In this document: positions 1 to 64,000 of the stretch, piece by piece
Numbering within the stretch: the stretch's first letter is position 1
Layout of the letters: the number at the start of each line of letters is the position of its first letter
Source of the DNA: Amycolatopsis endophytica
Lineage (GTDB): Bacteria; Actinomycetota; Actinomycetes; Mycobacteriales; Pseudonocardiaceae
DNA: 64,000 nucleotides
Reading direction: 5' to 3'
NCBI RefSeq assembly: GCF_013410405.1
Contig: NZ_JACCFK010000001.1
Span: forward strand, 4,650,001 to 4,714,000
The notes under the pieces: model-generated
What the model saw: only the letters and a program-made list of their open reading frames with translations
Database searches by the model: none
Told to the model about the DNA's origin: nothing
Position numbers and translations under genes: made by a program

Positions 1-1026
1 GGGCGGGCGGTCGGCATCAAGGACGTGGCCCGCGAGCTGGGCATGTCGATCGCCACGGTGTCCCGCGCCATGAACGCGCGCGGCGAGGTCAGCGAGGCCA
101 CCCGCAGGCTGGTGCTGGAGACCGCCGCCTCGCTCGGGTACTCCGCCAACCAGTCCGGGCGCAGCCTCCGGCGCGGTCGCACCGGCACGGTCGCGCTCGT
201 GATGCCGATCCAGACCGCTCGCACGCAGTCCGGCGAGACGTTCTTCCTCAACGTCTCCAACGGTCTGCAGGAAACGCTGCTCGGCCACGGGCTGAACCTG
301 GTGATCCTGCCCTTCGGCTCGGCCGTGCGGCAGGAGCAGTTCCTGCGGGACGTGGTCGACCGGCACGTCGCCGACGCCTACGTGCTCGCCGACACCCAGC
401 GCGCCGACCCGCGGGTGGACTACCTGCTCGCGCAGCGGGTGCCGTTCGTCAGCCTCGGCCGCACCCGTGCGGACGGGTACTCGTGGCTGGACCTCGACTT
501 CGCCGGGGTCGCGGAGCGGTCGGTGCGGCGGCTGGCCGAACGCGGGCACCGGCGCATCGCCGTCGCCACGGCGGACCGGGACGTCAACAGTGACGCCGAG
601 TTCCTGCGCGGCTACCGGGACGCGGTGACCACGCTCGACGTGGACGACGATGACGCCCTCGTGGTGCGGCTGCCCGACAGCCGCGACAACGGCGACCTCC
701 TCGGCGACCGGCTGCTGGCGATGCCGGACCGGCCGACGGCGGTCGTGCTCGCGCAGGAGACGCTGGCGCCCGGGCTGTACCGGTCACTGCGCGGCCACGG
801 CGTGGAGCCCGGCCGGGATCTCGCGGTGATCGGGTTCCGCGAAAATCCGGTGTGCGCACACCTCGTGCCGGCACTGACCTGTTTCCACGTGTCACTGGAG
901 GATTACGGACGGCGGCTGGGCGAGATCGTCCTGGAACGGTTGTCCGCGGCTCCGCCGGCACCGACCCAGGAAGTGTGGCCGATGGAATTGGTGCCGAAAG
1001 AAAGCGATCCGGCGCTGCCTTTCTGA
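1..1026 (+). CDS. LacI-family transcriptional regulator (5' end outside window)
   Basis: LacI/GalR-type repressor: N-terminal helix-turn-helix followed by a periplasmic-binding-protein-like ligand domain, normally dimeric and controlling a nearby sugar or metabolite gene set. The first visible residues, VGIKDVARELGMSIATVSRA, are the family DNA-binding helix pair. They are in frame from base 1, so the true start lies upstream of the window and the GTG at 25 is internal. 341 residues are present, close to full family length (330-350). The effector domain is complete, with GYRDAV, VIGFRENP and a C-terminal dimerisation stretch. The regulated genes are probably outside the window. Family assignment is firm; ligand unknown. 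Confidence 0.93.
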   Translation, partial: GRAVGIKDVARELGMSIATVSRAMNARGEVSEATRRLVLETAASLGYSANQSGRSLRRGRTGTVALVMPIQTARTQSGETFFLNVSNGLQETLLGHGLNLVILPFGSAVRQEQFLRDVVDRHVADAYVLADTQRADPRVDYLLAQRVPFVSLGRTRADGYSWLDLDFAGVAERSVRRLAERGHRRIAVATADRDVNSDAEFLRGYRDAVTTLDVDDDDALVVRLPDSRDNGDLLGDRLLAMPDRPTAVVLAQETLAPGLYRSLRGHGVEPGRDLAVIGFRENPVCAHLVPALTCFHVSLEDYGRRLGEIVLERLSAAPPAPTQEVWPMELVPKESDPALPF

Positions 1027-1205
1027 TCTCAAAACGGCCCGCGGGCAGGGGAGTAGCAATACTGTCACGAAGCGACAGAAATGCTGCTGGGCCTGCTGAA
1101 AGTCTCGGGTTCGAAGATCGGCGCGGACCCCGTTAAACTGTGGCTCTGGTCACCGTTTGGTGATATCCCCGTTGCCCGTTCGTAATCTGGCTTAGGCCTT
1201 GCGGA

Positions 1206-1229
1206 GACGAGGAATCCCCCGTTCTCGTC
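1206..1229 (+). other. leader hairpin upstream of transglycosylase gene
   Basis: GACGAG (1206-1211) and CTCGTC (1224-1229) can pair across a 12-nt loop within the 276-bp leader (1027-1302) of the secreted transglycosylase gene. Some actinobacterial cell-wall hydrolase leaders carry c-di-AMP riboswitches, but I could not recognise the conserved core here, so only a hairpin is claimed. Confidence 0.25.
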
Positions 1230-1302
1230 ATCGTGTGCGCCCCCATCGGTCGGCCCCCGACGACCGGTGCGGATGAACGTCGAACAAGGAGACTCCCCCT
1301 CA

Positions 1303-2085
1303 ATGGGAAGCCATAATTCAACATCGCGTGTTCCCCGGAAGGTGGCCCTGTTTCCCCCGAACAGGAGCCGCACACGGCACGCGGTGAAACCCCGAAATCT
1401 GAACCGGTTCGGTGCGCGCACGTCCGTTTCCGCCGGTCTGCTGATGATGTCCGTGGCAGGCTCCGCGAGCCCGCTCGCCATGGCCAGCACCAACGACGAC
1501 GCCGCCCAGCCGGCGCCGGCCACCGAGGCGGCCCCGGCCGCCGCTGCCGCTGCCGTCGCGGCGCCGTTGCCGGTCCTCGGCCCGCCGTCGACGTGGGTGG
1601 TGACACCACCGGCGCCGCTCCTGACCATCCCCGCCGCCCCCGACCCGGGTTCGGCCGAACCCGCGGCGGCGGAGCCCGCGGCGGCCGAACCCGCCGCTGC
1701 GGCGCCGGAGGTCTTCGACACCACCGGTGACCGGCTCGCCGGCTGGATCAACGAGGCCATCCACGTCATGCGCGACAACGGCGTGCCGGTGTCCGGAAAG
1801 GACGTCCGGGCGATCCGCACCGTGGTCGACAAGGAGTCCAACGGCGATCCGACGGCCGTGAACCGGTGGGACAGCAACTGGCGCGCCGGCCACCCGTCGA
1901 AGGGCCTGATGCAGTGCATCGACTCGACCTTCCGGGCGCACAAGCTGCCGGGACACGACGACATCATGAACCCGGTGGACAACATCATCGCCGGGACCCG
2001 CTACACGATCAGCCGCTACGGCGGTTTCGACAAGCACCCGGGCCTGAAGTCCATTCTGAAGGGCAACGGCTACCGCGGCTACTGA
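1303..2085 (+). CDS. secreted SLT-domain lytic transglycosylase
   Basis: 260-residue exported peptidoglycan hydrolase. A basic N-terminus and hydrophobic segment (about residues 42-60, ending near SPLAMAS) look like a long signal peptide. A low-complexity Ala/Pro/Glu linker (about 62-136) probably spans the wall. The C-terminal domain (about 140-260) is SLT/goose-lysozyme-like: DKESNGDP supplies the catalytic Glu178, followed by SKGLMQ, the TF turn, NPVDNIIAGTRY and the terminal RYGG. Start choice: ATG 1303 has AAGGAG at 1286-1291; an in-frame GTG at 1267 lacks this spacing. It stands alone between a LacI gene and a strong terminator. Substrate (cleavage of MurNAc-GlcNAc bonds) is by family. 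Confidence 0.88.
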   Translation: MGSHNSTSRVPRKVALFPPNRSRTRHAVKPRNLNRFGARTSVSAGLLMMSVAGSASPLAMASTNDDAAQPAPATEAAPAAAAAAVAAPLPVLGPPSTWVVTPPAPLLTIPAAPDPGSAEPAAAEPAAAEPAAAAPEVFDTTGDRLAGWINEAIHVMRDNGVPVSGKDVRAIRTVVDKESNGDPTAVNRWDSNWRAGHPSKGLMQCIDSTFRAHKLPGHDDIMNPVDNIIAGTRYTISRYGGFDKHPGLKSILKGNGYRGY

Positions 2086-2089
2086 CGCA

Positions 2090-2126
2090 CACCGCGGGTC
2101 CGTCCACACCGGACGGGCCCGCGGTG
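2090..2126 (+). terminator. hairpin terminator after transglycosylase gene
   Basis: Arms CACCGCGGGTCCGTCC (2090-2105) and GGACGGGCCCGCGGTG (2111-2126) pair over 16 bp with one G-U and a 5-nt loop, starting a few bases after the stop codon. There is no T-run, as is common for high-GC terminators. Confidence 0.8.
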
Positions 2127-2130
2127 TCCG

Positions 2131-2310
2131 GTGCGGGATTTCGTGCTCCGCACCGCCTTCGCCTCGACGGCGACTCCGCTGCGCGTCGAAAAGGACGTCG
2201 GCGAGGGACGGATCGAGGCGCGCGACCACCGGCGGCACGGCCACGAGGCGATGTGCGACCTGCTCGCCGAAGTGGGCGGGCACCTGTCGTGCCGCACCGA
2301 GCTGCTCTAG
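2131..2310 (+). pseudogene. unrecognised 59-codon open frame, possible gene remnant
   Basis: An open frame from GTG 2131 to TAG 2308-2310 with strongly GC-biased third positions, as in real genes here. The 59-residue product (beginning VRDFVLRTAF, ending CRTELL) resembles no family I know. No ribosome site is visible, and the frame begins right after a terminator, so it is more likely the 3' end of a lost gene than a functional small protein. It abuts the convergent VOC gene. Confidence 0.35.
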
Positions 2311-2684
2311 CCGCCGTAAGGTTTGGTGATGATCTCCAGCCGGTGGCCGTTCGGGTCGTTCCAGTAGACGCCCCGGCCGCCGTCGTTGTGGTTGATGCGG
2401 CCCGGCTCCCGCCCGTACGGATCGGCCCAGTAGTCCAGCGACCGCGCCGTGATCCGCTCGAAGATGCGGTCGAACTCCTCGTCGTCGACGAGGAAGGCGT
2501 AGTGCTGCGGGTGCACCGGCTCGTCGGTGCCGATCACGTCCAGCGACACCTCGTTGGAGGTCTGCACGACGAGGAACGGGCCGTAGGGCACCGCGTCCGG
2601 CAGGCCGAGGACGTCGGTCAGGAACTTCGCCGTCTCCTCCCTGTCCCGTGCCTCGACGATCGTGTGGTTCAGCTGCACGGCCAT
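2307..2684 (-). CDS. VOC (glyoxalase/bleomycin-resistance) family protein
   Basis: 125-residue single-domain vicinal-oxygen-chelate protein: NHTIVEARD at the N-terminus, the central YAFLVDDEEFD strand, and the C-terminal GRGVYWNDPNGHRLEI, which carries the usual metal-ligand Glu. Such proteins dimerise to form metal-dependent lyases, dioxygenases or drug-binding proteins; the substrate cannot be deduced. The start at 2684 is set by GGGAGGGA just upstream (2691-2698 on the complementary strand); the longer frame to 2792 has no such site. Monocistronic, convergent with the remnant at 2131-2310. Confidence 0.85.
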   Translation of the reverse strand: MAVQLNHTIVEARDREETAKFLTDVLGLPDAVPYGPFLVVQTSNEVSLDVIGTDEPVHPQHYAFLVDDEEFDRIFERITARSLDYWADPYGREPGRINHNDGGRGVYWNDPNGHRLEIITKPYGG

Positions 2685-2854
2685 GTCCGTTCCCTCCCGC
2701 GCGGTTCCGGTGTGACACCGAATGTAGCGCGGTCCGGGCCGACGGGATGACCATCGAGCGTCCCGCGGTTTCGCGCTGCGCCGACGCGTCAACGGCTTGA
2801 CCTTCGAGCCGGTCGAAGCCCCACGATGAGGGCTCGACCACGAAGGAGAAGCTC

Positions 2855-3346
2855 ATGCGCACCGACCCGATCATGGACGCCATCGGCCACGCCGTCACCG
2901 ACGGCAGGGCGGGCGACGCCGCCGGCGCCCGCCGCAGGCTCCTCGGCCTGTGGTCCACGATCGGTGTCCTGGGGGACCCGCTGCACCGTTGCACGCTCGC
3001 GCACTACCTGGCTGATTTGTGCGACCACCCCGCCGAGGCCCTGACCTGGGACGTCCGGGCACTGGACGCCGCCGACGCGGTCAGCGAGCAGCGCGTGCAG
3101 GAGCACCAGGCGGACCTGCACATCGCCGGCTTCTACCCGTCACTGCACCTCAACCTGGCCGACAACCACCGCAGGCTGCACTCGTTCCCCGCGGCGGCCG
3201 ACCACATCGAGGCAGCACGACGGCACGCGCCGGACCTCCCCGAAGGCCCCTACGGTGACCTCCTCCGCGGGGCCATCGACGAGGTCGCCGAGGCGATCAC
3301 CCGGCGCGACGCGACGAAGCGAGCGCCGGCGCCCGCGGCGGGGTAG
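2855..3346 (+). CDS. TPR-like helical protein of unknown function
   Basis: 163 residues, almost wholly alpha-helical by composition, with helical pairs such as AGARRRLLGLWSTIG and SLHLNLADNHRRLHSF that read like tetratricopeptide repeats; it would act as a soluble protein-binding scaffold. ATG 2855 is preceded by GAAGGAGAA at 2842-2850. It has no signal peptide or membrane segment. It is divergent from the VOC gene (170 bp between starts) and convergent with the next gene (3-bp gap). TPR similarity is by eye. Confidence 0.7.
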   Translation: MRTDPIMDAIGHAVTDGRAGDAAGARRRLLGLWSTIGVLGDPLHRCTLAHYLADLCDHPAEALTWDVRALDAADAVSEQRVQEHQADLHIAGFYPSLHLNLADNHRRLHSFPAAADHIEAARRHAPDLPEGPYGDLLRGAIDEVAEAITRRDATKRAPAPAAG

Positions 3347-3349
3347 CGG

Positions 3350-3742
3350 TCAGAACTCGTCGCCGGCCGAGAGTTCCTTTTCGAAGGCGTCGGCCTGCGC
3401 CACGATCGACAGCAGGGGCCGCTCGAACTCCTCCCGCAGGTGCAGCGACGTCAGCGGCACGGTGTGCTTGATCAGCGCCACGCGGTCCACGATCGCGGCG
3501 CCGCCCACCGTCGCGCGGCCCGCCAGTTCCAGCAGGCGGCGCAGGTCGATCTTGTCGGCCCAGCCCACCGCCGACGAGATCTCCGCCCATTCGGCGCCGT
3601 CGTGGTCGGGCAGGTGGTGCACGGTCACCTGCTGCGTGCGGCCGCCGTCCGTGTCCAGCCGGAACCGCAGCCAGTCCTCGCTCTCTTCGAGCACCTCGTA
3701 CCGGATGCGCACGTAGTTGATCACGTCGGTCCAGATGGTCAC
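3350..3742 (-). CDS. conserved hypothetical protein, 130 aa
   Basis: A 130-residue soluble protein (MTIWTDVINYVRIRYEV... ELSAGDEF) with an alternating strand pattern in the first half (WLRFRLDTDG, TQQVTVHHLP, WAEISSAVG) and helices in the second. The shape recalls small secretion-chaperone-like folds (YbjN/CesT type) but no diagnostic motif is present. Start at 3742, just below a perfect 15-bp inverted repeat. Function not recognised. Confidence 0.65.
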   Translation of the reverse strand: MTIWTDVINYVRIRYEVLEESEDWLRFRLDTDGGRTQQVTVHHLPDHDGAEWAEISSAVGWADKIDLRRLLELAGRATVGGAAIVDRVALIKHTVPLTSLHLREEFERPLLSIVAQADAFEKELSAGDEF

Positions 3743-3784
3743 CCTCGCCGCCTCTCGCCGCTCGACACGGGCGCCAGCCTAGCG

Positions 3785-3830
3785 GTCCCCGGCGCCGGTT
3801 CGCCGGAGTCATGCCACCGGCGCCGGGGAC
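3785..3830. terminator. perfect 15-bp inverted repeat between minus-strand genes
   Basis: GTCCCCGGCGCCGGT (3785-3799) and ACCGGCGCCGGGGAC (3816-3830) are exact reverse complements around a 16-nt loop. The element lies 144 bp beyond the 3' end of the aldo-keto reductase remnant and 43 bp before the start of the 3742 gene, so it is probably the terminator of the former. A regulatory role for the latter cannot be excluded. The rest of 3743-3973 shows nothing else. Confidence 0.6.
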
Positions 3831-3973
3831 GGGCGAGGCGGGACCGGCCGGCGCGGGGAGGGACCCCAGGACCGGGTACGGCCGTGCTCGGGCGCCGCCG
3901 CGGCCAGCCGCCGGTCCACCGTGGACTGTGGGTGTCCACCGGATCCCGTTCCGCGTGGTCTCTCCCGCACCTG

Positions 3974-4552
3974 CTACATGTCGTGCTCCCAGCTGCCGCG
4001 CGTGTCGACGTCCGCGGCATCCGCCAGTGCCTCCAGCTCCGCGATCTCCTCGCCGGCGAGGTCGATGCCAAGGGCTCGGACCAGCCCGTCGAGGTGACCC
4101 GCCTTCGTGACCCCGATGATCGGGGTGGTGCCCTTGGCGATGGCCCAGGCGGTGGCGACGTCGGCGGCGGACGCGCCCCGGTCCTCGCCGATCGCTGCCA
4201 TCCGGTTCGTCAGCGCCCGGAGCCGGGGCAGCATGCAGTTGTACACGGCCCGGCTGCTGCCCGCCGGCATCGGATGCGCCGGACTGTACCTGCCGGTCAG
4301 CGCCCCTTGCTCGAGGACCAGGTAGGAGAAGAACCGCACGTCGTGCGCGCGGCAGTGATCGAGAATGCCCGCACGCTCGGAGCTCCGGTACAGGAGGCTG
4401 TAGTGGTTCTGGACCGCCTCCACGCGGAACCCGGCCTCGCCGAGGATCCGGTCGGTCAGCGCGATCTCCGTCAAGTTGTGGTTCGAGACGCCGACATGCC
4501 TGATCCTGCCGCTCTCCAGCAGCGGAATCAGCAGCGGCGTCCACTTGGCCAA
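3974..4552 (-). pseudogene. aldo/keto reductase, C-terminal part only
   Basis: About 190 residues of an NADPH-dependent aldo/keto reductase, starting mid-barrel at LAKWTPLLIPLLESGRIRHV and continuing through VGVSNHN, QNHYSLL, a Leu-rich helix and the cofactor-phosphate region GTTPIIGVTKAGH. The N-terminal half with the catalytic Asp-Tyr-Lys-His set is absent. Upstream the frame runs directly into out-of-frame sequence of a short-chain dehydrogenase, so a deletion with its junction near 4545-4556 removed the 5' half. A 202-codon ORF from 4582 remains open, but it cannot encode an active barrel. Confidence 0.85.
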
Positions 4553-4914
4553 TCGAAGATCCGCTCGGTCACGTCGTCCCACGCCGCGGGCACGCAGATC
4601 CCGGCGTTGGCGACGACGACGTCCAGCCCGCCCAGCTCCGCCACCCCGGCGTCGACGGCCTCGCGCAGCTTCGCCAGGTCCCGCACGTCCGCCCGCACCC
4701 GCACGGCCCGGCGCCCGGTCTTTTCCACCAGGCTCACGGTCTCGTCGAGATCCGCGGGTGTGGGGGAGGCGTAGGCGACGCTGGGCAGCGTGTCCGCGAT
4801 GTCCACCACGATCACGTCGGCGCCCTCGTGCGCCAGCCGCACCGCGTCCGCCCGGCCCTGACCGCGCGCCGCACCGGTCACCAGGGCGACCTTGCCCGCG
4901 ACCCGTCCCGCCAC
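4528..4914 (-). pseudogene. short-chain dehydrogenase, N-terminal part only
   Basis: Residues 1-122 are a normal SDR N-terminus: VALVTGAARGQGRADAVRLA (NAD-binding glycine motif), VVDIADTLP and VVANAGICVPAAWDDVT. The longer loop after VDIAD resembles mycofactocin-coupled SDRs. After ERIFDW the frame shifts into aldo-keto reductase DNA and stops six codons later, so the catalytic Tyr-x-x-x-Lys half is missing. GTG 4914 keeps a good ribosome site (GAGGAG), so a truncated peptide may still be made. Divergent from the 5058 transporter. Confidence 0.85.
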
Positions 4915-4970
4915 CGTGTGTCTCCTCGTCTCCCGTGCCGTCGCGGGGCTTCGCCGAGCGTGGGCCTGAG

Positions 4971-4996
4971 TGAGTACTCAGTCAAGGCGCCTTGAC
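4971..4996. promoter_or_regulatory. two abutting palindromes in divergent promoter
   Basis: TGAGTACTCA (4971-4980) is a perfect 10-bp palindrome and GTCAAGGCGCCTTGAC (4981-4996) a perfect 16-bp palindrome directly next to it. They lie between the truncated SDR and the MHS transporter. TTGACG at 4992-4997 could be a -35 box for the transporter, with GATCCT 17 bp later as a weak -10, so a repressor bound here would block transcription. TGAGTACTCA resembles TetR-type operators; the cognate regulator is not obvious nearby. Confidence 0.55.
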
Positions 4997-5057
4997 GGTT
5001 GTCCGTGCCGGTGCGATCCTTCGACGCATATCAGGGACTCTGATGATTGGTGGTTCG

Positions 5058-6344
5058 ATGACGCACCAGCAAGCCGTCCCCGTGCAGGACTCCGGCAGCC
5101 GCGAAGCGCGCCGGGTGGCCGTCGCGAGTTTCGTGGGCACCGCCATCGAGTGGTACGACTTCTTCCTCTACGGCGCGGCCGCCGCGCTCGTCTTCGGACC
5201 CCAGTTCTTTCCCGCGAGCGACCCTTCGATCAGCCAGCTCGCCGCCCTGACCACGTTCGCGGTCGGCTTCCTGGCCCGGCCGATCGGCGGGATCGTCGCC
5301 GGTCATTTCGGCGACCGGATCGGCCGCAAGCGGATGCTCGTCATCTCGCTGCTGATCATGGGCATGGCCACGGTGCTGGTCGGGCTCCTGCCCACCTACG
5401 CCCAGATCGGCGTCGCCGCACCGATCCTGCTCGTCGTCCTGCGGCTCGCGCAGGGTGTGGGTGTCGGCGCGGAATGGGGCGGCGCCGCGCTGATGGCGGT
5501 CGAACACGCGCCGCCGTCCCGCCGCGGGCTCTACGGCGCGGCACCGCAACTGGGCGTTCCGGCGGGGGCGATCGTGGCGAACCTCGTGCTGCTGGTGGCG
5601 TCCACGTCCACGCGGGAGGCATTCGTCGACTGGGGCTGGCGGCTGGGTTTCCTGGTCAGCTTCGTACTGGTGGTCTTCGGCCTGGTGATCCGGCGGCGCC
5701 TCACCGAAAGCCCCCTGTTCGCCGAAGCCGCCCGGCACCGGCCCGCCCGCGTGCCGCTGCTGGAGGTGCTGCGCGACCACCCGCTCGCCGTGCTGCGCTC
5801 GGTGTTCGTGACCGGCGCGTCCACCGCGATGGGCTACATCATCCTCACCTACATCCTGTCCTACGGCACGGCCGAGGTCGGGTACTCACGCAACGCGCTG
5901 CTGGTCGTCGTGATCCTCACCAGTGTCGTGCAGCTCGGCGCGATCTACGGGCTCTCCGGCATGGCCGACCGCTACGGCAGGCGCAAGGTGATCGCCGCGG
6001 GCGCGATCGCCCAGGCCGTGGTGGCGCTGCTGTTCTTCCTCGTGTTCGACACCGGGGTGTTCGTGCTGGCGCTGGTCGCGTGCGTCGTCGCGGTGATCAC
6101 CGTGTCGGCCCAGTACGGGCCGCTGCCCGCGCTGCTGTCCGACCAGTTCCCCACCCGGATCCGCTACAGCGGCGTGTCGCTGGGCTACCAGCTGGGCAAC
6201 GTCGTCGGCGGCGGGCTCGCGCCGGTGCTGGCGACCGCGATCTTCGCCGCGTCCGGCAGTTCCCTGCTGGTCGGCGCCTACCTGGCAGGCATGGCGCTGC
6301 TCGCGCTGGTCGCCGTCGCCTGCACCCCGAGGGCCGGCGCGTGA
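5058..6344 (+). CDS. MHS-type major facilitator, organic-acid:H+ symporter
   Basis: 428-residue integral membrane transporter of the metabolite:H+ symporter branch: GTAIEWYDFFLYG in TM1, the loop 2-3 signature GHFGDRIGRKRMLV, RLAQGVGVGAEWGGAAL in TM4, WRLGFLVSF before the central loop, and DRYGRRKV in loop 8-9. Twelve hydrophobic segments are visible. Typical substrates are dicarboxylates, shikimate, proline/betaine or aromatic acids; the actual one cannot be read. ATG 5058 is chosen over the ORF start at 4992 because family members begin just before TM1. It is divergent from a disrupted SDR/AKR locus, which may have metabolised its substrate. Confidence 0.9.
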   Translation: MTHQQAVPVQDSGSREARRVAVASFVGTAIEWYDFFLYGAAAALVFGPQFFPASDPSISQLAALTTFAVGFLARPIGGIVAGHFGDRIGRKRMLVISLLIMGMATVLVGLLPTYAQIGVAAPILLVVLRLAQGVGVGAEWGGAALMAVEHAPPSRRGLYGAAPQLGVPAGAIVANLVLLVASTSTREAFVDWGWRLGFLVSFVLVVFGLVIRRRLTESPLFAEAARHRPARVPLLEVLRDHPLAVLRSVFVTGASTAMGYIILTYILSYGTAEVGYSRNALLVVVILTSVVQLGAIYGLSGMADRYGRRKVIAAGAIAQAVVALLFFLVFDTGVFVLALVACVVAVITVSAQYGPLPALLSDQFPTRIRYSGVSLGYQLGNVVGGGLAPVLATAIFAASGSSLLVGAYLAGMALLALVAVACTPRAGA

Positions 6345-6351
6345 GCAGGCG

Positions 6352-6831
6352 CTACTCGCCCGCGCCGTTCGTCAGCGCGCGCTGACCGGTGGCGTAGGAG
6401 GCGAGCGACTCGTAGCCGTCCTCCAGGTCGAGGCGGAAGGCCGCGCGGCGGCGGTCGTCCATTCCGGCCAGCATGCGGGCCTCGAACCCGCGGACCAGGG
6501 GAGTGCATTCGTCCAGCACCGCGCGGCCCCGGTCGGTGAGCGCGGCGAGGAGGACGCGACGGTTGCGGGGGTCCTCCTCGCGCTGGATCAGGCCGTACTT
6601 CTCCAGCGTGAGCACCATGGTGTGCATGGTCTGCGGGCGCACGAACGAGCGGCGCGCCAGCTGCGCCGAGGACAGCCGGTTCCGGTGCCGCAACGCGGTC
6701 AGCGCGGTGTACTGCAGGGTGGTCAGCCCGAACGGCCGCAGCGCCTCGTCCATGAGCGAGCGGATCACCAGCTCCAGCCGCTTGACCAGGTAGAGCGTCA
6801 GTGGAGCGTCGTCGCCGTCCTCAGTCACCAC
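6352..6831 (-). CDS. MarR-family transcriptional regulator
   Basis: 159-residue winged-helix repressor: helices around LVKRLELVIRSLMDEAL, recognition region LSSAQLARRSFVRPQTMHTM, wing DPRNRRVLLAALTDRG, and C-terminal dimerisation helices. It probably binds the intergenic region shared with the divergent SDR gene, where a 9-bp inverted repeat is present (6844-6899). Start is GTG 6831 or GTG 6828. Ends 7 bp from the convergent transporter. Ligand unknown. Confidence 0.88.
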   Translation of the reverse strand: MVTEDGDDAPLTLYLVKRLELVIRSLMDEALRPFGLTTLQYTALTALRHRNRLSSAQLARRSFVRPQTMHTMVLTLEKYGLIQREEDPRNRRVLLAALTDRGRAVLDECTPLVRGFEARMLAGMDDRRRAAFRLDLEDGYESLASYATGQRALTNGAGE

Positions 6832-6843
6832 TCCATGCTGCCA

Positions 6844-6899
6844 CGTGTCCGGAGTGGACCCGCTGGACTGCCGGTGCCGCCTGGCGGGTACCGGACACG
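6844..6899. promoter_or_regulatory. inverted repeat in marR/SDR divergent promoter
   Basis: CGTGTCCGG (6844-6852) and CCGGACACG (6891-6899) are perfect inverted repeats 38 bp apart in the 85-bp gap between the MarR gene and the SDR gene. They are candidate half-sites or paired sites for the adjacent MarR protein. Confidence 0.35.
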
Positions 6900-6916
6900 G
6901 GAGGAGAGGAGCCGCC

Positions 6917-7906
6917 ATGCCGAAACCGCTGTCCGAGCAGGTGGCCGTCATCGCCGGGGCGTCGAGCGGGATCGGGCGTGCCAGTGCGCTCGCCTTCGCG
7001 CGGCGCGGAGCGCGGGTGGTGTGCGCGGCCCGCGGTGCGGAGGCCCTGGAATCGCTGGTGCGCGAGATCCGCGACGGCGGCGGGCAGGCCGTGGCCGTGC
7101 CCACCGATGTCGCCGATCCGGCGGCGGTCCGCGCACTCGCGGCGGCGGCCGAACGCGAGTTCGGGCACGTCGACACCTGGGTGAACGCCGCCGCGGTCGC
7201 CGTGTTCGGCTACGTCGAGGAGATCAGCGACGAGGAGTTCGACCGCGTGATGCGGGTCAACTTCCTCGGCCACGTGCACGGCGTCAAGGCGGCGCTGCCC
7301 GCGCTGCGCCGCGCCGGTGGCGGCGTGATCATCGGCATCGCCTCGGTCGAGGGGGTGCGGTCGGTGCCCCTGCACGCGCCCTACACGGCGAGCAAGTTCG
7401 CGTTGCGCGGCTTCTACGACACGGTCCGGGTGGAACTCGCCCAGCGCGGCGACCCGGTCACGGTGACCACGATCCTGCCCGCCGCGATCGACACCCCGTT
7501 CTTCGAACACGCCCGCAGCAAACTCGGCGCACTGCCGAAACCGCCGCCGCCGGTGTACGCCCCGGAGGGCGTCGCGGACAGCATCGTGTTCGCCGCGGAG
7601 CACCCGCGCCGCGAGATCGCGGTCGGCGGGGCGGCGCTGGCGTTCTTCCTCGGTCAGCGGCTGTCACCGGCACTGACCGACGCGGTGTTGTCGGTGCGCC
7701 GGCTCGGTTCGCAGGCGTTCCGCAACGACCGCCCGGACAACGGAGTCGACAATGTGGACACTCCGGTGGCGGAGTCCGGCCGGGTGCGGGGGAGCGGGTC
7801 CGGCCGGGTGTTCCGGGCCGGGCTGGTCAGCCGGCTGCTCGCCCGCCTGCCACGCCCCGGCGAGCTGGCCACGGCGGCGGTGTCGGGGTTGAACCGGCGG
7901 CGCTGA
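6917..7906 (+). CDS. short-chain dehydrogenase/reductase, 329 aa
   Basis: Classical NAD(P)-dependent SDR: GASSGIGRASALAFARRGAR (cofactor loop), VNAAAVAVFG (NAG-like), IGIASVEGVRS with the catalytic Ser, and YTASKFALRGF with the catalytic Tyr/Lys. Core ends near residue 240; the extra 90-residue tail (helical, then Arg-rich, ending GLNRRR) is longer than usual and may contact membrane or partner. GAGGAGAGGAG precedes ATG 6917. Divergent from a MarR regulator that likely controls it. Substrate unknown. Confidence 0.9.
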   Translation: MPKPLSEQVAVIAGASSGIGRASALAFARRGARVVCAARGAEALESLVREIRDGGGQAVAVPTDVADPAAVRALAAAAEREFGHVDTWVNAAAVAVFGYVEEISDEEFDRVMRVNFLGHVHGVKAALPALRRAGGGVIIGIASVEGVRSVPLHAPYTASKFALRGFYDTVRVELAQRGDPVTVTTILPAAIDTPFFEHARSKLGALPKPPPPVYAPEGVADSIVFAAEHPRREIAVGGAALAFFLGQRLSPALTDAVLSVRRLGSQAFRNDRPDNGVDNVDTPVAESGRVRGSGSGRVFRAGLVSRLLARLPRPGELATAAVSGLNRRR

Positions 7907-7909
7907 CGG

Positions 7910-8257
7910 TCAGGCGCCTTCGGGTGCGCCGCCGTAGGAGATTTCGTTGCCTTCCGGATCGTGGTAGATGACTTTGCGGACCCCGTTGTCGTAGGTTTCT
8001 TGCCTTGTCGGCTGCAGCCCGCGCTCGCCGATGGCGGCGACCCGCTCGTCGAAGTCGGTGACGAACAGCGTGTGGAACGCGTGCCCCGCACGATCCGGCC
8101 GCAACTCCACGACGACCGAGCCGTGTTCGGTGACCTCCCACAGGGCCTCCGTGTCACTGACGACGTAGGTCGGCGGGCCACCGAAGAAGCACTCGTACCA
8201 GACGAGCGCGGCGGCATGATCGGCGACGGCGATACCGGCGAACAGGTCGAGTGTCAT
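7910..8257 (-). CDS. VOC-family protein
   Basis: 115-residue vicinal-oxygen-chelate domain: LFAGIAVADHAAALVWYECF, the metal-ligand region VVVELRPDRAGH, and C-terminal RKVIYHDPEGNEISYGG. Its ATG overlaps the stop of the upstream small gene by four bases (ATGA), so the two are translationally coupled. Convergent with the SDR gene (4-bp gap). It may act as a metal-dependent enzyme or a binding protein; substrate not deducible. Confidence 0.85.
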   Translation of the reverse strand: MTLDLFAGIAVADHAAALVWYECFFGGPPTYVVSDTEALWEVTEHGSVVVELRPDRAGHAFHTLFVTDFDERVAAIGERGLQPTRQETYDNGVRKVIYHDPEGNEISYGGAPEGA

Positions 8258-8484
8258 GCCGGGGGATCGTACGGCTGAGTGTCCGGTTCGCGGGCTTTTC
8301 GCTGGGCTTCGCGGATGATCTCGGGTTCCGGGACGCCATGCAGGACCAGGGGCGGGATGAGCAGGCCGGACGACCGGTGACCGGTGATCTCCTGCTTGCG
8401 CGGGTCCCCGAAGGCGATGGCGCCGGTGTGCGGAAGCTCGAACAGCGGCCGCAGCCCCACGGACAGGGCGCCGAAGTCCGTCAC
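8254..8484 (-). CDS. small conserved-looking protein coupled to VOC gene
   Basis: 76 codons from GTG 8484 (VTDFGALSVGLRPLFELP...) to a stop that overlaps the VOC start by ATGA. Codon bias is strong and the C-terminus (EPEIIREAQRKAREPDTQPY) reads like a genuine soluble protein. An upstream in-frame ATG (8553) would overlap the divergent racemase gene, so the later GTG is preferred. No family recognised; the coupling suggests joint function with the VOC protein. Confidence 0.55.
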   Translation of the reverse strand: MTDFGALSVGLRPLFELPHTGAIAFGDPRKQEITGHRSSGLLIPPLVLHGVPEPEIIREAQRKAREPDTQPYDPPA

Positions 8485-8524
8485 CGGTCCCGGCGTTGCA
8501 CCCGCGATCGGGCAGACTGGGCGC

Positions 8525-9238
8525 ATGAAGGTGATCGGCCTGCTGGGTGGCATGAGCTGGGAATCGTCGCTGGAGTACTACCGTCTCGTCAACGAGCGGG
8601 TGAAAGCGGCGCTCGGTGGGTTCCACTCCGCGCGCACCGTCCTGTACTCGGTCGACTTCGCCGAGATCGAGGCGTTGCAGGTGGCCGGACGCTGGGACGA
8701 GGCGGGGGCGGTGCTGGCACGGGCGGCGCGGGCGCTCGAAGCGGCCGGCGCGGACGTCGTCGTGGTGTGCACCAACACCATGCACAAGGTCGCCGGGGAC
8801 ATCGCCGCCGCGGTCGGGATTCCGCTGCTGCACCTCGCCGACGCCACGGCCGCCGCGATCGTCGCCGACGGTCACAAGCGGGCCGGGCTGCTGGGCACCC
8901 GCTTCACGATGGAACAGCCGTTCTACCGCGACCGGCTCGCCGCGCACGGGCTCGACGTGCTGGTGCCCGGGCCGGACGACCGCGACCTCGTCCACCGCGT
9001 CATCTACGACGAACTCGTCCTCGGCGTGGTGCGGGAGGAATCCCGGGCGGCCTACCGCGGCGTCATCGCGCGGCTCGTCGAGGCCGGTGCGGACGCCGTG
9101 ATCTACGGCTGCACCGAGATCGAACTGCTCGTCGGGCCCGGCGACAGCGAAGCGCCGACTTTCCCGACCACGCGCCTGCACGCCGAGGCCGCCGCCGATT
9201 TCGCGCTCGGCCTGCGCCCGCTTCCCCCGTCCCCGTAA
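8525..9238 (+). CDS. aspartate/glutamate racemase family protein
   Basis: 237-residue PLP-independent amino-acid racemase fold: MKVIGLLGGMSWESS with the YYRLVNE helix typical of the aspartate racemase branch, first catalytic Cys in VVVCTNTMHK, second in VIYGCTEIELL. Both cysteines of the two-base mechanism are present. Length is normal (about 230). ATG 8525 sits 40 bp from the divergent small gene. It probably interconverts L- and D-aspartate (or a related acid) in the cytoplasm; substrate by family only. Confidence 0.87.
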   Translation: MKVIGLLGGMSWESSLEYYRLVNERVKAALGGFHSARTVLYSVDFAEIEALQVAGRWDEAGAVLARAARALEAAGADVVVVCTNTMHKVAGDIAAAVGIPLLHLADATAAAIVADGHKRAGLLGTRFTMEQPFYRDRLAAHGLDVLVPGPDDRDLVHRVIYDELVLGVVREESRAAYRGVIARLVEAGADAVIYGCTEIELLVGPGDSEAPTFPTTRLHAEAAADFALGLRPLPPSP

Positions 9239-9273
9239 GCTTCCCGGCCCCCGGGGCAGGGCAGTCCCCGATC

Positions 9274-10717
9274 ATGACGACGGGGAGGGGACAAGGGGTC
9301 ATCACCACCGCGATCCCGTCCCGGCTGGACCGGTTGCCCTGGGCGCGGTTCAACTGGCGGGGTGCTCAAGGGACTCGGCACGGTGTGGATCCTCGACGGG
9401 CTCGAGGTGACGATCGTCGGCTCCATCGCCTCCCGCCTGACCGAACCGGGCAGCGGCGCGGGCCTGACCGAGTCCGGCGTCGGGATGGCCGCGGCGTGCT
9501 ACGTCGCGGGTGCGTGCCTGGGCGCACTGCTGTTCGGTCAGCTCACCGACCGGTACGGGCGCAAGAAACTGTTCCTGGTGACCCTCGCCGTCTACGTCGC
9601 CGCGACGGTCGCGACCGCCTTCACGTTCGCGCCGTGGTTCTTCTACCTCGCCCGGTTCGTCACCGGTGCCGGGATCGGCGGCGAGTACGCCGCCATCAAC
9701 TCGGCGGTCGACGAGCTGATCCCGGCGCGGGTGCGCGGGAGGGTCGACCTCGTGGTGAACGGCACCTACTGGGGCGGTTCCGCGGCCGGTTCGGCCGCCG
9801 CGTTGTTCTTCCTGGACACCGCGATCTTCCCGCCGGGCGTGGGCTGGCGGCTCGCGTTCGGGCTGGGCGCGCTACTCGGGGTGCTGATCTTCGTGGTGCG
9901 GCGGCACGTCCCGGAGAGCCCGCGGTGGTTGTTCATCCACGGCCGCGAGCCCGACGCGTCGCACATCGTCGGGTCGATCGAAGACGAGGTGCGCCGGGAA
10001 ACCGGCGCCGAACTCGCCGAGCCGGAGTCGGAGATCCGCGTACGGCAGCGGCGCGCCACGCCGTTCCGCGAGATCGCGCGCACCGCCTTCCGCGACTACC
10101 CGCGCCGCACGATTCTGGGCCTGGCCCTGTTCGTCGGCCAGGCGTTCCTCTACAACGGCATCACCTTCAACGTCGGCACCCTGCTCAGCACCTACTACGG
10201 GACGTCGTCGGGATTCGTGCCGGTGCTCGTGGCGATCTACGCGGTGGGCAACATGCTGGGCCCGCTGCTGCTCGGGCCGCTGTTCGACACCGTCGGCCGC
10301 CGCACGATGATCACGGTCAGCTACCTCGGCTCGGCGCTGCTGTCGGTGCCGCTGATCTGGGTGTTCGTCTCCGGGACCGGCGGGGTGTGGGGCTTCCTGG
10401 CGCTGCTCGTGGCGACGTTCTTCCTCGCCTCCGCCGGGGCCAGCTCGGCGTACCTGACGGTCAGCGAGATCTTCCCGATGGAAACCCGCGCGCTGGCGAT
10501 CGCGTTCTTCTACGTGGTCGGCACCGGGGCGGGCGGCATCGTCGGGCCGCTCCTGTTCGGTTCGCTCGTCGAGTCCGCCGACCGCGGGATGGCCGCCATC
10601 GGGTTCGCCGTCGGCGCGGGCGTGATGGCCCTGGGCGGGCTCGCGGAGCTGGCGTTCGGTGTCGATGCCGAGCGGAAATCCCTGGAGGACGTGGCGAAAC
10701 CGCTCAGCGCGAGCTGA
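9274..10717 (+). pseudogene. major facilitator transporter with apparent +1 frameshift near N-terminus
   Basis: MFS sugar/organic-ion porter with TM1 LGTVWILDGLEVTIVG, loop 2-3 FGQLTDRYGRKKLFL, ITGAGIGGEYAAINS-type TM4, PESPRWL after TM6, FDTVGRRTMI in loop 8-9 and SEIFPMETRALA. The N-terminal tail (ATG 9274: TTAIPSRLDRLPWARFNWR) is in one frame and TM1 onward in another. Dropping one G from the GGGG at 9359-9362 restores the family-like NWR-VLKGLGTVW. As read, the main frame could start only at GTG 9362, without a ribosome site and without the cytoplasmic tail. Either a sequencing error in a G-run or a recent inactivation. Confidence 0.75.
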
Positions 10718-10736
10718 CGCCGACGTGCGCGCGGGG

Positions 10737-11438
10737 TCACGGAGCCGGTGCGGTGCCACCGAGGTGGGCGGGCAGCCACCAGCGGTCTTCGGGGCGCGCG
10801 GGGCTCTCCGGATACTCCGCCTGGGCCTTGTCCAGCAGCAGGCTCATCCGGTTGCGCAGCTCGCGGGTCACCACGTCGGGATCGTGCGCGGGCCCGGGCC
10901 GGAGCGGCTCGCCCATCAGCACCGAGATCGGCACGTGCCGCTGAGCCAGCCTGCGCGGATGGCCCTTCGTCCACAGGCGCTGCGTGCCCCAGACCGCCAT
11001 CGGGATCAGCGGCACCCCGGCCTCGGCCGCCATCCGTGCCGCGCCGGACTTGACCTCCTCGACGGTGAACGACGGGCTGATCGTGGCCTCCGGGAACACT
11101 CCGACGACCTCACCCGCCCGCAGCCGGTCGACGGCCTCGTCGTAGGCGCCCCGTCCCGCCGCGCGATCGACCGGGATGTGGCCCATGCCGCGCATCAGCG
11201 GACCGGAGATCCGGTGGTCGAACACCGGCTTCTTGGCCATGAACCGCACCAGCCGCTTCGCCGGCTGCGCACCCAGCCCGCAGAAGATGAAGTCGAGGTA
11301 GCTGACGTGGTTGCACGCGATCACGGCGCCACCGCGTGCCGGGAGGTGCTCGCTGCCCTCGACCCGCAATTTCAGGTCGAGGACCCGGAACATGGTCTTC
11401 GCGAACAGGACGACGGGCGGGTACACGAGCTCTGCCAT
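10737..11438 (-). CDS. 1-acyl-glycerol-3-phosphate acyltransferase family (PlsC-like)
   Basis: 233-residue lysophospholipid acyltransferase: catalytic HX4D motif in CNHVSYLDF (His44, Asp49), substrate-binding GHIPVDRAAGRG, and GVFPEATISPSF (block III). Transfers an acyl chain to a lysophosphatidic acid or similar acceptor at the inner membrane face. ATG 11438 is followed upstream by a short palindrome TACGG-GA-CCGTA (11449-11460) flanked by AGGTTAC direct repeats (11445-11451, 11460-11466), possibly an operator. Convergent with the transporter remnant. Confidence 0.88.
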   Translation of the reverse strand: MAELVYPPVVLFAKTMFRVLDLKLRVEGSEHLPARGGAVIACNHVSYLDFIFCGLGAQPAKRLVRFMAKKPVFDHRISGPLMRGMGHIPVDRAAGRGAYDEAVDRLRAGEVVGVFPEATISPSFTVEEVKSGAARMAAEAGVPLIPMAVWGTQRLWTKGHPRRLAQRHVPISVLMGEPLRPGPAHDPDVVTRELRNRMSLLLDKAQAEYPESPARPEDRWWLPAHLGGTAPAP

Positions 11439-11562
11439 CCCGCCAGGTTACGGGACCGTAGGTTACTTTCGCGTAGGCCCGGTGTGTGACATTCGTCTGG
11501 AGCTGGCTACAGCTGTCTCGTCAACGTGAGGTTGCCGCGCAGGGTTCCCGTCCCGTGCGCCT

Positions 11563-12025
11563 GCCGCTACGCGGGTTCCTCAAGCGCCGGGCTCGCAAGC
11601 TCGCAGTCGATGGTGGCCGCCCCGATTTTTGATTGTTTCTGCGCTTCGGATCGGGGTGCGGGCGGGTGGGGTGCTGGGTTGCGTTGCCGGGTGGCGGTGT
11701 GGTGGGCGGGTGGTGTCCCGGAAGGGCAAACACGCCAGCCGGAACGGCAAACACGCCAGCCGGAACGGCAAACACGCCGCGCGCGGCGGCGTGTTTGCCG
11801 CTCCGGGCGCCGTGTTTGCCGCTCCGGGCGCCGTGTTTGCTGCTCCGGGGCGCGAAACCACGTTCGCGGCCGGCGCCCGGCAGCGACAGGTGGCCCGGCG
11901 CGGTGTCTACCGGCCGTTCCTCTCCCGCAACCGATCCCCAGCCGCCACAACACTGAAAGAATCGGGTCCGGGAGACGGCAATCGGGGCGAAGTGAAGCCG
12001 GTGCTTGAGAAACCCGCGTAGCGGC
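11563..12025. mobile_element. 463-bp element with 28-bp terminal inverted repeats (MITE-like)
   Basis: The ends 11563-11590 and 11998-12025 are inverted repeats over 28 bp with two mismatches (left end begins GCCGCTACGCGGGTTCCTCA). The interior holds two opposed arrays of a 21-bp repeat (11718-11850) and no convincing gene; several open frames exist only because 21 is divisible by three. Together with its flanks it fills the gene-free stretch 11439-12044. The right end lies 20 bp beyond the stop of the luciferase-like gene. A non-autonomous transposable element or a large repetitive terminator/protein-binding element are both possible. No target-site duplication was recognised. Confidence 0.6.
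11718..11850. repeat. 21-bp repeat, three direct then three inverted copies
   Basis: Three copies of a 21-bp unit (11718-11738, 11739-11759, 11760-11780) share the core GGCAAACACGCC. After a short GC-rich centre the reverse complement GGCGTGTTTGCC appears three times with the same 21-bp period (GTGTTTGCC or GTGTTTGCT at 11791, 11812, 11833). The whole can fold into one long cruciform or hairpin of about 60 bp per arm. Confidence 0.9.
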
Positions 12026-12044
12026 TACGTCACGCGAACCGCGC

Positions 12045-13133
12045 TCAGGAAGTCTTCGCCCGGGCCTGCTCCACCCGCTCCGCGTGCGACGGCGGGTTCG
12101 CGGGCACGCCCTCCGGGCGCTGCGACTCCATTTCCTTGCGCAGCACCGGAACGACCTCCTCGGCCAGCAGGTCGATCTGCTCCAGCACCGTCTTCAACGG
12201 CAGTCCGGCGTGGTCGATCAGGAACAGCTGCCGCTGGTAGTCGCCCACGTCCTCGCGCATGCTCGCGTACCGGTCGATGACCTGCTGCGGGCTGCCGACC
12301 GTCAGAGGGGTCGTCGCGGTGAAGTCTTCCATCGACGGGCCGTGGCCGTAGACGGGGGCGTTGTCGAAGTAGGGCCGGAACTCGTTCCACGCGTCCTGCG
12401 AGTTCTTGCGCAGGAACGCCTGCCCGCCCAGTCCGACGATCGCCGTGCCGGCGGGGCCGTGACCGTAGTGCTCCCAGCGCTGCCGGTAGAACTGGACCAT
12501 CTGCTTCGTGTGCGACATGGGCCAGAAAATGTTGTTGTGGAAAAATCCATCACCATAGTACGCGGCCTGTTCGGCGATTTCCGGGCTGCGGATCGAACCG
12601 TGCCACACGAACGGCGGGACACCGTCGAGCGGGCGCGGGGTGGCGGTGAAACCACGCAGCGGCGTGCGGAAGTTGCCCTCCCAGTCGACCACGTCCTCCT
12701 CCCACAACCGCCGCAACAGCGCGTAGTTCTCGATCGCCAGCGGGATACCCTGCCGGATGTCCTTGCCGAACCACGGGTAGACCGGGCCGGTGTTGCCGCG
12801 GCCCATCATCAGGTCCATCCGGCCGTTCGAGATGACCTGCAGCATCGCGTAGTCCTCGGCGATCTTCACCGGGTCGTTCGTGGTGATCAGCGTCGTCGAG
12901 GTGGACAGGACGATGTTCTTCGTGACGCCCGCCAGGTATCCGAGCATCGTGGTGGGTGAGGACGCGACGAACGGCGGGTTGTGGTGCTCGCCGGTCGCGA
13001 ACACGTCCAGCCCGGCCTGGTCGGCGTGCTGGGCGATGGTCAGCATCGACCGCACGCGCTGGGTGTCGTCCGGCGTCTGCCCGGTCGTCGGATCCGTGGT
13101 CACGTCACTCACGGAGAAGATCCCGAACTGCAT
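12045..13133 (-). CDS. LLM-class flavin-dependent oxidoreductase
   Basis: 362-residue luciferase-like monooxygenase: MQFGIFSVSDV opening strand, FATGEHHNPPF (typical flavin-site segment), TTTLITTNDPVKIAEDYAML, and MMGRGNTGPVYPWFG. Such enzymes use FMN or F420 to oxidise or reduce an organic substrate; cofactor choice cannot be read. Start is ATG 13133 with CAGGAGG upstream; the longer frame to 13229 would overlap the next gene. Its stop is next to the right end of the repeat element. Monocistronic, same strand as the phosphatase gene 67 bp upstream. Confidence 0.9.
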   Translation of the reverse strand: MQFGIFSVSDVTTDPTTGQTPDDTQRVRSMLTIAQHADQAGLDVFATGEHHNPPFVASSPTTMLGYLAGVTKNIVLSTSTTLITTNDPVKIAEDYAMLQVISNGRMDLMMGRGNTGPVYPWFGKDIRQGIPLAIENYALLRRLWEEDVVDWEGNFRTPLRGFTATPRPLDGVPPFVWHGSIRSPEIAEQAAYYGDGFFHNNIFWPMSHTKQMVQFYRQRWEHYGHGPAGTAIVGLGGQAFLRKNSQDAWNEFRPYFDNAPVYGHGPSMEDFTATTPLTVGSPQQVIDRYASMREDVGDYQRQLFLIDHAGLPLKTVLEQIDLLAEEVVPVLRKEMESQRPEGVPANPPSHAERVEQARAKTS

Positions 13134-13200
13134 GTCAGCCTCCTGCTGATCCGGTGTCGACCGGTGAAACGTCTCGCGTGGAAGAATATTCCTCGCGAGA

Positions 13201-13971
13201 CTACCGGAGCATCCCCAGCAGGACGTCACGCAGACCGGGCGACAGGGCGACCGTGTTCGCGGACTCCACCGTGTGGTCGCTGCCGTCGGTGTCCAGCACC
13301 AGCCCGCCGGCCTCGCGGACCAGCAGCACCCCCGCCATCGTGTCCCACGGCAGGTTCGACAGGTTCACCGTCGCGTCCAGGCGGCCGTCCGCGACCCACG
13401 CCAGATCCGCCGCGGCCGAACCGATCATGCGCACCCGCTCCGCCCGTGACCCCAGCGCCGCCAGCAGGGACAGGCGCAGCCGGTTCTTCGATCCGGCGCC
13501 CTCGCCCACGGCGAAATCGCCCACCGACACCATGGCGCGCCCGAGGTCGCGCACCCCGGACACGCCGATCCGCGTCTCGCCCGAGTAGGCGCCGTAGCCT
13601 TCGACGGCGGTGTAGACGGCGTCCAGGAACGGCAGGTCGATCGCGGCCACCACGGCGCTGGGCCCGGCGACCAGGGCCAGCGAGATCCCGGTCAGCGGGA
13701 TGCCACGGGCGAAGTTCGCCGTCCCGTCCACCGGGTCCAGCACCCACCACAGCTCGCCCCGCTCACCGCCGTGCTCCTCACCGACGACCCCGATGTCCGG
13801 CGTCTCCCGCGCCAGAAATCCGCGTACTGCCTCCTCCACGGCCAGGTCGATGTCGGTCACCAGATCGCGTTCGGCCTTCTCGGTGACCGACCGCGGCGCA
13901 CGCGAGGTCACGATGCGCCGCCCGAGAGCGACGGCTTCGCGGGCGACGGGGAGCAGGCCGAGGTGGTCCAC
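13201..13971 (-). CDS. inositol monophosphatase-family phosphatase
   Basis: 256-residue Mg-dependent phosphatase: metal sites VVGEEHGGERG, WWVLDPVDGTANFARGIP and C-terminal LPWDTMAGVLLVREAGG (the WD..AG motif). Could dephosphorylate inositol phosphate, histidinol phosphate or a nucleotide-derived phosphate. GTG 13971 follows the stop of the ribA-like gene by one base, so the two are translated together; this points to a phosphorylated intermediate made after the GTP cyclohydrolase step. The specific substrate is inference. Confidence 0.88.
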   Translation of the reverse strand: MDHLGLLPVAREAVALGRRIVTSRAPRSVTEKAERDLVTDIDLAVEEAVRGFLARETPDIGVVGEEHGGERGELWWVLDPVDGTANFARGIPLTGISLALVAGPSAVVAAIDLPFLDAVYTAVEGYGAYSGETRIGVSGVRDLGRAMVSVGDFAVGEGAGSKNRLRLSLLAALGSRAERVRMIGSAAADLAWVADGRLDATVNLSNLPWDTMAGVLLVREAGGLVLDTDGSDHTVESANTVALSPGLRDVLLGMLR

Positions 13972-13972
13972 G

Positions 13973-14584
13973 TCAGGACTCCGCGACGTCGAAGGCGTCC
14001 ACCTGCGGCAGGACGTGCCCGAGCCGGTCGCGCTTCGCGGTCAGGTACCGGATGTTGTCCGCGCTCGCGGGCGCCAGCAACGGCACGCGCGCGGCCACGC
14101 GGATCCCGTGCGACTCCAGTGCCGTGATCTTGTCCGGGTTGTTCGACATCAGCCGCACCGACCGCACCCCGAGGTGCCGCAGCACCCGCGCCGCCGGGCC
14201 GTAGTCACGCACGTCCACCGGCAGGCCGAGCGTCGTGGCGGAATCGACCGTGTCCAGGCCGCCCTCGTCCTGCAGTACGTGGGTGCGGACCTTCGCCACC
14301 AGGCCGATCCCGCGTCCCTCGTGCCCGCGCAGGTACACCAGCACCCCGCTGCCCGCCTCCACGATCGCGTCCAGCGCCGCGCCCAGCTGGTCGCCGCACT
14401 CGCAGCGCACGGCGCCGAACACGTCGCCGGTGAGGCATTCCGAGTGCACGCGCACCAGCACGTCGTCGCGCCGCAACCGCCCGTACACCAGCGCCAGATG
14501 CTCGGCCCCGTCCCGGAAGGCGACGGCGCGGAACGGGCCGCGGCGCGTGCTCAGCGTGGATTCGGCGATGTCCTGTTCGCGCAT
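13973..14584 (-). CDS. ribA: GTP cyclohydrolase II-like protein (RibA paralogue)
   Basis: 203 residues, single GCH II domain without the DHBP synthase half. Zn ligands Cys50, Cys61 and Cys63 are in HSECLTGDVFGAVRCECGDQ; GTP/phosphate contacts are in LRGHEGRGIGLVAK and VRLMSNNPDK. GCH II opens the GTP imidazole ring and releases formate and pyrophosphate. The active-site Tyr (E. coli Tyr105, in IRAYALQD) is replaced by His102 in VRTHVLQD. In Streptomyces coelicolor a paralogue with a substitution at this Tyr stops at the formylated (FAPy) product, so a similar shift is plausible here. Adjacent divergent creatininase-family gene would fit a deformylase. Probably not the housekeeping riboflavin enzyme. 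Confidence 0.88.
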   Translation of the reverse strand: MREQDIAESTLSTRRGPFRAVAFRDGAEHLALVYGRLRRDDVLVRVHSECLTGDVFGAVRCECGDQLGAALDAIVEAGSGVLVYLRGHEGRGIGLVAKVRTHVLQDEGGLDTVDSATTLGLPVDVRDYGPAARVLRHLGVRSVRLMSNNPDKITALESHGIRVAARVPLLAPASADNIRYLTAKRDRLGHVLPQVDAFDVAES

Positions 14585-14637
14585 GGGTTCCCCTCGTCGT
14601 CGACCGGGACCAGCTCGTTCCCGGTATACCTGAAACG

Positions 14638-15336
14638 ATGAATCCGCTCCCGCCGGACACCACCGGCGACGTGCGCGACCGCGAGCCCGCCGTGGCGGTC
14701 CTGCCCGTCGGAAGCCTCGAACAACACGGTCCGCACCTGCCGCTGACCACCGACACGCTGATCGCCTGCGCGGTCGCGGGAGAGATCGCGCGGGAGCACG
14801 GGTTCTGGCTGCTGCCGCCGGTCACCGTGTCCTGCTCGCACGAGCACGCCGCGTGGCCGGGCACGGTCAGCATCTCGGCGACGACGCTGGTGGCCGTCGT
14901 CGAGGACATCGCGGCGTCGCTGCGCGCCTCCGGCGTCGGCAAGCTCGTGCTGGTCAACGGGCACGGCGGCAACCACGTGCTGGCCAACGTCGTGCAGTCC
15001 GCGGGCGGGGCGATGGTCCTGTTCCCCGCCTACGGCGAATGGCAGGCGGCCCGCGCCGCCGCGGGTGTGCGGACGAGCAACGACGAAGACATGCACGCCG
15101 GTGAGCTGGAGACCTCCATCCTGCTGCACGCCAGCCCGGACGTGGTGCGGCCCGGCTACGCGGACGCGGATTCGGCACCCGGCGATCTGCGCCACCTCCT
15201 TTCGCTCGGACTGGCCCCCTACACACAGTCGGGGGTGGCGGGTCATCCGTCACGCGCTTCGGCCGGAAAAGGACGCGCGGTGCTGGCGGCGCTGACCGAG
15301 TCCTTCCGCGTGCACCTGCCCGTGCTCGGCGGGTGA
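14638..15336 (+). CDS. creatininase-family amidohydrolase
   Basis: 232-residue member of the creatininase/FAPy deformylase/MftE fold: metal site LPVGSLEQHGPHLPLTTDT, HEHAAWPGTVSIS, VLVNGHGGN, and DMHAGELETSILL with ligand His and Glu. The family includes creatinine amidohydrolase, MftE peptidase and archaeal ArfB, which deformylates FAPy ribonucleotide from GTP. No other mycofactocin gene is present, and it starts 53 bp from the divergent GTP cyclohydrolase II-like gene, so an ArfB-like deformylase role is the most attractive reading, though inferred. Its 3' half is overlapped antisense by the neighbouring membrane-protein frame. Confidence 0.88.
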   Translation: MNPLPPDTTGDVRDREPAVAVLPVGSLEQHGPHLPLTTDTLIACAVAGEIAREHGFWLLPPVTVSCSHEHAAWPGTVSISATTLVAVVEDIAASLRASGVGKLVLVNGHGGNHVLANVVQSAGGAMVLFPAYGEWQAARAAAGVRTSNDEDMHAGELETSILLHASPDVVRPGYADADSAPGDLRHLLSLGLAPYTQSGVAGHPSRASAGKGRAVLAALTESFRVHLPVLGG

Positions 15337-16198
15337 GGATGCCCGGCAGTGCCGCGACGAGCGTGAGCACCCCGTAGACGACCGACGTGGTGATCCCCGC
15401 GCCGGCGCCCAGCCCGGCGGCGGAGAACGCCACGGCCGAGAAGCCTTCGCGCGGGCCCCAGCCGCCGACGTTGAGCGGAACCGACATCACGACCAGCGCC
15501 CCGAGCCCGAGCGTCACGAGCGTGCCCAGCGGCGCCGCCACCCCGGCGACGCGCGCCGAGAGGACGAACATCGTGACGTGCCCGGCGATCGTCACCACCG
15601 AGAGCAGCACCACGCCCGCGCCCCGGGTTCCGCCGAACGCGCGCCGCCACGCGGGCCGCAGCGTCAGTGCGGTGGCGACGGCGACAGTCGCGGCGAGCGG
15701 CACCAGCAGCGCGGTGGTCCGGCCCAGGCCCGGCAGCAGATCCGGGCGGGCCGCCACCACGAACGCCCCGGCGGCCAGCAGCACGACCTGCCCGGCGAAC
15801 CGCTCCAGCGCGACGGCCCGCACCCCGCCCGTGAGGTCCCCCTCGCGGCGCCCCTGGCCCACCGCGCGCCCGACGTCGCCGAGGACCCCGGCGGGGAGGA
15901 CGGAGTTCAGCAGAATGGCGCGGTAGTAGGCCGGTACCGCCGTGGTGAGCCGCAGCGGCAGGCCGAGGGCGCGGCTGACGACACACCACCGGGCGGCGGC
16001 CGTGACGGTGGTGAGGAGCCCGAGCCCCAGCGCGAGGACGACCGCGATGGGATCGACGAGCCGCAGCCCGTCGAGGAACACACTGGCACCGGCCTGCCGC
16101 ACGAGCGCGACGAGAATCGCCGCTCCCGCGATCAGCCGCACCCAGGCCCACACCCGGCGCTTCCCCGAAGCCCCGTTGGGGGAGCGTGGGGCGCGCAT
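14954..16198 (-). CDS. flippase-like membrane protein (lysylphosphatidylglycerol synthase TM / UPF0104)
   Basis: N-terminal about 285 residues form a polytopic membrane protein of the UPF0104/AglD type: several hydrophobic helices, LPLRLTTAVPAYYRAILLNS, VLPAGVLGDVGRAV, VALERFAGQVVLL, and the signature VPLNVGGWGPREGFSAVAF. Relatives are implicated in transport or remodelling of lipid-linked sugars. ATG 16198 overlaps the methyltransferase stop (ATGA). After LPGILTRRA (about 15330) the frame continues antisense through the creatininase gene for 380 bp to 14954 as a basic, low-complexity tail. The tail is probably an accidental readthrough or reflects a lost stop codon; the reliable part is about 15340-16198. 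Confidence 0.75.
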   Translation of the reverse strand: MRAPRSPNGASGKRRVWAWVRLIAGAAILVALVRQAGASVFLDGLRLVDPIAVVLALGLGLLTTVTAAARWCVVSRALGLPLRLTTAVPAYYRAILLNSVLPAGVLGDVGRAVGQGRREGDLTGGVRAVALERFAGQVVLLAAGAFVVAARPDLLPGLGRTTALLVPLAATVAVATALTLRPAWRRAFGGTRGAGVVLLSVVTIAGHVTMFVLSARVAGVAAPLGTLVTLGLGALVVMSVPLNVGGWGPREGFSAVAFSAAGLGAGAGITTSVVYGVLTLVAALPGILTRRARAGARGRTRSAPPAPRVLFRPKRVTDDPPPPTVCRGPVRAKGGGADRRVPNPRPRSRAAPRPGWRAAGWRSPAHRRACLRRCSSAHPRRRGPPAIRRRRGTGPSPRPRTARRWPARGCRRAR

Positions 16199-17016
16199 CA
16201 GGTGGCCCCGATCGCGAGCAGGTCGGTGTGGTGCACGATCGCGCGCAGCTCGCCCGCCTCGCAGGCTTCGAGGCGGCGGCGGACGTAGTCGCGCGTGGGG
16301 AGACGCGGGTTCTGGCGCCGGGCCGCCGCCACCCAGCCGCGGAACCACTGGGTGGTCAGCTCCTGCTCGTCCGGGCCGAGGCGCCACGGGCTGGCCGCGC
16401 GGTGCACTGTCGCGCCGCGGCGGTCGAACGCCCACGTCGCGTAGGCGACCGCGTCGGGGCCCAGCAGGTCGCCGCGCCGCTGGTGGGCGTCGAAAGCGGC
16501 GGCGATCCCGGCGTCGAGCGGGTCTTCCGGCGTCAGCTCGACCCGGCCCGCCACCGACAACGTCAACAGCGCCGGGCACCCGGCCGCCGTGCAGGCGTCC
16601 GCGAGTTCATCCACTTCGGACGGAATGAGCAGGTCGAGCAGTGCCGACGTGGTCAGCAGCGAGGTCCCGCGCAGGTCGAGACCGGTGAGGTCGCCCTGCC
16701 GCGTCTCGAACGTGACGTCCGGCTCGGTCAACCAGGCGCGGTCGAGCAGGTCCGGGTCACGGTCGTGCAGGATCCAGTGCTGCGGCACCGGCAGCCGGGG
16801 AGCCAGCCAGCGCGCCATCGCCCCGGTGCCGCACCCCAGATCCCGGACGAGGATCCGGCCACCCGGGGCATCGGCATGGTTGCTCAGGAGCCGCCGGAGC
16901 GGAGCGATCAGCTCGGTCGCCCTGGCGACGGCGTCGGCCGGTTCACGCAGGGCCAGCCAGTCCGGCGCGCATCGGCTGGTGCCGGGGCCGGCGCCGTCCC
17001 ATCGATTGTCTGCCAC
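16198..17016 (-). CDS. class I SAM-dependent methyltransferase
   Basis: 272 residues with the AdoMet motif I VRDLGCGTGAMARWLAPRL, acidic motif II ILHDRDPDLL, and DVTFETRQGDLTG. It methylates an unknown acceptor, probably a small molecule or lipid head group in view of the neighbours. Starts at GTG 17016 (GAGAGGAGG immediately upstream, unusually close) and ends with a 4-bp overlap into the flippase-like gene. Fourth gene of the five-gene minus-strand run from 19426 to 14954. Confidence 0.87.
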   Translation of the reverse strand: MADNRWDGAGPGTSRCAPDWLALREPADAVARATELIAPLRRLLSNHADAPGGRILVRDLGCGTGAMARWLAPRLPVPQHWILHDRDPDLLDRAWLTEPDVTFETRQGDLTGLDLRGTSLLTTSALLDLLIPSEVDELADACTAAGCPALLTLSVAGRVELTPEDPLDAGIAAAFDAHQRRGDLLGPDAVAYATWAFDRRGATVHRAASPWRLGPDEQELTTQWFRGWVAAARRQNPRLPTRDYVRRRLEACEAGELRAIVHHTDLLAIGAT

Positions 17017-17037
17017 CCTCCTCTCACGGCCCGCGGC

Positions 17038-18054
17038 TCACCCCGGTTCACCGAGGAGCCGGTCCATGTCACCCGCGGCGTCCTCCCAGGTCGGCAGCGA
17101 AGCACGGCGCAGGCGAGCCGAGCGGCGCAGTGACGCCCGCAGACCAGGCGAACCCAGCCAGCTCCGCAAAGCCGCGGCCAGCGCGGACACGTCCCCGGGC
17201 GGGAACAGCAGTCCGGGCACCGAACCGTCCGCGGCCCGCCCCAACGCATCCTCGCCCGCCGAAGCCAGCACCGGAATCCCCCGCGCCAGTGCTTCGGTGA
17301 CCACCATCCCGTATGTCTCGGACCGCGACGGCAGCACCAGCAGACCCGCCCGGCCGTACGCGCGGTCCAGTCGCGCGCCGGTGAGGGGACCAGTCAACGT
17401 CACGCGAGAAGTCAGGTCGTGCCATGCGATCAGGTCCCGCACCCGCTCGGCGAAGGCGGGGGAGCGGCGCAGCGGCCCGGCCAGCGTGCACGTCCAGTCC
17501 AGATCGGCGACCGCCGCCAGCGCCTCGACCAGCACGTCCTGCCCCTTGTGCGGCGTCAGCGACCCCACGCACAGCAGCGCATCGCCCTCGGCGAGTGGCG
17601 CGGCGTCCGTGCCGGGAACCACCACGCGCGTGGAAGCCAGCCCGTGGTGGCGCACCAGCCACTGCGCGGTCCGCGCGCTCGTGGTCACCACCGCCCACGC
17701 CGCCCGCAGCGTCTCCCGCTCCCGCGCGTCCAGCCCCGGGTCGGCACCCGTCTCCTCGCCCAGCGGCATGTGCACCAGGACCACCAGCCGCAGCCGCCGC
17801 GCGTGCGGCACCACGACCTCCGGCACCCCGCACGCGACCAGCCCGTCGAGCACCACCAGCCCGTCCGCGTGCCGCAGCGCGCGGTCCAAGGCCGCTCGCG
17901 CGGCGGCGTCCGGATGCGGCCACGACCCCGCGACCGCGACCTGCCGCACCGAACGGCCCAGCGCCGTCAGGCCCGCGACGACCCGACGGTCGTAGACGTT
18001 GCCGCCGCTGGGCAGCTCCGGATCGTCGACGTCACCCGGCAGGACGAAGAGCAC
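17038..18054 (-). CDS. glycosyltransferase family 4
   Basis: 338-residue GT-B retaining glycosyltransferase: N-terminal [16 protein letters not shown] (acceptor side), donor-domain start [19 protein letters not shown], and the EX7E donor-binding motif in [19 protein letters not shown]. Shorter than usual (typically about 380). It transfers a nucleotide-sugar residue to an acceptor at the cytoplasmic side. Its start overlaps the PTPS-like stop by 23 bp. The combination with methyltransferase, CDP-alcohol transferase and flippase-like protein suggests assembly of a glycolipid or glycoside. Confidence 0.88.
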
Positions 18055-18442
18055 GATCGTAACTCGCCCAGGCCACGTGCGATTCGTGCAGCGTCACCGA
18101 AATCCCGGACAGGCCCCGCGCGCCCGCACCGAACGCGCCTTCGTGCACCCGGTCCGCCAGCCGGTCGGCGATCACCTTCGCCAGGAACTCCGTCGAGGTG
18201 TTGAGGCCGGCGAACGCCGGATCGTCGTCGAGGTTGCGGTGGTTGAGGTCACCGAGCACGGCGCCCAGCTGCCCGGTCGCCAGGCCGATGTCGACGACGA
18301 TGCCGTCCGCGTCCAGCTCCGCGCGGCGGAACGTCGCGTCCACCACGAACGTCGCGCCGTGCAATCGTTGCGCGGGACCGAAAACCTCGCCGCGGAAACT
18401 GTGGGCGACCATCATGTGGTCGCGGACGGTGACGCTGAACAA
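18032..18442 (-). CDS. 6-pyruvoyl/6-carboxy-tetrahydropterin synthase-like protein (PTPS/QueD fold), divergent
   Basis: 136 residues with the PTPS fold: [43 protein letters not shown] (the DF..LK-like strand/helix), [22 protein letters not shown] and [13 protein letters not shown]. Family enzymes act on dihydroneopterin triphosphate using Zn bound by three His. Here the LHGH motif is LHGA (Ala30) and the catalytic Cys a few residues before it is missing (PAQRLHG). Either the chemistry is altered or a different substrate such as a GTP-derived pyrimidine is used. No GTP cyclohydrolase I gene is in the window. Confidence 0.8.
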
Positions 18443-18451
18443 GCGATCCTC

Positions 18452-19426
18452 CTACGGGTAGACGACGCGGTGGCACAGCGCGGGAAGCGCGCCGGAGGCC
18501 AGGTCCGGCAGCACCGAGGGCAGGTCCTCGAACACGCACTCGCCGGTGACCAGTGTGTCGAAGGCCGGGTCGGCGAGCAGGTCCAGCGCGAGCGCGAGCC
18601 GGTCGCCGGACGTGCGCCGCGACCGCCGGGCCGGGGAAACCATCCCGACCTGGCTGCCGCGGATCGACAACCGCCGCGAGTGGAAGAACTCACCCAGCGG
18701 CACGGTCACCCGCCGGTCGCCGTACCAGCTCAGCTCGATCACCTCGCCTTCCGGCGCGAGCAGTTCCAGTGACCGCGTCAGACCGGCGTCCGTCCCGCTG
18801 GTGTGCACGACGAGGTCGCATCCGGGTTCGGCCTCGTCCGGCAGCGCGAACCCGGCACCCAGGCGGGAAGCGACCGCGGCCCGCGCCGGATCGAGGTCGA
18901 CCAGCTGCACCCGCACCGCCGGGAACCGGGCGAGCAGCGCCGCGACCGCGCAGCCGACCATGCCGCCGCCGACCACCGCGATCCGGTCGCCGATCAGCGG
19001 CGCCGCGTCCCACACCGCGTTCACCGCGGTCTCGACCGTGCCGGCCAGGATCGCCCGCCCCGCCGGCACACCGTCGGGCACCACGGTCACCGCGTTCGCG
19101 GGCACCACGAACCGGGTCTGGTGCGGGAACAGGCTGAACACCGTGCGGCCCAGCAGGTCCGGCGGCCCCTGCTCGACCACGCCCACGTTGAGGTAGCCGT
19201 ACTTCACCGGCCCCGGGAAGTCGCCCTCCTGGAACGGCGCGCGCATCAGTTCGTGCTGGCTTTCCGGCACCCCGCCGCGGAAGACGAGCGTCTCGGTGCC
19301 GCGGCTCACGCCCGAGAACAGCGTGCGGACCCCGGCCTCGCCCGGCCCCGGCTCGGGCACCGTGACCTGCCGGATCTCACCCACGCCGGGTGAGCTGAAC
19401 CAGAACGCCCGTGCGGCACGTGTCAT
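18452..19426 (-). CDS. MDR (zinc-type alcohol dehydrogenase-like) oxidoreductase
   Basis: 324-residue medium-chain dehydrogenase: GroES-like N-terminal half with FSGVSRGTETLVF, Rossmann half with IAVVGGGMVGCAVAALLARF and LVDLDPARAAVA. The catalytic-zinc Cys of true alcohol dehydrogenases is not evident (SGVSRGTE replaces the CGTDxH type). This is typical of the BchC/quinone-reductase-like branches. First gene of the minus-strand run; 9 bp before the PTPS-like gene. Its ATG overlaps one possible start of the divergent CDP-alcohol transferase. Would oxidise or reduce a pathway intermediate with NAD(P)H. Confidence 0.85.
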   Translation of the reverse strand: MTRAARAFWFSSPGVGEIRQVTVPEPGPGEAGVRTLFSGVSRGTETLVFRGGVPESQHELMRAPFQEGDFPGPVKYGYLNVGVVEQGPPDLLGRTVFSLFPHQTRFVVPANAVTVVPDGVPAGRAILAGTVETAVNAVWDAAPLIGDRIAVVGGGMVGCAVAALLARFPAVRVQLVDLDPARAAVASRLGAGFALPDEAEPGCDLVVHTSGTDAGLTRSLELLAPEGEVIELSWYGDRRVTVPLGEFFHSRRLSIRGSQVGMVSPARRSRRTSGDRLALALDLLADPAFDTLVTGECVFEDLPSVLPDLASGALPALCHRVVYP

Positions 19427-19460
19427 GGGTCAGACCTCCGGCGAAGGGAACGCGGTCGCG

Positions 19461-20153
19461 ATGATCGTCCAGACCCAGCGTGTCACGATTCCGGCCCGCC
19501 AGGAACTGTCCGTGGCCGCGTGCGCCCTGCTCGTGCTGCTGAACACGCTCGCGATGACCGTGGGCCTGGACCCGCTGGGCTGGCTCGCCGGCGCCGGGTA
19601 CGGAATGGCGCTGTGGGCGCTGCTCGCCGCCGCGTTGCGCCGCGGCGGCCGCCCGGCGCTGAGCCCGGCCGACCACGTGACCCTGACCCGCGCCACGCTC
19701 GTCGGCGGAGTCGTCGCACTGGTGGTCACCGGAATCGCGGGCCCGGTGCTCGTCGTGCTCGCGGCGGTGGCGCTCGCGCTGGACGCCGTCGACGGTCGCG
19801 TCGCCCGCCGCACCGGAACCGCCTCGCCGCTGGGCGCGCGCTTCGACATGGAGGTCGACGCCTTCCTCATCCTCGTGCTCAGCGCCGCCGCGGCGGTGTC
19901 GCTGGGGCCATGGGTGCTGGCGATCGGCCTGATGCGCTACGCGTTCGTCGCCGCCGGATGGGCGATGCCGTGGCTGCGCGGCCCGCTGCCGCCGGACCTG
20001 GCGCGCAAAGCGGTCGCCGCCGCGCAGGGCATCGCACTGGTCGTCGTGGTCGCGGACGTGCTGACCTGGTCCTGGACCGTGGCCGCCGGAGCGCTCGCGG
20101 CGCTGGGGTGGTCGTTCGGGCGGGACGTGATCCGGCTGTGGCGCACCCGGTGA
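19461..20153 (+). CDS. CDP-alcohol phosphatidyltransferase
   Basis: 230-residue membrane enzyme with the complete family motif D-x2-D-G-x2-A-R-x8-G-x3-D-x3-D: Asp108, Asp111-Gly112, Ala115-Arg116, Gly125, Asp129, Asp133. It couples a CDP-activated lipid or alcohol to a hydroxyl acceptor in the inner membrane. Five to six hydrophobic segments. Start ATG 19461 has GAAGGGA at 19443-19449; an alternative ATG 19425 overlaps the divergent MDR gene start. Its stop overlaps the next gene (GTGA), so the two are coupled. Acceptor unknown; the neighbouring phosphatase, glycosyltransferase and sulfatase-fold enzyme suggest a specialised phospholipid. Confidence 0.88.
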   Translation: MIVQTQRVTIPARQELSVAACALLVLLNTLAMTVGLDPLGWLAGAGYGMALWALLAAALRRGGRPALSPADHVTLTRATLVGGVVALVVTGIAGPVLVVLAAVALALDAVDGRVARRTGTASPLGARFDMEVDAFLILVLSAAAAVSLGPWVLAIGLMRYAFVAAGWAMPWLRGPLPPDLARKAVAAAQGIALVVVVADVLTWSWTVAAGALAALGWSFGRDVIRLWRTR

Positions 20154-21697
20154 TCGCGCGACGGGTGGCGGACGTCCTCGCGTGCGTGCTGGTGTTCGCC
20201 GCGCTGGTCGTGCCGGGCAACCCGCACCTGCTCGGGCCGGGAGCGTTCCTGCGGATCCCGGCGGAGGCGCTGGCCGGGATCGCGCTGGTACTGGTCCTGC
20301 CCGCGCGGGCGCGCCGGATCGTGGCCGCCGTGGCGGGCGCGTTCCTCGGCGTGCTCACCCTGGTGAAGATCGCCGACATCGGGTTCTACCGCGCCTTCGA
20401 CCGGCCGTTCAGCCTGGTGTTCGACTGGTCCTTCGCCGGCCCCGCGCTGAGCCTGCTCGGTGGGGCCGCGCGGGTCGCCACCGTGGCTGGGGTGGTGCTG
20501 GCCGCCATCGCCCTCGTGGCGCTGACGACGCTCGCGGCCGTGCGGTTGGCGCGCCTGGCCGCGGACCACCGCGCGACCTCGGCGCGGATCGTCGTCGTGC
20601 TCACGGCCGGCTGGATCGCGGCCGCGCTGACCGGCGCGCCACTGGCCGCGCGCACGACCGCCGCGCTGGCCTACCGTGAAGTCCGTGCCGTCGCCTCGGA
20701 TCTGGCCGACCAGCGCGAGTTCGCCGCCGAAATGGCCACCGACGCCTTCCGTGACACCCCATCGGACAGACTGCTGACCTCGTTGCGGGGCAAGGACTTC
20801 CTGCTCACCTTCGTGGAGAGCTACGGACGGGTCGCCCTCGACGACCCCGGCGTCACCGCGCTCCTCGACGCCGCGACCGTCCGCCTGCGCGCCGACGGGT
20901 TCAGCGCGCGCAGCGCCTTCCTCGCATCCCCGACGAGCGGTGGGGGCAGCTGGCTCGCACACTCCACAATGGAATCCGGGCTGTGGGTGGACAACCAGCA
21001 GCGCTACTCCACGTTCACCGCCGGCGACCGGCTGACGCTCTCCGGTGCCTTCGCCCGCGCGGGCTGGCGCACCGTGAACGTCCAGCCGGAAAACGGGACC
21101 GACTGGCCCGAGGGCGCGGTCTACGGCTTCCAGAAGATCTACGACGCGCGCAACCTCGGCTACCGCGGCCCGAACTTCTCCTACGCGACGATGCCCGACC
21201 AGTTCGCGCTCGGCGCGTTCCAGCGCGCGGAGATGACGCCGGGACACCCGCCGGTGATGGCCGAACTCGATCTGGTGTCCAGCCACTGGCCGTGGGCGCC
21301 GCTACCGGCTCCGGCCGACTGGAACTCGATGGGCGACGGCTCGGCGTTCACCCCCACGGGCCCGTCGGTCGACGAGGTGTGGTCGGACCCCGCGCGCGTG
21401 CGCACCGCCTACGGTGACTCGATCGAGTACTCCTTGTCGGCGCTCGTGTCCTACGTCGAAACCTACGGCGACGACGATCTGGTGCTCGTGTTCCTCGGCG
21501 ACCACCAGCCCAACACCTCCGTCACCGGTGAGGGCGCGGGCCGGGACGTGCCGGTGACGCTGGTGGCCCGCGATTCCGCCGTGCTCGGCAGGGTGGCCAG
21601 GTGGGGCTGGCACGACGGACCACGGCCGGGTCCGGACGCCCCGGTCTGGCCGATGAACGCTTTTCGCGACCGGTTCCTCGGCGCCTTCGGGCCTTGA
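20150..21697 (+). CDS. membrane-anchored sulfatase-fold enzyme (LtaS/phosphoglycerol transferase-like)
   Basis: 515 residues: about five N-terminal transmembrane helices (to about residue 165), then an extracellular alkaline-phosphatase-superfamily domain. Metal/nucleophile elements: [11 protein letters not shown] (metal Glu), [18 protein letters not shown] (region of the Ser/Thr nucleophile), DLVSSHWPW, and [13 protein letters not shown] (metal Asp-His). No Cys-x-Pro-x-Arg sulfatase signature, so phospho-head-group transfer or hydrolysis on the outer membrane face is likelier than sulfate ester cleavage. GTG 20150 overlaps the preceding stop (GTGA). Likely acts on the lipid made by the CDP-alcohol transferase. 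Confidence 0.85.
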
Positions 21698-21718
21698 CCG
21701 CGCTGCGAGACGCGGAGT

Positions 21719-21739
21719 TGTCTGGAACCATTCCAGACA
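21719..21739. promoter_or_regulatory. perfect 9-3-9 palindrome before catalase gene
   Basis: TGTCTGGAA (21719-21727), CCA, TTCCAGACA (21731-21739): an exact inverted repeat 31 bp before the catalase ATG and just downstream of a possible TTGACC -35 box (21694-21699). Good candidate operator for a peroxide-responsive regulator (Fur/CatR- or OxyR-type); no such regulator gene is adjacent. Confidence 0.65.
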
Positions 21740-21770
21740 CGGCAGTGCACGGCGAGGAGGGATTTCAGGC

Positions 21771-23294
21771 ATGAACGAACCGAACCGGCTGTTCACCACC
21801 ACCGATGCGGGAATTCCCGTCGAGAGCGACGAGCACTCCCTGACGGCGGGGCCGGGCGGCCCGATCCTCTTGCAGGACGCGTACCTCATCGAGCAGATGG
21901 CCCAGTTCAACCGCGAGCGGATTCCCGAGCGGCAGCCGCACGCGAAGGGCAGCGGCGCGTTCGGGCGGTTCGAGGTGACCGCCGACGTCAGCCGGTACAC
22001 GAAGGCGGCGTTGTTCCAGCCCGGCGTGAAAACCGACCTGGTCGCCCGGTTCTCGACCGTCGCCGGGGAGCGGGGCAGCCCGGACACGTGGCGCGACCCG
22101 CGCGGCTTCGCGGTGAAGTTCTACACCAGCGAAGGCAACTACGACATGGTCGGCAACAACACGCCGGTCTTCTTCGTGAAGGATCCGATGAAGTTCCAGC
22201 ACTTCATCCGGTCGCAGAAACGCCGCGCCGACAGCAACCTGCGCGACCACGACATGCAGTGGGACTTCTGGACCCTGTCCCCGGAGTCGGCGCACCAGGT
22301 GACCTGGCTGATGGGCGACCGCGGCATCCCGCGCACCTGGCGGCACATGAACGGTTACACCTCGCACACCTACATGTGGGTCAACGCGCGGGGCGAGGAG
22401 TTCTGGGTCAAATACCACTTCAAGACCGACCAGGGCATCGAGTGCTTCACGCAGCACGAGGCCGACCAGATGGCCGCCGCGGACACCGACTACCACACGC
22501 GTGACCTGTTCGAGCACATCGCGGCGGGCGATTTCCCGAGCTGGACGCTGTACGTGCAGATCATGCCGTACGAGGACGCGGCGGGCTACCGGTTCAACCC
22601 GTTCGACCTGACGAAGGTGTGGCCGCACGGCGACTACCCGCTCATCGAGGTCGGGCGGATGACGCTGGACCGCAACCCCACCGACAACCACGCGGAGATC
22701 GAACAGGCCGCGTTCCAGCCGAACAACCTGGTGCCCGGCATCGGGCCCAGCCCGGACCGCATGCTGCTGGCGCGGCTGTTCTCCTACGCCGACGCCCACC
22801 GCTACCGCATCGGCGCGAACTACCAGCAGCTGCCGGTGAACGCGCCGGTCGTGCCGGTGCACTCGTATTCCAAGGACGGCGCGATGGCCTACCGCAAGGT
22901 CACCGATCCGGTGTACGCGCCCAACTCCCACGGCGGCCCGGCCGCGGACACCGAACGCCACGGCAGCCCACCCACGTGGGAGACCGACGGGCGGATCGTG
23001 CGGTCGGCCTACGTCTCCCACGCCGAGGACGACGACTGGGGCCAGCCGGGCACGATGGTCCGCGAGGTGCTCGACGACGCGGCCCGCGACCGCTTGGTCG
23101 ACAATGTGGTCGGGCATCTGCTCAACGGCGTCACCGAACCGGTGCTCCAGCGTGCCTTCGGCTACTGGCACAACATCGACGAGAACATCGGCGACCGCAT
23201 CGAGGACGGCGTGCGGGCCAAGCAGGACGAGAAGGACCCGAAGGCCGCCGAGCAGGCCAACCCGGCCCGCAGCAGCATGCAGCACAAAGCCTGA
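21771..23294 (+). CDS. katA: monofunctional heme catalase, small-subunit clade
   Basis: 507-residue cytosolic catalase, disproportionating hydrogen peroxide. Distal His57 in [16 protein letters not shown], distal Asn in [12 protein letters not shown], proximal heme Tyr in [14 protein letters not shown]. The usual RVVHAKG context is RQPHAKG here. C-terminal tail is rich in Glu/Asp/Lys. Length matches clade-3 catalases (about 490-510). GAGGAGGGA precedes ATG 21771. Monocistronic, with a palindromic site upstream and a clear terminator downstream. Confidence 0.96.
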
Positions 23295-23310
23295 CGACGC
23301 GCCCGGGAGC

Positions 23311-23339
23311 GTGGGACTCGCGGACGGCGCGAGTCCCAC
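23311..23339 (+). terminator. terminator after catalase gene
   Basis: GTGGGACTCGCG (23311-23322) and CGCGAGTCCCAC (23328-23339) form a perfect 12-bp stem with a 5-nt loop, 16 bp after the catalase stop. Convergent with the Ddn-like gene and able to serve both strands. Confidence 0.85.
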
Positions 23340-23368
23340 CTTCCGGCGCGTGAGTTCCGCGGTCGGGG

Positions 23369-23815
23369 TCAGTGGGGGGCGGGTGCGGGCTCCAGCAGCA
23401 GGACCGGGATCTGCCGGTCGGTCTTCTCCTGGTACTCCGCGTAGGGCGGGAACGCCTCGACCGAGCGCTTCCACCACACCTCGCGCTCGTCGCCGGTGGC
23501 CTCGCGCGCGATCATGTCGAACACCTGCTCGCCGTCACGCACCTCGACCCGCTGATCGGCCAGCGCGTTGAGGTACCAGACCGGGTTCTTCGGCGCGCCA
23601 CCCAGCGACGCCACGGCCGCGTAGACGCCGTCGTGCTCGACGCGCATCAGCGGCGCCTTGCGCAGTTTGCCCGACTTCCGGCCGACGGTGGTCAGCACGA
23701 TCACCGACAGCCCCTGCATCGACACGCCCTCCGTGCCACCGGAACTCTCGATCTGCTCGACCTGCTTGCGGGAGAAGTCCATCGTGCTGGGTTCGTACTC
23801 GCCTGTCAGCGGCAT
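23369..23815 (-). CDS. deazaflavin (F420)-dependent nitroreductase family protein (Ddn-like)
   Basis: 148-residue split-barrel protein: [20 protein letters not shown] is the F420-phosphate binding strand-loop seen in Ddn and related F420H2-dependent quinone reductases, followed by [22 protein letters not shown] and the terminal PVLLLEP. Likely reduces quinones or nitro compounds with F420H2 at the membrane. ATG 23815 has AAAGGAC upstream. Its presence implies the host makes coenzyme F420. Confidence 0.9.
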
Positions 23816-23862
23816 GCGGCCGTCCTTTCGTCGAAGATCGTCCTCGAACAGCCGCAACGCGG

Positions 23863-24789
23863 TCACCGCCCCGGTGATTCCCGGATCGCGGGCTCGGCCA
23901 GGTGCTCCCGCATGAACTGTGTCAGCCAGTGCTGCGCCGGGGTGCGGGCGTGGCTGTGCCGCGTGTATACCGAGACCTGCGCGGGCTCGATGTCCATCGG
24001 CAGTTCCAGCAGCCGCACCCGGTGATCCGTCGCGAAGACCTCCGCCACCAGCCGGGGCACCATCGCGACCAGTTCACTGTCCTGCACCAGGTAGGGCAGC
24101 GTGGAAAACCGTGTCACCTCCAGCACGATCCGGTCCAGCAGGCCACGCGCCTCCAGCGCCCGCCGGGGGCCTTCGTGGCCCGCGGGCCCGAACACCGCGA
24201 TGTGCCGTTCCGCCGTCAGCTCCTCCAGCGACATCCGGGTGCCGCGCAGCCGGGGGTGGCGCGCGGCGACCATGCCGACGTAGCCCTCCGAGAACAACGG
24301 GATCCGCGCCACCCGCTGCGAGGTGATCAGCGGCGAGGCCACGAACGCGTCGATCTCGCCGCGGCCGAGCTGGTCCACCGCGCTGTCCACGTCCAGTGGC
24401 CGGACCGTCAGCGTGACGCCGGGCGCCCGCGACGGCAGTGCCGCCATCAGACGCGGCAGCAGCGACACCTCGCCCAGGTCCGACAGGCACAGCGTGAACC
24501 GGGCACGCGCGGTCGCCGGATCGAACGAGTGGGCGCCGCTGACCGTGGATTCGATTTCGGCCAGCGCGTGGTGCAGCGGCGGGTACAACGCCTGCGCCGT
24601 CGTGGTCGGTACCAGCCCGCGACCGCCGCGGCGGAACAGTTCGTCGGAAAACCGGCGGCGCAGCTTCTGCAGGCTGTAGCTGACCGTCGGCTGCGTGACG
24701 TGCATCGACTCGGCGGTGGCCGTCACGCTGCGGGTTTCGTAGAGCAGCACGAAGGTCCGGACGAGGTTCAGGTCGAAGTCACGCATCAT
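23863..24789 (-). CDS. LysR-family regulator, probably of the benzoylformate genes
   Basis: 308 residues: N-terminal winged HTH ([20 protein letters not shown] then [17 protein letters not shown]) and a two-lobe effector domain ([29 protein letters not shown]). The [10 protein letters not shown] opening and [11 protein letters not shown] resemble the NodD/PcaQ-like branch. Transcribed divergently from the benzoylformate decarboxylase gene with 97 bp between starts, the classic LysR arrangement, so it most likely activates that operon in response to mandelate or benzoylformate. The effector is inferred. Confidence 0.92.
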
Positions 24790-24802
24790 CGATCCCGTCT
24801 AT
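24788..24802. promoter_or_regulatory. LysR-type T-N11-A box
   Basis: ATCGA-TCCCG-TCTAT (24788-24802), arms matching at four of five positions, with T 24789 and A 24801 spaced as T-N11-A. It lies at the start of the LysR gene in the region shared with the decarboxylase gene, where an autoregulatory site is expected. A short motif, so only a candidate. Confidence 0.35.
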
Positions 24803-24886
24803 GCGGCAGGCCGGCAACATTGATTGGAGCATGTCCGGGTGATCTGCCACGCTCGGGGGAACCCGCCGTCGAGGAGGACATCGCGC

Positions 24887-26461
24887 ATGCCGACCGTCCG
24901 CGAGATCGCCCACGAGTTCCTGGAACGCCGTGGTCTCACCACGATCTTCGGCAACCCCGGCTCGAACGAGCTGCCGTTCCTGGCCGAGCTGCCGGACACC
25001 TTCGACTACGTCCTCGGCCTGCACGAGGGTGTCGTCGTCGGGATGGCCGACGGGTACGCGCAGGCCACCGGACGCCCGGTGCTGGTCAACCTGCACGCGG
25101 CCGCCGGATCGGGCAACGCGATGGGCGCGCTCACCAACTCCGTCCACTCCCGCTCACCCCTGGTGCTCACCGCGGGCCAGCAGGTGCGGTCGGCGATCGG
25201 CATGGACGCGATGCTCGCCAACCAGGACGCCACCCAGCTCATGCGCCCGCTCGTCGGCTGGGCCGGCGAACCGAGCTGCCCGGCCGACGTGCCGCGCTCG
25301 CTCGCGCAGGCCGTGTTCGAAGCCGAACTGCAGCGGCGCCCCACCTATCTGTCCGTGCCCTACGACGACTGGACCGCCGACCTCGACGACAACGCCGCCG
25401 CCACCCTCGACCGCACCGTCCGGCGCGGCCTGGCCCCCGGTCAGGGCCAGCTCGACGACCTCGCCGCCCGGTTCGCCGCCGCCCGCGACCCGGTGCTGGT
25501 GCTCGGCGGCGACGTCGACGCGCTCGGCCTGTTCGACCGCGCCGTGGCCTTCGCCGAGCACCTCGCGCTGCCGGTGTGGGTCGCGCCGTCGCCGCACCGG
25601 CTGCCCTTCCCCAACCGCCACCCGCTCTTCCGCGGCGTGCTGCCCGCCGGGATCGGCGCGGTGTCCTCCGCGCTCGCGGGGCACGACCTGGTTGTCGTGC
25701 TGGGGGCGCCGGTGTTCCGCTACCACCAGCACGTGCCCGGGCCGTTCCTGCCCGAGGGGGCCGAGCTCGTGCAGGTCACCGACGATCCCGCCGCCGCCGC
25801 CCGCGCGCCGGTGGGGGAGTCCCTGGTCGCCGGCCCCGGCCCGGTCCTCGACGGCCTGCTCGCCCGGCTGCCCGCCCGAGAACCGGGGGAGACCGCCTTC
25901 GTGCCGAACCCCGAGCCCGGCACCGGTGAGCGGGCCCTGCATCCGGAGCAGGTGTTCGCCGCGCTGCGCGACACCCAGCCCGCCGACACCAGCTACGTCG
26001 TCGAGTCCACGTCCACGAACTCGGCGTGGTGGCGCCAGATGGACCTGCGCCGTCCCGGCTCGTACTTCTGGCCCGCCGCCGGTGGTCTCGGGTTCGGGAT
26101 GCCCGCGGCGGTCGGCGTGGCGATGGGCCTGCCCGGGCGGCAGGTCGTCGGGGTGATCGGTGACGGGTCGGCGAACTACGGCATCACCGCGCTGTGGACC
26201 GCGGCGCGGTACCGGGTGCCGGTGACGTTCGTGATCCTGCGCAACGGCACCTACGGCGCGCTGCGCTGGTTCGCCGGTCTGCTGGGCACCGAGGACGTGC
26301 CGGGCACCGAGATCCCGGGCATGGACTTCACGGCGATCGCCGCCGGGTACGGCGTCCCGGGGACCACCGTGTCCGATGTGGACGATCTACGGGCCCAGCT
26401 CAAGACCACACCGGCCGGACCGCGCCTGATCCAGGTCGACACCGAACTCACCACTCCCTAG
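24887..26461 (+). CDS. mdlC: benzoylformate decarboxylase
   Basis: 524-residue thiamine-diphosphate enzyme that decarboxylates benzoylformate to benzaldehyde in the mandelate pathway. The catalytic set of the Pseudomonas enzyme is present at nearly identical positions: Ser26 (GNPGSNELPF), Glu47 (GLHEGVVVGMADGY), His70 (NLHAAAGSGNAMG) and His280 (GAPVFRYHQH). The ThDP/Mg motif is VIGDGSANYGITALW. GAGGAGG precedes ATG 24887. Followed 27 bp later by an aromatic-acid type transporter; no mandelate dehydrogenase or benzaldehyde dehydrogenase is adjacent. Confidence 0.93.
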   Translation: MPTVREIAHEFLERRGLTTIFGNPGSNELPFLAELPDTFDYVLGLHEGVVVGMADGYAQATGRPVLVNLHAAAGSGNAMGALTNSVHSRSPLVLTAGQQVRSAIGMDAMLANQDATQLMRPLVGWAGEPSCPADVPRSLAQAVFEAELQRRPTYLSVPYDDWTADLDDNAAATLDRTVRRGLAPGQGQLDDLAARFAAARDPVLVLGGDVDALGLFDRAVAFAEHLALPVWVAPSPHRLPFPNRHPLFRGVLPAGIGAVSSALAGHDLVVVLGAPVFRYHQHVPGPFLPEGAELVQVTDDPAAAARAPVGESLVAGPGPVLDGLLARLPAREPGETAFVPNPEPGTGERALHPEQVFAALRDTQPADTSYVVESTSTNSAWWRQMDLRRPGSYFWPAAGGLGFGMPAAVGVAMGLPGRQVVGVIGDGSANYGITALWTAARYRVPVTFVILRNGTYGALRWFAGLLGTEDVPGTEIPGMDFTAIAAGYGVPGTTVSDVDDLRAQLKTTPAGPRLIQVDTELTTP

Positions 26462-26488
26462 TTCCCCCATCCCGCAAGGAGTACGGCA

Positions 26489-27739
26489 ATGACGACGTCT
26501 CCCTCCCGCTCGGCCTGGACGGCGGTGCTGTGCTGGCTGACCGTCCTGATCGAGGGCTACGACCTGGTCGCGCTCGGCGCCACGATCCCCACGCTGCTCA
26601 AGGGGCACCACCTCGGGTTCACCGCCGCCGGGGCGACCGCGGTGGCCACCGTGTCGCTGGTGGGTGTCGCGGTCGGCGCGGCCGCGCTCGGCCCGCTGTC
26701 CGACCGGCTCGGACGGCGCGTGATGCTGATCGGCTCGGTGCTGCTGTTCTCGGTGTTCACGCTGGTGCTGCCGCTCGCGCCGAACGTGGCGACGTTCGGC
26801 GTGTTCCGGTTCGTGGCCGGGATCGGCCTCGGCGCGTGCATGCCGGTGGCGCTGACGGTGATGTCGGAGAACCTGCCCGCGCGGCGCCGGGCCAGCGCCA
26901 GCACGTTCACGATGACCGGCTACCACGTGGGCGCGGTGCTGACCTCGCTGCTGGCGCTGGCCGCGGTGGAGAACTGGCACGTCCTGTTCTACGGCGGCGG
27001 GATCGCGGGACTGCTCGTCGTGCCGCTGATGTGGTGGAAGCTGCCGGAGTCGGCGGCCTTCCTGGCGGCGAAGGAGCAGCCCGGCGCCGGGAAGTTCAGC
27101 CTGCGCGACCTGCTCGGCCCGAAGTTCCGGCGCATCAGCATCGCCGTGTGGACCGGATCGTTCATGGGACTGCTGCTGGTGTACGGGCTCAACACGTGGC
27201 TGCCGCAGCTGATGCGGACCGCGGGCTACCCGCTGTCGACGTCGATCACGCTGCTGCTGGTGCTCAACATCGGCGCGATCATCGGACTGGTGCTCGCGGG
27301 CACGATCGCCGACCGCTTCGGCATCCGCCCGATCGCCCGGATCTGGTTCGCCACCGGCGCGGTGCTGCTGGCGCTGCTCAGCCTGAAGATCGGCAGCAGC
27401 TTCGTGCTCAACGGGCTCGTGCTGCTGACCGGCGTGTTCGTGTTCTCCGCGCAGGTGCTCATCTACGGCTACGTCGCGCAGGCCTTCCCGGCGCAGGCCC
27501 GCGGCTCGGCGCTCGGCATGACCTCCGCGGTCGGACGTCTGGGCTCCATCCTGGGCCCGTTCGTGACCGGCGCGCTCGTCACGGCCGGTGTGGCCTACCC
27601 GTGGGGCTTCTACTTCTTCGCGGTCGTGGCGGCGCTGGGGCTGGGGGCGATCCTGTTGCTGGGCGGCGGAAAGCGCGAGGCACCGGCTCCTGAGGCGGCG
27701 GAGCTGGGGTCACCGGGCCAGGAACGGCTCCAGCACTGA
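26489..27739 (+). CDS. aromatic-acid:H+ symporter-type major facilitator
   Basis: 416-residue MFS protein of the aromatic acid:H+ symporter kind: TVLIEGYDLVALGATIP in TM1 with the essential Asp, LGPLSDRLGRRVML in loop 2-3, GIGLGACMPVALTVMSE in TM4, DRFGIRPIAR in loop 8-9. Twelve hydrophobic helices. Together with the decarboxylase upstream (27-bp gap, AAGGAG site) it most likely imports benzoylformate or mandelate. Its 3' end overlaps the convergent hydrolase remnant by 30 bp. Confidence 0.92.
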   Translation: MTTSPSRSAWTAVLCWLTVLIEGYDLVALGATIPTLLKGHHLGFTAAGATAVATVSLVGVAVGAAALGPLSDRLGRRVMLIGSVLLFSVFTLVLPLAPNVATFGVFRFVAGIGLGACMPVALTVMSENLPARRRASASTFTMTGYHVGAVLTSLLALAAVENWHVLFYGGGIAGLLVVPLMWWKLPESAAFLAAKEQPGAGKFSLRDLLGPKFRRISIAVWTGSFMGLLLVYGLNTWLPQLMRTAGYPLSTSITLLLVLNIGAIIGLVLAGTIADRFGIRPIARIWFATGAVLLALLSLKIGSSFVLNGLVLLTGVFVFSAQVLIYGYVAQAFPAQARGSALGMTSAVGRLGSILGPFVTGALVTAGVAYPWGFYFFAVVAALGLGAILLLGGGKREAPAPEAAELGSPGQERLQH

Positions 27740-28282
27740 GAGCAGCGCCTCCGGCCGGTCGAGCGGGATGATGTGCCCACAGTCCTCGATGACGTACGAG
27801 GTCAACTCGTCCGTGAACGGGCTCAGCTGGCGGGCGAGCGCGTCGCCGACCGGGTGCGCCCCCACCGCCAGAGTCGGGACCGTCAGCCGGTGCACCCGTG
27901 TCGCGGCTTCGAGTTGCCGGGCGCTTTCCGGGAGGGCGCGGTAGTAGGAGAACGCGCGGCGCGGCGCGGCCGGGCCCGTGCAGGCGCGGACGAACGCCTC
28001 CCGGACGGCCACCGTGGCGCAGCGTTCCCCGCACGCGCCGAGGATGCCGAGCGCGTCCTCGGCGAGGGTCGCGGCGTCGTAGCCGACCTCGGCGTCGCTG
28101 CCGGTCCAGCGCATGTCGGGGGCGAGAACCCGGTACCGTGTCGCGAGAACGCCGATGATTTCCCGCCACACCTGCCAGGTGTGTTGGAAGCCGTGGAGCA
28201 GCAACACTGCCGGGACCGCCCCGGCCATCGCCACGGTGGTCTCGATGCCGTTCGTCCGGACACGCCGCAGTTCGGCGGGCAC
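27710..28282 (-). pseudogene. alpha/beta hydrolase with internal deletion removing the nucleophile elbow
   Basis: 190 residues against about 280 for epoxide-hydrolase-like relatives. Oxyanion segment LLLHGFQHTWQVW, Asp strand LAPDMRWTGSDAE and the C-terminal IEDCGHIIPLDRPEALL (catalytic His) are present. From LAEDALGILGACGERCATVA the frame jumps straight to REAFVRACTGPAAPRRAF. The segment holding Gly-x-Ser/Asp-x-Gly and cap helices is gone, without loss of frame. It cannot be catalytic in the usual way. The frame is still open, so it may be a recent in-frame deletion. Confidence 0.75.
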
Positions 28283-28302
28283 AGCGGAACTCCTCGGTAG
28301 GT

Positions 28303-28464
28303 GGTTACCGGGACGGCTTCGCCACGCGCCGGGCCGAGGACACCGTGCCGCCCCACGTGCACTACCGGCTCACCGGCCTCGGCCTGTCGCTGGAGGCCGC
28401 GCTCGCCGTGGTCCGCGAGTGGGCCGAGGCACACAGGGCCGAGATCGACCGGAACCGGAGTTGA
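28303..28464 (+). pseudogene. HxlR-type regulator, C-terminal remnant
   Basis: About 53 codons ending at TGA 28462 read RDGFATRRAEDTVPPHVHYR, then LTGLGLSLEAALAVVREWAE. This is the wing and C-terminal helix of HxlR-family winged-helix regulators (normally about 110-130 aa). The N-terminal recognition helices are missing and no start is present. It lies head-to-head with the deleted hydrolase, so a single event may have damaged a regulator/hydrolase pair. Confidence 0.75.
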
Positions 28465-28678
28465 ACGGCGTTCCGGGGGTGGGCCGGGAAATCGTGTCGC
28501 AACTGTGTCGAACCCGCCATTACGCAGGTAGTCCGCCAGAAAGCACCCGAAAACGCGATCTCCAGGTTGCCCGTTTCCACCCCTTCCGCAACGGTAGGTC
28601 GACCAATGATTTAGGTTTGACCCGTTCGGGTTAACGAATTCGGAAGGGAGGCCGCGCCGCTCGCGACGGCGCGTGCAT

Positions 28679-30388
28679 ATGTCTGCTGACTCTGAGTCTG
28701 AGGTCCGCGCGAGAGTTCCCGAGGAAACCGGTGTCGCCGGTCACCACCCGGACGAGCACGTCCCTCCGGTCGTCGCGGCAGACAAGCCCCCCGAGACCGA
28801 CCGCACCGTCTTCGGCGTGGCCGCCGTCCTGGCGCTGGCGATCATCCTGTGGGGGATCATCTCGCCGACGAGCCTGGCCGACGTGGCGGGCACCGTGCTC
28901 AACGACGCGGTCATCCCGTACGGCGGCTGGGCGTTCGTGCTGGTGGCGAGCGGGTTCGTGGTGTTCGCCGTGACGCTGGCGATCAGCCGCTACGGTCGCA
29001 TCCGGCTGGGCCAGGACGGTGAGAAGCCCGAGTTCCGGACGTCGTCGTGGATCGCGATGATGTTCAGCGCCGGCATGGGCATCGGCCTGATGTTCTTCGG
29101 CGTGTACGAGCCGGTGTCGCACCTGGCCAGTCCGCCACCGGGCACCGTCGCCCCGAACTCGGACGACGCCGTGCACACCGCGATGGCCACGACGCTGTTC
29201 CACTGGACCGTGCACCCGTGGGCGATCTACGCGGTCGTCGGCCTCGCCATCGCCTACAGCACGTTCCGCCGCGGCCGCAGCCAGCTGATCAGCTCGGTGT
29301 TCGCGCCGCTGTTCGGCAAGCGCCGCACCGAGGGCCCGCTGGGCAAGGCGATCGACGTGATGGCGATCTTCGCGACGCTGTTCGGGTCGGCCGCGTCGCT
29401 GGGCCTGGGCGCGCTGCAGGTCGGCGGCGGCATGGCCTCGGTCGGCTGGATCGACAACCCGGGCACCGGTCTGCTGGTCGCGATCATCGCGATCCTGACC
29501 GTGGCGTTCATCGCCTCGGCCGTCTCCGGCGTCGCCAAGGGCATCCAGTGGCTGTCCAACATCAACATGGTGCTGGCCGCGCTGCTCGCGGTGTTCGTGC
29601 TGGTCGTCGGCCCGACCGTGCTGATCCTCAACCTCGTTCCGAACGCGATCGGCGACTACTTCCGCGAGCTGGCCGAGATGTCGGGCCGGTCCGGCGTCAC
29701 GGGTGGCGCGGAGATGCAGACCTGGTTGTCCGGGTGGACGGTCTTCTACTGGGCCTGGTGGATCTCCTGGACGCCGTTCGTCGGCATGTTCATCGCGCGC
29801 ATCTCGCGCGGCCGCACGATCCGCCAGTTCATCATCGGTGTCATCGCGGTGCCGAGCGTGGTGAGCCTGATCTGGTTCGCGATCTTCGGTGGCGCGGCGA
29901 TCGACAAACAACGCTCCGGCGTGGACATCGCCGGGGCCGGCAGTTCCGAATCGGCGACGTTCGAGCTGCTGCAGCACCTGCCGTGGTTCGTGCCGATGGC
30001 GGTACTGGTGATGATCCTGGTGTCGATCTTCTTCGTCTCCGGCGCCGACGCGGCCTCGGTGGTGATGGGCACGTTGTCGCAGAAGGGCGCCGTCGATCCG
30101 CACCGGAACCCGGTGATCTTCTGGGGTGTGCTGACCGGGGCGGTCGCGGCGGTGATGCTGCTCGTCGGCGGGGAGGACGGGCTCACCGGTCTGCAGAACC
30201 TCACCATTCTGGTGGCCGTGCCGTTCGTGTTCGTGATGATCGGGTTGTGCATTTCGCTCTACCGCGACCTGCGCACCGATCCGATGATCATCCGGGAACG
30301 CGAGATGCTGCGGTCGCTGGGGGAGATCCACGACGAGCGCACCGGCGAGGAGCGCAAGCACCGGCGGCTGCGGCACCGCAAGGCATGA
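28679..30388 (+). CDS. BCCT-family glycine betaine/choline transporter
   Basis: 569-residue secondary transporter. Twelve TM helices follow an acidic N-tail; TM3 has FSAGMGIGLMFFG, TM4 TTLFHWTVHPWAIYAVVG, and the TM8 signature is YWAWWISWTPFVGMFIARIS followed by RGRTIRQF. The Gly-Met-Gly-Ile-Gly type TM3 and Trp box fit Na+-coupled betaine carriers used for osmoprotection or carbon supply. The C-terminal tail is charged (EERKHRRLRHRKA). ATG 28679 (or GTG 28673) lies 27-33 bp from GGAAGGGAGG (28642-28651), unusually far. The 28465-28678 gap is relatively AT-rich and presumably holds the promoter, but no clear boxes were seen. Confidence 0.92.
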   Translation: MSADSESEVRARVPEETGVAGHHPDEHVPPVVAADKPPETDRTVFGVAAVLALAIILWGIISPTSLADVAGTVLNDAVIPYGGWAFVLVASGFVVFAVTLAISRYGRIRLGQDGEKPEFRTSSWIAMMFSAGMGIGLMFFGVYEPVSHLASPPPGTVAPNSDDAVHTAMATTLFHWTVHPWAIYAVVGLAIAYSTFRRGRSQLISSVFAPLFGKRRTEGPLGKAIDVMAIFATLFGSAASLGLGALQVGGGMASVGWIDNPGTGLLVAIIAILTVAFIASAVSGVAKGIQWLSNINMVLAALLAVFVLVVGPTVLILNLVPNAIGDYFRELAEMSGRSGVTGGAEMQTWLSGWTVFYWAWWISWTPFVGMFIARISRGRTIRQFIIGVIAVPSVVSLIWFAIFGGAAIDKQRSGVDIAGAGSSESATFELLQHLPWFVPMAVLVMILVSIFFVSGADAASVVMGTLSQKGAVDPHRNPVIFWGVLTGAVAAVMLLVGGEDGLTGLQNLTILVAVPFVFVMIGLCISLYRDLRTDPMIIREREMLRSLGEIHDERTGEERKHRRLRHRKA

Positions 30389-30392
30389 CCGG

Positions 30393-30427
30393 ACGGGGCC
30401 ACCCGGGGCGGAACCGGGTGGCCCCGT
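30393..30427. terminator. bidirectional terminator between BCCT and GDSL genes
   Basis: ACGGGGCCACCCGG (30393-30406) and CCGGGTGGCCCCGT (30414-30427) form a perfect 14-bp stem around a 7-nt loop, between two convergent genes (4 bp from each stop region). Confidence 0.88.
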
Positions 30428-30431
30428 CGGC

Positions 30432-31292
30432 TCAGCTCAGGCCGAGCGCGTCCATCGCCTCGCCGGCCATCGCGGCCTCGCCCTGGGCGTTGGGGTGCAC
30501 GACGACCGGGTTGCTGCCCTGCAGGACCGGCTCGATCCACCGCACGTCCGGCGCCTGGCAGGCGTCGTGGCCCTCGGAGGCCTCCGACATGTCGACATAG
30601 GTGACACCGGTCGCCTCGGCCGCGCGGCCCACCGCGTCGTTGAGCGTCGCCTGGAGGCCGCGCAGGTAGGGGACGTCGCCGTCCGCGACGGGCATCTTGT
30701 CGAAACAGCCGGTCGTGGCGGGCAGGATCCACGGGTATCCGAGGATCGCGACGTCGGCGGCGGGTGCCTTGTCCCGCACCGCTTCCAGTGCGCTCACGAG
30801 TGCCGGGTAGGTCGTGTCGCGGATGGTGTCCTCGAAGTAGGAGCCGTAGATGTCGTGGCAGGGGCTGCCCTGGCCGAGCGCCAGGATGCCGGCGCTGCCG
30901 CAGGCCAGGATGGCGCTGATGAACACGCCGCTGTCGTTGCCGCCGATGGTCATGGTGACCACGTCGGTGTCCGCGCCCAGGGCGTCCACCTGCGGCGGCA
31001 CGCCCGGGTACTGGGCGGCGGTGAAGTGCCTGGTCTCCGCGGCGCCGCACGTCACGTCCGTCAGGCTCGCGCCGGTCTCGGCGGCGATGACGTGCGGGTA
31101 GTTGAGGCTCGACCGCAGGCACAGGGGCGAGGCGTCCGGATCGGAGGGCTGGACACCGGAGGCGGCGCTGTAGGAATCGCCCAGTGCCACGTACTCCAGG
31201 GAGTCGGCGTGGGCGGCGGGTGCGGCGGACAGGACCGCGGCGACGGTGGTGACGGTGGCGGCGAGGGTGGCGCCGAGACGGCGAGGCGGCAT
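30432..31292 (-). CDS. secreted SGNH/GDSL esterase-lipase
   Basis: 286 residues with signal peptide (basic MPPRRLG, hydrophobic core, AHA cleavage near residue 28). Catalytic blocks: YVALGDSYSAASG (Ser40), TIGGNDSGVF (Gly and Asn oxyanion residues), and VHPNAQGEAAMA with the catalytic His. Six Cys suggest three disulfides, as in Streptomyces extracellular lipases of this family. Hydrolyses lipid or ester substrates outside the cell. Start ATG 31292. Confidence 0.93.
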   Translation of the reverse strand: MPPRRLGATLAATVTTVAAVLSAAPAAHADSLEYVALGDSYSAASGVQPSDPDASPLCLRSSLNYPHVIAAETGASLTDVTCGAAETRHFTAAQYPGVPPQVDALGADTDVVTMTIGGNDSGVFISAILACGSAGILALGQGSPCHDIYGSYFEDTIRDTTYPALVSALEAVRDKAPAADVAILGYPWILPATTGCFDKMPVADGDVPYLRGLQATLNDAVGRAAEATGVTYVDMSEASEGHDACQAPDVRWIEPVLQGSNPVVVHPNAQGEAAMAGEAMDALGLS

Positions 31293-31487
31293 TGCTTGAC
31301 TCCCGGGCTTCGTTGACGGGACACCGATACCTACTGGCGAGTAGGTACGCTGATCGTGGGGGAACGGCGCGTTCTTGTCAATGCCCGGCTCCTGCCACGG
31401 GTTGTCCCGGGCTGTCCCGCGGGTTCACCGGCTGTTCGCCGGGATGGAGCACGCTGGGCCGGGACACGTCCGGGACGGAGGAGCGGT

Positions 31488-32396
31488 ATGGAGTTCAGGC
31501 ATCTCGTGTCGTTCCTGGCGATCGCCGACGAGCTGCACTTCGGCCGCGCCGCCGCCCGGTTGCACCTGACCCAGCCCTCGCTGAGCCAGCAGCTGCAACG
31601 GCTCGAACGCACCCTCGGCGTCGAGCTGGTCGCGCGCACCTCCCACGACGTGCGGCTGACCTCGGCGGGCCGCGCCTTCGAGGTCGAGGCGCGCGCGATC
31701 GTCGCCCGCGTCGAGAAGGCCGCCCAGTCGGCGCGGGAGGCCGCCGCCGGGCGCACCGGCACCGTCAGCGTCGGTTACAACTTCCCCGCGGGCCGGCACA
31801 TCCTGCCCGCGACACTGACCAGGATGCACGCCGAGCACCCCGGCGTGACCGTGAAACTGGCGGAGCGGCGCACCGGACCGCAGCTGGCCGCCCTCGCCGA
31901 CGGCACGCTGGACGTCGCGCTCGTCTACGGCCGCCCGGTCACCGGCGGATTCCGGTACCGGCGCCTGCTGCGCCTGCCGATGGTCGCCGTCGTCGGAGCA
32001 GGCCACGAATGGGCGGGCCTGCCGGGCGTGCCGTTCGCGGAGCTGGCGCGGCAGTCGTGCATCCTCTTCGACCGCGACCAGTGCCCGGCGATGTATGACG
32101 CGATCCTCGCGGCCGCGGAACGCACCGGCATCCGCCTGACCGTGGCGCAGGTGGTCGACGACCCGGCCGGGACGGGGATCCTGGTGTCGGTGACGCCGCT
32201 CGTCGGGTTCGCCTCCGCCTCGCGGGGCATGTTCGCCGGGTCCGTGCCCGGCGGGGTCCGGCCGGTGCGGCTCTTCGACCCGGTCCCGGCGATCGACCTG
32301 TACGCCGTGTGGCGCGACGCGCACACCACCCCGTTGCAGGAGGCTTTCCTCGACTGCCTCGAGACGGCCGGCCCGTTCCGGGTACCCGCGCCGTAA
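31488..32396 (+). CDS. LysR-family transcriptional regulator
   Basis: 302 residues: MEFRHLVSFLAIADELHFGR followed by LTQPSLSQQLQRLERTLGVE is the DNA-binding domain of the CbnR/BenM-like branch. Effector domain includes VSVGYNFPAGRHILPATL and LVSVTPLVGFASASRG. ATG 31488 has GGAGGAG upstream. No intact catabolic gene is next to it: a GDSL esterase is divergent and a frameshifted secreted protein follows, so its target is unclear. Confidence 0.9.
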   Translation: MEFRHLVSFLAIADELHFGRAAARLHLTQPSLSQQLQRLERTLGVELVARTSHDVRLTSAGRAFEVEARAIVARVEKAAQSAREAAAGRTGTVSVGYNFPAGRHILPATLTRMHAEHPGVTVKLAERRTGPQLAALADGTLDVALVYGRPVTGGFRYRRLLRLPMVAVVGAGHEWAGLPGVPFAELARQSCILFDRDQCPAMYDAILAAAERTGIRLTVAQVVDDPAGTGILVSVTPLVGFASASRGMFAGSVPGGVRPVRLFDPVPAIDLYAVWRDAHTTPLQEAFLDCLETAGPFRVPAP

Positions 32397-32483
32397 CGCC
32401 GCCCGGACCACTGGCGACAAGCTCATCGACCCGTCGCCGTCCCGATCGGAGCGACCCGATGCCAGGGTCCGGCCCGCCTGGAC

Positions 32484-33151
32484 GTGCCTCGGCGGGGTGC
32501 TGATCGGCGCGCCGCGGCCGCGGCGCCCGCCTGCCACAACGCGCCGCTCGAAGGAGCCCCGTTCTACGTGCAGACCACCGAGCAGGGCGTGAACACGCGT
32601 GGCGGCGCGGGCAGGCAGTTCGAGCAGGTGGGCCGCTTTCCCCCCCGTCCCGCACGGTCGGCATCGACGGCTACTGCCTTGGCGAACCGCCCGGCGACCT
32701 CACGCCGGCGCCGCATCTGCCCGACCGCCGCTGGCTCCGGGTGCACGGGCTGGCCGGCCAGTACGTCCCGGCGGCGTTCGTCGGCTTCCAGGGCGGCGAA
32801 GCACCCCTGGGCGAACCCGAGGGCACCTGTCCCGGCGCCCTGCCCGCCGAGCAGGACGCCCGCACCTACGTGCAGGCGGGCCAGTCCAGCGATCGCCACC
32901 GTTTCCCGGTCGCCTGCGACCTCGGCGCGGTCAACCCGTTCCCGTCCGGCGCGACCGGCGACGCCTGGCTCGCCGCCGCGGTGTGCTTCGCGGGCAACGC
33001 CCCGCAGAACGGCTCCGCGCGGATTGCCGACGTCACGATCACCGACGGCAGGGCGGTCGCGGCGATCCCGGTCACGAAGTTCGTTCCGGACGATATCCGT
33101 ACCCACCTCGAAGAAGTGGCCTGCGCCCGCTCCGTGGCGCCGTCCGGGTGA
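32484..33151 (+). pseudogene. secreted SH3-like domain protein, frameshifted
   Basis: An SH3b-type stretch, APFYVQTTEQGVNTRGGAGR followed by QFEQVGRFP, continues as RTVGIDGYCLGEPPGDLTPA and RRWLRVHGLAGQYVPAAFVG. The continuation is in another frame: one extra C in the seven-C run at 32641-32647 would join them. The downstream half (to 33151) is a beta-rich region with DDIRTHLEEVACARS at the end. A signal-like segment (WTCLGGVLIGA then Ala-rich) upstream is also split between frames, so there may be more than one indel. Probably a wall-associated or extracellular protein now inactive, or a locus with sequencing errors in GC runs. Confidence 0.65.
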
Positions 33152-33160
33152 TCGCCCACC

Positions 33161-33742
33161 TCAGGGGCGGTAGCGGGCCCGGATGTGGAAACGCTCTCCC
33201 TGGGGTCCGAGGATGCTCAGGAACTCCACGGGCCGCGCGTCGGCGTTGCCGAACCAGTGGGGGAGGTGGGTGTCGAACTCGGCGACCTCTCCCGCGGCGA
33301 GCACGAGGTCCTCCTCGCCCAGCACGACGCGCAACCGTCCATTCAGGACGTACAGCCAGTGGTAGCCCTCGTGGGAACGCGGGTCCGGTTCACGGTCGTT
33401 CGCCCCGGCGGGCAGGATCTGCTTGAACGCCTGCAACCCGCCGGGTTTGCGCGTCAACGGTACGACCGTCATGCCGTGCCGGGTGAACGGACGGGGGTAG
33501 ACCCGCGGATCGCCGCTGGCCGGGGCGCCGACCAGCTCGTCCAGCGGCACCTGGTGCGCCCGTGCCAGGGGGAGCAGGAGTTCCAGGCCCGGTTTGCGCT
33601 GCCCGGATTCCAGTCGGGACAAGGTGCTGACCGGGATCCCGGTGCTCTCCGACAGGGCGGCCAGCGTGGCCCCGCTGCGGCGGCGCAGCTCGCGCAGGCG
33701 CGGGCCGACTGCGGCCAGTACGGCGTCGAAGTCTTCGGTCAT
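33161..33742 (-). CDS. XRE-family regulator with C-terminal cupin domain
   Basis: 193 residues: N-terminal helix-turn-helix (LRELRRRSGATLAALSESTG, VSTLSRLESGQRKPGLE) then a cupin barrel with the metal-binding pattern HEGYHWLYVLNGRLRVVLGE and HLPHWFGNADARPVEFL. Such proteins sense a small ligand in the cupin and regulate catabolic or efflux genes. ATG 33742 lies below a TTGACA -35 element (complement of 33786-33791) and a palindrome TGCGG-TTT-CCGCA. Divergent from the MBL-fold gene (166 bp). Confidence 0.9.
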   Translation of the reverse strand: MTEDFDAVLAAVGPRLRELRRRSGATLAALSESTGIPVSTLSRLESGQRKPGLELLLPLARAHQVPLDELVGAPASGDPRVYPRPFTRHGMTVVPLTRKPGGLQAFKQILPAGANDREPDPRSHEGYHWLYVLNGRLRVVLGEEDLVLAAGEVAEFDTHLPHWFGNADARPVEFLSILGPQGERFHIRARYRP

Positions 33743-33764
33743 GCCTCCACTGTGCCCGCGGTTT

Positions 33765-33777
33765 TGCGGTTTCCGCA
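33765..33777. promoter_or_regulatory. palindrome in the XRE-cupin gene promoter
   Basis: TGCGG-TTT-CCGCA is a perfect 5-3-5 repeat, 8 bp inside a TTGACA -35 box (complement of 33786-33791) for the XRE-cupin gene, 23 bp before its ATG. Position suits autorepression. Confidence 0.45.
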
Positions 33778-33908
33778 CAGAACTTTGTCAACCCGGCTCC
33801 GCGCGATAGGCAGTGCCGATCGTCCGTTCGGTCCTGTCCGCGCGGACCTGCGGGCGAGGCCGGGCGGCGGTCATGCTGAGGAGCGGTTACGGCAGATCGG
33901 AGAGGTCC

Positions 33909-34697
33909 ATGCAGCTCACTGTTCTCGGGTGCCGGTCGGGGATGCCCGCCGCCGGGTCACCCAGCTCCGGCTACCTCGTGGAGACCGGGCGGACCCGCCT
34001 GTTGCTCGACTGCGGCCCGGGCATCGCGACCGCGTTGTCCGCGTCGGCGGGGCCGCTGGACGGTGTGGTGATCACCCACCTGCACCTGGACCACTGCCAC
34101 GATCTGCTGCCGCTGGGCAAGTCGCTGCTCCGGCCGTTGCTGCGCTTCCCGGGCGCGCCCGAGCCCGGCGGCGAGTTCGAACGGGTGCCGCTGCTCGTCC
34201 CGGCCGGGGCGAAGGAGCTGTTCGAGCGGTGGGCGCTGCTGTTCCCGATCTCGTCGATGCCGGTGCTGAACCGGGCCTTCGAGGTGGCCTTCGACGTGCG
34301 CGAGTACGAGCCGGGGGAGCGGTTCGAGCTCGGTGACTGCGTCATCGAGCTGCACGGGCTGGTGCACGCCAGCCCCAACTGCGGGATCCGCGTGTCGCAC
34401 GGTGATCGCACACTGGCCTACACCGGTGACACCGGTATGACCGACGCGCTGGTGAAGCTGGCGGCGAACGCCGACGTCCTCCTGAGCGAGGCGACGCTGC
34501 GTGAGGCCGACCAGACTGACCACGGCCACCTCAGCGCCGCCGAGGCAGGCCGGGTGGCCGCGGCCGCCGGGGCGGGGGAGCTGGTGCTGACCCACTTCGT
34601 CTCCACGGACCCCGCGTGGCTGCACGGCCTGCTGACCGAGGCGACCGCGGAGTTCGACGGCCCGGTCCGCCTGGCCGAACCCGGGATGCGGATCTAG
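33909..34697 (+). CDS. MBL-fold metallohydrolase (RNase Z-like branch)
   Basis: 262 residues: MQLTVLGCRSGMPAAGSPSS with GYLVE opening strand, LLLDCGPG, metal motif VITHLHLDHCHDL (HxHxDH), YTGDTGMTDALV with the bridging Asp, HGHLSAAEAGR and LTHFVS. This architecture is shared by RNase Z, phosphodiesterases and AHL-lactonase-like hydrolases. The short length and lack of an exosite arm argue against tRNase Z. ATG 33909 has GGAGAGG upstream. Overlaps the convergent GrpB gene by 4 bp. Confidence 0.9.
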   Translation: MQLTVLGCRSGMPAAGSPSSGYLVETGRTRLLLDCGPGIATALSASAGPLDGVVITHLHLDHCHDLLPLGKSLLRPLLRFPGAPEPGGEFERVPLLVPAGAKELFERWALLFPISSMPVLNRAFEVAFDVREYEPGERFELGDCVIELHGLVHASPNCGIRVSHGDRTLAYTGDTGMTDALVKLAANADVLLSEATLREADQTDHGHLSAAEAGRVAAAAGAGELVLTHFVSTDPAWLHGLLTEATAEFDGPVRLAEPGMRI

Positions 34698-35281
34698 AGC
34701 AGCCCCGCGGCGCGGAAGAGGCGGTCGTAGATCTCGCGGATCACGTCCTGCTTGCGCGCGTTGTAGTCCATCACGCGCCCGCCGCCGGGGACCGCGGCCC
34801 GTTTGGCGTTCTCGTAGCGCTCGCGGTCGGCGGGAGAGGTGCGCAGCCAGTCGCGGAACATGCGGTGCCGGATGGTTTCCGGGCAGTCCGGTCCGAACAC
34901 GTGCAGGTTGACGCGTGGCCGCTCCAGCCGCAGGCAGCGGTGCTCGTGGAACGAGGGCTCGCGGACGGTGAGGTCGTAGCCGAGCCGTTCGAGCGGGGGC
35001 AGGTAGGTGTCCTCGTCCCGCGGATCGGCGACGGTGAGGTCGATGTCGATGACGTCCTTCGCCGCGAGGCCGGGGACCGACGTGGAGCCCACGTGCGCGA
35101 GGTCCAGCACCGCGTCGCCGAGCGCCCCGCGGATCGCGGCCGCGACGGTCTCGTAGCGGTGCGGCCAGTCCGGGTCGTAGCCGACGATGACCACCGTCTC
35201 GGGCGCGGGCGGGCCGTGCACCCACGGGTTCTCGTCCGGGTCCGGGTCGTGGTGACGGGTGATCTCCTCGTTCGTGGGCAC
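34694..35281 (-). CDS. GrpB/UPF0157 nucleotidyltransferase-fold protein
   Basis: 195 residues with the family core VVIVGYDPDWPHRYETVAAA, LDLAHVGSTSVPGLAAKDVI, DIDLTV, and HEHRCLRLERPRVNLHVFGP. The fold is a minimal nucleotidyltransferase (GSTS plus Asp residues); some members fuse to dephospho-CoA kinase, but the function of stand-alone copies is unknown. C-terminal half is helical (RDWLRTSPADRERYENAKR), typical of the family. Divergent from the alpha/beta hydrolase gene. Confidence 0.9.
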   Translation of the reverse strand: MPTNEEITRHHDPDPDENPWVHGPPAPETVVIVGYDPDWPHRYETVAAAIRGALGDAVLDLAHVGSTSVPGLAAKDVIDIDLTVADPRDEDTYLPPLERLGYDLTVREPSFHEHRCLRLERPRVNLHVFGPDCPETIRHRMFRDWLRTSPADRERYENAKRAAVPGGGRVMDYNARKQDVIREIYDRLFRAAGLL

Positions 35282-35314
35282 CGTCGAACGCTACCGCTCG
35301 CGCCTTGTCTGCTC

Positions 35315-35328
35315 TATATTCAGAGAAT
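35315..35328 (+). promoter_or_regulatory. -10 box and short palindrome, probable leaderless start
   Basis: TATATT (35315-35320) lies 7 nt before ATG 35327, the spacing of a leaderless actinobacterial transcript, and no ribosome site is present. ATTC-AGA-GAAT (35318-35328) overlaps it and could be the operator of the MarR/GbsR-like gene at the end of the same two-gene operon. Confidence 0.5.
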
Positions 35329-36160
35329 GGTGAAACTGGATCGGGTGCTCAGCCGTCCGGGCGCCGAGATCTCCTTCACGGACACGGCGCGGACGGGACC
35401 GGCGGTGGTGCTCACGCATGGGGCCGGTGTCGACCACGCGATGTTCGACGCGCAGATCGCCGTGCTGAGGGCACGGGGTTTCCGCGTGATCGCGTGGGAC
35501 CTGCGGGGACACGGAGCGTCGGCGCTCGCCAGGGGCACCAGGTTCACGGCCGCCGACGCGCTCGGCGATCTCACGGCGCTGCTGGACGCGTGCCAGGTCG
35601 ACGGGGCCGTGCTCGTGGGACATTCTCTCGGTGGCAACCTCGCGCAGGCGTTCACGCGCGATCACGCGGACCGGGTGCGGGGCCTCGTCGTGATGGACTC
35701 GACCTGGAACGCCGGCCCGCTGTCGGGGTTCGAGCGCTTCGCGCTGCGGCTCGCGGCTCCCGCGCTCGCCGTCATCCCCGCCCGCACACTTCCCGGTCGC
35801 ATGGCGCGGGCGTCGGCGGTGTCCCCGGCCGCGATCGCCCGGACCGAAGCGGTCTTCGCGCGCATGCCCAAGGACAGGTTCCTCGACGTGTGGAGAGCCA
35901 CCGTGTCGTTCGTCGAGCCGGATCCCGGCTACCGGTCGCCGGTGCCGCTCGCGCTGGTGCGGGGCGCACGGGATCGCACGGGCAACATCGCCACCGCGAT
36001 GCCCCGCTGGGCCGCCGTCGAAGGCGTCACCGAGCACGTCATCCCGGGCGCGGGCCACATCGTGTCCCTGGACGCACCCGACGCCACCTCGGATGTGCTG
36101 GTGCGAACTCTCGACGAGTGGGGCGTCACGGCAACGGATCGGCGAGGAGTGCCCGGATGA
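35327..36160 (+). CDS. alpha/beta hydrolase
   Basis: 277 residues with an intact catalytic triad by motif: oxyanion LTHGAGVDHAMF, DLRGHGASA, nucleophile Ser100 in LVGHSLGGNLAQ, His in PGAGHIVSLDAP. Esterase, lactonase or related hydrolase; substrate unknown. The start at ATG 35327 follows a TATATT -10 box by 7 nt, suggesting a leaderless mRNA. The stop overlaps the next regulator gene (ATGA), so regulator and hydrolase are co-expressed. Confidence 0.9.
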   Translation: MVKLDRVLSRPGAEISFTDTARTGPAVVLTHGAGVDHAMFDAQIAVLRARGFRVIAWDLRGHGASALARGTRFTAADALGDLTALLDACQVDGAVLVGHSLGGNLAQAFTRDHADRVRGLVVMDSTWNAGPLSGFERFALRLAAPALAVIPARTLPGRMARASAVSPAAIARTEAVFARMPKDRFLDVWRATVSFVEPDPGYRSPVPLALVRGARDRTGNIATAMPRWAAVEGVTEHVIPGAGHIVSLDAPDATSDVLVRTLDEWGVTATDRRGVPG

Positions 36161-36594
36161 GTCCCGGCGAGCAGCAGTTCGTGAACGCGATGGGCGACAC
36201 CCTCGCCACCTGGAACCTTCCGCGCGCGACCGGGCGCGTGTACGGGTACCTGCTGTTGCGAGGCGACGCGTCGAGTTCGGAGCGGCTGCGCGCCGATCTG
36301 TCCCTCAGCTCCGGTGCGGTGAGCACGGCGATCCGTGAGCTGGTCTCGTGGGGCCTGGCCCGCACCCTTCCGCAGCCGGGGAGCCGGCGTCTGCTCGTCG
36401 AGGCCGCGGGCGGCTTCGAACAGCTCCTCGCCGCGAGCCACGAACGGATCCGGACGTTCATCCGCACACTCCAGGCCGCGGAACAGCTGACCGGGGACGC
36501 CCACGCCACGCGCCGCCTCCACGAGGTCATGGATCTGTTCCGGACCTACGTCGAGGCGGGCGAAGAAGTCCTGCGTGGACGCGGGCGGGCCTGA
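36157..36594 (+). CDS. GbsR/MarR-type transcriptional regulator
   Basis: 145-residue winged-helix protein: WNLPRATGRVYGYLLLRGDA is the GbsR-type opening helix, SSERLRADLSLSSGAVSTAI the recognition helix-turn-helix, then LARTLPQPGSRRLLVE wing and a helical dimerisation tail. Coupled by ATGA to the hydrolase gene; likely an autoregulator of this operon through the palindrome at 35318-35328. Confidence 0.88.
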   Translation: MSPGEQQFVNAMGDTLATWNLPRATGRVYGYLLLRGDASSSERLRADLSLSSGAVSTAIRELVSWGLARTLPQPGSRRLLVEAAGGFEQLLAASHERIRTFIRTLQAAEQLTGDAHATRRLHEVMDLFRTYVEAGEEVLRGRGRA

Positions 36595-36610
36595 CCCGGG
36601 AACCCGGCGG

Positions 36611-36973
36611 TCAGTTCTTCGCCTGGTACGCCTCGATGACCTCGGACGGGATGCGGCCGCGATCGGAGATGTCGAAACCGTTGTCGCGCGCCCAGGCCCG
36701 CACCGCGGCGTTCTGCTCACGGTCCGATTTGGACGGGCTCGCGGGCGCCGCGGCCGCCGTGCGGGCCGTGTTGCCGTTCGTGGCGCGGCGTTTGCGGCCG
36801 CCGGTCCGGCGGGCATGCCCGACGAACTGGGCCAGGGTGTCGCGCAACTCCGCCGCGTTGTCGTCGGACAGATCGATTTCGTAGCTGACCCCGTCGAGCG
36901 CGAACTCGACCGTCTCGTCGGCCTCGGAACCATCCAGATCGTCCACCAAGGACACCACTACTGACCGCGCCAT
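36611..36973 (-). CDS. lsr2: Lsr2-family nucleoid-associated protein
   Basis: 120 residues: N-terminal oligomerisation domain ([33 protein letters not shown]), a basic Ala/Thr-rich linker, and the C-terminal AT-rich DNA-binding domain [20 protein letters not shown] with the RGR minor-groove loop. Bridges and silences horizontally acquired AT-rich DNA in actinobacteria. No lysS, panC or clpC neighbours as for the canonical mycobacterial lsr2, so this may be a paralogue. Starts at ATG 36973. Confidence 0.95.
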
Positions 36974-37105
36974 GTCTCCCGCCCGTGCTCGCCAACTTCG
37001 GATTCCGCTGGTTTTCGAGTGGAACGTAGCACGTCAATTTCGTCGGAGTGACCGCCGCCGTCCTCGTCGGCGCGCCGCGGCCGACCGGCTGCGCACACCT
37101 GGCGC

Positions 37106-37135
37106 TTGACGTGGCTCAGTTCACCCGCCTATCGT
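37106..37135 (+). promoter_or_regulatory. sigma-70-type promoter of the IclR-led operon
   Basis: TTGACG (37106-37111), 18-bp spacer, TATCGT (37130-37135): the best promoter match seen in the window. Transcription would start near 37142, inside the first operator, 46 bp before the IclR ATG. Confidence 0.7.
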
Positions 37136-37137
37136 CC

Positions 37138-37175
37138 AAAACCGCTATACGGTTTTTGAAACCGCAGAACGGTGT
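37138..37175. promoter_or_regulatory. tandem IclR operator-like palindromes
   Basis: Site 1 AAAACCG-CTATA-CGGTTTT (37138-37156) is a perfect 7-5-7 repeat. Site 2 AAACCG-CAGAA-CGGTGT (37159-37175) is the same motif with one half degenerate. Centres are 20 bp apart, about two helical turns, so both lie on one DNA face directly downstream of the -10 box. This suggests autorepression by the following IclR protein. Confidence 0.75.
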
Positions 37176-37187
37176 GTTGGAGGATGG

Positions 37188-37961
37188 ATGGCTGAGCCCG
37201 GGGTGCGCGTGCTGGGGCGCGCGTGCGACGTTCTGGATTGCTTCACCGAGGCCGAACCCCGTCTGAGCGTGGCGGACCTGCGCGCTCGGACGGGGTTGCC
37301 CGCGACCACCGTCGCGCGGATCGTGTCCACCCTCCTGCAGGAGGGGCTCCTGGTCCGGGAGGGGGACTCCTACCGCGTCGGGCTGCGGGTGCTGGTCTGG
37401 AGCGCCCCGGCGCGCTCGGGGTCGAGCCTGCTCGGGGTCGCGCGGCCGTTCGTCGAGCAGCTGCGGGACGTCACGGGGGAGAGCGCCGGCGTCTACGTGC
37501 GTCAGGACGCCACCCGCGTGCTCGTCGAGTCGGCGGCCTCCCGCCACTCGGTGATCTACCGGGGCTACGTCGGCCAGGTGCTGCCGCTGCACGCCGGCGC
37601 GGCGGGCAAGTGCTTCATGGCCTTCGACGAGAGCGCGCTCGCCACCGCGCTCGCCGCCGGCCTCGAGCGCTACACCGATTCGACCGTCGTCACGCGCGAC
37701 GAGCTCGACCGCCAGCTCGCGCAGGTGCGCGAGCGCGGCTGGGCCTTCACCGAGAGCGAGCGGGAGATCGGTCTCAACTCGGTCGCCGCGCCGGTGCCGG
37801 GGTTCGACGGCAGGCCGGAGGCGGCACTGGCGATCGGCGGTCCCTCGTTCCGGCTCGACCGCGAGGAGGCCGAGCGCGTCGGCCCGATCGTCGCCGCCAC
37901 GGCGCGGGCCATCGCCGCGCGCATGGGGCACGTCCCGGCCGAGGAGCCCGCCGATGTCTGA
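37188..37961 (+). CDS. IclR-family regulator, first gene of organic-acid operon
   Basis: 257 residues: winged HTH (LSVADLRARTGLPATTVARI, VSTLLQEGLLVREG) and the IclR effector domain (ESAGVYVRQDATRVLVESAA, PLHAGAAGKCFMAFDE, SEREIGLNSVAAPVPG). Ligands are usually small organic acids, consistent with the downstream genes. ATG 37188 follows GGAGG by four bases. The 3' end overlaps the lyase gene by 8 bp. It most likely represses or activates its own 13-gene operon through the two palindromes upstream. Confidence 0.93.
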   Translation: MAEPGVRVLGRACDVLDCFTEAEPRLSVADLRARTGLPATTVARIVSTLLQEGLLVREGDSYRVGLRVLVWSAPARSGSSLLGVARPFVEQLRDVTGESAGVYVRQDATRVLVESAASRHSVIYRGYVGQVLPLHAGAAGKCFMAFDESALATALAAGLERYTDSTVVTRDELDRQLAQVRERGWAFTESEREIGLNSVAAPVPGFDGRPEAALAIGGPSFRLDREEAERVGPIVAATARAIAARMGHVPAEEPADV

Positions 37962-38808
37962 CGCTTCCGTCCTTTCCGGACTCCTGCGCCGGGAGCGGCT
38001 GCTCGTCGCGCCCGGTGTCTACGACGGGCTGTCGGCCGCCGTCGCCGCTCGGGCCGGTGCCGAAGCGGCCTACGTGTCCGGCGCGGCCGTCTCCGCCGCC
38101 GAAGGACTGCCCGACATCGGGCTGACCACCGTCACCGAGATCGCCCGCGCGATCGCCGTGACCCGGCGCCACCTCGACGTTCCGGTGATCGCCGACGCCG
38201 ACACCGGGTTCGGCGACGAGACCAACACCTTCCGTACCGTGCGCACCTACGAGGACGCCGGTGCCACCGCCGTGCAGATCGAGGACCAGGTGTTCCCGAA
38301 ACGGTGCGGTCACCTCGACGACAAATCCCTCATCCCCGCCGACGAGTTCGCCCTCAAGGTCGAGGCGGCGGTCGCGGCGCGGCGGGACGCCCTGATCGTG
38401 GCCCGCACCGACGCGATCGCCGTCGAGGGTTTCGACGCCGCGATCAGCAGGGCGAAGTCCTACCTCGCGGCCGGCGCCGACGTCCTCTTCGTCGAGGCGC
38501 CGCGGACGCTCGACCAGGTCGAGGCGATCCCGGCCGCGGTCGGGGCGCCGGTGATCTTCAACGTCGTCCCCGGTGGCAAATCGCCCGAGGTGACGCGGGA
38601 GCAGCTCGAACGGTTCGGCTACGCCGGGGCGATCCTGCCCGCGGCCACCGTCGGCGCCGCGTTCGGCGCGATGACCGAGGCGATGGCCGACATCGCGGGC
38701 GGCAGCCTCGTCTCCGGATCCGTCGCCGGGCCCCGCGTCCTGTTCGAGGCCGTCGGACTCGGCGAATGGACCGCCCGGCGCGCACGCAAGGAGCAAGCCG
38801 GTGCCTGA
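37954..38808 (+). CDS. isocitrate lyase/PEP mutase-family C-C lyase (2,3-dimethylmalate or methylisocitrate lyase-like)
   Basis: 284-residue TIM-barrel lyase: VAPGVYDGLSAAVAARAGAE, AYVSGAAVSAAEGLPD, VIADADTGFGDETN (Mg-binding Asp pair), IEDQVFPKRCGHLDDK with catalytic Cys-Gly-His, and IVARTDAIAVEGFDAAISRA. The KRCGH loop marks true lyases rather than mutases. Family members split methylisocitrate, 2,3-dimethylmalate or oxaloacetate. The aconitase-type hydratase directly downstream (8-bp overlap) and the PrpF-type isomerase in the same operon favour 2,3-dimethylmalate to propionate plus pyruvate; this specificity is inferred. Confidence 0.9.
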   Translation: MSDASVLSGLLRRERLLVAPGVYDGLSAAVAARAGAEAAYVSGAAVSAAEGLPDIGLTTVTEIARAIAVTRRHLDVPVIADADTGFGDETNTFRTVRTYEDAGATAVQIEDQVFPKRCGHLDDKSLIPADEFALKVEAAVAARRDALIVARTDAIAVEGFDAAISRAKSYLAAGADVLFVEAPRTLDQVEAIPAAVGAPVIFNVVPGGKSPEVTREQLERFGYAGAILPAATVGAAFGAMTEAMADIAGGSLVSGSVAGPRVLFEAVGLGEWTARRARKEQAGA

Positions 38809-40063
38809 CACCATCATCGAAGCGACCCTGGCCCGCGCCGCCGGCCTCCCCACCGTCCGACCAGGACAGATCGTCACCTGCGACGTCGACATGACCGTCG
38901 TGATCGACGTCCAGTTCGCGCACGACCGCCTCGCCGACGTCCGCGCGGTGCACGACCCGGACAAGGTCGCCGTCGTCCTCGACCACGCGGTCCCGGCGCC
39001 CACGCCGCGCGACGCCGGGCACGGTGCCAAGGCGCGGGCCTTCGTCGCCAAGCACGGCATCGACCGGTTCTTCGACGTGGGGCGCCACGGCATCGTCCAC
39101 CAGGTCATCGCCGAGCAGGGACTGGTGCTGCCCGGCACCGTCGTGTGCTGCACCGACTCCCACACCTGCGCCGGTGGCGCGCTGAACTCGGCCGCGCGCG
39201 GGCTGGGGCCGCTGGAGATCCTGCAGATGCTGTGCACCGGGCAGACCTGGTACCGCGTGCCGCCCACCATCCGCTACGAACTCACCGGCACGAAACCGGC
39301 GCACGTCAACGGCAAGGACATCTTCCTGACGATCTCCGGGCGCTACGGCGACGCCACCGACCACGCGCTCGAATTCGGCGGTCCCGGCCTGGCGTCCGTG
39401 CCGATGTCGGACCGCCGCACCATCGCGACCCAGGGAGCCGAGATCGGCGCCGACTTCACGCTGTTCCCGTGCGACACCGTGACCGAGGAGTTCCTGGCCG
39501 ACGTGGCTCCCGGCGCTTCCTTCACCCGCAGCAACCCCGATCCGGACGCGGTCTACGCCGACGTGCGCACCCTCGACCTCGGCACCGTCGAGCCGATGGT
39601 GGCCCTGCCGGGCACCGTCATCAACAACGCGGTGCCGCTGTCCGGCCTCGACCGGACCCGCATCGACCAGGCGTTCATCGGATCCTGCGCCAACGGCCAG
39701 CTCGCCGACCTCGCCGTCGCGGCCGGCGTCGTCGAGGGCCGCAAGGTGGCGCCCGGCGTCCGGCTCATCGTCACCCCGGCCTCGCAGCAGGTCTACCTGG
39801 AAGCCGTCCAGCGCGGCTACGTCGCGACCCTCGTCGAGGCGGGCGCGGTGGTCACCAACTCCACCTGCGGCGCGTGCTTCGGCTACCACATGGGTGTGCT
39901 CGCCCCCGGCGAAGTGTGCGTCACCTCCAGCACACGCAACTTCCGCGGCCGCATGGGCAGCACCGAGGCGGCCGTCTACATGGCCTCACCGGCCACCGTC
40001 GCGGCGTCGGCCCTGACCGGCTACATCGCCGGACCCGAGCAGGTGGCGGAGGTGGCGGCATGA
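38801..40063 (+). CDS. aconitase-family hydratase, large subunit (LeuC/DmdA-like)
   Basis: 420 residues with the [4Fe-4S] ligands: one Cys in VVCCTDSHTCAGGAL, two in STCGACFGYHMG, and GSCANGQLADLAVAAGVVEG. Substrate/Fe-S motifs DHAVPAPTPRDA and SSTRNFRGRMGSTEA are typical of the isopropylmalate/homoaconitate branch. It hydrates or dehydrates a substituted maleate together with the small subunit encoded next (4-bp overlap). Not a leucine gene by context (no leuA or leuB nearby). The operon suggests dimethylmaleate or a related alkyl-maleate. GTG 38801 overlaps the lyase gene by 8 bp. Confidence 0.92.
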   Translation: MPDTIIEATLARAAGLPTVRPGQIVTCDVDMTVVIDVQFAHDRLADVRAVHDPDKVAVVLDHAVPAPTPRDAGHGAKARAFVAKHGIDRFFDVGRHGIVHQVIAEQGLVLPGTVVCCTDSHTCAGGALNSAARGLGPLEILQMLCTGQTWYRVPPTIRYELTGTKPAHVNGKDIFLTISGRYGDATDHALEFGGPGLASVPMSDRRTIATQGAEIGADFTLFPCDTVTEEFLADVAPGASFTRSNPDPDAVYADVRTLDLGTVEPMVALPGTVINNAVPLSGLDRTRIDQAFIGSCANGQLADLAVAAGVVEGRKVAPGVRLIVTPASQQVYLEAVQRGYVATLVEAGAVVTNSTCGACFGYHMGVLAPGEVCVTSSTRNFRGRMGSTEAAVYMASPATVAASALTGYIAGPEQVAEVAA

Positions 40064-40593
40064 CCTCACCCCTGCGGGTCCGCGGACGCGCCTGGGTCTT
40101 CGGCGACGAGATCAACACCGACGACATGTACCCGGGCTTCGCGATGAAGCTGCCCGTCGCCGAAGCGGCGCAGCACATGTTCGACGCGACCCGGCCCGGC
40201 TGGCCCGCGCTCATCGAGGCGGGCGACATCGTGGTCGCGGGACGCAACTTCGGCCTCGGATCGAGCCGCGCGTGCGCCGAACTGTTCGTCCACCTGGGAA
40301 TCTCGTGCCTCGTGGCCGAGCAGTACAACTCCCTGTTCCACCGCAACGCGCTGAACTACGGGCTCCCGGCCCTCACCGTGCCGGACGCGCGCGTGCTGAT
40401 CGACGAGGGCGACGTCCTCGCCATCGACGCGGCGGCGGGCCTGCTGCGCAACGAGACACGAGGGACCGAGCACCACATCCAACCCCTGCCCGCCTTCGTC
40501 GTCGAACTCGTCGAAGGTGGCGGGCTGATCAACCGCCTGGAAGCCGCGGGCTTCCTGGATCGCAACGACGCGACCGCAGGAGGAAAACCATGA
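40060..40593 (+). CDS. aconitase-family hydratase, small subunit (LeuD/DmdB-like)
   Basis: 177-residue swivel domain: GRAWVFGDEINTDDMYPGFA, IVVAGRNFGLGSSRACAELF (the GxGSSR substrate loop), LVAEQYNSLFHRNALNYGLP. Forms the active heterodimer with the preceding large subunit. ATGA overlaps on both sides show tight coupling. Same substrate considerations as the large subunit. Confidence 0.92.
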   Translation: MTSPLRVRGRAWVFGDEINTDDMYPGFAMKLPVAEAAQHMFDATRPGWPALIEAGDIVVAGRNFGLGSSRACAELFVHLGISCLVAEQYNSLFHRNALNYGLPALTVPDARVLIDEGDVLAIDAAAGLLRNETRGTEHHIQPLPAFVVELVEGGGLINRLEAAGFLDRNDATAGGKP

Positions 40594-41591
40594 GGAGCAG
40601 GAGAGCTCTGATCGCCGGAGCGGCCACCGCCGCCCTGGTACTGAGCGCGTGTGGCGGCGGAGGTGACGCGGAGGGGGTGACCTCGTTCGACATCGCGGTC
40701 AGCAACGCCTCCGAGCCGTACTCGATCCCCTGGCTGGTCGGCAAGGACCAGGGGTTGTTCGAGCGGCGCGGCGTGACGATCGGCGAGATCGTGCCGGGCA
40801 AGGGCGGCGGGACGACCGTCCGCAACATGCTCAGCGGCGATCTGCCCATCGCCGACGTCGGGTTCACCTCGGTGCTGGAGTCCAGCGAGGCGGGCACGCC
40901 CGTCACGGTCGTGGGCGGCGCCACCCAGAGCGTCTACGGGCTCGACTTCTACACCTTGGACAGCAACGCTGGCGTGCGGACCATCAACGACGTCCGCAAC
41001 TGGGCCTACACCAACCCGCAGTCGGTCACCCAGGCCCTGTCCTACATCCTGCCCCGGGTCGCGGGCGCCACCCAGGAGATCGAGCGGACCTCCTCCGGCG
41101 GGCTCGGCGAAGGGGTCGCGCTGCTGGAGGCGGGTTCCGTCGACGTCGCGGTCGTGCCGCCGTCGGTGGTGGCCAAGACGGACAAGTTCCGTGTCGTCGT
41201 CTCCAGCGCGGACTACCTCAAGAAGTTCCAGCAGAGCGTCATCACCACGACCCCCGAGTTCGCCGAGCGCAATCCGGACACGGTGAAGGCCGTGCTCGCC
41301 GGATACCAGGACGCCGTGGAGTTCATCCGCGCGAATCCGCAGAAGGCCGCGGAGCTCTACGCCGACTACATCGACATCGACGTCGCCGCCGCGACCACGA
41401 TCGTCAACAAGACGCTGCAGTACGACAACTGGAGCGCCGGCTTCGACGCCGAAGCCATCGAGCAGGCCGTCGAGGCCCAGCGCCTCGCCATGGACCGCGC
41501 CGACCTCCCGTTCTGCGAGCTGTTCCGCAAGACCTACCTGCCCGCGAACGTCCCCGCCACGCTCCCGGCCGAATGCGGGGCAGCGCAGTGA
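40590..41591 (+). CDS. ABC transporter substrate-binding lipoprotein (NitT/TauT/SsuA type)
   Basis: 333 residues: basic start MRSRRALIAG, hydrophobic core and lipobox LVLSAC (Cys21), then an SsuA/ThiY-like binding fold (IAVSNASEPYSIPWLVGKDQ with GLFERRG, GGGTTVRNMLSGDLPIADVG, TTPEFAERNPDTVKAVLAGY). Captures the operon substrate, probably a carboxylate, at the outer face. ATG 40590 overlaps the preceding stop, with AGGAGG just upstream. Confidence 0.92.
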   Translation: MRSRRALIAGAATAALVLSACGGGGDAEGVTSFDIAVSNASEPYSIPWLVGKDQGLFERRGVTIGEIVPGKGGGTTVRNMLSGDLPIADVGFTSVLESSEAGTPVTVVGGATQSVYGLDFYTLDSNAGVRTINDVRNWAYTNPQSVTQALSYILPRVAGATQEIERTSSGGLGEGVALLEAGSVDVAVVPPSVVAKTDKFRVVVSSADYLKKFQQSVITTTPEFAERNPDTVKAVLAGYQDAVEFIRANPQKAAELYADYIDIDVAAATTIVNKTLQYDNWSAGFDAEAIEQAVEAQRLAMDRADLPFCELFRKTYLPANVPATLPAECGAAQ

Positions 41592-42406
41592 CCACGCAGA
41601 CGCAGGAGCAGCACGGCGCCGCGTCCACCACGTCCACACCGATCGTGCGCGTGGAAGGCGTGGAGCAGCACTTCGGCCCGGTGCACGCGCTCGGGCCCGT
41701 CGACCTGACGATCGGCCGCGGCGAGTTCGTGTCGATCGTCGGGCCCAGCGGGTGCGGCAAATCGACCCTGCTCGAAATCATCGGAGCACTGCAGGACCCC
41801 GCCCGCGGCTCCGTCGAGGTCGACGGCGCCCCGCTCACCGGCCCGCGCCGCCGCACGGCGATCGTCTTCCAGGAGTCCGCGACCCTGCCGTGGCGCACGG
41901 TCGTCGACAACGTCGCCTTCGCGCTCGAAGTGCGCGGCGTCGGCCGGAAGGAACGGCGGGCCCGCGCCAGGGAACTCGTCGAGCTCGTCGGGCTCGGCGG
42001 CTTCGAGGACCACTACCCGGCGCAGCTGTCCGGGGGCATGCGGCAGCGCGTCGCCATGGCCCGCGCGATGTCCACCGGCCCCGACCTCATCCTCGCCGAC
42101 GAGCCGTTCGGCGCGCTCGACGAGCAGACCCGCATGCTGATGGCCGAGGAACTCCTCCGCGTGGTCGAGTCCATCGGGTGCGGGGTCCTGTTCATCACCC
42201 ACAGCATCCAGGAAGCGGTGCTGCTGTCGGACCGGGTGCTGGTGATGGGCCGCCGCCCGGGCACCTTCCTCGACGAGGTGGTGATCGACCTGCCACGGCC
42301 GCGCGTGCACGCCGTGCTGTCCGAACCGGCCGCGGCCGCCGCGCAGGAACGCATCTGGACGCAGATCCGCAACGAGGCCGAGGTCGCGATGAGGAGCGAG
42401 CGATGA
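41588..42406 (+). CDS. ABC transporter ATPase (NitT/TauT type)
   Basis: 272 residues: Walker A GPSGCGKST, Q-loop IVFQESATLPWRTVVDN, signature LSGGMRQRVAMARAM, Walker B LILADEPFGALD, switch His in FITHSIQEAVLLSDRV. Energises import with the two permeases downstream. GTG 41588 overlaps the binding-protein stop (GTGA). Confidence 0.95.
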   Translation: MTTQTQEQHGAASTTSTPIVRVEGVEQHFGPVHALGPVDLTIGRGEFVSIVGPSGCGKSTLLEIIGALQDPARGSVEVDGAPLTGPRRRTAIVFQESATLPWRTVVDNVAFALEVRGVGRKERRARARELVELVGLGGFEDHYPAQLSGGMRQRVAMARAMSTGPDLILADEPFGALDEQTRMLMAEELLRVVESIGCGVLFITHSIQEAVLLSDRVLVMGRRPGTFLDEVVIDLPRPRVHAVLSEPAAAAAQERIWTQIRNEAEVAMRSER

Positions 42407-43212
42407 AGGCGCGCTCGTCCGTCGTGCCGTCCTACGTGCGCCCGGCGCCGCGCCGCGTGGCCGGGCTGCCGTCTCCGATGTGGACGCTCGTCCTGGTCGC
42501 CGGGCTCGTGGCCGCGCTGGAGCTGTACGCGCGCTCGGGCGCGGTGTCGCGGCTGGACCTCATCCCGGTCAGCGAGATGGTCGTCCGGTCGGTCGAGCTG
42601 CTGGGTGAGCGCGACTTCGTGGTCGACGCGTTGCTGCGCAGTGTCCTGCTGATCTGCGCGAGCTTCGCCGCCTCGGCGGTCACCGGGGTGGCGATCGCCT
42701 ACGCCATGGCCCGCTCCCGCTGGGTGCACCGGGCCGTCAAGCCCTACGTCAACGTCTTCTACGCGCTGCCGGTCTTCGCGCTCTACCCGGTGATGGTGGT
42801 GATGTTCGGGACCGGTGTCGTGCCCATCATCCTGCTCGCCACGCTGTTCAGCGTCGTGATCGTCATCTCCCACGCGCTGGTCGGGTTCGAATCGGCTCCG
42901 CCGATCGTCACCAAGCTCGCCCGGTCGCTGGAGATGACCCGAACGCAGCAGCTGCGCAAGATCCTGCTGCCCTCGGCGTTGCCGGACATCCTCGCGGGCC
43001 TGAAACTGGGCCTGGCCTACGCGATCATCGCGGTGCTGGCGACGGAGTTCATTCTCGCCACCACCGGGCTCGGGCAGGTGGTCAACCGCGCCTACAACAA
43101 CTTCGACACCGTCGACATGTACGCCGGGATCGTGTTCGTCAGCGTTTTCGCGCTGCTGGCCAACCTCGCGCTCGGCGCCGCGCTGAGCGCGTTCGACTGG
43201 AGGCGGCGATGA
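42403..43212 (+). CDS. ABC transporter permease 1
   Basis: 269-residue BPD-type permease: about six TM helices, with the cytoplasmic EAA-like loop LARSLEMTRTQQLRKILLPS and the following LPDILAGLKLGLAYAIIAV. Overlaps ATPase and second permease genes by four bases each. Forms the channel with permease 2. Confidence 0.93.
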   Translation: MKARSSVVPSYVRPAPRRVAGLPSPMWTLVLVAGLVAALELYARSGAVSRLDLIPVSEMVVRSVELLGERDFVVDALLRSVLLICASFAASAVTGVAIAYAMARSRWVHRAVKPYVNVFYALPVFALYPVMVVMFGTGVVPIILLATLFSVVIVISHALVGFESAPPIVTKLARSLEMTRTQQLRKILLPSALPDILAGLKLGLAYAIIAVLATEFILATTGLGQVVNRAYNNFDTVDMYAGIVFVSVFALLANLALGAALSAFDWRRR

Positions 43213-43970
43213 GCGCCCGCCGCGGTACCGCCTGGATCCCGCCACTGGTGCTCGCCGCCGCGCTCGTGGTCGTGTGGGCGGTGACGGCGGCGCTGGCCGA
43301 CAGCGCCGTCTACCCCGGGCCCGGCGAGGCCATGGCGAGCCTGTGGTCGGACCTGGGCGATCCCCGGTTCCTCGGCAGCGTCGCCGACACCGCCCGCGTG
43401 CTGCTGCTCTCCTACGTCGCGGCGATCGCCGTGGGTGCCGTCACCGGCATGGTGCTCGGGCTCAGCGCGTTCTGGTCGCGCGCGGTCCTGCCGGTGGTGT
43501 ACGCGCTCAACAGCGTCCCGAAGATCGTGCTGTACCCGGTTTTCCTGCTGATGCTGGGAATCGGGGACCTGAGCCGGGGAGCGTTCGCGTTCGTGTCGGG
43601 CGTGCTGCCGATGTTCCTGATCATGGTGGAGGCCACGGCGGGGGTGAGCCGCCTGCACCTGAAGATGTCGGCCGCGCTCGGCCTGTCGCGGTGGTCGCTG
43701 CTGCGGCGGATCGTGGTGCCCGGCGTCCTGCCCTCGCTGGCCTCGGGGATGCGGTTGTGCTTCGGTCTCACCCTGATCGGCCTGCTGCTCGCCGAAATGT
43801 TCTCCGGATCCTCCGGTCTGGGCTACGAGCTGCTGCGCAACCTCTCGCTCGCACGGGTGGAGAACATCATCGGCCAGGTCGTGCTCACCGGTGTCCTCGC
43901 GCTCCTGCCGACACTGGCACTGCAACAGCTGGAATCCCGCATCCGCAACCGTTACGAGGTGGCCACGTGA
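43209..43970 (+). CDS. ABC transporter permease 2
   Basis: 253-residue permease: VYPGPGEAMASLWSDL near the start as in SsuC/TauC, EAA-like loop KMSAALGLSRWSLLRRIVVP and GVLPSLASGMRLCFGLTLIG. About six TM helices. Two non-identical permeases per system is less common than a homodimer in this family. Overlaps the next gene (GTGA). Confidence 0.92.
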   Translation: MSARRGTAWIPPLVLAAALVVVWAVTAALADSAVYPGPGEAMASLWSDLGDPRFLGSVADTARVLLLSYVAAIAVGAVTGMVLGLSAFWSRAVLPVVYALNSVPKIVLYPVFLLMLGIGDLSRGAFAFVSGVLPMFLIMVEATAGVSRLHLKMSAALGLSRWSLLRRIVVPGVLPSLASGMRLCFGLTLIGLLLAEMFSGSSGLGYELLRNLSLARVENIIGQVVLTGVLALLPTLALQQLESRIRNRYEVAT

Positions 43971-45385
43971 GCCCGACCGACCCCGACGGCGTGACCGGAC
44001 GTCTGGCGACCTGGATCGCCGGCCTCCGCCACGACGACATCCCGGAAACCGTGCGTGAACGAGCGCGGCACCTCCTGCTCGACGGGCTGGTGTGCGCGCT
44101 GGTCGGCGCCCGCCTGCCGTGGTCGGAGCGGGCCGTGGACGCCGTGCTCGCGCTCGAAGGCACCGGCGACGTGCCGCTGCTGGGCTGGGGCCGCACCACC
44201 TCCGCGCCCGCGGCGTGCCTGCTGGGCGGCACCTTCATCCAGGGCTTCGAACTGGACGACTACCACGTGCGCGCGCCGCTGCACAGCAACTCGCTGGTCG
44301 TGCCGAGCGCGGTCAGCACCGCCGCGACGCTGGACCGTCCGGTGTCGGGGCAGGACCTGCTCACGGCGCTGATCGCGGGGTACGAGGTCGGCCCGCGGGT
44401 GGGGCTGGCGCTGCACGGCGCCGAAATGCTCTCCCGCGGCTGGCACTCCGGCTCGGTGTTCGGCACCCACGCGAGCGCGGCGACCTCGGCGTGGCTGCGC
44501 CGGCTCGACGCGGCACGCGTCGAAGACGCGCTCGGGCTGGCCGCGACCCAGTCGTCCGGGCTGATGGCGGCCCAGTACGAGGCGATGTCCAAGCGCATGC
44601 ACCACGGCTTCGCCTCCCGCAACGGCCTCTACGCCGCGGCACTCGCCGAGGCGGGCTACACCGGGATCAAGCGCGTGTACGAGCGCGAATACGGCGGATT
44701 CCTCGCCACCTTCGGCGAGGGACACGACCCGCGCCCGGAGCTGATCACCGCCGGGCTCGGGCAGGAGTGGGTGCTCACCGACACCGGCGTGAAGGCCTAC
44801 GCCGCAATGGCCGCCACCCACGCCTCCATCGACTGCGCACTGAAAGCCCGCTCGCGCGGCATCACCGCCGGGGACGTCGAGTCGATCTCGGTCGAGGTGT
44901 CGCACGCCGCCTACCACCACGGCTGGTGGAAGCCCGAGCCGCCGCTGGAGACGATCGGCGCCCAGATGAACATCGGCTACGCCGTCGCGGTGGCCCTGCT
45001 CGATGGCCAGGTCCTCGCCGAGCAGTTCACCCGTGACCGGATCGCCGCCGACGACGTGTGGTCGCTGCTGCGCCGCACCGAGGTCCACCACTGCCCGGAC
45101 TTCGACCGCCGTCCCGAGGACCGGTACCGCACCCGCATGCGGCTGACCCGGCGCGACGGCGATCCGGTGGAGATCGAAGTGGACGGTCCCCTGGGCGGTC
45201 CGTCGCGTCCGCTGCCGAACGCGGAGGTGGTGGCCAAGGCGCGCCGCCTCGCCGGATCGATGGGCATCACCGAACGCTGGGCGCGCATCGAGCAGATCGT
45301 GCTGGATCTGGACACCGTGCCGGACACCTCCGTGCTGGTCGGCGAACTCGCGGCGGAGGTCCCCGCGCTTCCCGTGACGCTCTGA
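43967..45385 (+). CDS. MmgE/PrpD-family protein 1
   Basis: 472 residues with the family pattern RHLLLDGLVCALVGARLPWS, ACLLGGTFIQGFELDDYH (substrate-pocket DD), HSNSLVVPSAVSTAA, GWHSGSVFGTHASAATSAWL, GVKAYAAMAATHASIDCALK and NIGYAVAVALLDGQV. The family includes 2-methylcitrate dehydratase, iminodisuccinate epimerase and cis-aconitate decarboxylase. Which reaction runs here is not determinable; the pathway context suggests dehydration or decarboxylation of an alkylated tri- or dicarboxylate. GTG 43967 start. Confidence 0.9.
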   Translation: MSPTDPDGVTGRLATWIAGLRHDDIPETVRERARHLLLDGLVCALVGARLPWSERAVDAVLALEGTGDVPLLGWGRTTSAPAACLLGGTFIQGFELDDYHVRAPLHSNSLVVPSAVSTAATLDRPVSGQDLLTALIAGYEVGPRVGLALHGAEMLSRGWHSGSVFGTHASAATSAWLRRLDAARVEDALGLAATQSSGLMAAQYEAMSKRMHHGFASRNGLYAAALAEAGYTGIKRVYEREYGGFLATFGEGHDPRPELITAGLGQEWVLTDTGVKAYAAMAATHASIDCALKARSRGITAGDVESISVEVSHAAYHHGWWKPEPPLETIGAQMNIGYAVAVALLDGQVLAEQFTRDRIAADDVWSLLRRTEVHHCPDFDRRPEDRYRTRMRLTRRDGDPVEIEVDGPLGGPSRPLPNAEVVAKARRLAGSMGITERWARIEQIVLDLDTVPDTSVLVGELAAEVPALPVTL

Positions 45386-45396
45386 GAGGACTCCTC

Positions 45397-46899
45397 ATGA
45401 CGAACCTGGCCGCCCTGCTGGACGCCACCGCCGCGAAGTACCCCGGCCGCACGGCCGTCGTGTGCGGTGACGCCCGGCTGTCCTACGCCCAGCTCGACGG
45501 CGCCGCGAACCAGGTCGCCCACCTCCTGGTACGGCACGGCGTGCGCCCGGGCGACAAGGTCGCGTTGTCGTGCCCGAACCTGCCGTACTTCACGACCGTC
45601 TACTTCGGAATCCTGCGGGCGGGCGCCACGGTCGTGCCGCTCAACGTGCTGCTCAAGCCGGGCGAGATCGCCTACCACCTCGGCGATTCCGGCGCGGTCG
45701 CGTATTTCGCGTTCGAGGGTACGGCCGACCTCCCGATCGGCGAGTGGGCGGCGGAGGCCGCCGGGCAGACCGGCTGCTCGCTGTTCGTCCTCCCGGCCGC
45801 GGGCGAGCCGCCGTGGGCGGACCAGCCCGCCGGGTTCGACACGGTGGATGCCGATGACGACGACACCGCGGTGATCCTCTACACCTCGGGCACCACCGGC
45901 CGGCCCAAGGGCGCGGAACTGCGGCACCGCAACATGCGCGACAACGCGCTCGCCGGAACGGACCTGTTCGCCGCCGACGTGGAGAACCCCGACACGTACC
46001 TGTGCACGCTGCCGTTGTTCCACTCGTTCGGGCAGACCGTCGTCCAGAACGGCCCGGTCGCCTTCGGCGGCACCATCGTCATGCTGCCGCGGTTCGACGC
46101 GCGAGCGGCGCTCACCCTGATGCTCCGGGAAGGCGTGACCTTCTTCGCCGGTGTGCCGACCATGTACTGGAGCCTGCTGGGCGCACTGGACGACGACATC
46201 GACGTGACGAGGCTGGCGGCCGGACTGCGGATGGCGGTGGCGGGCGGCTCGGCGCTGCCGGGCGAGGTGCACCGGGACTTCCGGGAGCGGTTCGGTGTGA
46301 CGATCCTCGAAGGCTACGGCCTGTCGGAGACGTCTCCGGTGGCGTCGTTCTCGGTGTACGGGCAGGAACCCCGCGTCGGATCGATCGGGGTGCCCATCCC
46401 CGGCGTCGAAATGAAGCTGATCAACGACGACTGGTCCGACGCCTCCGGTGAGATCGGCGAGATCGCGATCAAGGGTCACAACGTCATGAAGGGCTACCAC
46501 GGCAGGCCCGAAGCGACGGCCGAGGCGATCAGGGACGGCTGGTTCCGCTCCGGCGACCTCGCCCGCAGGGACGCCGACGGCTTCTACTTCATCGTCGACC
46601 GTGCCAAGGACCTGATCATCCGCGGCGGGTTCAACGTGTACCCGCGCGAAATCGAGGAACTGCTGATGACCCACCCGGCGGTCTCGCTGGTCGCGGTGGT
46701 CGGTGTCCCGGACGATTCCCACGGCGAAGAGATCAAGGCGGTGGTCGTGAAGGCGGCGGATTCCGGCGATGTCACCGAGGACGACGTCGTGGCCTGGGCG
46801 AAGGAGCGGCTGGCGGCCTACAAGTACCCCCGCCGCGTCGAGTTCCGCGACGCCTTGCCGATGACCTCGACCGGCAAGATCCTCAAGCGGGAGATCTGA
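45397..46899 (+). CDS. AMP-forming acyl-CoA ligase
   Basis: 500-residue ANL-family ligase: P-loop LYTSGTTGRPKGAELRHRNM, LPLFHSFGQTVVQNG, A5 motif GYGLSETSPV, A7/A8 GWFRSGDLARRDADGFYFIV with DRAKDLIIRGG, and C-terminal Lys in MTSTGKILKRE. Activates a carboxylic acid to its CoA thioester. In this operon it could charge the imported acid or the propionate released by the lyase; undecided. GAGAGGA precedes ATG 45397, 11 bp after the preceding stop. Confidence 0.93.
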   Translation: MTNLAALLDATAAKYPGRTAVVCGDARLSYAQLDGAANQVAHLLVRHGVRPGDKVALSCPNLPYFTTVYFGILRAGATVVPLNVLLKPGEIAYHLGDSGAVAYFAFEGTADLPIGEWAAEAAGQTGCSLFVLPAAGEPPWADQPAGFDTVDADDDDTAVILYTSGTTGRPKGAELRHRNMRDNALAGTDLFAADVENPDTYLCTLPLFHSFGQTVVQNGPVAFGGTIVMLPRFDARAALTLMLREGVTFFAGVPTMYWSLLGALDDDIDVTRLAAGLRMAVAGGSALPGEVHRDFRERFGVTILEGYGLSETSPVASFSVYGQEPRVGSIGVPIPGVEMKLINDDWSDASGEIGEIAIKGHNVMKGYHGRPEATAEAIRDGWFRSGDLARRDADGFYFIVDRAKDLIIRGGFNVYPREIEELLMTHPAVSLVAVVGVPDDSHGEEIKAVVVKAADSGDVTEDDVVAWAKERLAAYKYPRRVEFRDALPMTSTGKILKREI

Positions 46900-46904
46900 T
46901 CACC

Positions 46905-48248
46905 ATGACCACGCATCCGGCCGCGACCAAGGCGCTCGCGCGGTTCGCTGCCGAGTCCGGTGTGGACTCCTCGGTCACCTCCGGTCTGCCCGCCCTGTTC
47001 CTCGACCACATTGGGATCGCGGCCTTCGCGGCGGCGGAGGCCGAGAGCAGTCCGGCGGTGCGCGCCGCCGTCGACCGGCTCGATCCGCACGGTGGCGACG
47101 CCACGGTGATCGGCGTGGCCCGCCGGTACAGCCCGCCCTACGCGGCGTTCCTCAACGGCGTCCACGCCCACTCCCTGGACATGGACGACACCAACCGGGC
47201 GCAGACCGGGCATCCCGGCGTCGCGATCTTCCCCGCGGCCACCGCCGACGCGGAACGGCTCGACGTGGACGGCCGCACGTTCCTCGACGCGGTCGCCGTC
47301 GGGTACGAGGTGTGCTGCCGGATCGGTGCGTCGCTGACGGCGCGCAGCTACGAGCGTGGCTTCCACATCACGGCCGTGTCCGGCGTATTCGGTGCGGTGG
47401 CGGCCGTGGCGCGGCTGCGCGGGTTCGACGCGAACACCACGGCTTCGGCCTTCGGTCTCGCGTTGAGCAGGGCGGCGGGCAGCATGCAGTACCTGGCCAA
47501 CGGGGCGTGGAACAAACGCCTGCACCCCGGCTTTCTCGCCCACGACGCGCTGACCTGCGCGGCACTGGCGGAGACGGGTGCGGTGGGAGCGGCCGAAGCG
47601 CTCGAAGGGCGGTACGGCCTGCTCAACGGGTACACGGAGGAAGCGCGGCCCGACGCGCTCACCGACGGCCTCGGGACGGACTGGCTGCTGCTCGGCACCG
47701 CCGTCAAGCCCTACCCGTCCTGCCGCCTGACCCACGGCGCCGTCGACGCCGCGCTCGCGTTGCGCGGCACCGTCCCCGAGCCCGGGCGCACCGCACTGCT
47801 GGTGGGCATCCCGGCGGCCGCCATGCCGATCATCGGCGAGCCGGGTGCGGCGAAGCGCAGGCCGCAGAGCGTCGTGGACGCCCAGTTCAGCGTGCACTTC
47901 CAGGTCGCGTGCGCCTGGCTGGACGGTCGTGTCGACTGGGCGAGCTACCAGCGCCTGACCGATCCGGACGTGATCGCGATGATGGACCGGATCACGGTGA
48001 CGGCCGACGAGAGCGTCCCCAACGGCGGAGGCGTGCTGACCGTCGGCCCGGGCGTCTCCCGTGCGGTCCCGGTGCCGCTCGGAGAACCGGAGAACCGGAT
48101 CGGCGACGACGCGCTTCGCGCCAAGTTCGCCTCGCTGGCCGGTCGCGTCTTCGACGACGGCCAGGTCGCGGGCATCGCCGACGGCGTGCTCGGCCTGACA
48201 CCGGAGTCGTCGGTGCGCGCACTCGTCCGGACGCTGGCGGCGGCATGA
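46905..48248 (+). CDS. MmgE/PrpD-family protein 2
   Basis: 447 residues, second member of this family in the operon but clearly divergent from the first: AAFLNGVHAHSLDMDDTNRA, GHPGVAIFPAATADAERLDV, YERGFHITAVSGVFGAVAAV, WNKRLHPGFLAHDALTCAAL, VKPYPSCRLTHGAVDAALAL. The DMDDTN and HPG residues match the active site of PrpD-like dehydratases. Starts 5 bp after the ligase gene. Two different copies imply two distinct dehydration or decarboxylation steps, or a heteromer. Confidence 0.9.
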   Translation: MTTHPAATKALARFAAESGVDSSVTSGLPALFLDHIGIAAFAAAEAESSPAVRAAVDRLDPHGGDATVIGVARRYSPPYAAFLNGVHAHSLDMDDTNRAQTGHPGVAIFPAATADAERLDVDGRTFLDAVAVGYEVCCRIGASLTARSYERGFHITAVSGVFGAVAAVARLRGFDANTTASAFGLALSRAAGSMQYLANGAWNKRLHPGFLAHDALTCAALAETGAVGAAEALEGRYGLLNGYTEEARPDALTDGLGTDWLLLGTAVKPYPSCRLTHGAVDAALALRGTVPEPGRTALLVGIPAAAMPIIGEPGAAKRRPQSVVDAQFSVHFQVACAWLDGRVDWASYQRLTDPDVIAMMDRITVTADESVPNGGGVLTVGPGVSRAVPVPLGEPENRIGDDALRAKFASLAGRVFDDGQVAGIADGVLGLTPESSVRALVRTLAAA

Positions 48249-49384
48249 CGGACCAGCTGACCGTCCACTGTGTGCTGATGCGCGGCGGGACGAGCAAAGG
48301 ACTGTACTTCCACGCGGCCGACCTCCCGGCCCCCGGCCCCGCCCGGGACGCCGTGCTGATCCGGCTCATGGGTTCCCCGGACCCGCTGCAGATCGACGGC
48401 CTCGGTGGGTCCCGGCCGATCACGTCGAAACTGGCGATCGTCGCACCGTCCACGCGCGACGATGCCGATGTCGACTACACCTTCGGCCAGGTCGAGATCG
48501 ACCGCGCCGCCGTCGGTTACTCGGGCAACTGCGGCAACATCTCCGCCGGGGTGGGCCCGTTCGCGATCGACGAGGGCCTGGTGGCGGCGGTCGAGGGCAC
48601 CACACCGGTCCGGATCCACAACACCAACACCGGCGCGGTGATGACCGCGCACGTGCCCGTGCACGAGGGAAAGGCCAGGGTGGTCGGCGACTTCGCCGTC
48701 CCGGGCGTACCGGGCACGGGGGCCGAAATCGTCATGGACTGGTCCGGCACGGTGGGCGCGAAGACCGGCGCACTGCTCCCCACCGGCAACCCGGTCGACG
48801 ACATCCTGCTGGAGAGCGGTTCGCTCGTGCACGCCACGATCTGCGACGCCGGAAACCCGTGCGCCTGGATCCCCGCCGCCGACCTGGGGGTCGACGGCGG
48901 TGAACTCGACTTCGACGACGCGCTGCTCGAGGTGGTCCGGGAGATCCGTGGCAAAGCCGCGGCGCGCCTTCGCCTGTGCACGAACTGGCGCCACGCCGAC
49001 GACGAGTCACCCGGGCTGCCGATGGTGGGTTTCGTCGCGCCACCCGGCGACTACCGGACGCTGGCCGGCACGGCGGCGGAGAGCGGTGACATGGACCTGC
49101 GGGTCCGGTTGATCTTCATGAACCGCCTGCACGAAAGCATCGCGGGCACCGCGTCGGTCTGTCTCGCCGCCGCCTCCCGGATCCGGGGCTCGGTGGTCGA
49201 CGCGGTCACCACCCGGCGGCGCCCGGACACCGTCCTCATCGGACACCCATCCGGCGTCACCCCCGCGCGCGTCGCCGTCCGCACGGTCCCGCGGCCCCCG
49301 CACGTGGCCTTCGATCTGCTCGGTTTCAGCCGCACCGCGCGGCGCCTGATGGACTGCACGGCCTACTACCCGCGTCCCGCGTAA
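48245..49384 (+). CDS. prpF: PrpF-family isomerase (aconitate/methylitaconate isomerase-like)
   Basis: 379 residues of the DapF-like PrpF fold: VLMRGGTSKGLYFHAADLPA, DGLGGSRPITSKLAIV, VGYSGNCGNISAGVGPFAID (catalytic Cys region), NTNTGAVM, and NRLHESIAGTASVCLAAASR. Family members move double bonds in alkyl-substituted itaconate/aconitate compounds: 2-methylaconitate isomerase, 4-oxalomesaconate tautomerase and 3-methylitaconate delta-isomerase. The last would feed dimethylmaleate to the hydratase encoded in the same operon. Last gene of the operon, ATGA-coupled; convergent with TetR1. Confidence 0.92.
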   Translation: MTDQLTVHCVLMRGGTSKGLYFHAADLPAPGPARDAVLIRLMGSPDPLQIDGLGGSRPITSKLAIVAPSTRDDADVDYTFGQVEIDRAAVGYSGNCGNISAGVGPFAIDEGLVAAVEGTTPVRIHNTNTGAVMTAHVPVHEGKARVVGDFAVPGVPGTGAEIVMDWSGTVGAKTGALLPTGNPVDDILLESGSLVHATICDAGNPCAWIPAADLGVDGGELDFDDALLEVVREIRGKAAARLRLCTNWRHADDESPGLPMVGFVAPPGDYRTLAGTAAESGDMDLRVRLIFMNRLHESIAGTASVCLAAASRIRGSVVDAVTTRRRPDTVLIGHPSGVTPARVAVRTVPRPPHVAFDLLGFSRTARRLMDCTAYYPRPA

Positions 49385-49404
49385 CAGCCCAGCCGGTCCC
49401 GGCG

Positions 49405-50064
49405 CTACTCGCCGGAGTGGCCCGCGAAGAATCGGGTGAGCATGAAGTGGGCCTGGGCGAGAACGGTCGCGTCGCCGTCCCCGTCGTCGGCGAAGGCGAA
49501 CTGGACGAGTCGTTCCAGTGCGTGCAGGGCGACGCTGCAGTGCAGCTGGGTCAGTTCGCCGAAGCGGGGAGCGTGGCGCTGGAACTGGTGCAGCACGCGG
49601 CCGGCCCAGTCCTCGATGCACAGCTCGTCGAGGGTGCGGACGCGGTCGGTGAGGTTCTGGCGCACCCACAGTTCCCGGATCAGCGGGATCCGGTGCTCCT
49701 GCGTGTAGTAGTCGATCACCACGTCGACGATCTCGGCCCACCGCTTCCCGGGCCGGTCGTCCAGGGCCTGCTGGAAACTTCCCGTCGCGTCCCGCATCTG
49801 CCGGTAGCACAGTTCGTCGAGAACGCTTTCCGGAGTCTCGAAGAAGGCGTAGAACGAGCCCCGGCTGACGCCGGACTTCTCCAGCAGCAGGGTCGGTGAC
49901 CCCACCACCGCCTCGTAGCCAAGGTTCTCGACCAGTTCCGCCGCGGTGGTCAGGACGTGCTCGATCATCGTGCGGGAACGTTCCTGCACCGGCTGCTTGC
50001 GCAGGCCGCCGTCGAGCCGCTCGTGCCAGGCGGCGGCGAGCGTCCGGGAAGCCGGTCGTGACAC
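49405..50064 (-). CDS. TetR-family regulator 1 (paralogue of 56405 gene)
   Basis: 219 residues: N-terminal helix-turn-helix (VQERSRTMIEHVLTTAAELV, GSPTLLLEKSGVSRGSFYAF) and a helical ligand domain (YYTQEHRIPLIRELWVRQNL, HCSVALHALERLVQFAFADD). GTG 50064 is set by GAAGGAG with 5-nt spacing; the ORF extends ten codons further. About three quarters of residues match the TetR gene at 56405 by eye. It is divergent from the P450 operon and separated from it by two copies of the shared 18-bp palindrome, so it most likely represses that operon. Confidence 0.93.
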   Translation of the reverse strand: MSRPASRTLAAAWHERLDGGLRKQPVQERSRTMIEHVLTTAAELVENLGYEAVVGSPTLLLEKSGVSRGSFYAFFETPESVLDELCYRQMRDATGSFQQALDDRPGKRWAEIVDVVIDYYTQEHRIPLIRELWVRQNLTDRVRTLDELCIEDWAGRVLHQFQRHAPRFGELTQLHCSVALHALERLVQFAFADDGDGDATVLAQAHFMLTRFFAGHSGE

Positions 50065-50155
50065 GAACGCTCCTTCGCGTGGGCTGCGCCGCACGGTGGT
50101 GACTCCGGCGGTGGCTCACGAGTGTACGCGTGAACTCCGCGAAGTCGAGCGGTGG

Positions 50156-50173
50156 ACACGACGCGAGTCGTGT
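50156..50173. promoter_or_regulatory. TetR operator candidate, site A
   Basis: ACACGAC-GCGA-GTCGTGT: perfect 7-4-7 palindrome between TetR1 and the reductase gene. Matches the consensus ACRCGAC-N4-GTCGYGT shared with sites B and C. Confidence 0.78.
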
Positions 50174-50188
50174 ATTAATCTACGTCGA

Positions 50189-50206
50189 ACGCGACTGTGG
50201 TCGCGT
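50189..50206. promoter_or_regulatory. TetR operator candidate, site B
   Basis: ACGCGAC-TGTG-GTCGCGT: perfect 7-4-7 palindrome, centre 33 bp (about three turns) from site A and 57 bp before the reductase ATG. AT-rich TATTAATC lies between A and B, where -10 elements of the divergent promoters could sit. Confidence 0.78.
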
Positions 50207-50262
50207 CTCAAATCTCGATCCTAGTCTGTTCCCGCAGTCATAGCGCTACGCGAGGTGATGGC

Positions 50263-51543
50263 ATGGTCGGAACGCACTCGTCGCAACACGTCCCCCCGCC
50301 CGCGCCGGCAGGGACCGCCGGTCCCACCGTCGCCGTGGTGGGCAGTGGCCCCTCCGGGTGCTACGTCGCGCAGTTCCTGGCCAAGACCTGGCCGGACTCG
50401 GAGATCACCGTCTTCGAATCGCTGCCCGCGCCCTACGGGCTCATCCGCTACGGGGTGGCCGCCGACCACCAGGGCACCAAGGGTGTGGTGCGGCAGTTCG
50501 ACCGGCTGTTCACCCGCGGCGGCATCCGGTTCGCCGGCAACGTGACGGTAGGCCGCGACATCGGCTTCGCCCGCCTGGCCGCGAGTTTCGACGTCGTCGT
50601 GCTGGCGACCGGTCTTCCCGGCGACCGCGAACTCGACGTGCCGCGCGATCCACGGGCACGGGTCGTTGGAGCGGGTGCGCTGCTGCGCGCGCTCAACGGG
50701 TTTCCCCATCACGGCCTGCCCCGCACGCCGCTGGGTTCGCGGGTGCTCGTCGTCGGGATCGGCAACGTCGCACTCGACGTGCTCCGGCTGTTGTCCAAGG
50801 ATTCCGAGGCGTTCACCGGATCGGACATCGACGACGAACTGCTCGGGCAACTGCGCCCGGCGCGGCCGGCGGTCCTCGACGTGGTCGCCCGGTCCGACGC
50901 GTCCGGTGCGAAGTGCGACGCGGCCATGCTCCGCGAGCTCATCGCACTGGACGGTGTGGACATCGGGGCCCCGGGGCTGGGCGACCAGGACCGCGGCCCG
51001 GTCGCGGACCTGCTGCGGACGTGTGCTGTCCCGGCGCGGGAGGAGCCGGGCCGCACCCGCGTGACCTTCCACTTCGGACTCGTCCCCGAATCGGTGACCA
51101 CCCGGGACGGCCGGACCGTCCTGACCGCGCGACGCCGGGACGGTGGCGAACCGGTCGAGTTCGTCACCGACTCCGTCGTCACCGCCATCGGGTTCACGCA
51201 CGGCGCGGCGCAGGACGACGGATGCCCCGGTCCGGACTGGGCGGACGACCACGTGTACCGGGTGGGATGGCTCAGCCGGGGCCCGCGGGGCACGATCGCC
51301 GAAAACCGCAAGCACGCCCAGCGTGTCGTCCGGTCCATCGTGGACGACTTCGAAGCCGGCCGGATCACGGCGGGCAGGCCCGGATTCGCCGGCGTCGCGG
51401 ACCTGCTCGCCTGCCGGGTGGTCGGGTTCCGCGACTGGCAGCGCATCGAGGCCGCCGAAGAGCGGTCGGCGCGGCCCGGCCGGTGCCGTCGCAAGATCAC
51501 CGACCTCGACCGGATGCTGGCGCTGGCCACCGGCGCTCACTGA
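50263..51543 (+). CDS. NADPH:ferredoxin/flavodoxin reductase (FprA/adrenodoxin reductase type)
   Basis: 426-residue FAD enzyme: VAVVGSGPSGCYVAQFLAKT (FAD site), LPAPYGLIRYGVAADHQGTK (hallmark of FprA/adrenodoxin reductases), VLVVGIGNVALDVLRLLSKD (NADPH site), and the C-terminal WLSRGPRGTIAENRKHAQRV. Delivers NADPH electrons to the flavodoxin encoded next, for the P450 of the same operon. ATG 50263 with GAGGTGA upstream. Slightly shorter than typical FprA (about 456). Confidence 0.93.
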   Translation: MVGTHSSQHVPPPAPAGTAGPTVAVVGSGPSGCYVAQFLAKTWPDSEITVFESLPAPYGLIRYGVAADHQGTKGVVRQFDRLFTRGGIRFAGNVTVGRDIGFARLAASFDVVVLATGLPGDRELDVPRDPRARVVGAGALLRALNGFPHHGLPRTPLGSRVLVVGIGNVALDVLRLLSKDSEAFTGSDIDDELLGQLRPARPAVLDVVARSDASGAKCDAAMLRELIALDGVDIGAPGLGDQDRGPVADLLRTCAVPAREEPGRTRVTFHFGLVPESVTTRDGRTVLTARRRDGGEPVEFVTDSVVTAIGFTHGAAQDDGCPGPDWADDHVYRVGWLSRGPRGTIAENRKHAQRVVRSIVDDFEAGRITAGRPGFAGVADLLACRVVGFRDWQRIEAAEERSARPGRCRRKITDLDRMLALATGAH

Positions 51544-51565
51544 CCGACGACAGAAAGGACCGGGT

Positions 51566-52021
51566 GTGAACGAGCTGATCGTCCTCTTCGGCACCGAATC
51601 CGGCAACGCCGAACTGGTGGCCGACGACATCTCCGCCGCGCTGCAGGAGAAGGGGACCGCGGTGCGGGTAGCCGACATGGAGGACTACGCCGTCGACGAT
51701 CTCGGCGAGGCGGACATGGTCGTCCTCGTGGTGTCGACCTACGGCGAAGGCGACCTGCCCGACACCGCCGCGCCCTTCCACGACGCGCTCGTGGAAGCCA
51801 AACCCGACCTGTCCGGTGTCCGGTTCGCCGCGTTCGGTCTCGGCGACAGCACCTACGAAACGTACAACCTCGGCGTCGCCACCCTCAGGGCCACCTTCAC
51901 CGCACTGGGCGCGACCCAGATCGGGGAGACCGGATACCACGACGCGGACAGCGGGCTGAATCCGTCCGACGTCGCGGTCGCCTGGGTGAGCACCGTCCTC
52001 GCCGTCGCCACGCCGTCCTGA
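51566..52021 (+). CDS. flavodoxin (MioC/short-chain type)
   Basis: 151 residues: FMN phosphate loop LFGTESGNAELVADDISAAL, VVLVVSTYGEGDLPDTAAPF and FAAFGLGDSTYETYNLG are the three FMN-binding segments. Starts at GTG 51566 with GAAAGGAC upstream. A flavodoxin as P450 redox partner, in place of a ferredoxin, is unusual for actinobacteria; no ferredoxin gene occurs in this operon. Confidence 0.93.
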   Translation: MNELIVLFGTESGNAELVADDISAALQEKGTAVRVADMEDYAVDDLGEADMVVLVVSTYGEGDLPDTAAPFHDALVEAKPDLSGVRFAAFGLGDSTYETYNLGVATLRATFTALGATQIGETGYHDADSGLNPSDVAVAWVSTVLAVATPS

Positions 52022-52082
52022 CCGGCCGGGAACGGCACCTGCCACCGCCGCACACTCACCTCCTCCGAAAGAGGCACCAGAA

Positions 52083-53555
52083 ATGAGTGACAGCACGCCC
52101 GTCGTCAACCCGCCGTCGACCACGGACCCCGGCACCGGCGCCGTTCCGGACAGGCTCTCGGGCCGGATGGGGGCCGGCTCCCTCATGCTGACCGTACTGG
52201 CCTTCTCGGCGCCCATCGCCGTCGTGGCCGGGTTCATCCCGTTCACCATCACCTTCGGCGGGCGGGGCGCCACGCTCGCCTTCGTCGCGACCACGATCCT
52301 GCTGCTGCTGTTCGCGGTCGGGTACGTGACGATGACCAGGCGCATTCCGAAACCGGGTTCCTTCTACGCGTTCGTCAGCGCCGGACTGGGCAAGGTCAGC
52401 GGACTGGGCGCGGCCTTCCTTGCGGTCGTGTCCTATCTGCTGATGCTCGGCGGGTGTTTCGTCTTCCTCGGCCTCACCGCGACGGAACTCATCTCGAGCG
52501 TGAACGGGCCCGCGACACCGTGGTGGCTGTGGGCCGGGATCGCCTGGGCCGTGGTCGGCGTCCTGTGCTACTTCCACATCGAGGTGTCGGCGAGGGTCCT
52601 CAGCGTCGCCATGGTGCTGGAAGTCGCGATCGCCCTGACCTTCAACGTGGCCGTCGTGCTGCGCGGTGGCGGCCCGGACGGCTTCTCCGCCACCCCGTTC
52701 TCGCCGTCCGCGCTGGCGCACGGTGACGTGGGCGTCACCATGCTCTTCGCGGTCATGGTGTTCCTGGGTTTCGAAGCCACCGCGGTGTTCCGCGACGAGG
52801 TCCGCGCTCCGGACCGCACGATTCCCCGCGCCACCTACGGCGCCGTGTTGTTCGTGGGTGTCCTCTACATCCTGTCGTGCTACCTGCTCACCACCGCCTA
52901 CGGCTCGGGCGCGGTGGACGCGGCGACCAACGACCCCAAGTCCATGTTCCCCGACGCCATCGGGCAGTTCGTGGCTCCGTTCTTCACGCAGCTGACGTTC
53001 CTGTTCATCATCACCTCCGAGCTCGCCGCGGCGATCTCGGTCCACAACGTGGTGGCCCGCTACCTCTACAACCTCGGCCGCGACCGGGCGCTACCCGCCT
53101 ACCTCGCCAAGGTGCACCCCCGCCACCGCTCGCCTGCCCGCGCGTCCACGGTCACGGCCCTGGTCGTCGCCGTGGTCCTGCTGCCACTCGGCCTGACCAA
53201 CACCGCGGGCACCGGGCTCGACGCGCAGCTGTTCGGGTTGGCCACCGTTGGCCTGCTGACCCTGATGGCACTGGTCAGCGTGTCGGTGATCGCGTGGTTC
53301 GCGCGCCACGGCGGGTCCGCCGGGGAGAACTGGTTCAAGTGCTACTTCGCCCCGGGCATGGCGGCGACGGCGCTCGGCACGACCGTGGTGCTCGCCGTCC
53401 TGCACTTCGATCTGGTGGTCGGCGGCGCGCCGGGACAGAACCTCGTGCTGCTCACCGTTCTCGCCGTCTCCGCGGTGGCCGGCGTGGGGCTCGCGCTCTA
53501 TCTGAAAGCGGCCCGGCCGCGGACCTTCGCGGGTCTCGGCCAGACCGCGGGCTGA
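52083..53555 (+). CDS. APC-superfamily amino acid/amine permease
   Basis: 490 residues, about twelve TM helices: MLTVLAFSAPIAVVAGFIPF, RIPKPGSFYAFVSAGLGKVS (TM3), MVFLGFEATAVFRDEVRAPD with RTIPRATYG (the conserved GFE motif in TM6 region), and HNVVARYLYNLGRDRALPAY then HPRHRSPARAS. Typical of basic-amino-acid, ethanolamine and amine importers. Located between the flavodoxin and the P450, so it probably imports the P450 substrate or its precursor. Confidence 0.92.
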   Translation: MSDSTPVVNPPSTTDPGTGAVPDRLSGRMGAGSLMLTVLAFSAPIAVVAGFIPFTITFGGRGATLAFVATTILLLLFAVGYVTMTRRIPKPGSFYAFVSAGLGKVSGLGAAFLAVVSYLLMLGGCFVFLGLTATELISSVNGPATPWWLWAGIAWAVVGVLCYFHIEVSARVLSVAMVLEVAIALTFNVAVVLRGGGPDGFSATPFSPSALAHGDVGVTMLFAVMVFLGFEATAVFRDEVRAPDRTIPRATYGAVLFVGVLYILSCYLLTTAYGSGAVDAATNDPKSMFPDAIGQFVAPFFTQLTFLFIITSELAAAISVHNVVARYLYNLGRDRALPAYLAKVHPRHRSPARASTVTALVVAVVLLPLGLTNTAGTGLDAQLFGLATVGLLTLMALVSVSVIAWFARHGGSAGENWFKCYFAPGMAATALGTTVVLAVLHFDLVVGGAPGQNLVLLTVLAVSAVAGVGLALYLKAARPRTFAGLGQTAG

Positions 53556-53585
53556 TCAGTCACGACTACGGAAAGGACAACGCCC

Positions 53586-54803
53586 ATGGACGCTCGGACG
53601 AGCGCGGCCACCGTTCCGGCGGACTGCCCGGAGGTCACCGGGTTCCTGCCGTGGACCGACCCGCGGTTCCGGATCGACCCCTACCCCTACTACGCCCGCG
53701 CGCTGGCCGAAGCGCCGATCATGCGGGACGACGCCGACGGCAGTTTCGTGCTCACCCGGTACGAGGACCTGATGCACTACGGCCGGCTGCCCTCGATCCG
53801 CATCGCGCCGGAATGGAAGAAGGCCGGCGCCTGGCGCGTGCTCCTGGACATGGCGCTGGGGCACGACGAACCCGGCCACACCCGGCTGCGCCGCCAGACG
53901 AGCAAGTGGTTCACCCCCAAGCGGGTCCGCGAATGGGCCGAGACCACGGCCGGGTTCACCGACCGGCTCCTCGACGGACTCGGCCCGGACGGGCTCGTCG
54001 ACGGCTCCGACCTGGCGGTGGAAGTCACGCACCGCACGGTCTGCCATGTCCTGGACGTTCCCGCCGACGACCACGACGGGGTGCGGCGGCTGATGCGGCA
54101 GGCGATGCCCATCCTCAGCGCACGCCCGGCCCCGCGTGACTTCGAACGGGCCGAGGAAGCGCTGGACGAACTGCGCCGTCGGACCGCCGCGCTGATCGAG
54201 CTCAAGCGGGCGAACCCGGGGGAGGGGCTGCTGGACTCGCTGCTGGGTGCGCAGGACCGGGGCGAGATGAGCGCCGCGGAAGTCCTGGCGACGACGCTGT
54301 TCTTCTACGTCGTCGGCCACATGGACGCCACCTACCTCATCTGCTCGGGCCTGCACCTGTTCACCCGGGAACCGGAACTCCTGGACGCCTTCCGGGCCCA
54401 TCCGGACCGGCACGAGGCGTTCGTCGCCGAACTGGCCCGCTTCGACGCGCCCGAGCCCGTCGTGACCCGGACGACGACCGAGGACCTGGTGATCCACGGC
54501 GTCCACGTTCCCGCGGGCAGCAGCCTGCGCCTGATGCTCGGCGCCGCCAACCACGACCCGGCGGTGTTCGACAACCCGGACGAGTTCGACTTCACCCGGC
54601 CCCCGGAGCAGACCCGGAACCTCACGTTCAGCTTCGGCAGCCACGGGTGCCAGGGACGGCTGCTCGCCGAAGCCGAGATCCGGGTGGTGTTCGAGCGGAT
54701 CTCGGCCCGGTACTCGCGCGTCGAGCTGACCGCCGAGCCGGACATGCGCAACACCGACGCCTCCCGCCACTACTACACGCTGCCCCTGCGGCTGCACAGC
54801 TGA
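53586..54803 (+). CDS. cytochrome P450 with atypical I-helix
   Basis: 405 residues. Heme-ligand motif FSFGSHGCQGRLLAEAEI with Cys355; ExxR helix FVAELARFDAPEP; C-helix GHDEPGHTRLRRQTSKWFTP. The oxygen-activating I-helix, normally AGxD/ET, reads VVGHMDATYL: the Thr/acid pair is displaced. The heme loop also lacks the usual GxHxC glycine. Such changes often accompany unusual substrates or substrate-assisted oxygen activation. Redox partners are the flavodoxin and reductase encoded upstream. The permease and amine-type catabolic genes nearby suggest an amine or amino-acid derivative; not proven. Confidence 0.93.
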   Translation: MDARTSAATVPADCPEVTGFLPWTDPRFRIDPYPYYARALAEAPIMRDDADGSFVLTRYEDLMHYGRLPSIRIAPEWKKAGAWRVLLDMALGHDEPGHTRLRRQTSKWFTPKRVREWAETTAGFTDRLLDGLGPDGLVDGSDLAVEVTHRTVCHVLDVPADDHDGVRRLMRQAMPILSARPAPRDFERAEEALDELRRRTAALIELKRANPGEGLLDSLLGAQDRGEMSAAEVLATTLFFYVVGHMDATYLICSGLHLFTREPELLDAFRAHPDRHEAFVAELARFDAPEPVVTRTTTEDLVIHGVHVPAGSSLRLMLGAANHDPAVFDNPDEFDFTRPPEQTRNLTFSFGSHGCQGRLLAEAEIRVVFERISARYSRVELTAEPDMRNTDASRHYYTLPLRLHS

Positions 54804-54833
54804 CCGTTCACCCAGCGAAAGGAAACAGCAGCG

Positions 54834-55190
54834 ATGACACACACCTCCTCGGTGCCCACCGTGGTCCTCACCGACGCGCGCGCGATCGAGCTGGAGGACT
54901 GGGGTCCCCTGCCCGAAGCCACCGGCGAGCCGATGCGGACCGCGGGCAAGAAGCTGTGGACCGGCGACGGCGTGCTCGAAGTCGGCCTCTGGGAGTGCGC
55001 GCCAGGGCCGTCCCGCTGGGTCTTCGAGACCAACGAGTCCGTCACCGTGCTCGAAGGCCGCATGACCGTCACCGAGGACGGCGGCCGAACCTACGAGATC
55101 AAGGCCGGTGACAGCGCCGTGTTCCCGCTCGGCTGGGCGGGCACGTGGGACATCCACGAAACCGTGTTCAAGGTCTACACGGCTTTCTGA
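54834..55190 (+). CDS. cupin-domain protein (DUF861/EutQ-like)
   Basis: 118 residues, single beta-barrel: LEVGLWECAPGPSRWVFETN with ESVTVLEGRMTV, then YEIKAGDSAVFPLGWAGTWD and the terminal VFKVY. This is the Cupin_3 pattern seen in EutQ and in (S)-ureidoglycine aminohydrolase-like proteins, often beside amine catabolic genes. Metal His ligands are fewer than in classical cupins. AAAGGAAAC site upstream. Role in the operon unknown. Confidence 0.87.
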   Translation: MTHTSSVPTVVLTDARAIELEDWGPLPEATGEPMRTAGKKLWTGDGVLEVGLWECAPGPSRWVFETNESVTVLEGRMTVTEDGGRTYEIKAGDSAVFPLGWAGTWDIHETVFKVYTAF

Positions 55191-55207
55191 CCACAAAGGA
55201 GCGACAG

Positions 55208-56260
55208 ATGCCGGGCACACTACGCACCGTCCGCGGGGACATCGACCCCGCGGAAATGGGCTCCACATTGCCGCACGAGCACGTCTTCGGTGCCGTGGAC
55301 ATGTACTGGGACCCGGGGGAGGACCCGCGCGCCTCCGCCGACCCCGGTGCCGGCCCCACGCTGGAAAACCTGTGGCACTGGCGCGAGAACCCGTGCGCCA
55401 ACCGCGGGAACCTGCACATGGGCGACGAGAAGGACGCGATCGACGAGCTCTCGGTCCTGCCCGGCCTCGGCGTCGGTACACTGGTCACCCTGTCCCCGAT
55501 CGGCATGGGCCGCAACGCCGCCGGTCTGCGGTACGTCTCCGAGGTCACCGGCGTGCACATCGTGGCCGGGTCGTCCTACTACGTGGCCGCGAGCTGGCCC
55601 GGCGAGCGCAGGTCCATGACCGAGGACCAGATGGTCGACGAGATCGCCCGGGACATCACCGTCGGTATGGAGGGCACCGACGTGCGGGCCGGCATCGTCG
55701 GCGAGGTCGGCCTGTCCTGGCCGATCGACCCGCTGGAAGAGCGGGCGCTCGCGGCGAGCGTGCGCGCGCACCGGCAGACCGGCGCCGCGTTGTCCATCCA
55801 CAACCCCTACTACGTGCCCGGAGCAGGCACACTGCTCGAGATCGGCCGCCGCATCGCCGACCTCGGTGCCGACATGAGCCGGGTGATCATGGGGCACTGC
55901 GACGGGTTCTCCCGCGATCCGCGGTTCCCGGACGTGGTCGCCGAGCTCGGCTGCTACGTCGAACTCGACCTGTTCGGCTACCCCAGCGGGTACGAGCCGG
56001 AGGTGGACTTCGTCTACCCGTCCGACGAGCTGCGCGTGGAGACCATCCTCGGTCTCATCAAGGCCGGTCTCGCCGATCGGCTGCTGCTCTCGCACGACAT
56101 CTGCTTCAAGACCAGCAGGCAGAAGTTCGGCGGGAACGGCTACGGCTACATCCACCGCGTGATCGTGCCGTGGCTCAAGCGCAAGGGGGCCGACGACGAC
56201 GTGCTCGACCAGATCCTGGTCCGCAACGCGCAGACGGTGCTGCCGCTGGCCCCGGTCTGA
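55208..56260 (+). CDS. phosphotriesterase-family hydrolase (Php/lactonase-like)
   Basis: 350-residue TIM-barrel amidohydrolase: metal HxH in TLPHEHVFGAVDMY, bridging residue Glu in GIVGEVGLSWP (Glu instead of carbamylated Lys, as in E. coli Php), His in SIHNPYYVPG and MGHCDGFSRD, catalytic Asp in LLLSHDICFKTS. Probably hydrolyses a lactone, amide or ester formed after P450 oxidation. ATG 55208 with AAAGGAG upstream; last gene of the operon, followed by a strong terminator. Confidence 0.9.
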   Translation: MPGTLRTVRGDIDPAEMGSTLPHEHVFGAVDMYWDPGEDPRASADPGAGPTLENLWHWRENPCANRGNLHMGDEKDAIDELSVLPGLGVGTLVTLSPIGMGRNAAGLRYVSEVTGVHIVAGSSYYVAASWPGERRSMTEDQMVDEIARDITVGMEGTDVRAGIVGEVGLSWPIDPLEERALAASVRAHRQTGAALSIHNPYYVPGAGTLLEIGRRIADLGADMSRVIMGHCDGFSRDPRFPDVVAELGCYVELDLFGYPSGYEPEVDFVYPSDELRVETILGLIKAGLADRLLLSHDICFKTSRQKFGGNGYGYIHRVIVPWLKRKGADDDVLDQILVRNAQTVLPLAPV

Positions 56261-56273
56261 TCGCGAGCGCACC

Positions 56274-56309
56274 AGAGGGCCCCCGGCTGCCGGCCGGGGG
56301 CCCTCTTTT
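56274..56309 (+). terminator. strong terminator of the P450 operon
   Basis: AGAGGGCCCCCGGC (56274-56287) and GCCGGGGGCCCTCT (56293-56306) form a perfect 14-bp stem with a 5-nt loop, followed by TTTT: a textbook intrinsic terminator. Confidence 0.95.
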
Positions 56310-56351
56310 CGTTCTGACACCCGCGAAACCTGACTGGAGTCCAGGTTGGTA

Positions 56352-56369
56352 ACGCGACTGCAGTCGTGT
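56352..56369. promoter_or_regulatory. TetR operator candidate, site C
   Basis: ACGCGAC-TGCA-GTCGTGT: same consensus as sites A and B with one mismatch between arms, 36 bp before the TetR2 ATG. A second imperfect repeat, AACCTG-N9-CAGGTT, lies just upstream (about 56328-56348). Confidence 0.75.
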
Positions 56370-56404
56370 AATGTGGTCGTAACAGGTGGAACGGGGGAGT
56401 ACCG

Positions 56405-57073
56405 ATGAGACGGACCGCGTACGAGCGCAGATCCGGCCCACGTGCCCCGGTCACGGGGGGACTGCGCAAGCTGCCGGTCCAGGAACGTTCCCGCGCGATG
56501 GTCGAGCACGTGCTGGAGACCGCGACGGAGCTGGTCGAGAACCTCGGTTACGAGGCGGTGGTGGGGTCACCGACCCTGCTGCTGGAGAAGACGGGGGTCA
56601 GCCGGGGCTCGTTCTACGCCTTCTTCGAGAGTCCCGAACGGGTGCTCGAAGAGCTGTGTCACCGCCAGATGCAGAGCTCGACCGAAGGGCTCACGCGCGC
56701 TCTGAAAGACCGGCCGGGCGAGCAGTGGACCGAGATCGTCGACATCCTGACCGGCTACTACACGCAGGAACACCGGATCCCGCTGGTCCGCGAGCTCTGG
56801 GTGCGGCAGAACCTCACCGAACGCGTCCGCACCCTCGACGAGCTGGTCATCGAGGACTGGGCCGGCCGCGTCCTGGAGCAGTTCCGGCAGCACGCCCCGG
56901 CCTTCGACGGGCTCACCCAGGCCCACTGCAGCGTGGCCCTGCACGCGCTGGAACGGCTCGTCCAGTTCGCCTTCACCGACGACGAGGACGGCGATCCCGC
57001 CGTCCTCGCCCAGGCCCACTTCATGCTCACGCACTTCTTCGCGGGCCATGCCGCCGTCAGCCCGTCGTGCTGA
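56405..57073 (+). CDS. TetR-family regulator 2 (paralogue of 49405 gene)
   Basis: 222 residues; HTH VQERSRAMVEHVLETATELV and GSPTLLLEKTGVSRGSFYAF, effector part YYTQEHRIPLVRELWVRQNL and HCSVALHALERLVQFAFTDD. Nearly the same protein as TetR1 except at the N-terminus (MRRTAYERRSGPRAPVTGG) and the last residues. Lies on the other side of the P450 operon in opposite orientation, with operator site C upstream. Overlaps the convergent aldehyde dehydrogenase stop by 17 bp. Could regulate the same operon, the amine genes, or itself. Confidence 0.93.
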   Translation: MRRTAYERRSGPRAPVTGGLRKLPVQERSRAMVEHVLETATELVENLGYEAVVGSPTLLLEKTGVSRGSFYAFFESPERVLEELCHRQMQSSTEGLTRALKDRPGEQWTEIVDILTGYYTQEHRIPLVRELWVRQNLTERVRTLDELVIEDWAGRVLEQFRQHAPAFDGLTQAHCSVALHALERLVQFAFTDDEDGDPAVLAQAHFMLTHFFAGHAAVSPSC

Positions 57074-58418
57074 AAAAGACGTTCTTCACCTCGGTGTAGG
57101 CATCCAGCGCGTCCGGGCCCAGTTCACGGCCGAGACCGGACTGCTTGAACCCGCCGAAGGGCGTGGTGACACGCACCGACGTGTAGGAGTTGACCGCGAG
57201 GGCACCGGCGTCGACCGCACGCGCCACGCGCAGGGACCGCGCGGCGTCGGACGTCCAGATCGACCCGGCCAGGCCGTACACCGTGTCGTTGGCGCGGACC
57301 ACCGCCTCGGCTTCGGTGTCGAAGGCGAACACCGACACGACCGGTCCGAAGATCTCCTCCCGCGCCGCCGGGTGCGCGTCATCGATCGGATGCAGCACCG
57401 TGGGCGGCATCCAGTAACCGGGCCCCTCCGGTGCGGAGCCGCGGAAGAGCACCGGCGCACCGTCCACATGAGCCCGCACGCGGGCCGCCTGCCCGGCCGA
57501 CACGAGCGGCCCCATCTGGGTGTTCTCGTCCAGTGGATCGCCGACCACGATGCCGCCGACCACCTTCTCCAGCCGCTCCAGGAATCCCTCCAGCGCGGGC
57601 CGCTCGACGAACACGCGGGACCGCGCGCAGCAGTCCTGCCCGGAGTTGCCGAAGACGGCACCGGTCAGCCCGCTCGCGGCGGCGTCGAGATCGGCGTCGG
57701 CGAACACCAGCGCGGCCGATTTCCCGCCCAGCTCCAGCGTGACCCGCTTGAGCGTGCCCGCCGCGCGCCGCGCGATGTCCTTGCCGACGTCAGTGGACCC
57801 GGTGAAGGCGATCTTGCCGATCCCCGGGTGCTCGACCATCGCCCGGCCGATCGTCCGGCCCGGGCCCACGAGCACGGTCAGCAGGCCCTCCGGCAGTCCG
57901 GCGGCGGTCGCGATCGCCGCCAGCTCGCGTGCCGTGAGCGGGGTCAGCTCCGCGGGTTTGAGCACGATCGCGTTGCCCGCGGCCAGACCGGGTGCCACCT
58001 TCCAGGACGCGATGGTGAGCGGATAGTTCCACGGGGTGATCAGGCCGACGACCCCGATCGGCTCGCGGAAGGTCATGTCGACACCGCCGTCGACGGGAAT
58101 GGTGTGTCCCAGCAGCCGTTCCGGCGCCGCCGCGTAGTAGCGGAACGTCGCGGCCGCGCCGGCGACGGCGCCACGTGCTTCGGCGATCGGCATCCCGACA
58201 TTGCGGGATTCCAGCCGTGCCAGTCGTTCCGCGTTCGACTCGATCGCCGCAGCGACCGCGAGCAGGGCCTGCCCGCGGTACTGCGGGGATTCCGCGGCCC
58301 ACAGCTTCTGCGCCGTCGCGGCGCGGGCGACGACGGCGTCCAGTTCGGCGACATCGGTCAGTTCGAGTGTGTCGAGCACGCGCTCGGTGGCGGGCTCGAT
58401 GACGTCGAGGGTGGTCAC
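57057..58418 (-). CDS. NAD(P)-dependent aldehyde dehydrogenase
   Basis: 453 residues: VGLITPWNYPLTIASWKVAP, FTGSTDVGKDIARRAAGTLK, catalytic Glu in VTLELGGKSAALVF, catalytic Cys in FGNSGQDCCARSRVFVE, and C-terminal PFGGFKQSGLGRELG. Oxidises an amine-derived aldehyde to the acid, equivalent to PuuC. Slightly short (typical 475-495). GTG 58418 overlaps the glutamine amidotransferase stop (GTGA). A much longer frame through the upstream genes is accidental. Confidence 0.93.
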   Translation of the reverse strand: MTTLDVIEPATERVLDTLELTDVAELDAVVARAATAQKLWAAESPQYRGQALLAVAAAIESNAERLARLESRNVGMPIAEARGAVAGAAATFRYYAAAPERLLGHTIPVDGGVDMTFREPIGVVGLITPWNYPLTIASWKVAPGLAAGNAIVLKPAELTPLTARELAAIATAAGLPEGLLTVLVGPGRTIGRAMVEHPGIGKIAFTGSTDVGKDIARRAAGTLKRVTLELGGKSAALVFADADLDAAASGLTGAVFGNSGQDCCARSRVFVERPALEGFLERLEKVVGGIVVGDPLDENTQMGPLVSAGQAARVRAHVDGAPVLFRGSAPEGPGYWMPPTVLHPIDDAHPAAREEIFGPVVSVFAFDTEAEAVVRANDTVYGLAGSIWTSDAARSLRVARAVDAGALAVNSYTSVRVTTPFGGFKQSGLGRELGPDALDAYTEVKNVFFSTTG

Positions 58419-59155
58419 GCTGGCTGCTCCTCCTTGGCCGTCCGCGCCGCGACCGCGACGAAGACGGTGAGCGCGTGGTGAAGGTGGTCGACCTCCGGGT
58501 GCCACTGGACACCCAGGGCGTACTGGCGGGACGGGAACTCGATGGCCTCGGCGAGCCGGTCCGGAAGGGACCAGGCCGTCACCACGGCACCCTCGCCCAG
58601 CTCGTCCACCCCTTGGTGGTGATGGGAGTTGACGATCTGCACACCACTGCCCGACAGCGACGCGGCGTGCGAGCCGGGGACCACGTCGACCTCGTGGAAG
58701 GTCGCGCTGTCCAGACGTCCGGGGCTGGGCCGGTGTTCGGCGAACCCGGAGTCGGTCAGGTGCTGGTGCAGCGTGCCGCCCGCGGCCACGTTGAGGATCT
58801 GCATGCCCCGGCAGATCCCCAGCACCGGCAGGTTCCGGGCCAGCGCGGCACGGGCCAGGGACAGTTCGAACGCGTCGCGCCGCGGCACGGTCGCCTCGGT
58901 GCGCGCGCTCTTGGGCGCGCCATACGTCTCTGGCTCCAGGTCGACGCCGCCGATGAGCAGCAGACCGTCGACCCGGTCCAGCACCAGACCGGGCCGCGCC
59001 ACGGCACGGGGGTCGGGCACCAGGCCGACCGGCAGGCCGCCCGCCGCGCGTACCTTGGCCAGGTAGGTGTCGGGGAGGATCGCGGCCTGCTGGTCCCAGA
59101 ACCCCCAGCGGGCGGGTTCGAACGCCGCGCAGACTCCGATGACGGGTGTGGTCAT
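58415..59155 (-). CDS. gamma-glutamyl hydrolase, class I GATase fold (PuuD-like)
   Basis: 246 residues: nucleophile elbow VLGICRGMQILNVAAGGTLH (Cys), GVDLEPETYG as in gamma-glutamyl-GABA hydrolases, HHHQGVDELG and catalytic His/Glu in ALGVQWHPEVD. Releases glutamate from a gamma-glutamyl compound, the last step of Puu-type pathways. Six bp after the aminotransferase gene and coupled to the dehydrogenase gene. Confidence 0.92.
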   Translation of the reverse strand: MTTPVIGVCAAFEPARWGFWDQQAAILPDTYLAKVRAAGGLPVGLVPDPRAVARPGLVLDRVDGLLLIGGVDLEPETYGAPKSARTEATVPRRDAFELSLARAALARNLPVLGICRGMQILNVAAGGTLHQHLTDSGFAEHRPSPGRLDSATFHEVDVVPGSHAASLSGSGVQIVNSHHHQGVDELGEGAVVTAWSLPDRLAEAIEFPSRQYALGVQWHPEVDHLHHALTVFVAVAARTAKEEQPA

Positions 59156-59161
59156 GGCGTG

Positions 59162-60535
59162 TCAGGCGATCTCGTCGGCGAACTTGTGTTCCGCCTCGGT
59201 GAGGCAGCGGTCGACGATCTCGATCGCCCGCTCGGCCTCCTCGCGGGTCAGGACGAACGGCGGCGCGAGGTGCAGCACGTCCCACACCCGCGTCACCAGA
59301 CCCTCTTCCTGGGTGCGCAGTGCCAGGAACTTGATGAACGGGTGCGAGGTGCCCCACGCCTGCTTCGTGCTCTTGTCCTTGACGAAGTCGATGGCGCACA
59401 ACAGGCCCTGCCCGCCGCGGACGTCGCCGACCGTCGGGTGCTCGCGCAGCCGCTGGGCCAGTTCGAACAGGTAGGTGCCCATCTCGGCCGAACGCTCGAC
59501 GAGGTTTTCCCGTTCGAGGATCTCGATGTTCTTGAGCGCGGCCGCCGCGGCGACGGCGTGACCGCCGAAGGTGATCAGGTGGTTGAGCGCCCGGCCGTCC
59601 GGCCGGAAGTCGTCGAACAGCGACGAGCGCGCCGCGACCGCGGCGATCGGCGCGTAGCCGCTGGACAGTCCCTTCGCCATGGTCATCAGGTCGGGCACTA
59701 CGCCGTAGTGCTCGGCGGCGAACCACGTGCCGGTGCGGCCCCAGCCGGTGATGACCTCGTCCATGATGAGCAGGACGCCGTAGCGGTCGCAGATCTCGCG
59801 CAGCATCCGCCAGTAGACGGGGCCGGGCAGGTGGGTGCCGTTGGCGACCGAGATCGGCTCGCCGATGACCGCCGCGACGTGCTCGGGGCCCTGGGTCAGG
59901 ATCTCCTGCTCGACGAAGCGGGCGCACATGATGTCGCCGGCTTCGCCCGTCAGGCCGAAGACGTTGCGGTAGTGGTTGGGGGAGGGGACCTTGCTCACGC
60001 CGGCCATGAACGGTCCGAAGTACCTCTCGTCGGCGCTGCCGGTCAGGCTGGCGGCGCCGAACGTGGTGCCGTGATAGGACCCGCGCCGGGCGATGATCTT
60101 GTACCGCTTGCCGAAGCCGCGCATCACCTGGACCTGCTTGGCGATCTTCATCGCGCTCTCGACGGCCTCCGAGCCCCCGGAACACAGGAACACGCGGTCC
60201 AGATCGCCCGGGGTCAGCGAACTGATCTTTTCCGCCAACGTGATCGCGGCGGGGTTGGCCGCGTTGGACGCGGCGGTGTAGGCGATCTTCTTGGCCTGTG
60301 CCGCCATCGCGTCCGCGATCTCGGTGCGCCCGTGGCCCGCGGCGACGACGAACAGGCCGGACAGCCCGTCGAGGTAGGTGCCGCCGCGTACGTCGGTCAG
60401 CGTCGCGCCACGCCCTTCGACGAACACCCGGAGCCCGCCGTGCGTGAGCTCGTTCCACTCGAGGTCGTTGCTGTGCAGCCACAGGTGTTCCAGCGCGGCG
60501 GTCTCCAGCGGGTCCCGGTCGTACGCTGCGGTCAT
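59162..60535 (-). CDS. class III PLP aminotransferase
   Basis: 457 residues: FLCSGGSEAVESAMKIAKQV, RRGSYHGTTFGAASLTGSAD, LLIMDEVITGWGRTGTWFAA, PLP-lysine in LMTMAKGLSSGYAPIAAVAA, HLITFGGHAVAAAAAL. Belongs to the omega-amine:pyruvate/putrescine transaminase branch. Converts an amine (free or gamma-glutamylated) to an aldehyde for the dehydrogenase. First gene of a three-gene run; divergent from the glutamine synthetase-like gene. Confidence 0.93.
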   Translation of the reverse strand: MTAAYDRDPLETAALEHLWLHSNDLEWNELTHGGLRVFVEGRGATLTDVRGGTYLDGLSGLFVVAAGHGRTEIADAMAAQAKKIAYTAASNAANPAAITLAEKISSLTPGDLDRVFLCSGGSEAVESAMKIAKQVQVMRGFGKRYKIIARRGSYHGTTFGAASLTGSADERYFGPFMAGVSKVPSPNHYRNVFGLTGEAGDIMCARFVEQEILTQGPEHVAAVIGEPISVANGTHLPGPVYWRMLREICDRYGVLLIMDEVITGWGRTGTWFAAEHYGVVPDLMTMAKGLSSGYAPIAAVAARSSLFDDFRPDGRALNHLITFGGHAVAAAAALKNIEILERENLVERSAEMGTYLFELAQRLREHPTVGDVRGGQGLLCAIDFVKDKSTKQAWGTSHPFIKFLALRTQEEGLVTRVWDVLHLAPPFVLTREEAERAIEIVDRCLTEAEHKFADEIA

Positions 60536-60617
60536 CGGCTCACTCCTCGTGCTCGGCTAATTGGAGCGGTAGACACTCCTTTTGTAAGGGACGGTGCGGG
60601 CGGCGTCAAGCGGAACC

Positions 60618-60647
60618 TTGCGGGCCGCCGAGTGCTTCTGTTAGAAA
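60618..60647 (+). promoter_or_regulatory. candidate promoter of glutamine synthetase-like gene
   Basis: TTGCGG (60618-60623), 18-bp spacer, TAGAAA (60642-60647), 37 bp before ATG 60684. A loose repeat GGAG-N9-CTCC (60563-60579) in the same divergent region may be a regulator site. Both are weak calls. Confidence 0.4.
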
Positions 60648-60683
60648 AAGGCTCATGGTGGAATCCATTGAGGAAGTCGAGGG

Positions 60684-61991
60684 ATGACTATGTCTGCGAC
60701 AGCCACCACCCCCGCGGGCACGCCGCCCGCCGACGTGCGCTCGCTCCTGCTGCTCTTCCCCGACCTGCACGGCGGCCTGCGCGGCAAGATGGTCGAACCC
60801 CGGCTCGTCGACGACCGGGCGCGCGCCGAGGGGCTGCCGACCACCGACCTGCTGCTCGCCGTGGATCCCCGGGACGAACCGATCACGACACTGCCGTCCA
60901 TGGGGCTCAACGGCGGCGCGAAGGACCTGCTGCTGCGGCCCGACGAGACCACTTGGCGGCCGGTGCCGTGGTTCCCGGATTCCGCACTGCTGCTGGGAGA
61001 TCTCCACGAAACCAGCGGCCTGCCGTGCGAGGTCAGCCCGCGCCAGGTGTTGCGGCGCGCACTGGGAGCGCTCGCCGACCAGGGACTTCGCGTGCGGGCG
61101 GCGTTCGAGTTCGAGTTCCGGCTGTTTCGGGCCGGTGGGTGGGAACCCGCCACCTCCGGTCTCAGCTACAGCCCGTTGACGTTGTCCGAGGTCGCCGGGT
61201 TCCTCGGCACGCTGCGGCACTACGCCGACGCCCTCCGGCTGGACCTGTCCGTGGTGCACGCGGAGGGGGCGCCCGGCCTCATCGAGGTCAACGTCGACCC
61301 GCAGGACGGCCTGGCCGCCGCCGACACGGCCGCGCTGCTCCGCCTCGCCGCGGCCGAGGCGGCCCGGCCGCACGGGCTGCGGGCGAGTTTCCTGGCCAAA
61401 CCGTTCGCGCGGGAGGAAGGGTCGAGCGCGCACGTGCACTTCTCGCTGTGGGACGAGAGTGGTGCCAACGTGTTGCGGTCGGCCGAGACGGACCTGGAAG
61501 ACGAGACCTACCGCCGGATCGCCTGGGGGGTCCTGGCGAACCTGCCCGCGCTGAGCCTGGTCTACAACCCCACGATCAACTCCTACAAACGGCTCGTGCC
61601 CGGCTACTTCGCGCCGGTGCGGGCGTCCTGCGGCACCGACGACCGGTCGTTCGCGTTGCGTGCCCTGCTGCGCGGTCCCAGTTCGAGCCGCTTCGAGCTG
61701 CGACGCCCCGGCGCGGACTGCAACCCCTACCTGACACTGGCGGCCATCGCGGCCTCGGTCCACCTCGGACTCATCGAACCGTCCATTCCGGACCGTGGCG
61801 GACTGGACCGGTACGACGAACCGCTGCCGTCCAGCCTCGACGGTGCCGTGGCCGAGTTCCGGCGGCGCGACGCCGGACTGGACAAGGTGCTCGGCGCCGG
61901 ATTCTGCGAATACTACCTGCGCACGCGCGAATGGGAACTGCACGCGTGGCAGAACGCCGTCACCGAGTGGGAACGGGAACGGTATTCGTGA
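60684..61991 (+). CDS. glutamine synthetase-like gamma-glutamyl-amine ligase (PuuA/GlnA3-type)
   Basis: 435 residues of type I glutamine synthetase fold: RAAFEFEFRLF (metal Glu pair), LIEVNVDPQDGLAAADTAAL, HVHFSLWDESG, NPTINSYKRLVPGYFAPVRA, and FELRRPGADCNPYLTLAAIA. No adenylylation Tyr loop. Paralogues of this kind attach glutamate to putrescine, ethanolamine, isopropylamine or other amines using ATP. Divergent from aminotransferase, hydrolase and dehydrogenase genes, so a gamma-glutamylation route for amine breakdown is the natural reading; the amine is unknown. Confidence 0.9.
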   Translation: MTMSATATTPAGTPPADVRSLLLLFPDLHGGLRGKMVEPRLVDDRARAEGLPTTDLLLAVDPRDEPITTLPSMGLNGGAKDLLLRPDETTWRPVPWFPDSALLLGDLHETSGLPCEVSPRQVLRRALGALADQGLRVRAAFEFEFRLFRAGGWEPATSGLSYSPLTLSEVAGFLGTLRHYADALRLDLSVVHAEGAPGLIEVNVDPQDGLAAADTAALLRLAAAEAARPHGLRASFLAKPFAREEGSSAHVHFSLWDESGANVLRSAETDLEDETYRRIAWGVLANLPALSLVYNPTINSYKRLVPGYFAPVRASCGTDDRSFALRALLRGPSSSRFELRRPGADCNPYLTLAAIAASVHLGLIEPSIPDRGGLDRYDEPLPSSLDGAVAEFRRRDAGLDKVLGAGFCEYYLRTREWELHAWQNAVTEWERERYS

Positions 61992-62063
61992 GGCCGGGGG
62001 CCGGGCCCGGCGCTTGCTAGCATGGGCAGGTGAGTGGTGTCTCTGGGCGGGGGAGCGCGACGG

Positions 62064-62843
62064 GTGCCTGAGCCGGTGGGGTTGAGCGTCAGCGGGTTGT
62101 CTCCGCGTGCGGTCGCGTTGCCGCCCCCGGAGGTCGACGCCAACCGGTACGTGGCCGACCTCGTGCGCCGGGAGATCCGGCTGGGGCTGTTGCCGCCGGG
62201 GTCGGCACTGCCCTCGGAGCGGGAGTTCGCCGAGATGCTCGGCGTCGGCCGCACGCCGGTCCAGCTGGCGTTCCGGCAGCTGCGGTCGGAAGGCCTGATC
62301 GAACAGCGCCGCGGCCGCGGCGGTGGCGCGTTCGTCCGGGGCGCGAGCGAGGACGAGTCACGCTTTCATGGCGTGATCTCCGAAGCGGTCCGCAACCGCG
62401 ACGAGATCCGGCTGGCGATGGAGTACCGGTGCCTGGTGGAGCCTGCCGTGGCGAGGCTGGCGAGCGAGCGGCGCACGGCCGCGGAACTGACCGCGCTCCA
62501 GTCCGCGCACGACCAGCTGCGCGAGTCGCCGGACGACGCGTCGTTCATGCGCAGCGACGCGGTCTTCCACCTCACGCTGGCCCACATCACCGCCAACCCG
62601 TTCCTCGTGCGCGGCATCGAGGAGTCCCGCCAGTGCTGTCACCCCGCGCTCGCGCTGCTCCCGGAGGGCGGCACCTTCCACGAAGCCACCATCGCCGAAC
62701 ACGACGAGATCCTGGCGGCCGTGCGCGGCCGGGAGCCTGCCGAGGCGGAACGCGCCATGCGTGCCCACGTCGAACGCAGCATGTGGAGCGTGCAGAAACT
62801 GCTCGCCACGCTCAGGGAACGCCACCCGGAACCCTCTGCCTGA
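62064..62843 (+). CDS. GntR-family (FadR subfamily) regulator
   Basis: 259 residues: N-terminal winged helix (RYVADLVRREIRLGLLPPGS, LPSEREFAEMLGVGRTPVQL) and an FCD all-helical effector domain with metal-binding His/Asp positions (FMRSDAVFHLTLAHITANPF, ATIAEHDEILAAVRGREPAE). GTG 62064 has GGGGGAG 9 nt upstream; an alternative GTG 62034 lies 10 nt after TAGCAT (62018-62023) and would be nearly leaderless. Probably regulates the amine genes just upstream. Confidence 0.9.
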   Translation: MPEPVGLSVSGLSPRAVALPPPEVDANRYVADLVRREIRLGLLPPGSALPSEREFAEMLGVGRTPVQLAFRQLRSEGLIEQRRGRGGGAFVRGASEDESRFHGVISEAVRNRDEIRLAMEYRCLVEPAVARLASERRTAAELTALQSAHDQLRESPDDASFMRSDAVFHLTLAHITANPFLVRGIEESRQCCHPALALLPEGGTFHEATIAEHDEILAAVRGREPAEAERAMRAHVERSMWSVQKLLATLRERHPEPSA

Positions 62844-62883
62844 CCCCTGTGGCGGCCGGAACCAGTGTTGCAGGCTGGGCTCG

Positions 62884-62974
62884 CGCGCGCCTTGAGTTGC
62901 GGTGCGAGGGCGCGCGGCTTCATGACCCATCTTCCCCAGAGCCATGTCCTGTCCCGCCGCTTCCCCGACAGGAC
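62884..62974 (+). terminator. two hairpins downstream of gntR
   Basis: CGCGCGCC (62884-62891) pairs with GGCGCGCG (62909-62916), and GTCCTGTC (62946-62953) with GACAGGAC (62967-62974). Both are perfect 8-bp stems in the 237-bp gap 62844-63080, which holds no recognisable gene. Probable terminator region. Confidence 0.45.
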
Positions 62975-63080
62975 CGCCGTGGTGCACCGTCGCTCGTCGG
63001 CCCGGTCGTTTCCGGGGTCGCGCGGGGAAACAGCCGTCCGGGATAGTAGTTTTCCCTCACGATCGAGGGGAGCCGGCGGA

Positions 63081-63932
63081 GTGACACGTCTGCACGTGGG
63101 CTGCGCGATGTGGAACCACAAGGCGTGGTCCGGGCGGTTCCTGCCGCCGTCGCTGCCGGCGAGGGAACGACTGCGCGCCTACGCCGGCTGGTGCAACGCG
63201 GTCGAAGGCAACACCACCTTCTACGCGACTCCCGCCCGCGACACCGTCGCCACCTGGGCGCGGCAGACCGGCCCCGGCTTCCGGTTCGTGGTCAAGCTGC
63301 CCAAGGTCGTCACCCACGAGCGCCGGTTCGCGGGGGTCGAGGCCGAGATGCGGGCGTTCCTGGACGCGATCGAACCCCTGGGTGAGCGGGCGGTCCTGTG
63401 GACGCAGTTGCCCGCCTCGTTCGGCCCGCCGGACGTCGACGCCCTCGTCCGATTCCTGCGCCGGCTCCCCGCCGCGCGCCGGCGCGCAGTCGAGGTGCGG
63501 CACCCCGGGTTCTTCACCGATCCCGGCTCGACGTCATTGCTGGAGAGGGCGCTGGCCGCCGCGGACGCCGAGTGGGTGCCGTTCGACACCACCGTCTTCT
63601 TCCGGAGCCCGCCGTCCAGCGAGGCCGAGCAGGAAGCCTGGGACCGGAAACCGCGCCTGCCCCGGCGGACGCGGGCACTGACCGACCGGCCGATCGTCCG
63701 TTACCTCGGCCGGGACTCGGTCGAGGAGACGGTCGCGGGGTGGCGGCCGTGGACGGCGGTGGTCGCCGGGTGGCTGCGCGAGGGCCGCTCGCCGACGGTT
63801 TTCCTGCACACCCCCGACAACCACGACGCACCGTCGCTCGCCCGCCGTTTCCACGACGACGTTCGAGCGCTGGTACCCGGACTCGGCGCACTGCCCGAGC
63901 CGGAGCCGGTCGAGCCCGCGACGCTGTTCTGA
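63081..63932 (+). CDS. DUF72 protein
   Basis: 283 residues of the YecE/DUF72 TIM-barrel-like family: LHVGCAMWNHKAWSGRFLPP at the start (the GxxxW pattern), YAGWCNAVEGNTTFYATPAR, FRFVVKLPKVVTHERRF, LWTQLPASFGPPDVDALVRF, VEVRHPGFF, and FLHTPDNHDAPSLARRFHDD. Function is not established; the fold resembles endonuclease IV. The frame is open far upstream but GTG 63081, preceded by GAGGGGAG, gives the family N-terminus. Confidence 0.9.
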   Translation: MTRLHVGCAMWNHKAWSGRFLPPSLPARERLRAYAGWCNAVEGNTTFYATPARDTVATWARQTGPGFRFVVKLPKVVTHERRFAGVEAEMRAFLDAIEPLGERAVLWTQLPASFGPPDVDALVRFLRRLPAARRRAVEVRHPGFFTDPGSTSLLERALAAADAEWVPFDTTVFFRSPPSSEAEQEAWDRKPRLPRRTRALTDRPIVRYLGRDSVEETVAGWRPWTAVVAGWLREGRSPTVFLHTPDNHDAPSLARRFHDDVRALVPGLGALPEPEPVEPATLF

Positions 63933-63976
63933 GCACGGGCAGGGGAAACGGCGGCGGGAAGCAGGAGGCCGGAGGG

Positions 63977-64000
63977 TCACCGGCTGTCGGGTTCGCCGTT
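63977..64000 (-). CDS. possible 3' end of a minus-strand gene (partial)
   Basis: A TGA on the minus strand (63977-63979) is preceded by seven open codons (NGEPDSR) running off the window end. Gene order suggests a gene convergent with the DUF72 gene, but too little is visible for identification. Confidence 0.25.
   Translation of the reverse strand, partial: NGEPDSR

Follow-up and report, generated by a model that had tools for sequence, protein, structure and literature searches.

A ten-gene cluster in Amycolatopsis endophytica with a possible role in the synthesis of a GTP-derived, glycosylated pteridine-like compound

Ten adjacent genes in the window (the whole 64,000-nucleotide stretch of Amycolatopsis endophytica DNA that was analysed) may form an accessory locus that makes a pteridine-like compound from GTP and adds glycosyl and methyl groups to it; in this lineage the compound would probably be joined to a membrane lipid or exported together with one. 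We give this reading about an even chance. It draws on the linkage of the genes across genomes and on the association of a changed residue in a RibA paralogue with a creatininase-family gene.

Gene content and layout

All ten open reading frames were found within positions 13201–21697, and their Pfam matches are to the families named in the preliminary description (Table 1). Spacing is tight: the PTPS and glycosyltransferase (GT) genes overlap by 23 bases, base 16198 is both the end of the methyltransferase (MT) stop codon and the start of the flippase gene, and positions 20150–20153 are common to the CDP-alcohol phosphatidyltransferase (CDP-OH PT) and LtaS-like genes. The flippase Pfam domain stops near 15340, while its reading frame extends across the 3′-end of the creatininase gene. 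The overlaps from which coordinated expression had been deduced are thus real, but the genes do not make up a single operon, since both strands carry them, in at least four runs (MDR-PTPS-GT-MT-flippase and RibA-IMPase on the minus strand, creatininase and CDP-OH PT-LtaS-like on the plus strand), and co-expression is presumed from spacing.

Table 1. Features of the cluster (window positions)
Feature	Position	Strand	Match or remark
IMPase-like phosphatase, GTG start	13201..13971	-	Inositol_P PF00459, 162 bits; 1 base after RibA
GTP cyclohydrolase II paralogue (RibA)	13973..14584	-	GTP_cyclohydro2 PF00925, 203 bits
His102 codon, switch residue of the RibA paralogue	14279..14281	-	
Creatininase-family amidohydrolase, proposed FAPy deformylase	14638..15336	+	PF02633, 209 bits
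Flippase-like membrane protein	14954..16198	-	LPG_synthase_TM PF03706, 70 bits
Class I SAM methyltransferase	16198..17016	-	26.5 bits, slightly below the Pfam cut-off of 27
GT4-type glycosyltransferase (GT group 1)	17038..18054	-	PF00534, 95 bits
PTPS-like T-fold protein, TTG start	18032..18442	-	PF01242, 85 bits; SCO6650/PTPS-IV type
Zinc-less MDR dehydrogenase	18452..19426	-	ADH_zinc_N, 31.9 bits (cut-off 31.8)
CDP-alcohol phosphatidyltransferase	19461..20153	+	CDP-OH_P_transf PF01066, 41 bits
LtaS/LtaP-like membrane enzyme, AlkP superfamily	20150..21697	+	Sulfatase PF00884, 28 bits (cut-off 25)

Linkage across genomes

When 80 actinobacterial loci were fetched using the MDR alone as anchor, 78 also contained the PTPS and GT genes, i.e. 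a complete MDR-PTPS-GT core, and the association of the cluster's genes exceeds chance. Among these 78 loci, RibA was present in 50, RibD_C in 42, the flippase in 48, CDP-OH PT in 49, creatininase in 30, the LtaS-like gene in 18 and IMPase in 2 (L077 and L087, the only carriers among the 80 loci); MT was present in 61, a count that pools two families (over all 80 loci, 46 matched the window type better and 15 the Rubrobacter type). The MTs of the window and of the OM182 locus L185 are 32% identical. The cluster is not limited to actinobacteria, the core being found also in Chloroflexi, haloarchaea and marine Gammaproteobacteria. Lack of linkage between the GTP-side and lipid-side genes had been named beforehand as grounds for rejecting the proposal; the linkage proved to be conserved, because the flippase and CDP-OH PT genes go with the core in 9 of 11 Gammaproteobacteria/Opitutaceae loci as well as in many actinomycetes. 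Rubrobacter-type and some Chloroflexi loci also have genes for FolB, an MFS protein and a PlsC-like acyltransferase as conserved neighbours, and other neighbours are lineage-specific; gene calls were weak on low-GC loci. The MDR family has at least 8000 homologues at E <= 1e-40; no match was found when viral contigs were scanned with the MDR.

The RibA switch residue and the creatininase

The RibA paralogue belongs to its family by its PF00925 score, which is above the cut-off, and by its three zinc cysteines (CCC in 52/52 aligned rows, E. coli included). It lacks the Tyr that marks canonical, APy-forming RibA: in the alignment to 2bz0, Tyr105 of E. coli GTP cyclohydrolase II is replaced by His102. 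A creatininase-family gene lay nearby in 33/33 cases in which RibA lacked this Tyr, and in the locus of 0/51 Tyr-type RibA rows, an association that corresponds to a single event on the tree. The creatininase itself is assigned to its superfamily by the PF02633 match and by the conserved metal-site residues E28, H30, D39, H109, E156 and E158, which are invariant in 31 sequences. Against the ArfB model NCBIfam NF033501 it reached 40.8 bits, far under the 180-bit cut-off; with the same model five haloarchaeal genomes gave at best 38.3 bits, and only one control genome passed, Haloferax too falling below the cut-off. Identity with MftE of mycofactocin synthesis was rejected (TIGR03964, 134.8 bits, below the cut-off of 172).

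By analogy with archaeal riboflavin synthesis, this pattern fits a RibA that halts at the formylated pyrimidine, which the creatininase deformylates. From the observed gene content, linkage and switch residue/creatininase association we infer every chemical step of the route described here and below. In the first, the Tyr-less RibA would open GTP and release FAPy (2-amino-5-formylamino-6-ribosylamino-4(3H)-pyrimidinone 5'-phosphate); in the second, the creatininase-family enzyme would convert FAPy to APy. We consider these two steps highly likely, and the tracking of the switch residue by the creatininase supports the earlier proposal that GTP is opened and deformylated. The switch-residue rule might also help to annotate RibA paralogues and to detect misnamed creatininases.

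A RibD_C reductase as part of the gene set

A RibD_C reductase was present, in the cluster or elsewhere, in most carriers. The window has none; in the host the candidate lies unlinked, at C1:3.68 Mb. In a first test, an unlinked RibD_C was present in 32/32 carriers lacking an in-cluster copy, compared with 3/20 genomes without the MDR (Fisher p 5e-11). A wider tally was made by hand from two surveys of 394 genomes, apparently one and the same set, in which the genomes with a real MDR numbered 58 (62 minus the weak matches G401, G434, G496 and G505). Of these, 49 had an unlinked RibD_C, 6 more a divergent in-cluster copy and 3 none; an unlinked RibD_C was also found in 54/332 MDR-negative genomes. 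This weakens the near-perfect co-occurrence of unlinked RibD_C with the cluster seen at first; the gene also carries a deaminase. What holds up is a pattern in genus g8, where RibD_C was unlinked in 15 of 19 carriers, in-cluster in 4 and both in 0, but 6 more genomes of this genus without the MDR also have it. The reduction step put forward in the preliminary description thus finds support in a reductase that belongs to the gene set, though it is absent from the window. In this third step, which is probable, RibD_C (in-cluster in many lineages, here perhaps the unlinked candidate) would make the ribityl from the ribosyl chain.

PTPS-IV, the MDR and the pterin ring

The window PTPS matches 3d7j (SCO6650) over 132 residues with 235 bits and is, judged by this alignment, its orthologue; it carries the FGPAQ signature of PTPS-IV. 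It has HGA in place of HGH and lacks the catalytic Cys before that motif, so that identity with QueD/PTPS-I or PTPS-II was rejected. Across the 144 PTPS rows with a letter in the Cys column, Ala occurred in 119 (the window among them) and Glu in 25; L175 alone has a Cys one place off the column. The conserved Glu, which in T-fold relatives presumably binds the edge of the 2-amino-4-oxo ring, was present in 143/143 rows. The AlphaFold model of the MDR is closest to xylitol, idonate and sorbitol dehydrogenases, i.e. it has a polyol dehydrogenase fold. At the positions that we take to be those of the catalytic zinc ligands (Cys, and His-Glu of GHE), SxGTE and GY-type residues replace the ligands in 27/27 rows, and the protein is not a zinc-dependent MDR. 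Scores for BchC, threonine dehydrogenase and other MDR names fell below the cut-offs.

In a fourth step, to which we assign somewhat less than an even chance, the zinc-less MDR would oxidise the ribityl at C2' and the PTPS-IV T-fold would guide ring closure to a dihydropterin; C1' reduction plus C2' oxidation would equal the Amadori step of GTP cyclohydrolase I. Pterin chemistry is put forward as a proposal, PTPS-IV being without the catalytic Cys, and this same lack, together with the presence of RibA and RibD_C, which make a ribityl diaminopyrimidine, speaks for a route with the same early steps and no pterin ring. In such a route the MDR and PTPS-IV would alter the ribityl or ribosyl chain, yielding a glycosylated, methylated diaminopyrimidine or lumazine-type product, perhaps a precursor or signal. 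We think this unlikely, as the invariant Glu of the T-fold protein points to dihydropterin chemistry and FolB adjoins the core in the Rubrobacter-type and some Chloroflexi loci mentioned above. On the pterin route, a fifth step would see the soluble product completed by the phosphatase, GT and MT.

The lipid-side genes

As read from its translation, the CDP-OH PT carries a complete D-x2-DG-x2-AR-x8-G-x3-D-x3-D motif, which we take to be that of CDP-alcohol phosphatidyltransferases. In the LtaS-like protein E223, T262, H379, D451 and H452 are invariant (19 sequences); these are presumably the AlkP-superfamily catalytic residues (Glu, Thr, His, Asp-His) and would place it with LtaS and LtaP. Its profile matches the lipoteichoic acid primase 4uop weakly (E 5.5e-4); the likeness is distant, however, and there are no LTA genes among the cluster's conserved neighbours. 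In a sixth step, about which our doubts slightly outweigh our confidence, CDP-OH PT would join the product to CDP-diacylglycerol, the flippase would turn it outward and the LtaP-like enzyme, where present, would modify it outside. Our best guess is that the product is a pterin glycoside bearing a methyl group and, in some lineages, a lipid anchor.

The linkage behind the earlier claim about a glycosylated or phosphorylated lipid holds, the flippase and CDP-OH PT genes staying linked to the core, but such a lipid product is conjectural and core-only loci exist. The latter include 17 Rubrobacter-type loci with no lipid gene detected, and in the window CDP-OH PT and LtaS-like form a separate unit, as would be expected if a soluble pteridine glycoside and an independent polar-lipid module stood side by side with no common intermediate. 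Such an arrangement seems even less likely than a product without a pterin ring: the core, flippase and CDP-OH PT recur together in rearranged order in Actinomycetota and Gammaproteobacteria/Opitutaceae, and 46/70 loci with RibA or RibD_C have a lipid gene.

A bolder form of the lipid-linked pterin reading, which we hold to be rather doubtful, is that actinomycetes, Rubrobacter, Chloroflexi, haloarchaea and marine Gammaproteobacteria divide pterin synthesis among GTP cyclohydrolase II, a deformylase, RibD_C, a polyol dehydrogenase and a T-fold cyclase, with no GTP cyclohydrolase I, and glycosylate the pterin, and that in at least two phyla a phosphatidyl-pterin glycoside lies on the outer face. 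If true, this would be a hitherto unknown kind of extracellular cofactor, redox or light-absorbing, anchored by its lipid. As the family is large and occurs in both bacteria and archaea, it may be that a new signal, cofactor or surface lipid is widespread but has gone unnoticed.

Cofactor F420 and vitamin supply

One passage of Zallot et al. (2016; PMC5041015) hints, in a remark marked unpublished, at an F420 role for PTPS-IV, which would make F420 synthesis the function of PTPS-IV and its neighbours. FbiC/CofH scored over the cut-off in 14/24 carriers, and two haloarchaea gave strong matches below it; in 8/24, however, the CofH match was absent or under 30 bits, and carriers with no or a weak match include G428 (listed as 100% complete, with the full cluster L089), G008 (100%) and two Chloroploca. 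To our knowledge F420 contains neither a hexose nor a methyl that would require the GT and MT. F420 as the general product is contradicted by these counts, and the F420 role is very improbable. Least credible is an ordinary duplication giving a spare riboflavin or folate supply: the gene families are vitamin-pathway families and in some phyla FolB is next to the core, but two more RibA-type places and a single GTP cyclohydrolase I are already present in the host, the latter enzyme occurs in 16/18 carriers tested (both exceptions being haloarchaea, so that replacement of FolE was also rejected), and the GT, MT, MDR and lipid genes and the lost switch residue would be left unexplained.

Comparison with known systems

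Archaeal riboflavin synthesis by ArfA, ArfB and ArfC runs through FAPy formation, deformylation by a creatininase-family enzyme and RibD_C reduction, and the families of the cluster would give the same order of steps. The two differ in that FAPy would here come from a GTP cyclohydrolase II fold and not a GGDEF-like cyclohydrolase III, in the creatininase score far below the ArfB cut-off, and in that the locus contains neither a deaminase nor a lumazine gene. Cyanobacterial pterin glycosides, for which we know of no lipid module, begin with GTP cyclohydrolase I and PTPS-II, unlike the window cluster. A glycosylated pterin of the kind that a review describes would be the analogous soluble product. 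A section of a 2017 network study (PMC5445326) describes PTPS-IV of COG0720 (AGeNNT cluster-node 62) by the FGPAQ signature and the neighbours PF00925 and PF01872, all shared by the window-type cluster; neither a function nor any MDR, GT, MT, creatininase or lipid gene is named in that section.

A close likeness is to SCO6650–SCO6655 of Streptomyces coelicolor. Loci L034–L038, with a SCO6650-like PTPS and a Met switch, have the order CDP-MDR-PTPS-GT-MT-flippase-creatininase-RibA, the same relative order as in the window, which differs in its His switch and in adding the LtaS-like and IMPase genes. SCO6655, a GTP cyclohydrolase II paralogue with Met120, has reportedly been assayed and makes FAPy, and SCO6650 is said to be without zinc and without the catalytic triad; we know of no product from the papers on either. 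Literature searches on SCO6650 returned nothing relevant, and those on GTP cyclohydrolase II with coelicolor and formylamino only irrelevant matches. SCO6655 is listed in a flux/expression table, most of whose genes rise in stationary phase. The Streptomyces puzzle (a FAPy-stopping GTP cyclohydrolase II and the role of SCO6650) becomes testable through the predicted roles of the neighbouring creatininase as deformylase, RibD_C as reductase, and the MDR and PTPS-IV as first committed steps. The statement that no described pathway has this combination went too far, given the solved SCO6650 structure, the reported SCO6655 assay and the PTPS-IV neighbours already seen in 2017: the cluster appears to be part of a widespread pathway partly described already through SCO6650 and PTPS-IV.

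Organization of the cluster and its linkage in actinobacteria

ORF listing and family profiles confirmed, at 13201-21697 of the window, the ten ORFs of the families named in the preliminary description, arranged as four runs on two strands. The closest named relative of the zinc-less MDR dehydrogenase (MDR), among the matches listed, was that of Amycolatopsis thermophila (87% identity), which makes an Amycolatopsis source of the window very probable. The flippase frame is open to 14954 and runs antisense for ∼380 bases over the creatininase gene (14954-15340); in locus L036, the flippase and creatininase matches are separated by ∼110 bases. At ∼11570-11860 there are overlapping ORFs on both strands with repeated short motifs (RQTR.PE, RVCRSG), which suggests that this intergenic stretch carries short tandem and inverted repeats.

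Gene runs of the window cluster, and the unlinked reductase gene of the same genome
Feature	Location	Strand	Remark
MDR-PTPS-GT-MT-flippase		minus	run 1
RibA-IMPase		minus	run 2
Creatininase	between flippase and RibA	plus	single gene
CDP-alcohol transferase-LtaS-like		plus	diverging from MDR
RibD_C	L208 8428-9552 (own genome, C1 ∼3.68 Mb)		shares 60% identity with the RibD_C inside the L039 cluster

The survey was anchored on MDR alone: a phylum-wide draw of 296 genomes gave 38 with the gene, and a class-wide draw of 394 gave 62 (four of the 62 being weak matches). Leaving aside the window's own genome, 91 genomes were listed, and 78 of them supplied the 80 loci fetched. A PTPS-IV-type T-fold protein (PTPS) and a glycosyltransferase (GT) were both present in 78 of the 80; the other two loci, L104 and L105, came from weak MDR matches. 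The 78 loci held RibA (50), RibD_C (42), a methyltransferase (MT; 61, two families pooled), CDP-alcohol phosphatidyltransferase (CDP-OH PT; 49), flippase (48), LtaS-like enzyme (18), creatininase (30), FolB (17) and IMPase (2). At least one lipid-side gene was present in 46 of the 70 loci holding RibA or RibD_C, and flippase, CDP-OH PT and LtaS-like enzyme together in 16. The GTP and lipid halves, joined as one system in the preliminary description, are thus linked across genomes, the opposite of the outcome that was to refute that description.

Lipid genes were not found in 17 Rubrobacter-type loci, profile search included. In L042, L046, L049, L160 and similar Rubrobacter-type or Chloroflexi loci, where CDP-OH PT and flippase genes were not found, FolB and a PlsC-like acyltransferase adjoin the MDR-PTPS-GT core, as does an MFS transporter in some; these neighbours possibly represent another route of lipidation or export. 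Several Streptomyces-like loci (L036, 524-3955, and similar) carry a DAO-type oxidoreductase and saccharopine/lysine-ketoglutarate-reductase-like genes directly after RibA. The actinobacterial genome G302 has two different core loci (L083 and L097). Three core loci of family f4 (L040, L098, L101) lack RibA and RibD_C, and no L039-type RibD_C was found in their genomes.

Distribution beyond actinobacteria

Scanning named genome contigs with the MDR alignment gave 371 encoding stretches, of which 80 were analysed (eleven repeat contigs already present in the first set; many are short). They came from Rubrobacter, Chloroflexi (including Chloroploca, Roseiflexaceae and Sphaerobacter), haloarchaea, marine Gammaproteobacteria, one Opitutaceae MAG and others; these 80 stretches held PTPS (66), RibD_C (63), GT (67) and RibA (33). 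The OM182 locus L185 has the order RibA-RibD_C-MDR-PTPS-GT-MT, followed on the opposite strand by flippase and CDP-alcohol transferase, and then by an AlkP-superfamily enzyme; its identity to the window is 32% for the methyltransferase, 27% for PTPS and 34% over 152 columns for the CDP-alcohol transferase. In nine of the eleven Gammaproteobacteria/Opitutaceae loci, genes for flippase and CDP-OH PT lie next to the core, the remaining two loci stopping <2 kb from PTPS; CDP-OH PT was detected by the actinobacterial profile, flippase only by L185's own sequence. Among these eleven, the AlkP enzyme was seen in L185 alone; conservation in this group therefore does not extend to the LtaS-like part. 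RibA and RibD_C were seen in none of nine haloarchaeal loci (two cut close to MDR), and L193 also lacks PTPS. Haladaptatus pallidirubidus has two places on one chromosome (L187, L189) with identical MDR-PTPS-GT scores.

Proposed substrate, reduction step and product

Ribityl diaminopyrimidine is already made in archaeal riboflavin synthesis, and to our knowledge bacteria do not make it in theirs, which would explain why bacterial loci need RibA and RibD_C. This suggests ribityl diaminopyrimidine as the substrate of the MDR/PTPS core.

RibD_C adjoins creatininase in four Streptomyces-like loci; the remaining 15 carriers of that genus have an unlinked RibD_C, none having both, and six relatives without MDR also have the unlinked gene. 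The window-genome RibD_C has a fused C-terminal cytidine-deaminase-like domain, the domain order being reversed with respect to RibD. The reductase part has relatives in 103 of the 394 class genomes, cluster-free ones included, and unlinked RibD_C occurs in 54 of 332 genomes without the cluster. Four genus-g8 carriers were inspected, and in three the unlinked gene lies near a second RibA, which has Tyr at the switch position (that matching E. coli Tyr105). With unlinked RibD_C present in the window's own genome but also in cluster-free ones, reduction of the ribosyl to the ribityl chain (step 3) is probable in the window lineage.

On the lipid side, the CDP-OH PT catalytic motif is complete; the LtaS-like enzyme retains all of the AlkP residues and weakly matches LTA primase. 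Some loci consist of the core alone, so its product is probably soluble and lipid coupling probably an addition. A description of the product was not found in the open-access literature searched, key papers lying outside that scope. A 2016 review (PMC5041015) carries an unpublished hint at F420; as a general product this is contradicted by 8 of 24 carriers, in which CofH is absent or <30 bits, one of them listed as 100% complete with a full cluster. The cluster is a real, widely conserved orphan pathway, the first two steps of which are now predictable from the genes.

The RibA switch residue and creatininase

His102 of the window RibA aligns with the switch Tyr. S. coelicolor SCO6655, with Met120 at this position, is said to release the formylated pyrimidine (FAPy), and reportedly regained formation of the deformylated form (APy) when Tyr was put back (work attributed to Spoonamore et al. 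2006). Met, His, Leu or Gln occupies the position in 33 of the 51 cluster RibA sequences of the first set; creatininase lies inside the fetched locus for 31 of these, and ∼10 and 14 kb off for the other two (67% and 65% identical). All 18 Tyr-type RibA of that set have RibD_C and none creatininase in the locus; in the second set Tyr was present in 33 of 33, with RibD_C in 32 and creatininase in none. Two Tyr genomes were searched genome-wide: one had no creatininase match at E 1e-15, and the only match in the other was a 35% paralogue. Because the non-Tyr set occupies one side of one branch of the tree, the pattern represents one ancient change that is retained throughout the sample, the position later drifting between the four residues Met, His, Leu and Gln. 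No earlier statement of this switch-residue/creatininase rule was met in the open-access literature searched.

FAPy deformylation in archaea is the task of ArfB, and the simplest reading is that deformylation would likewise have passed to creatininase here. Judged by the ArfB family model, the window protein falls outside that family.
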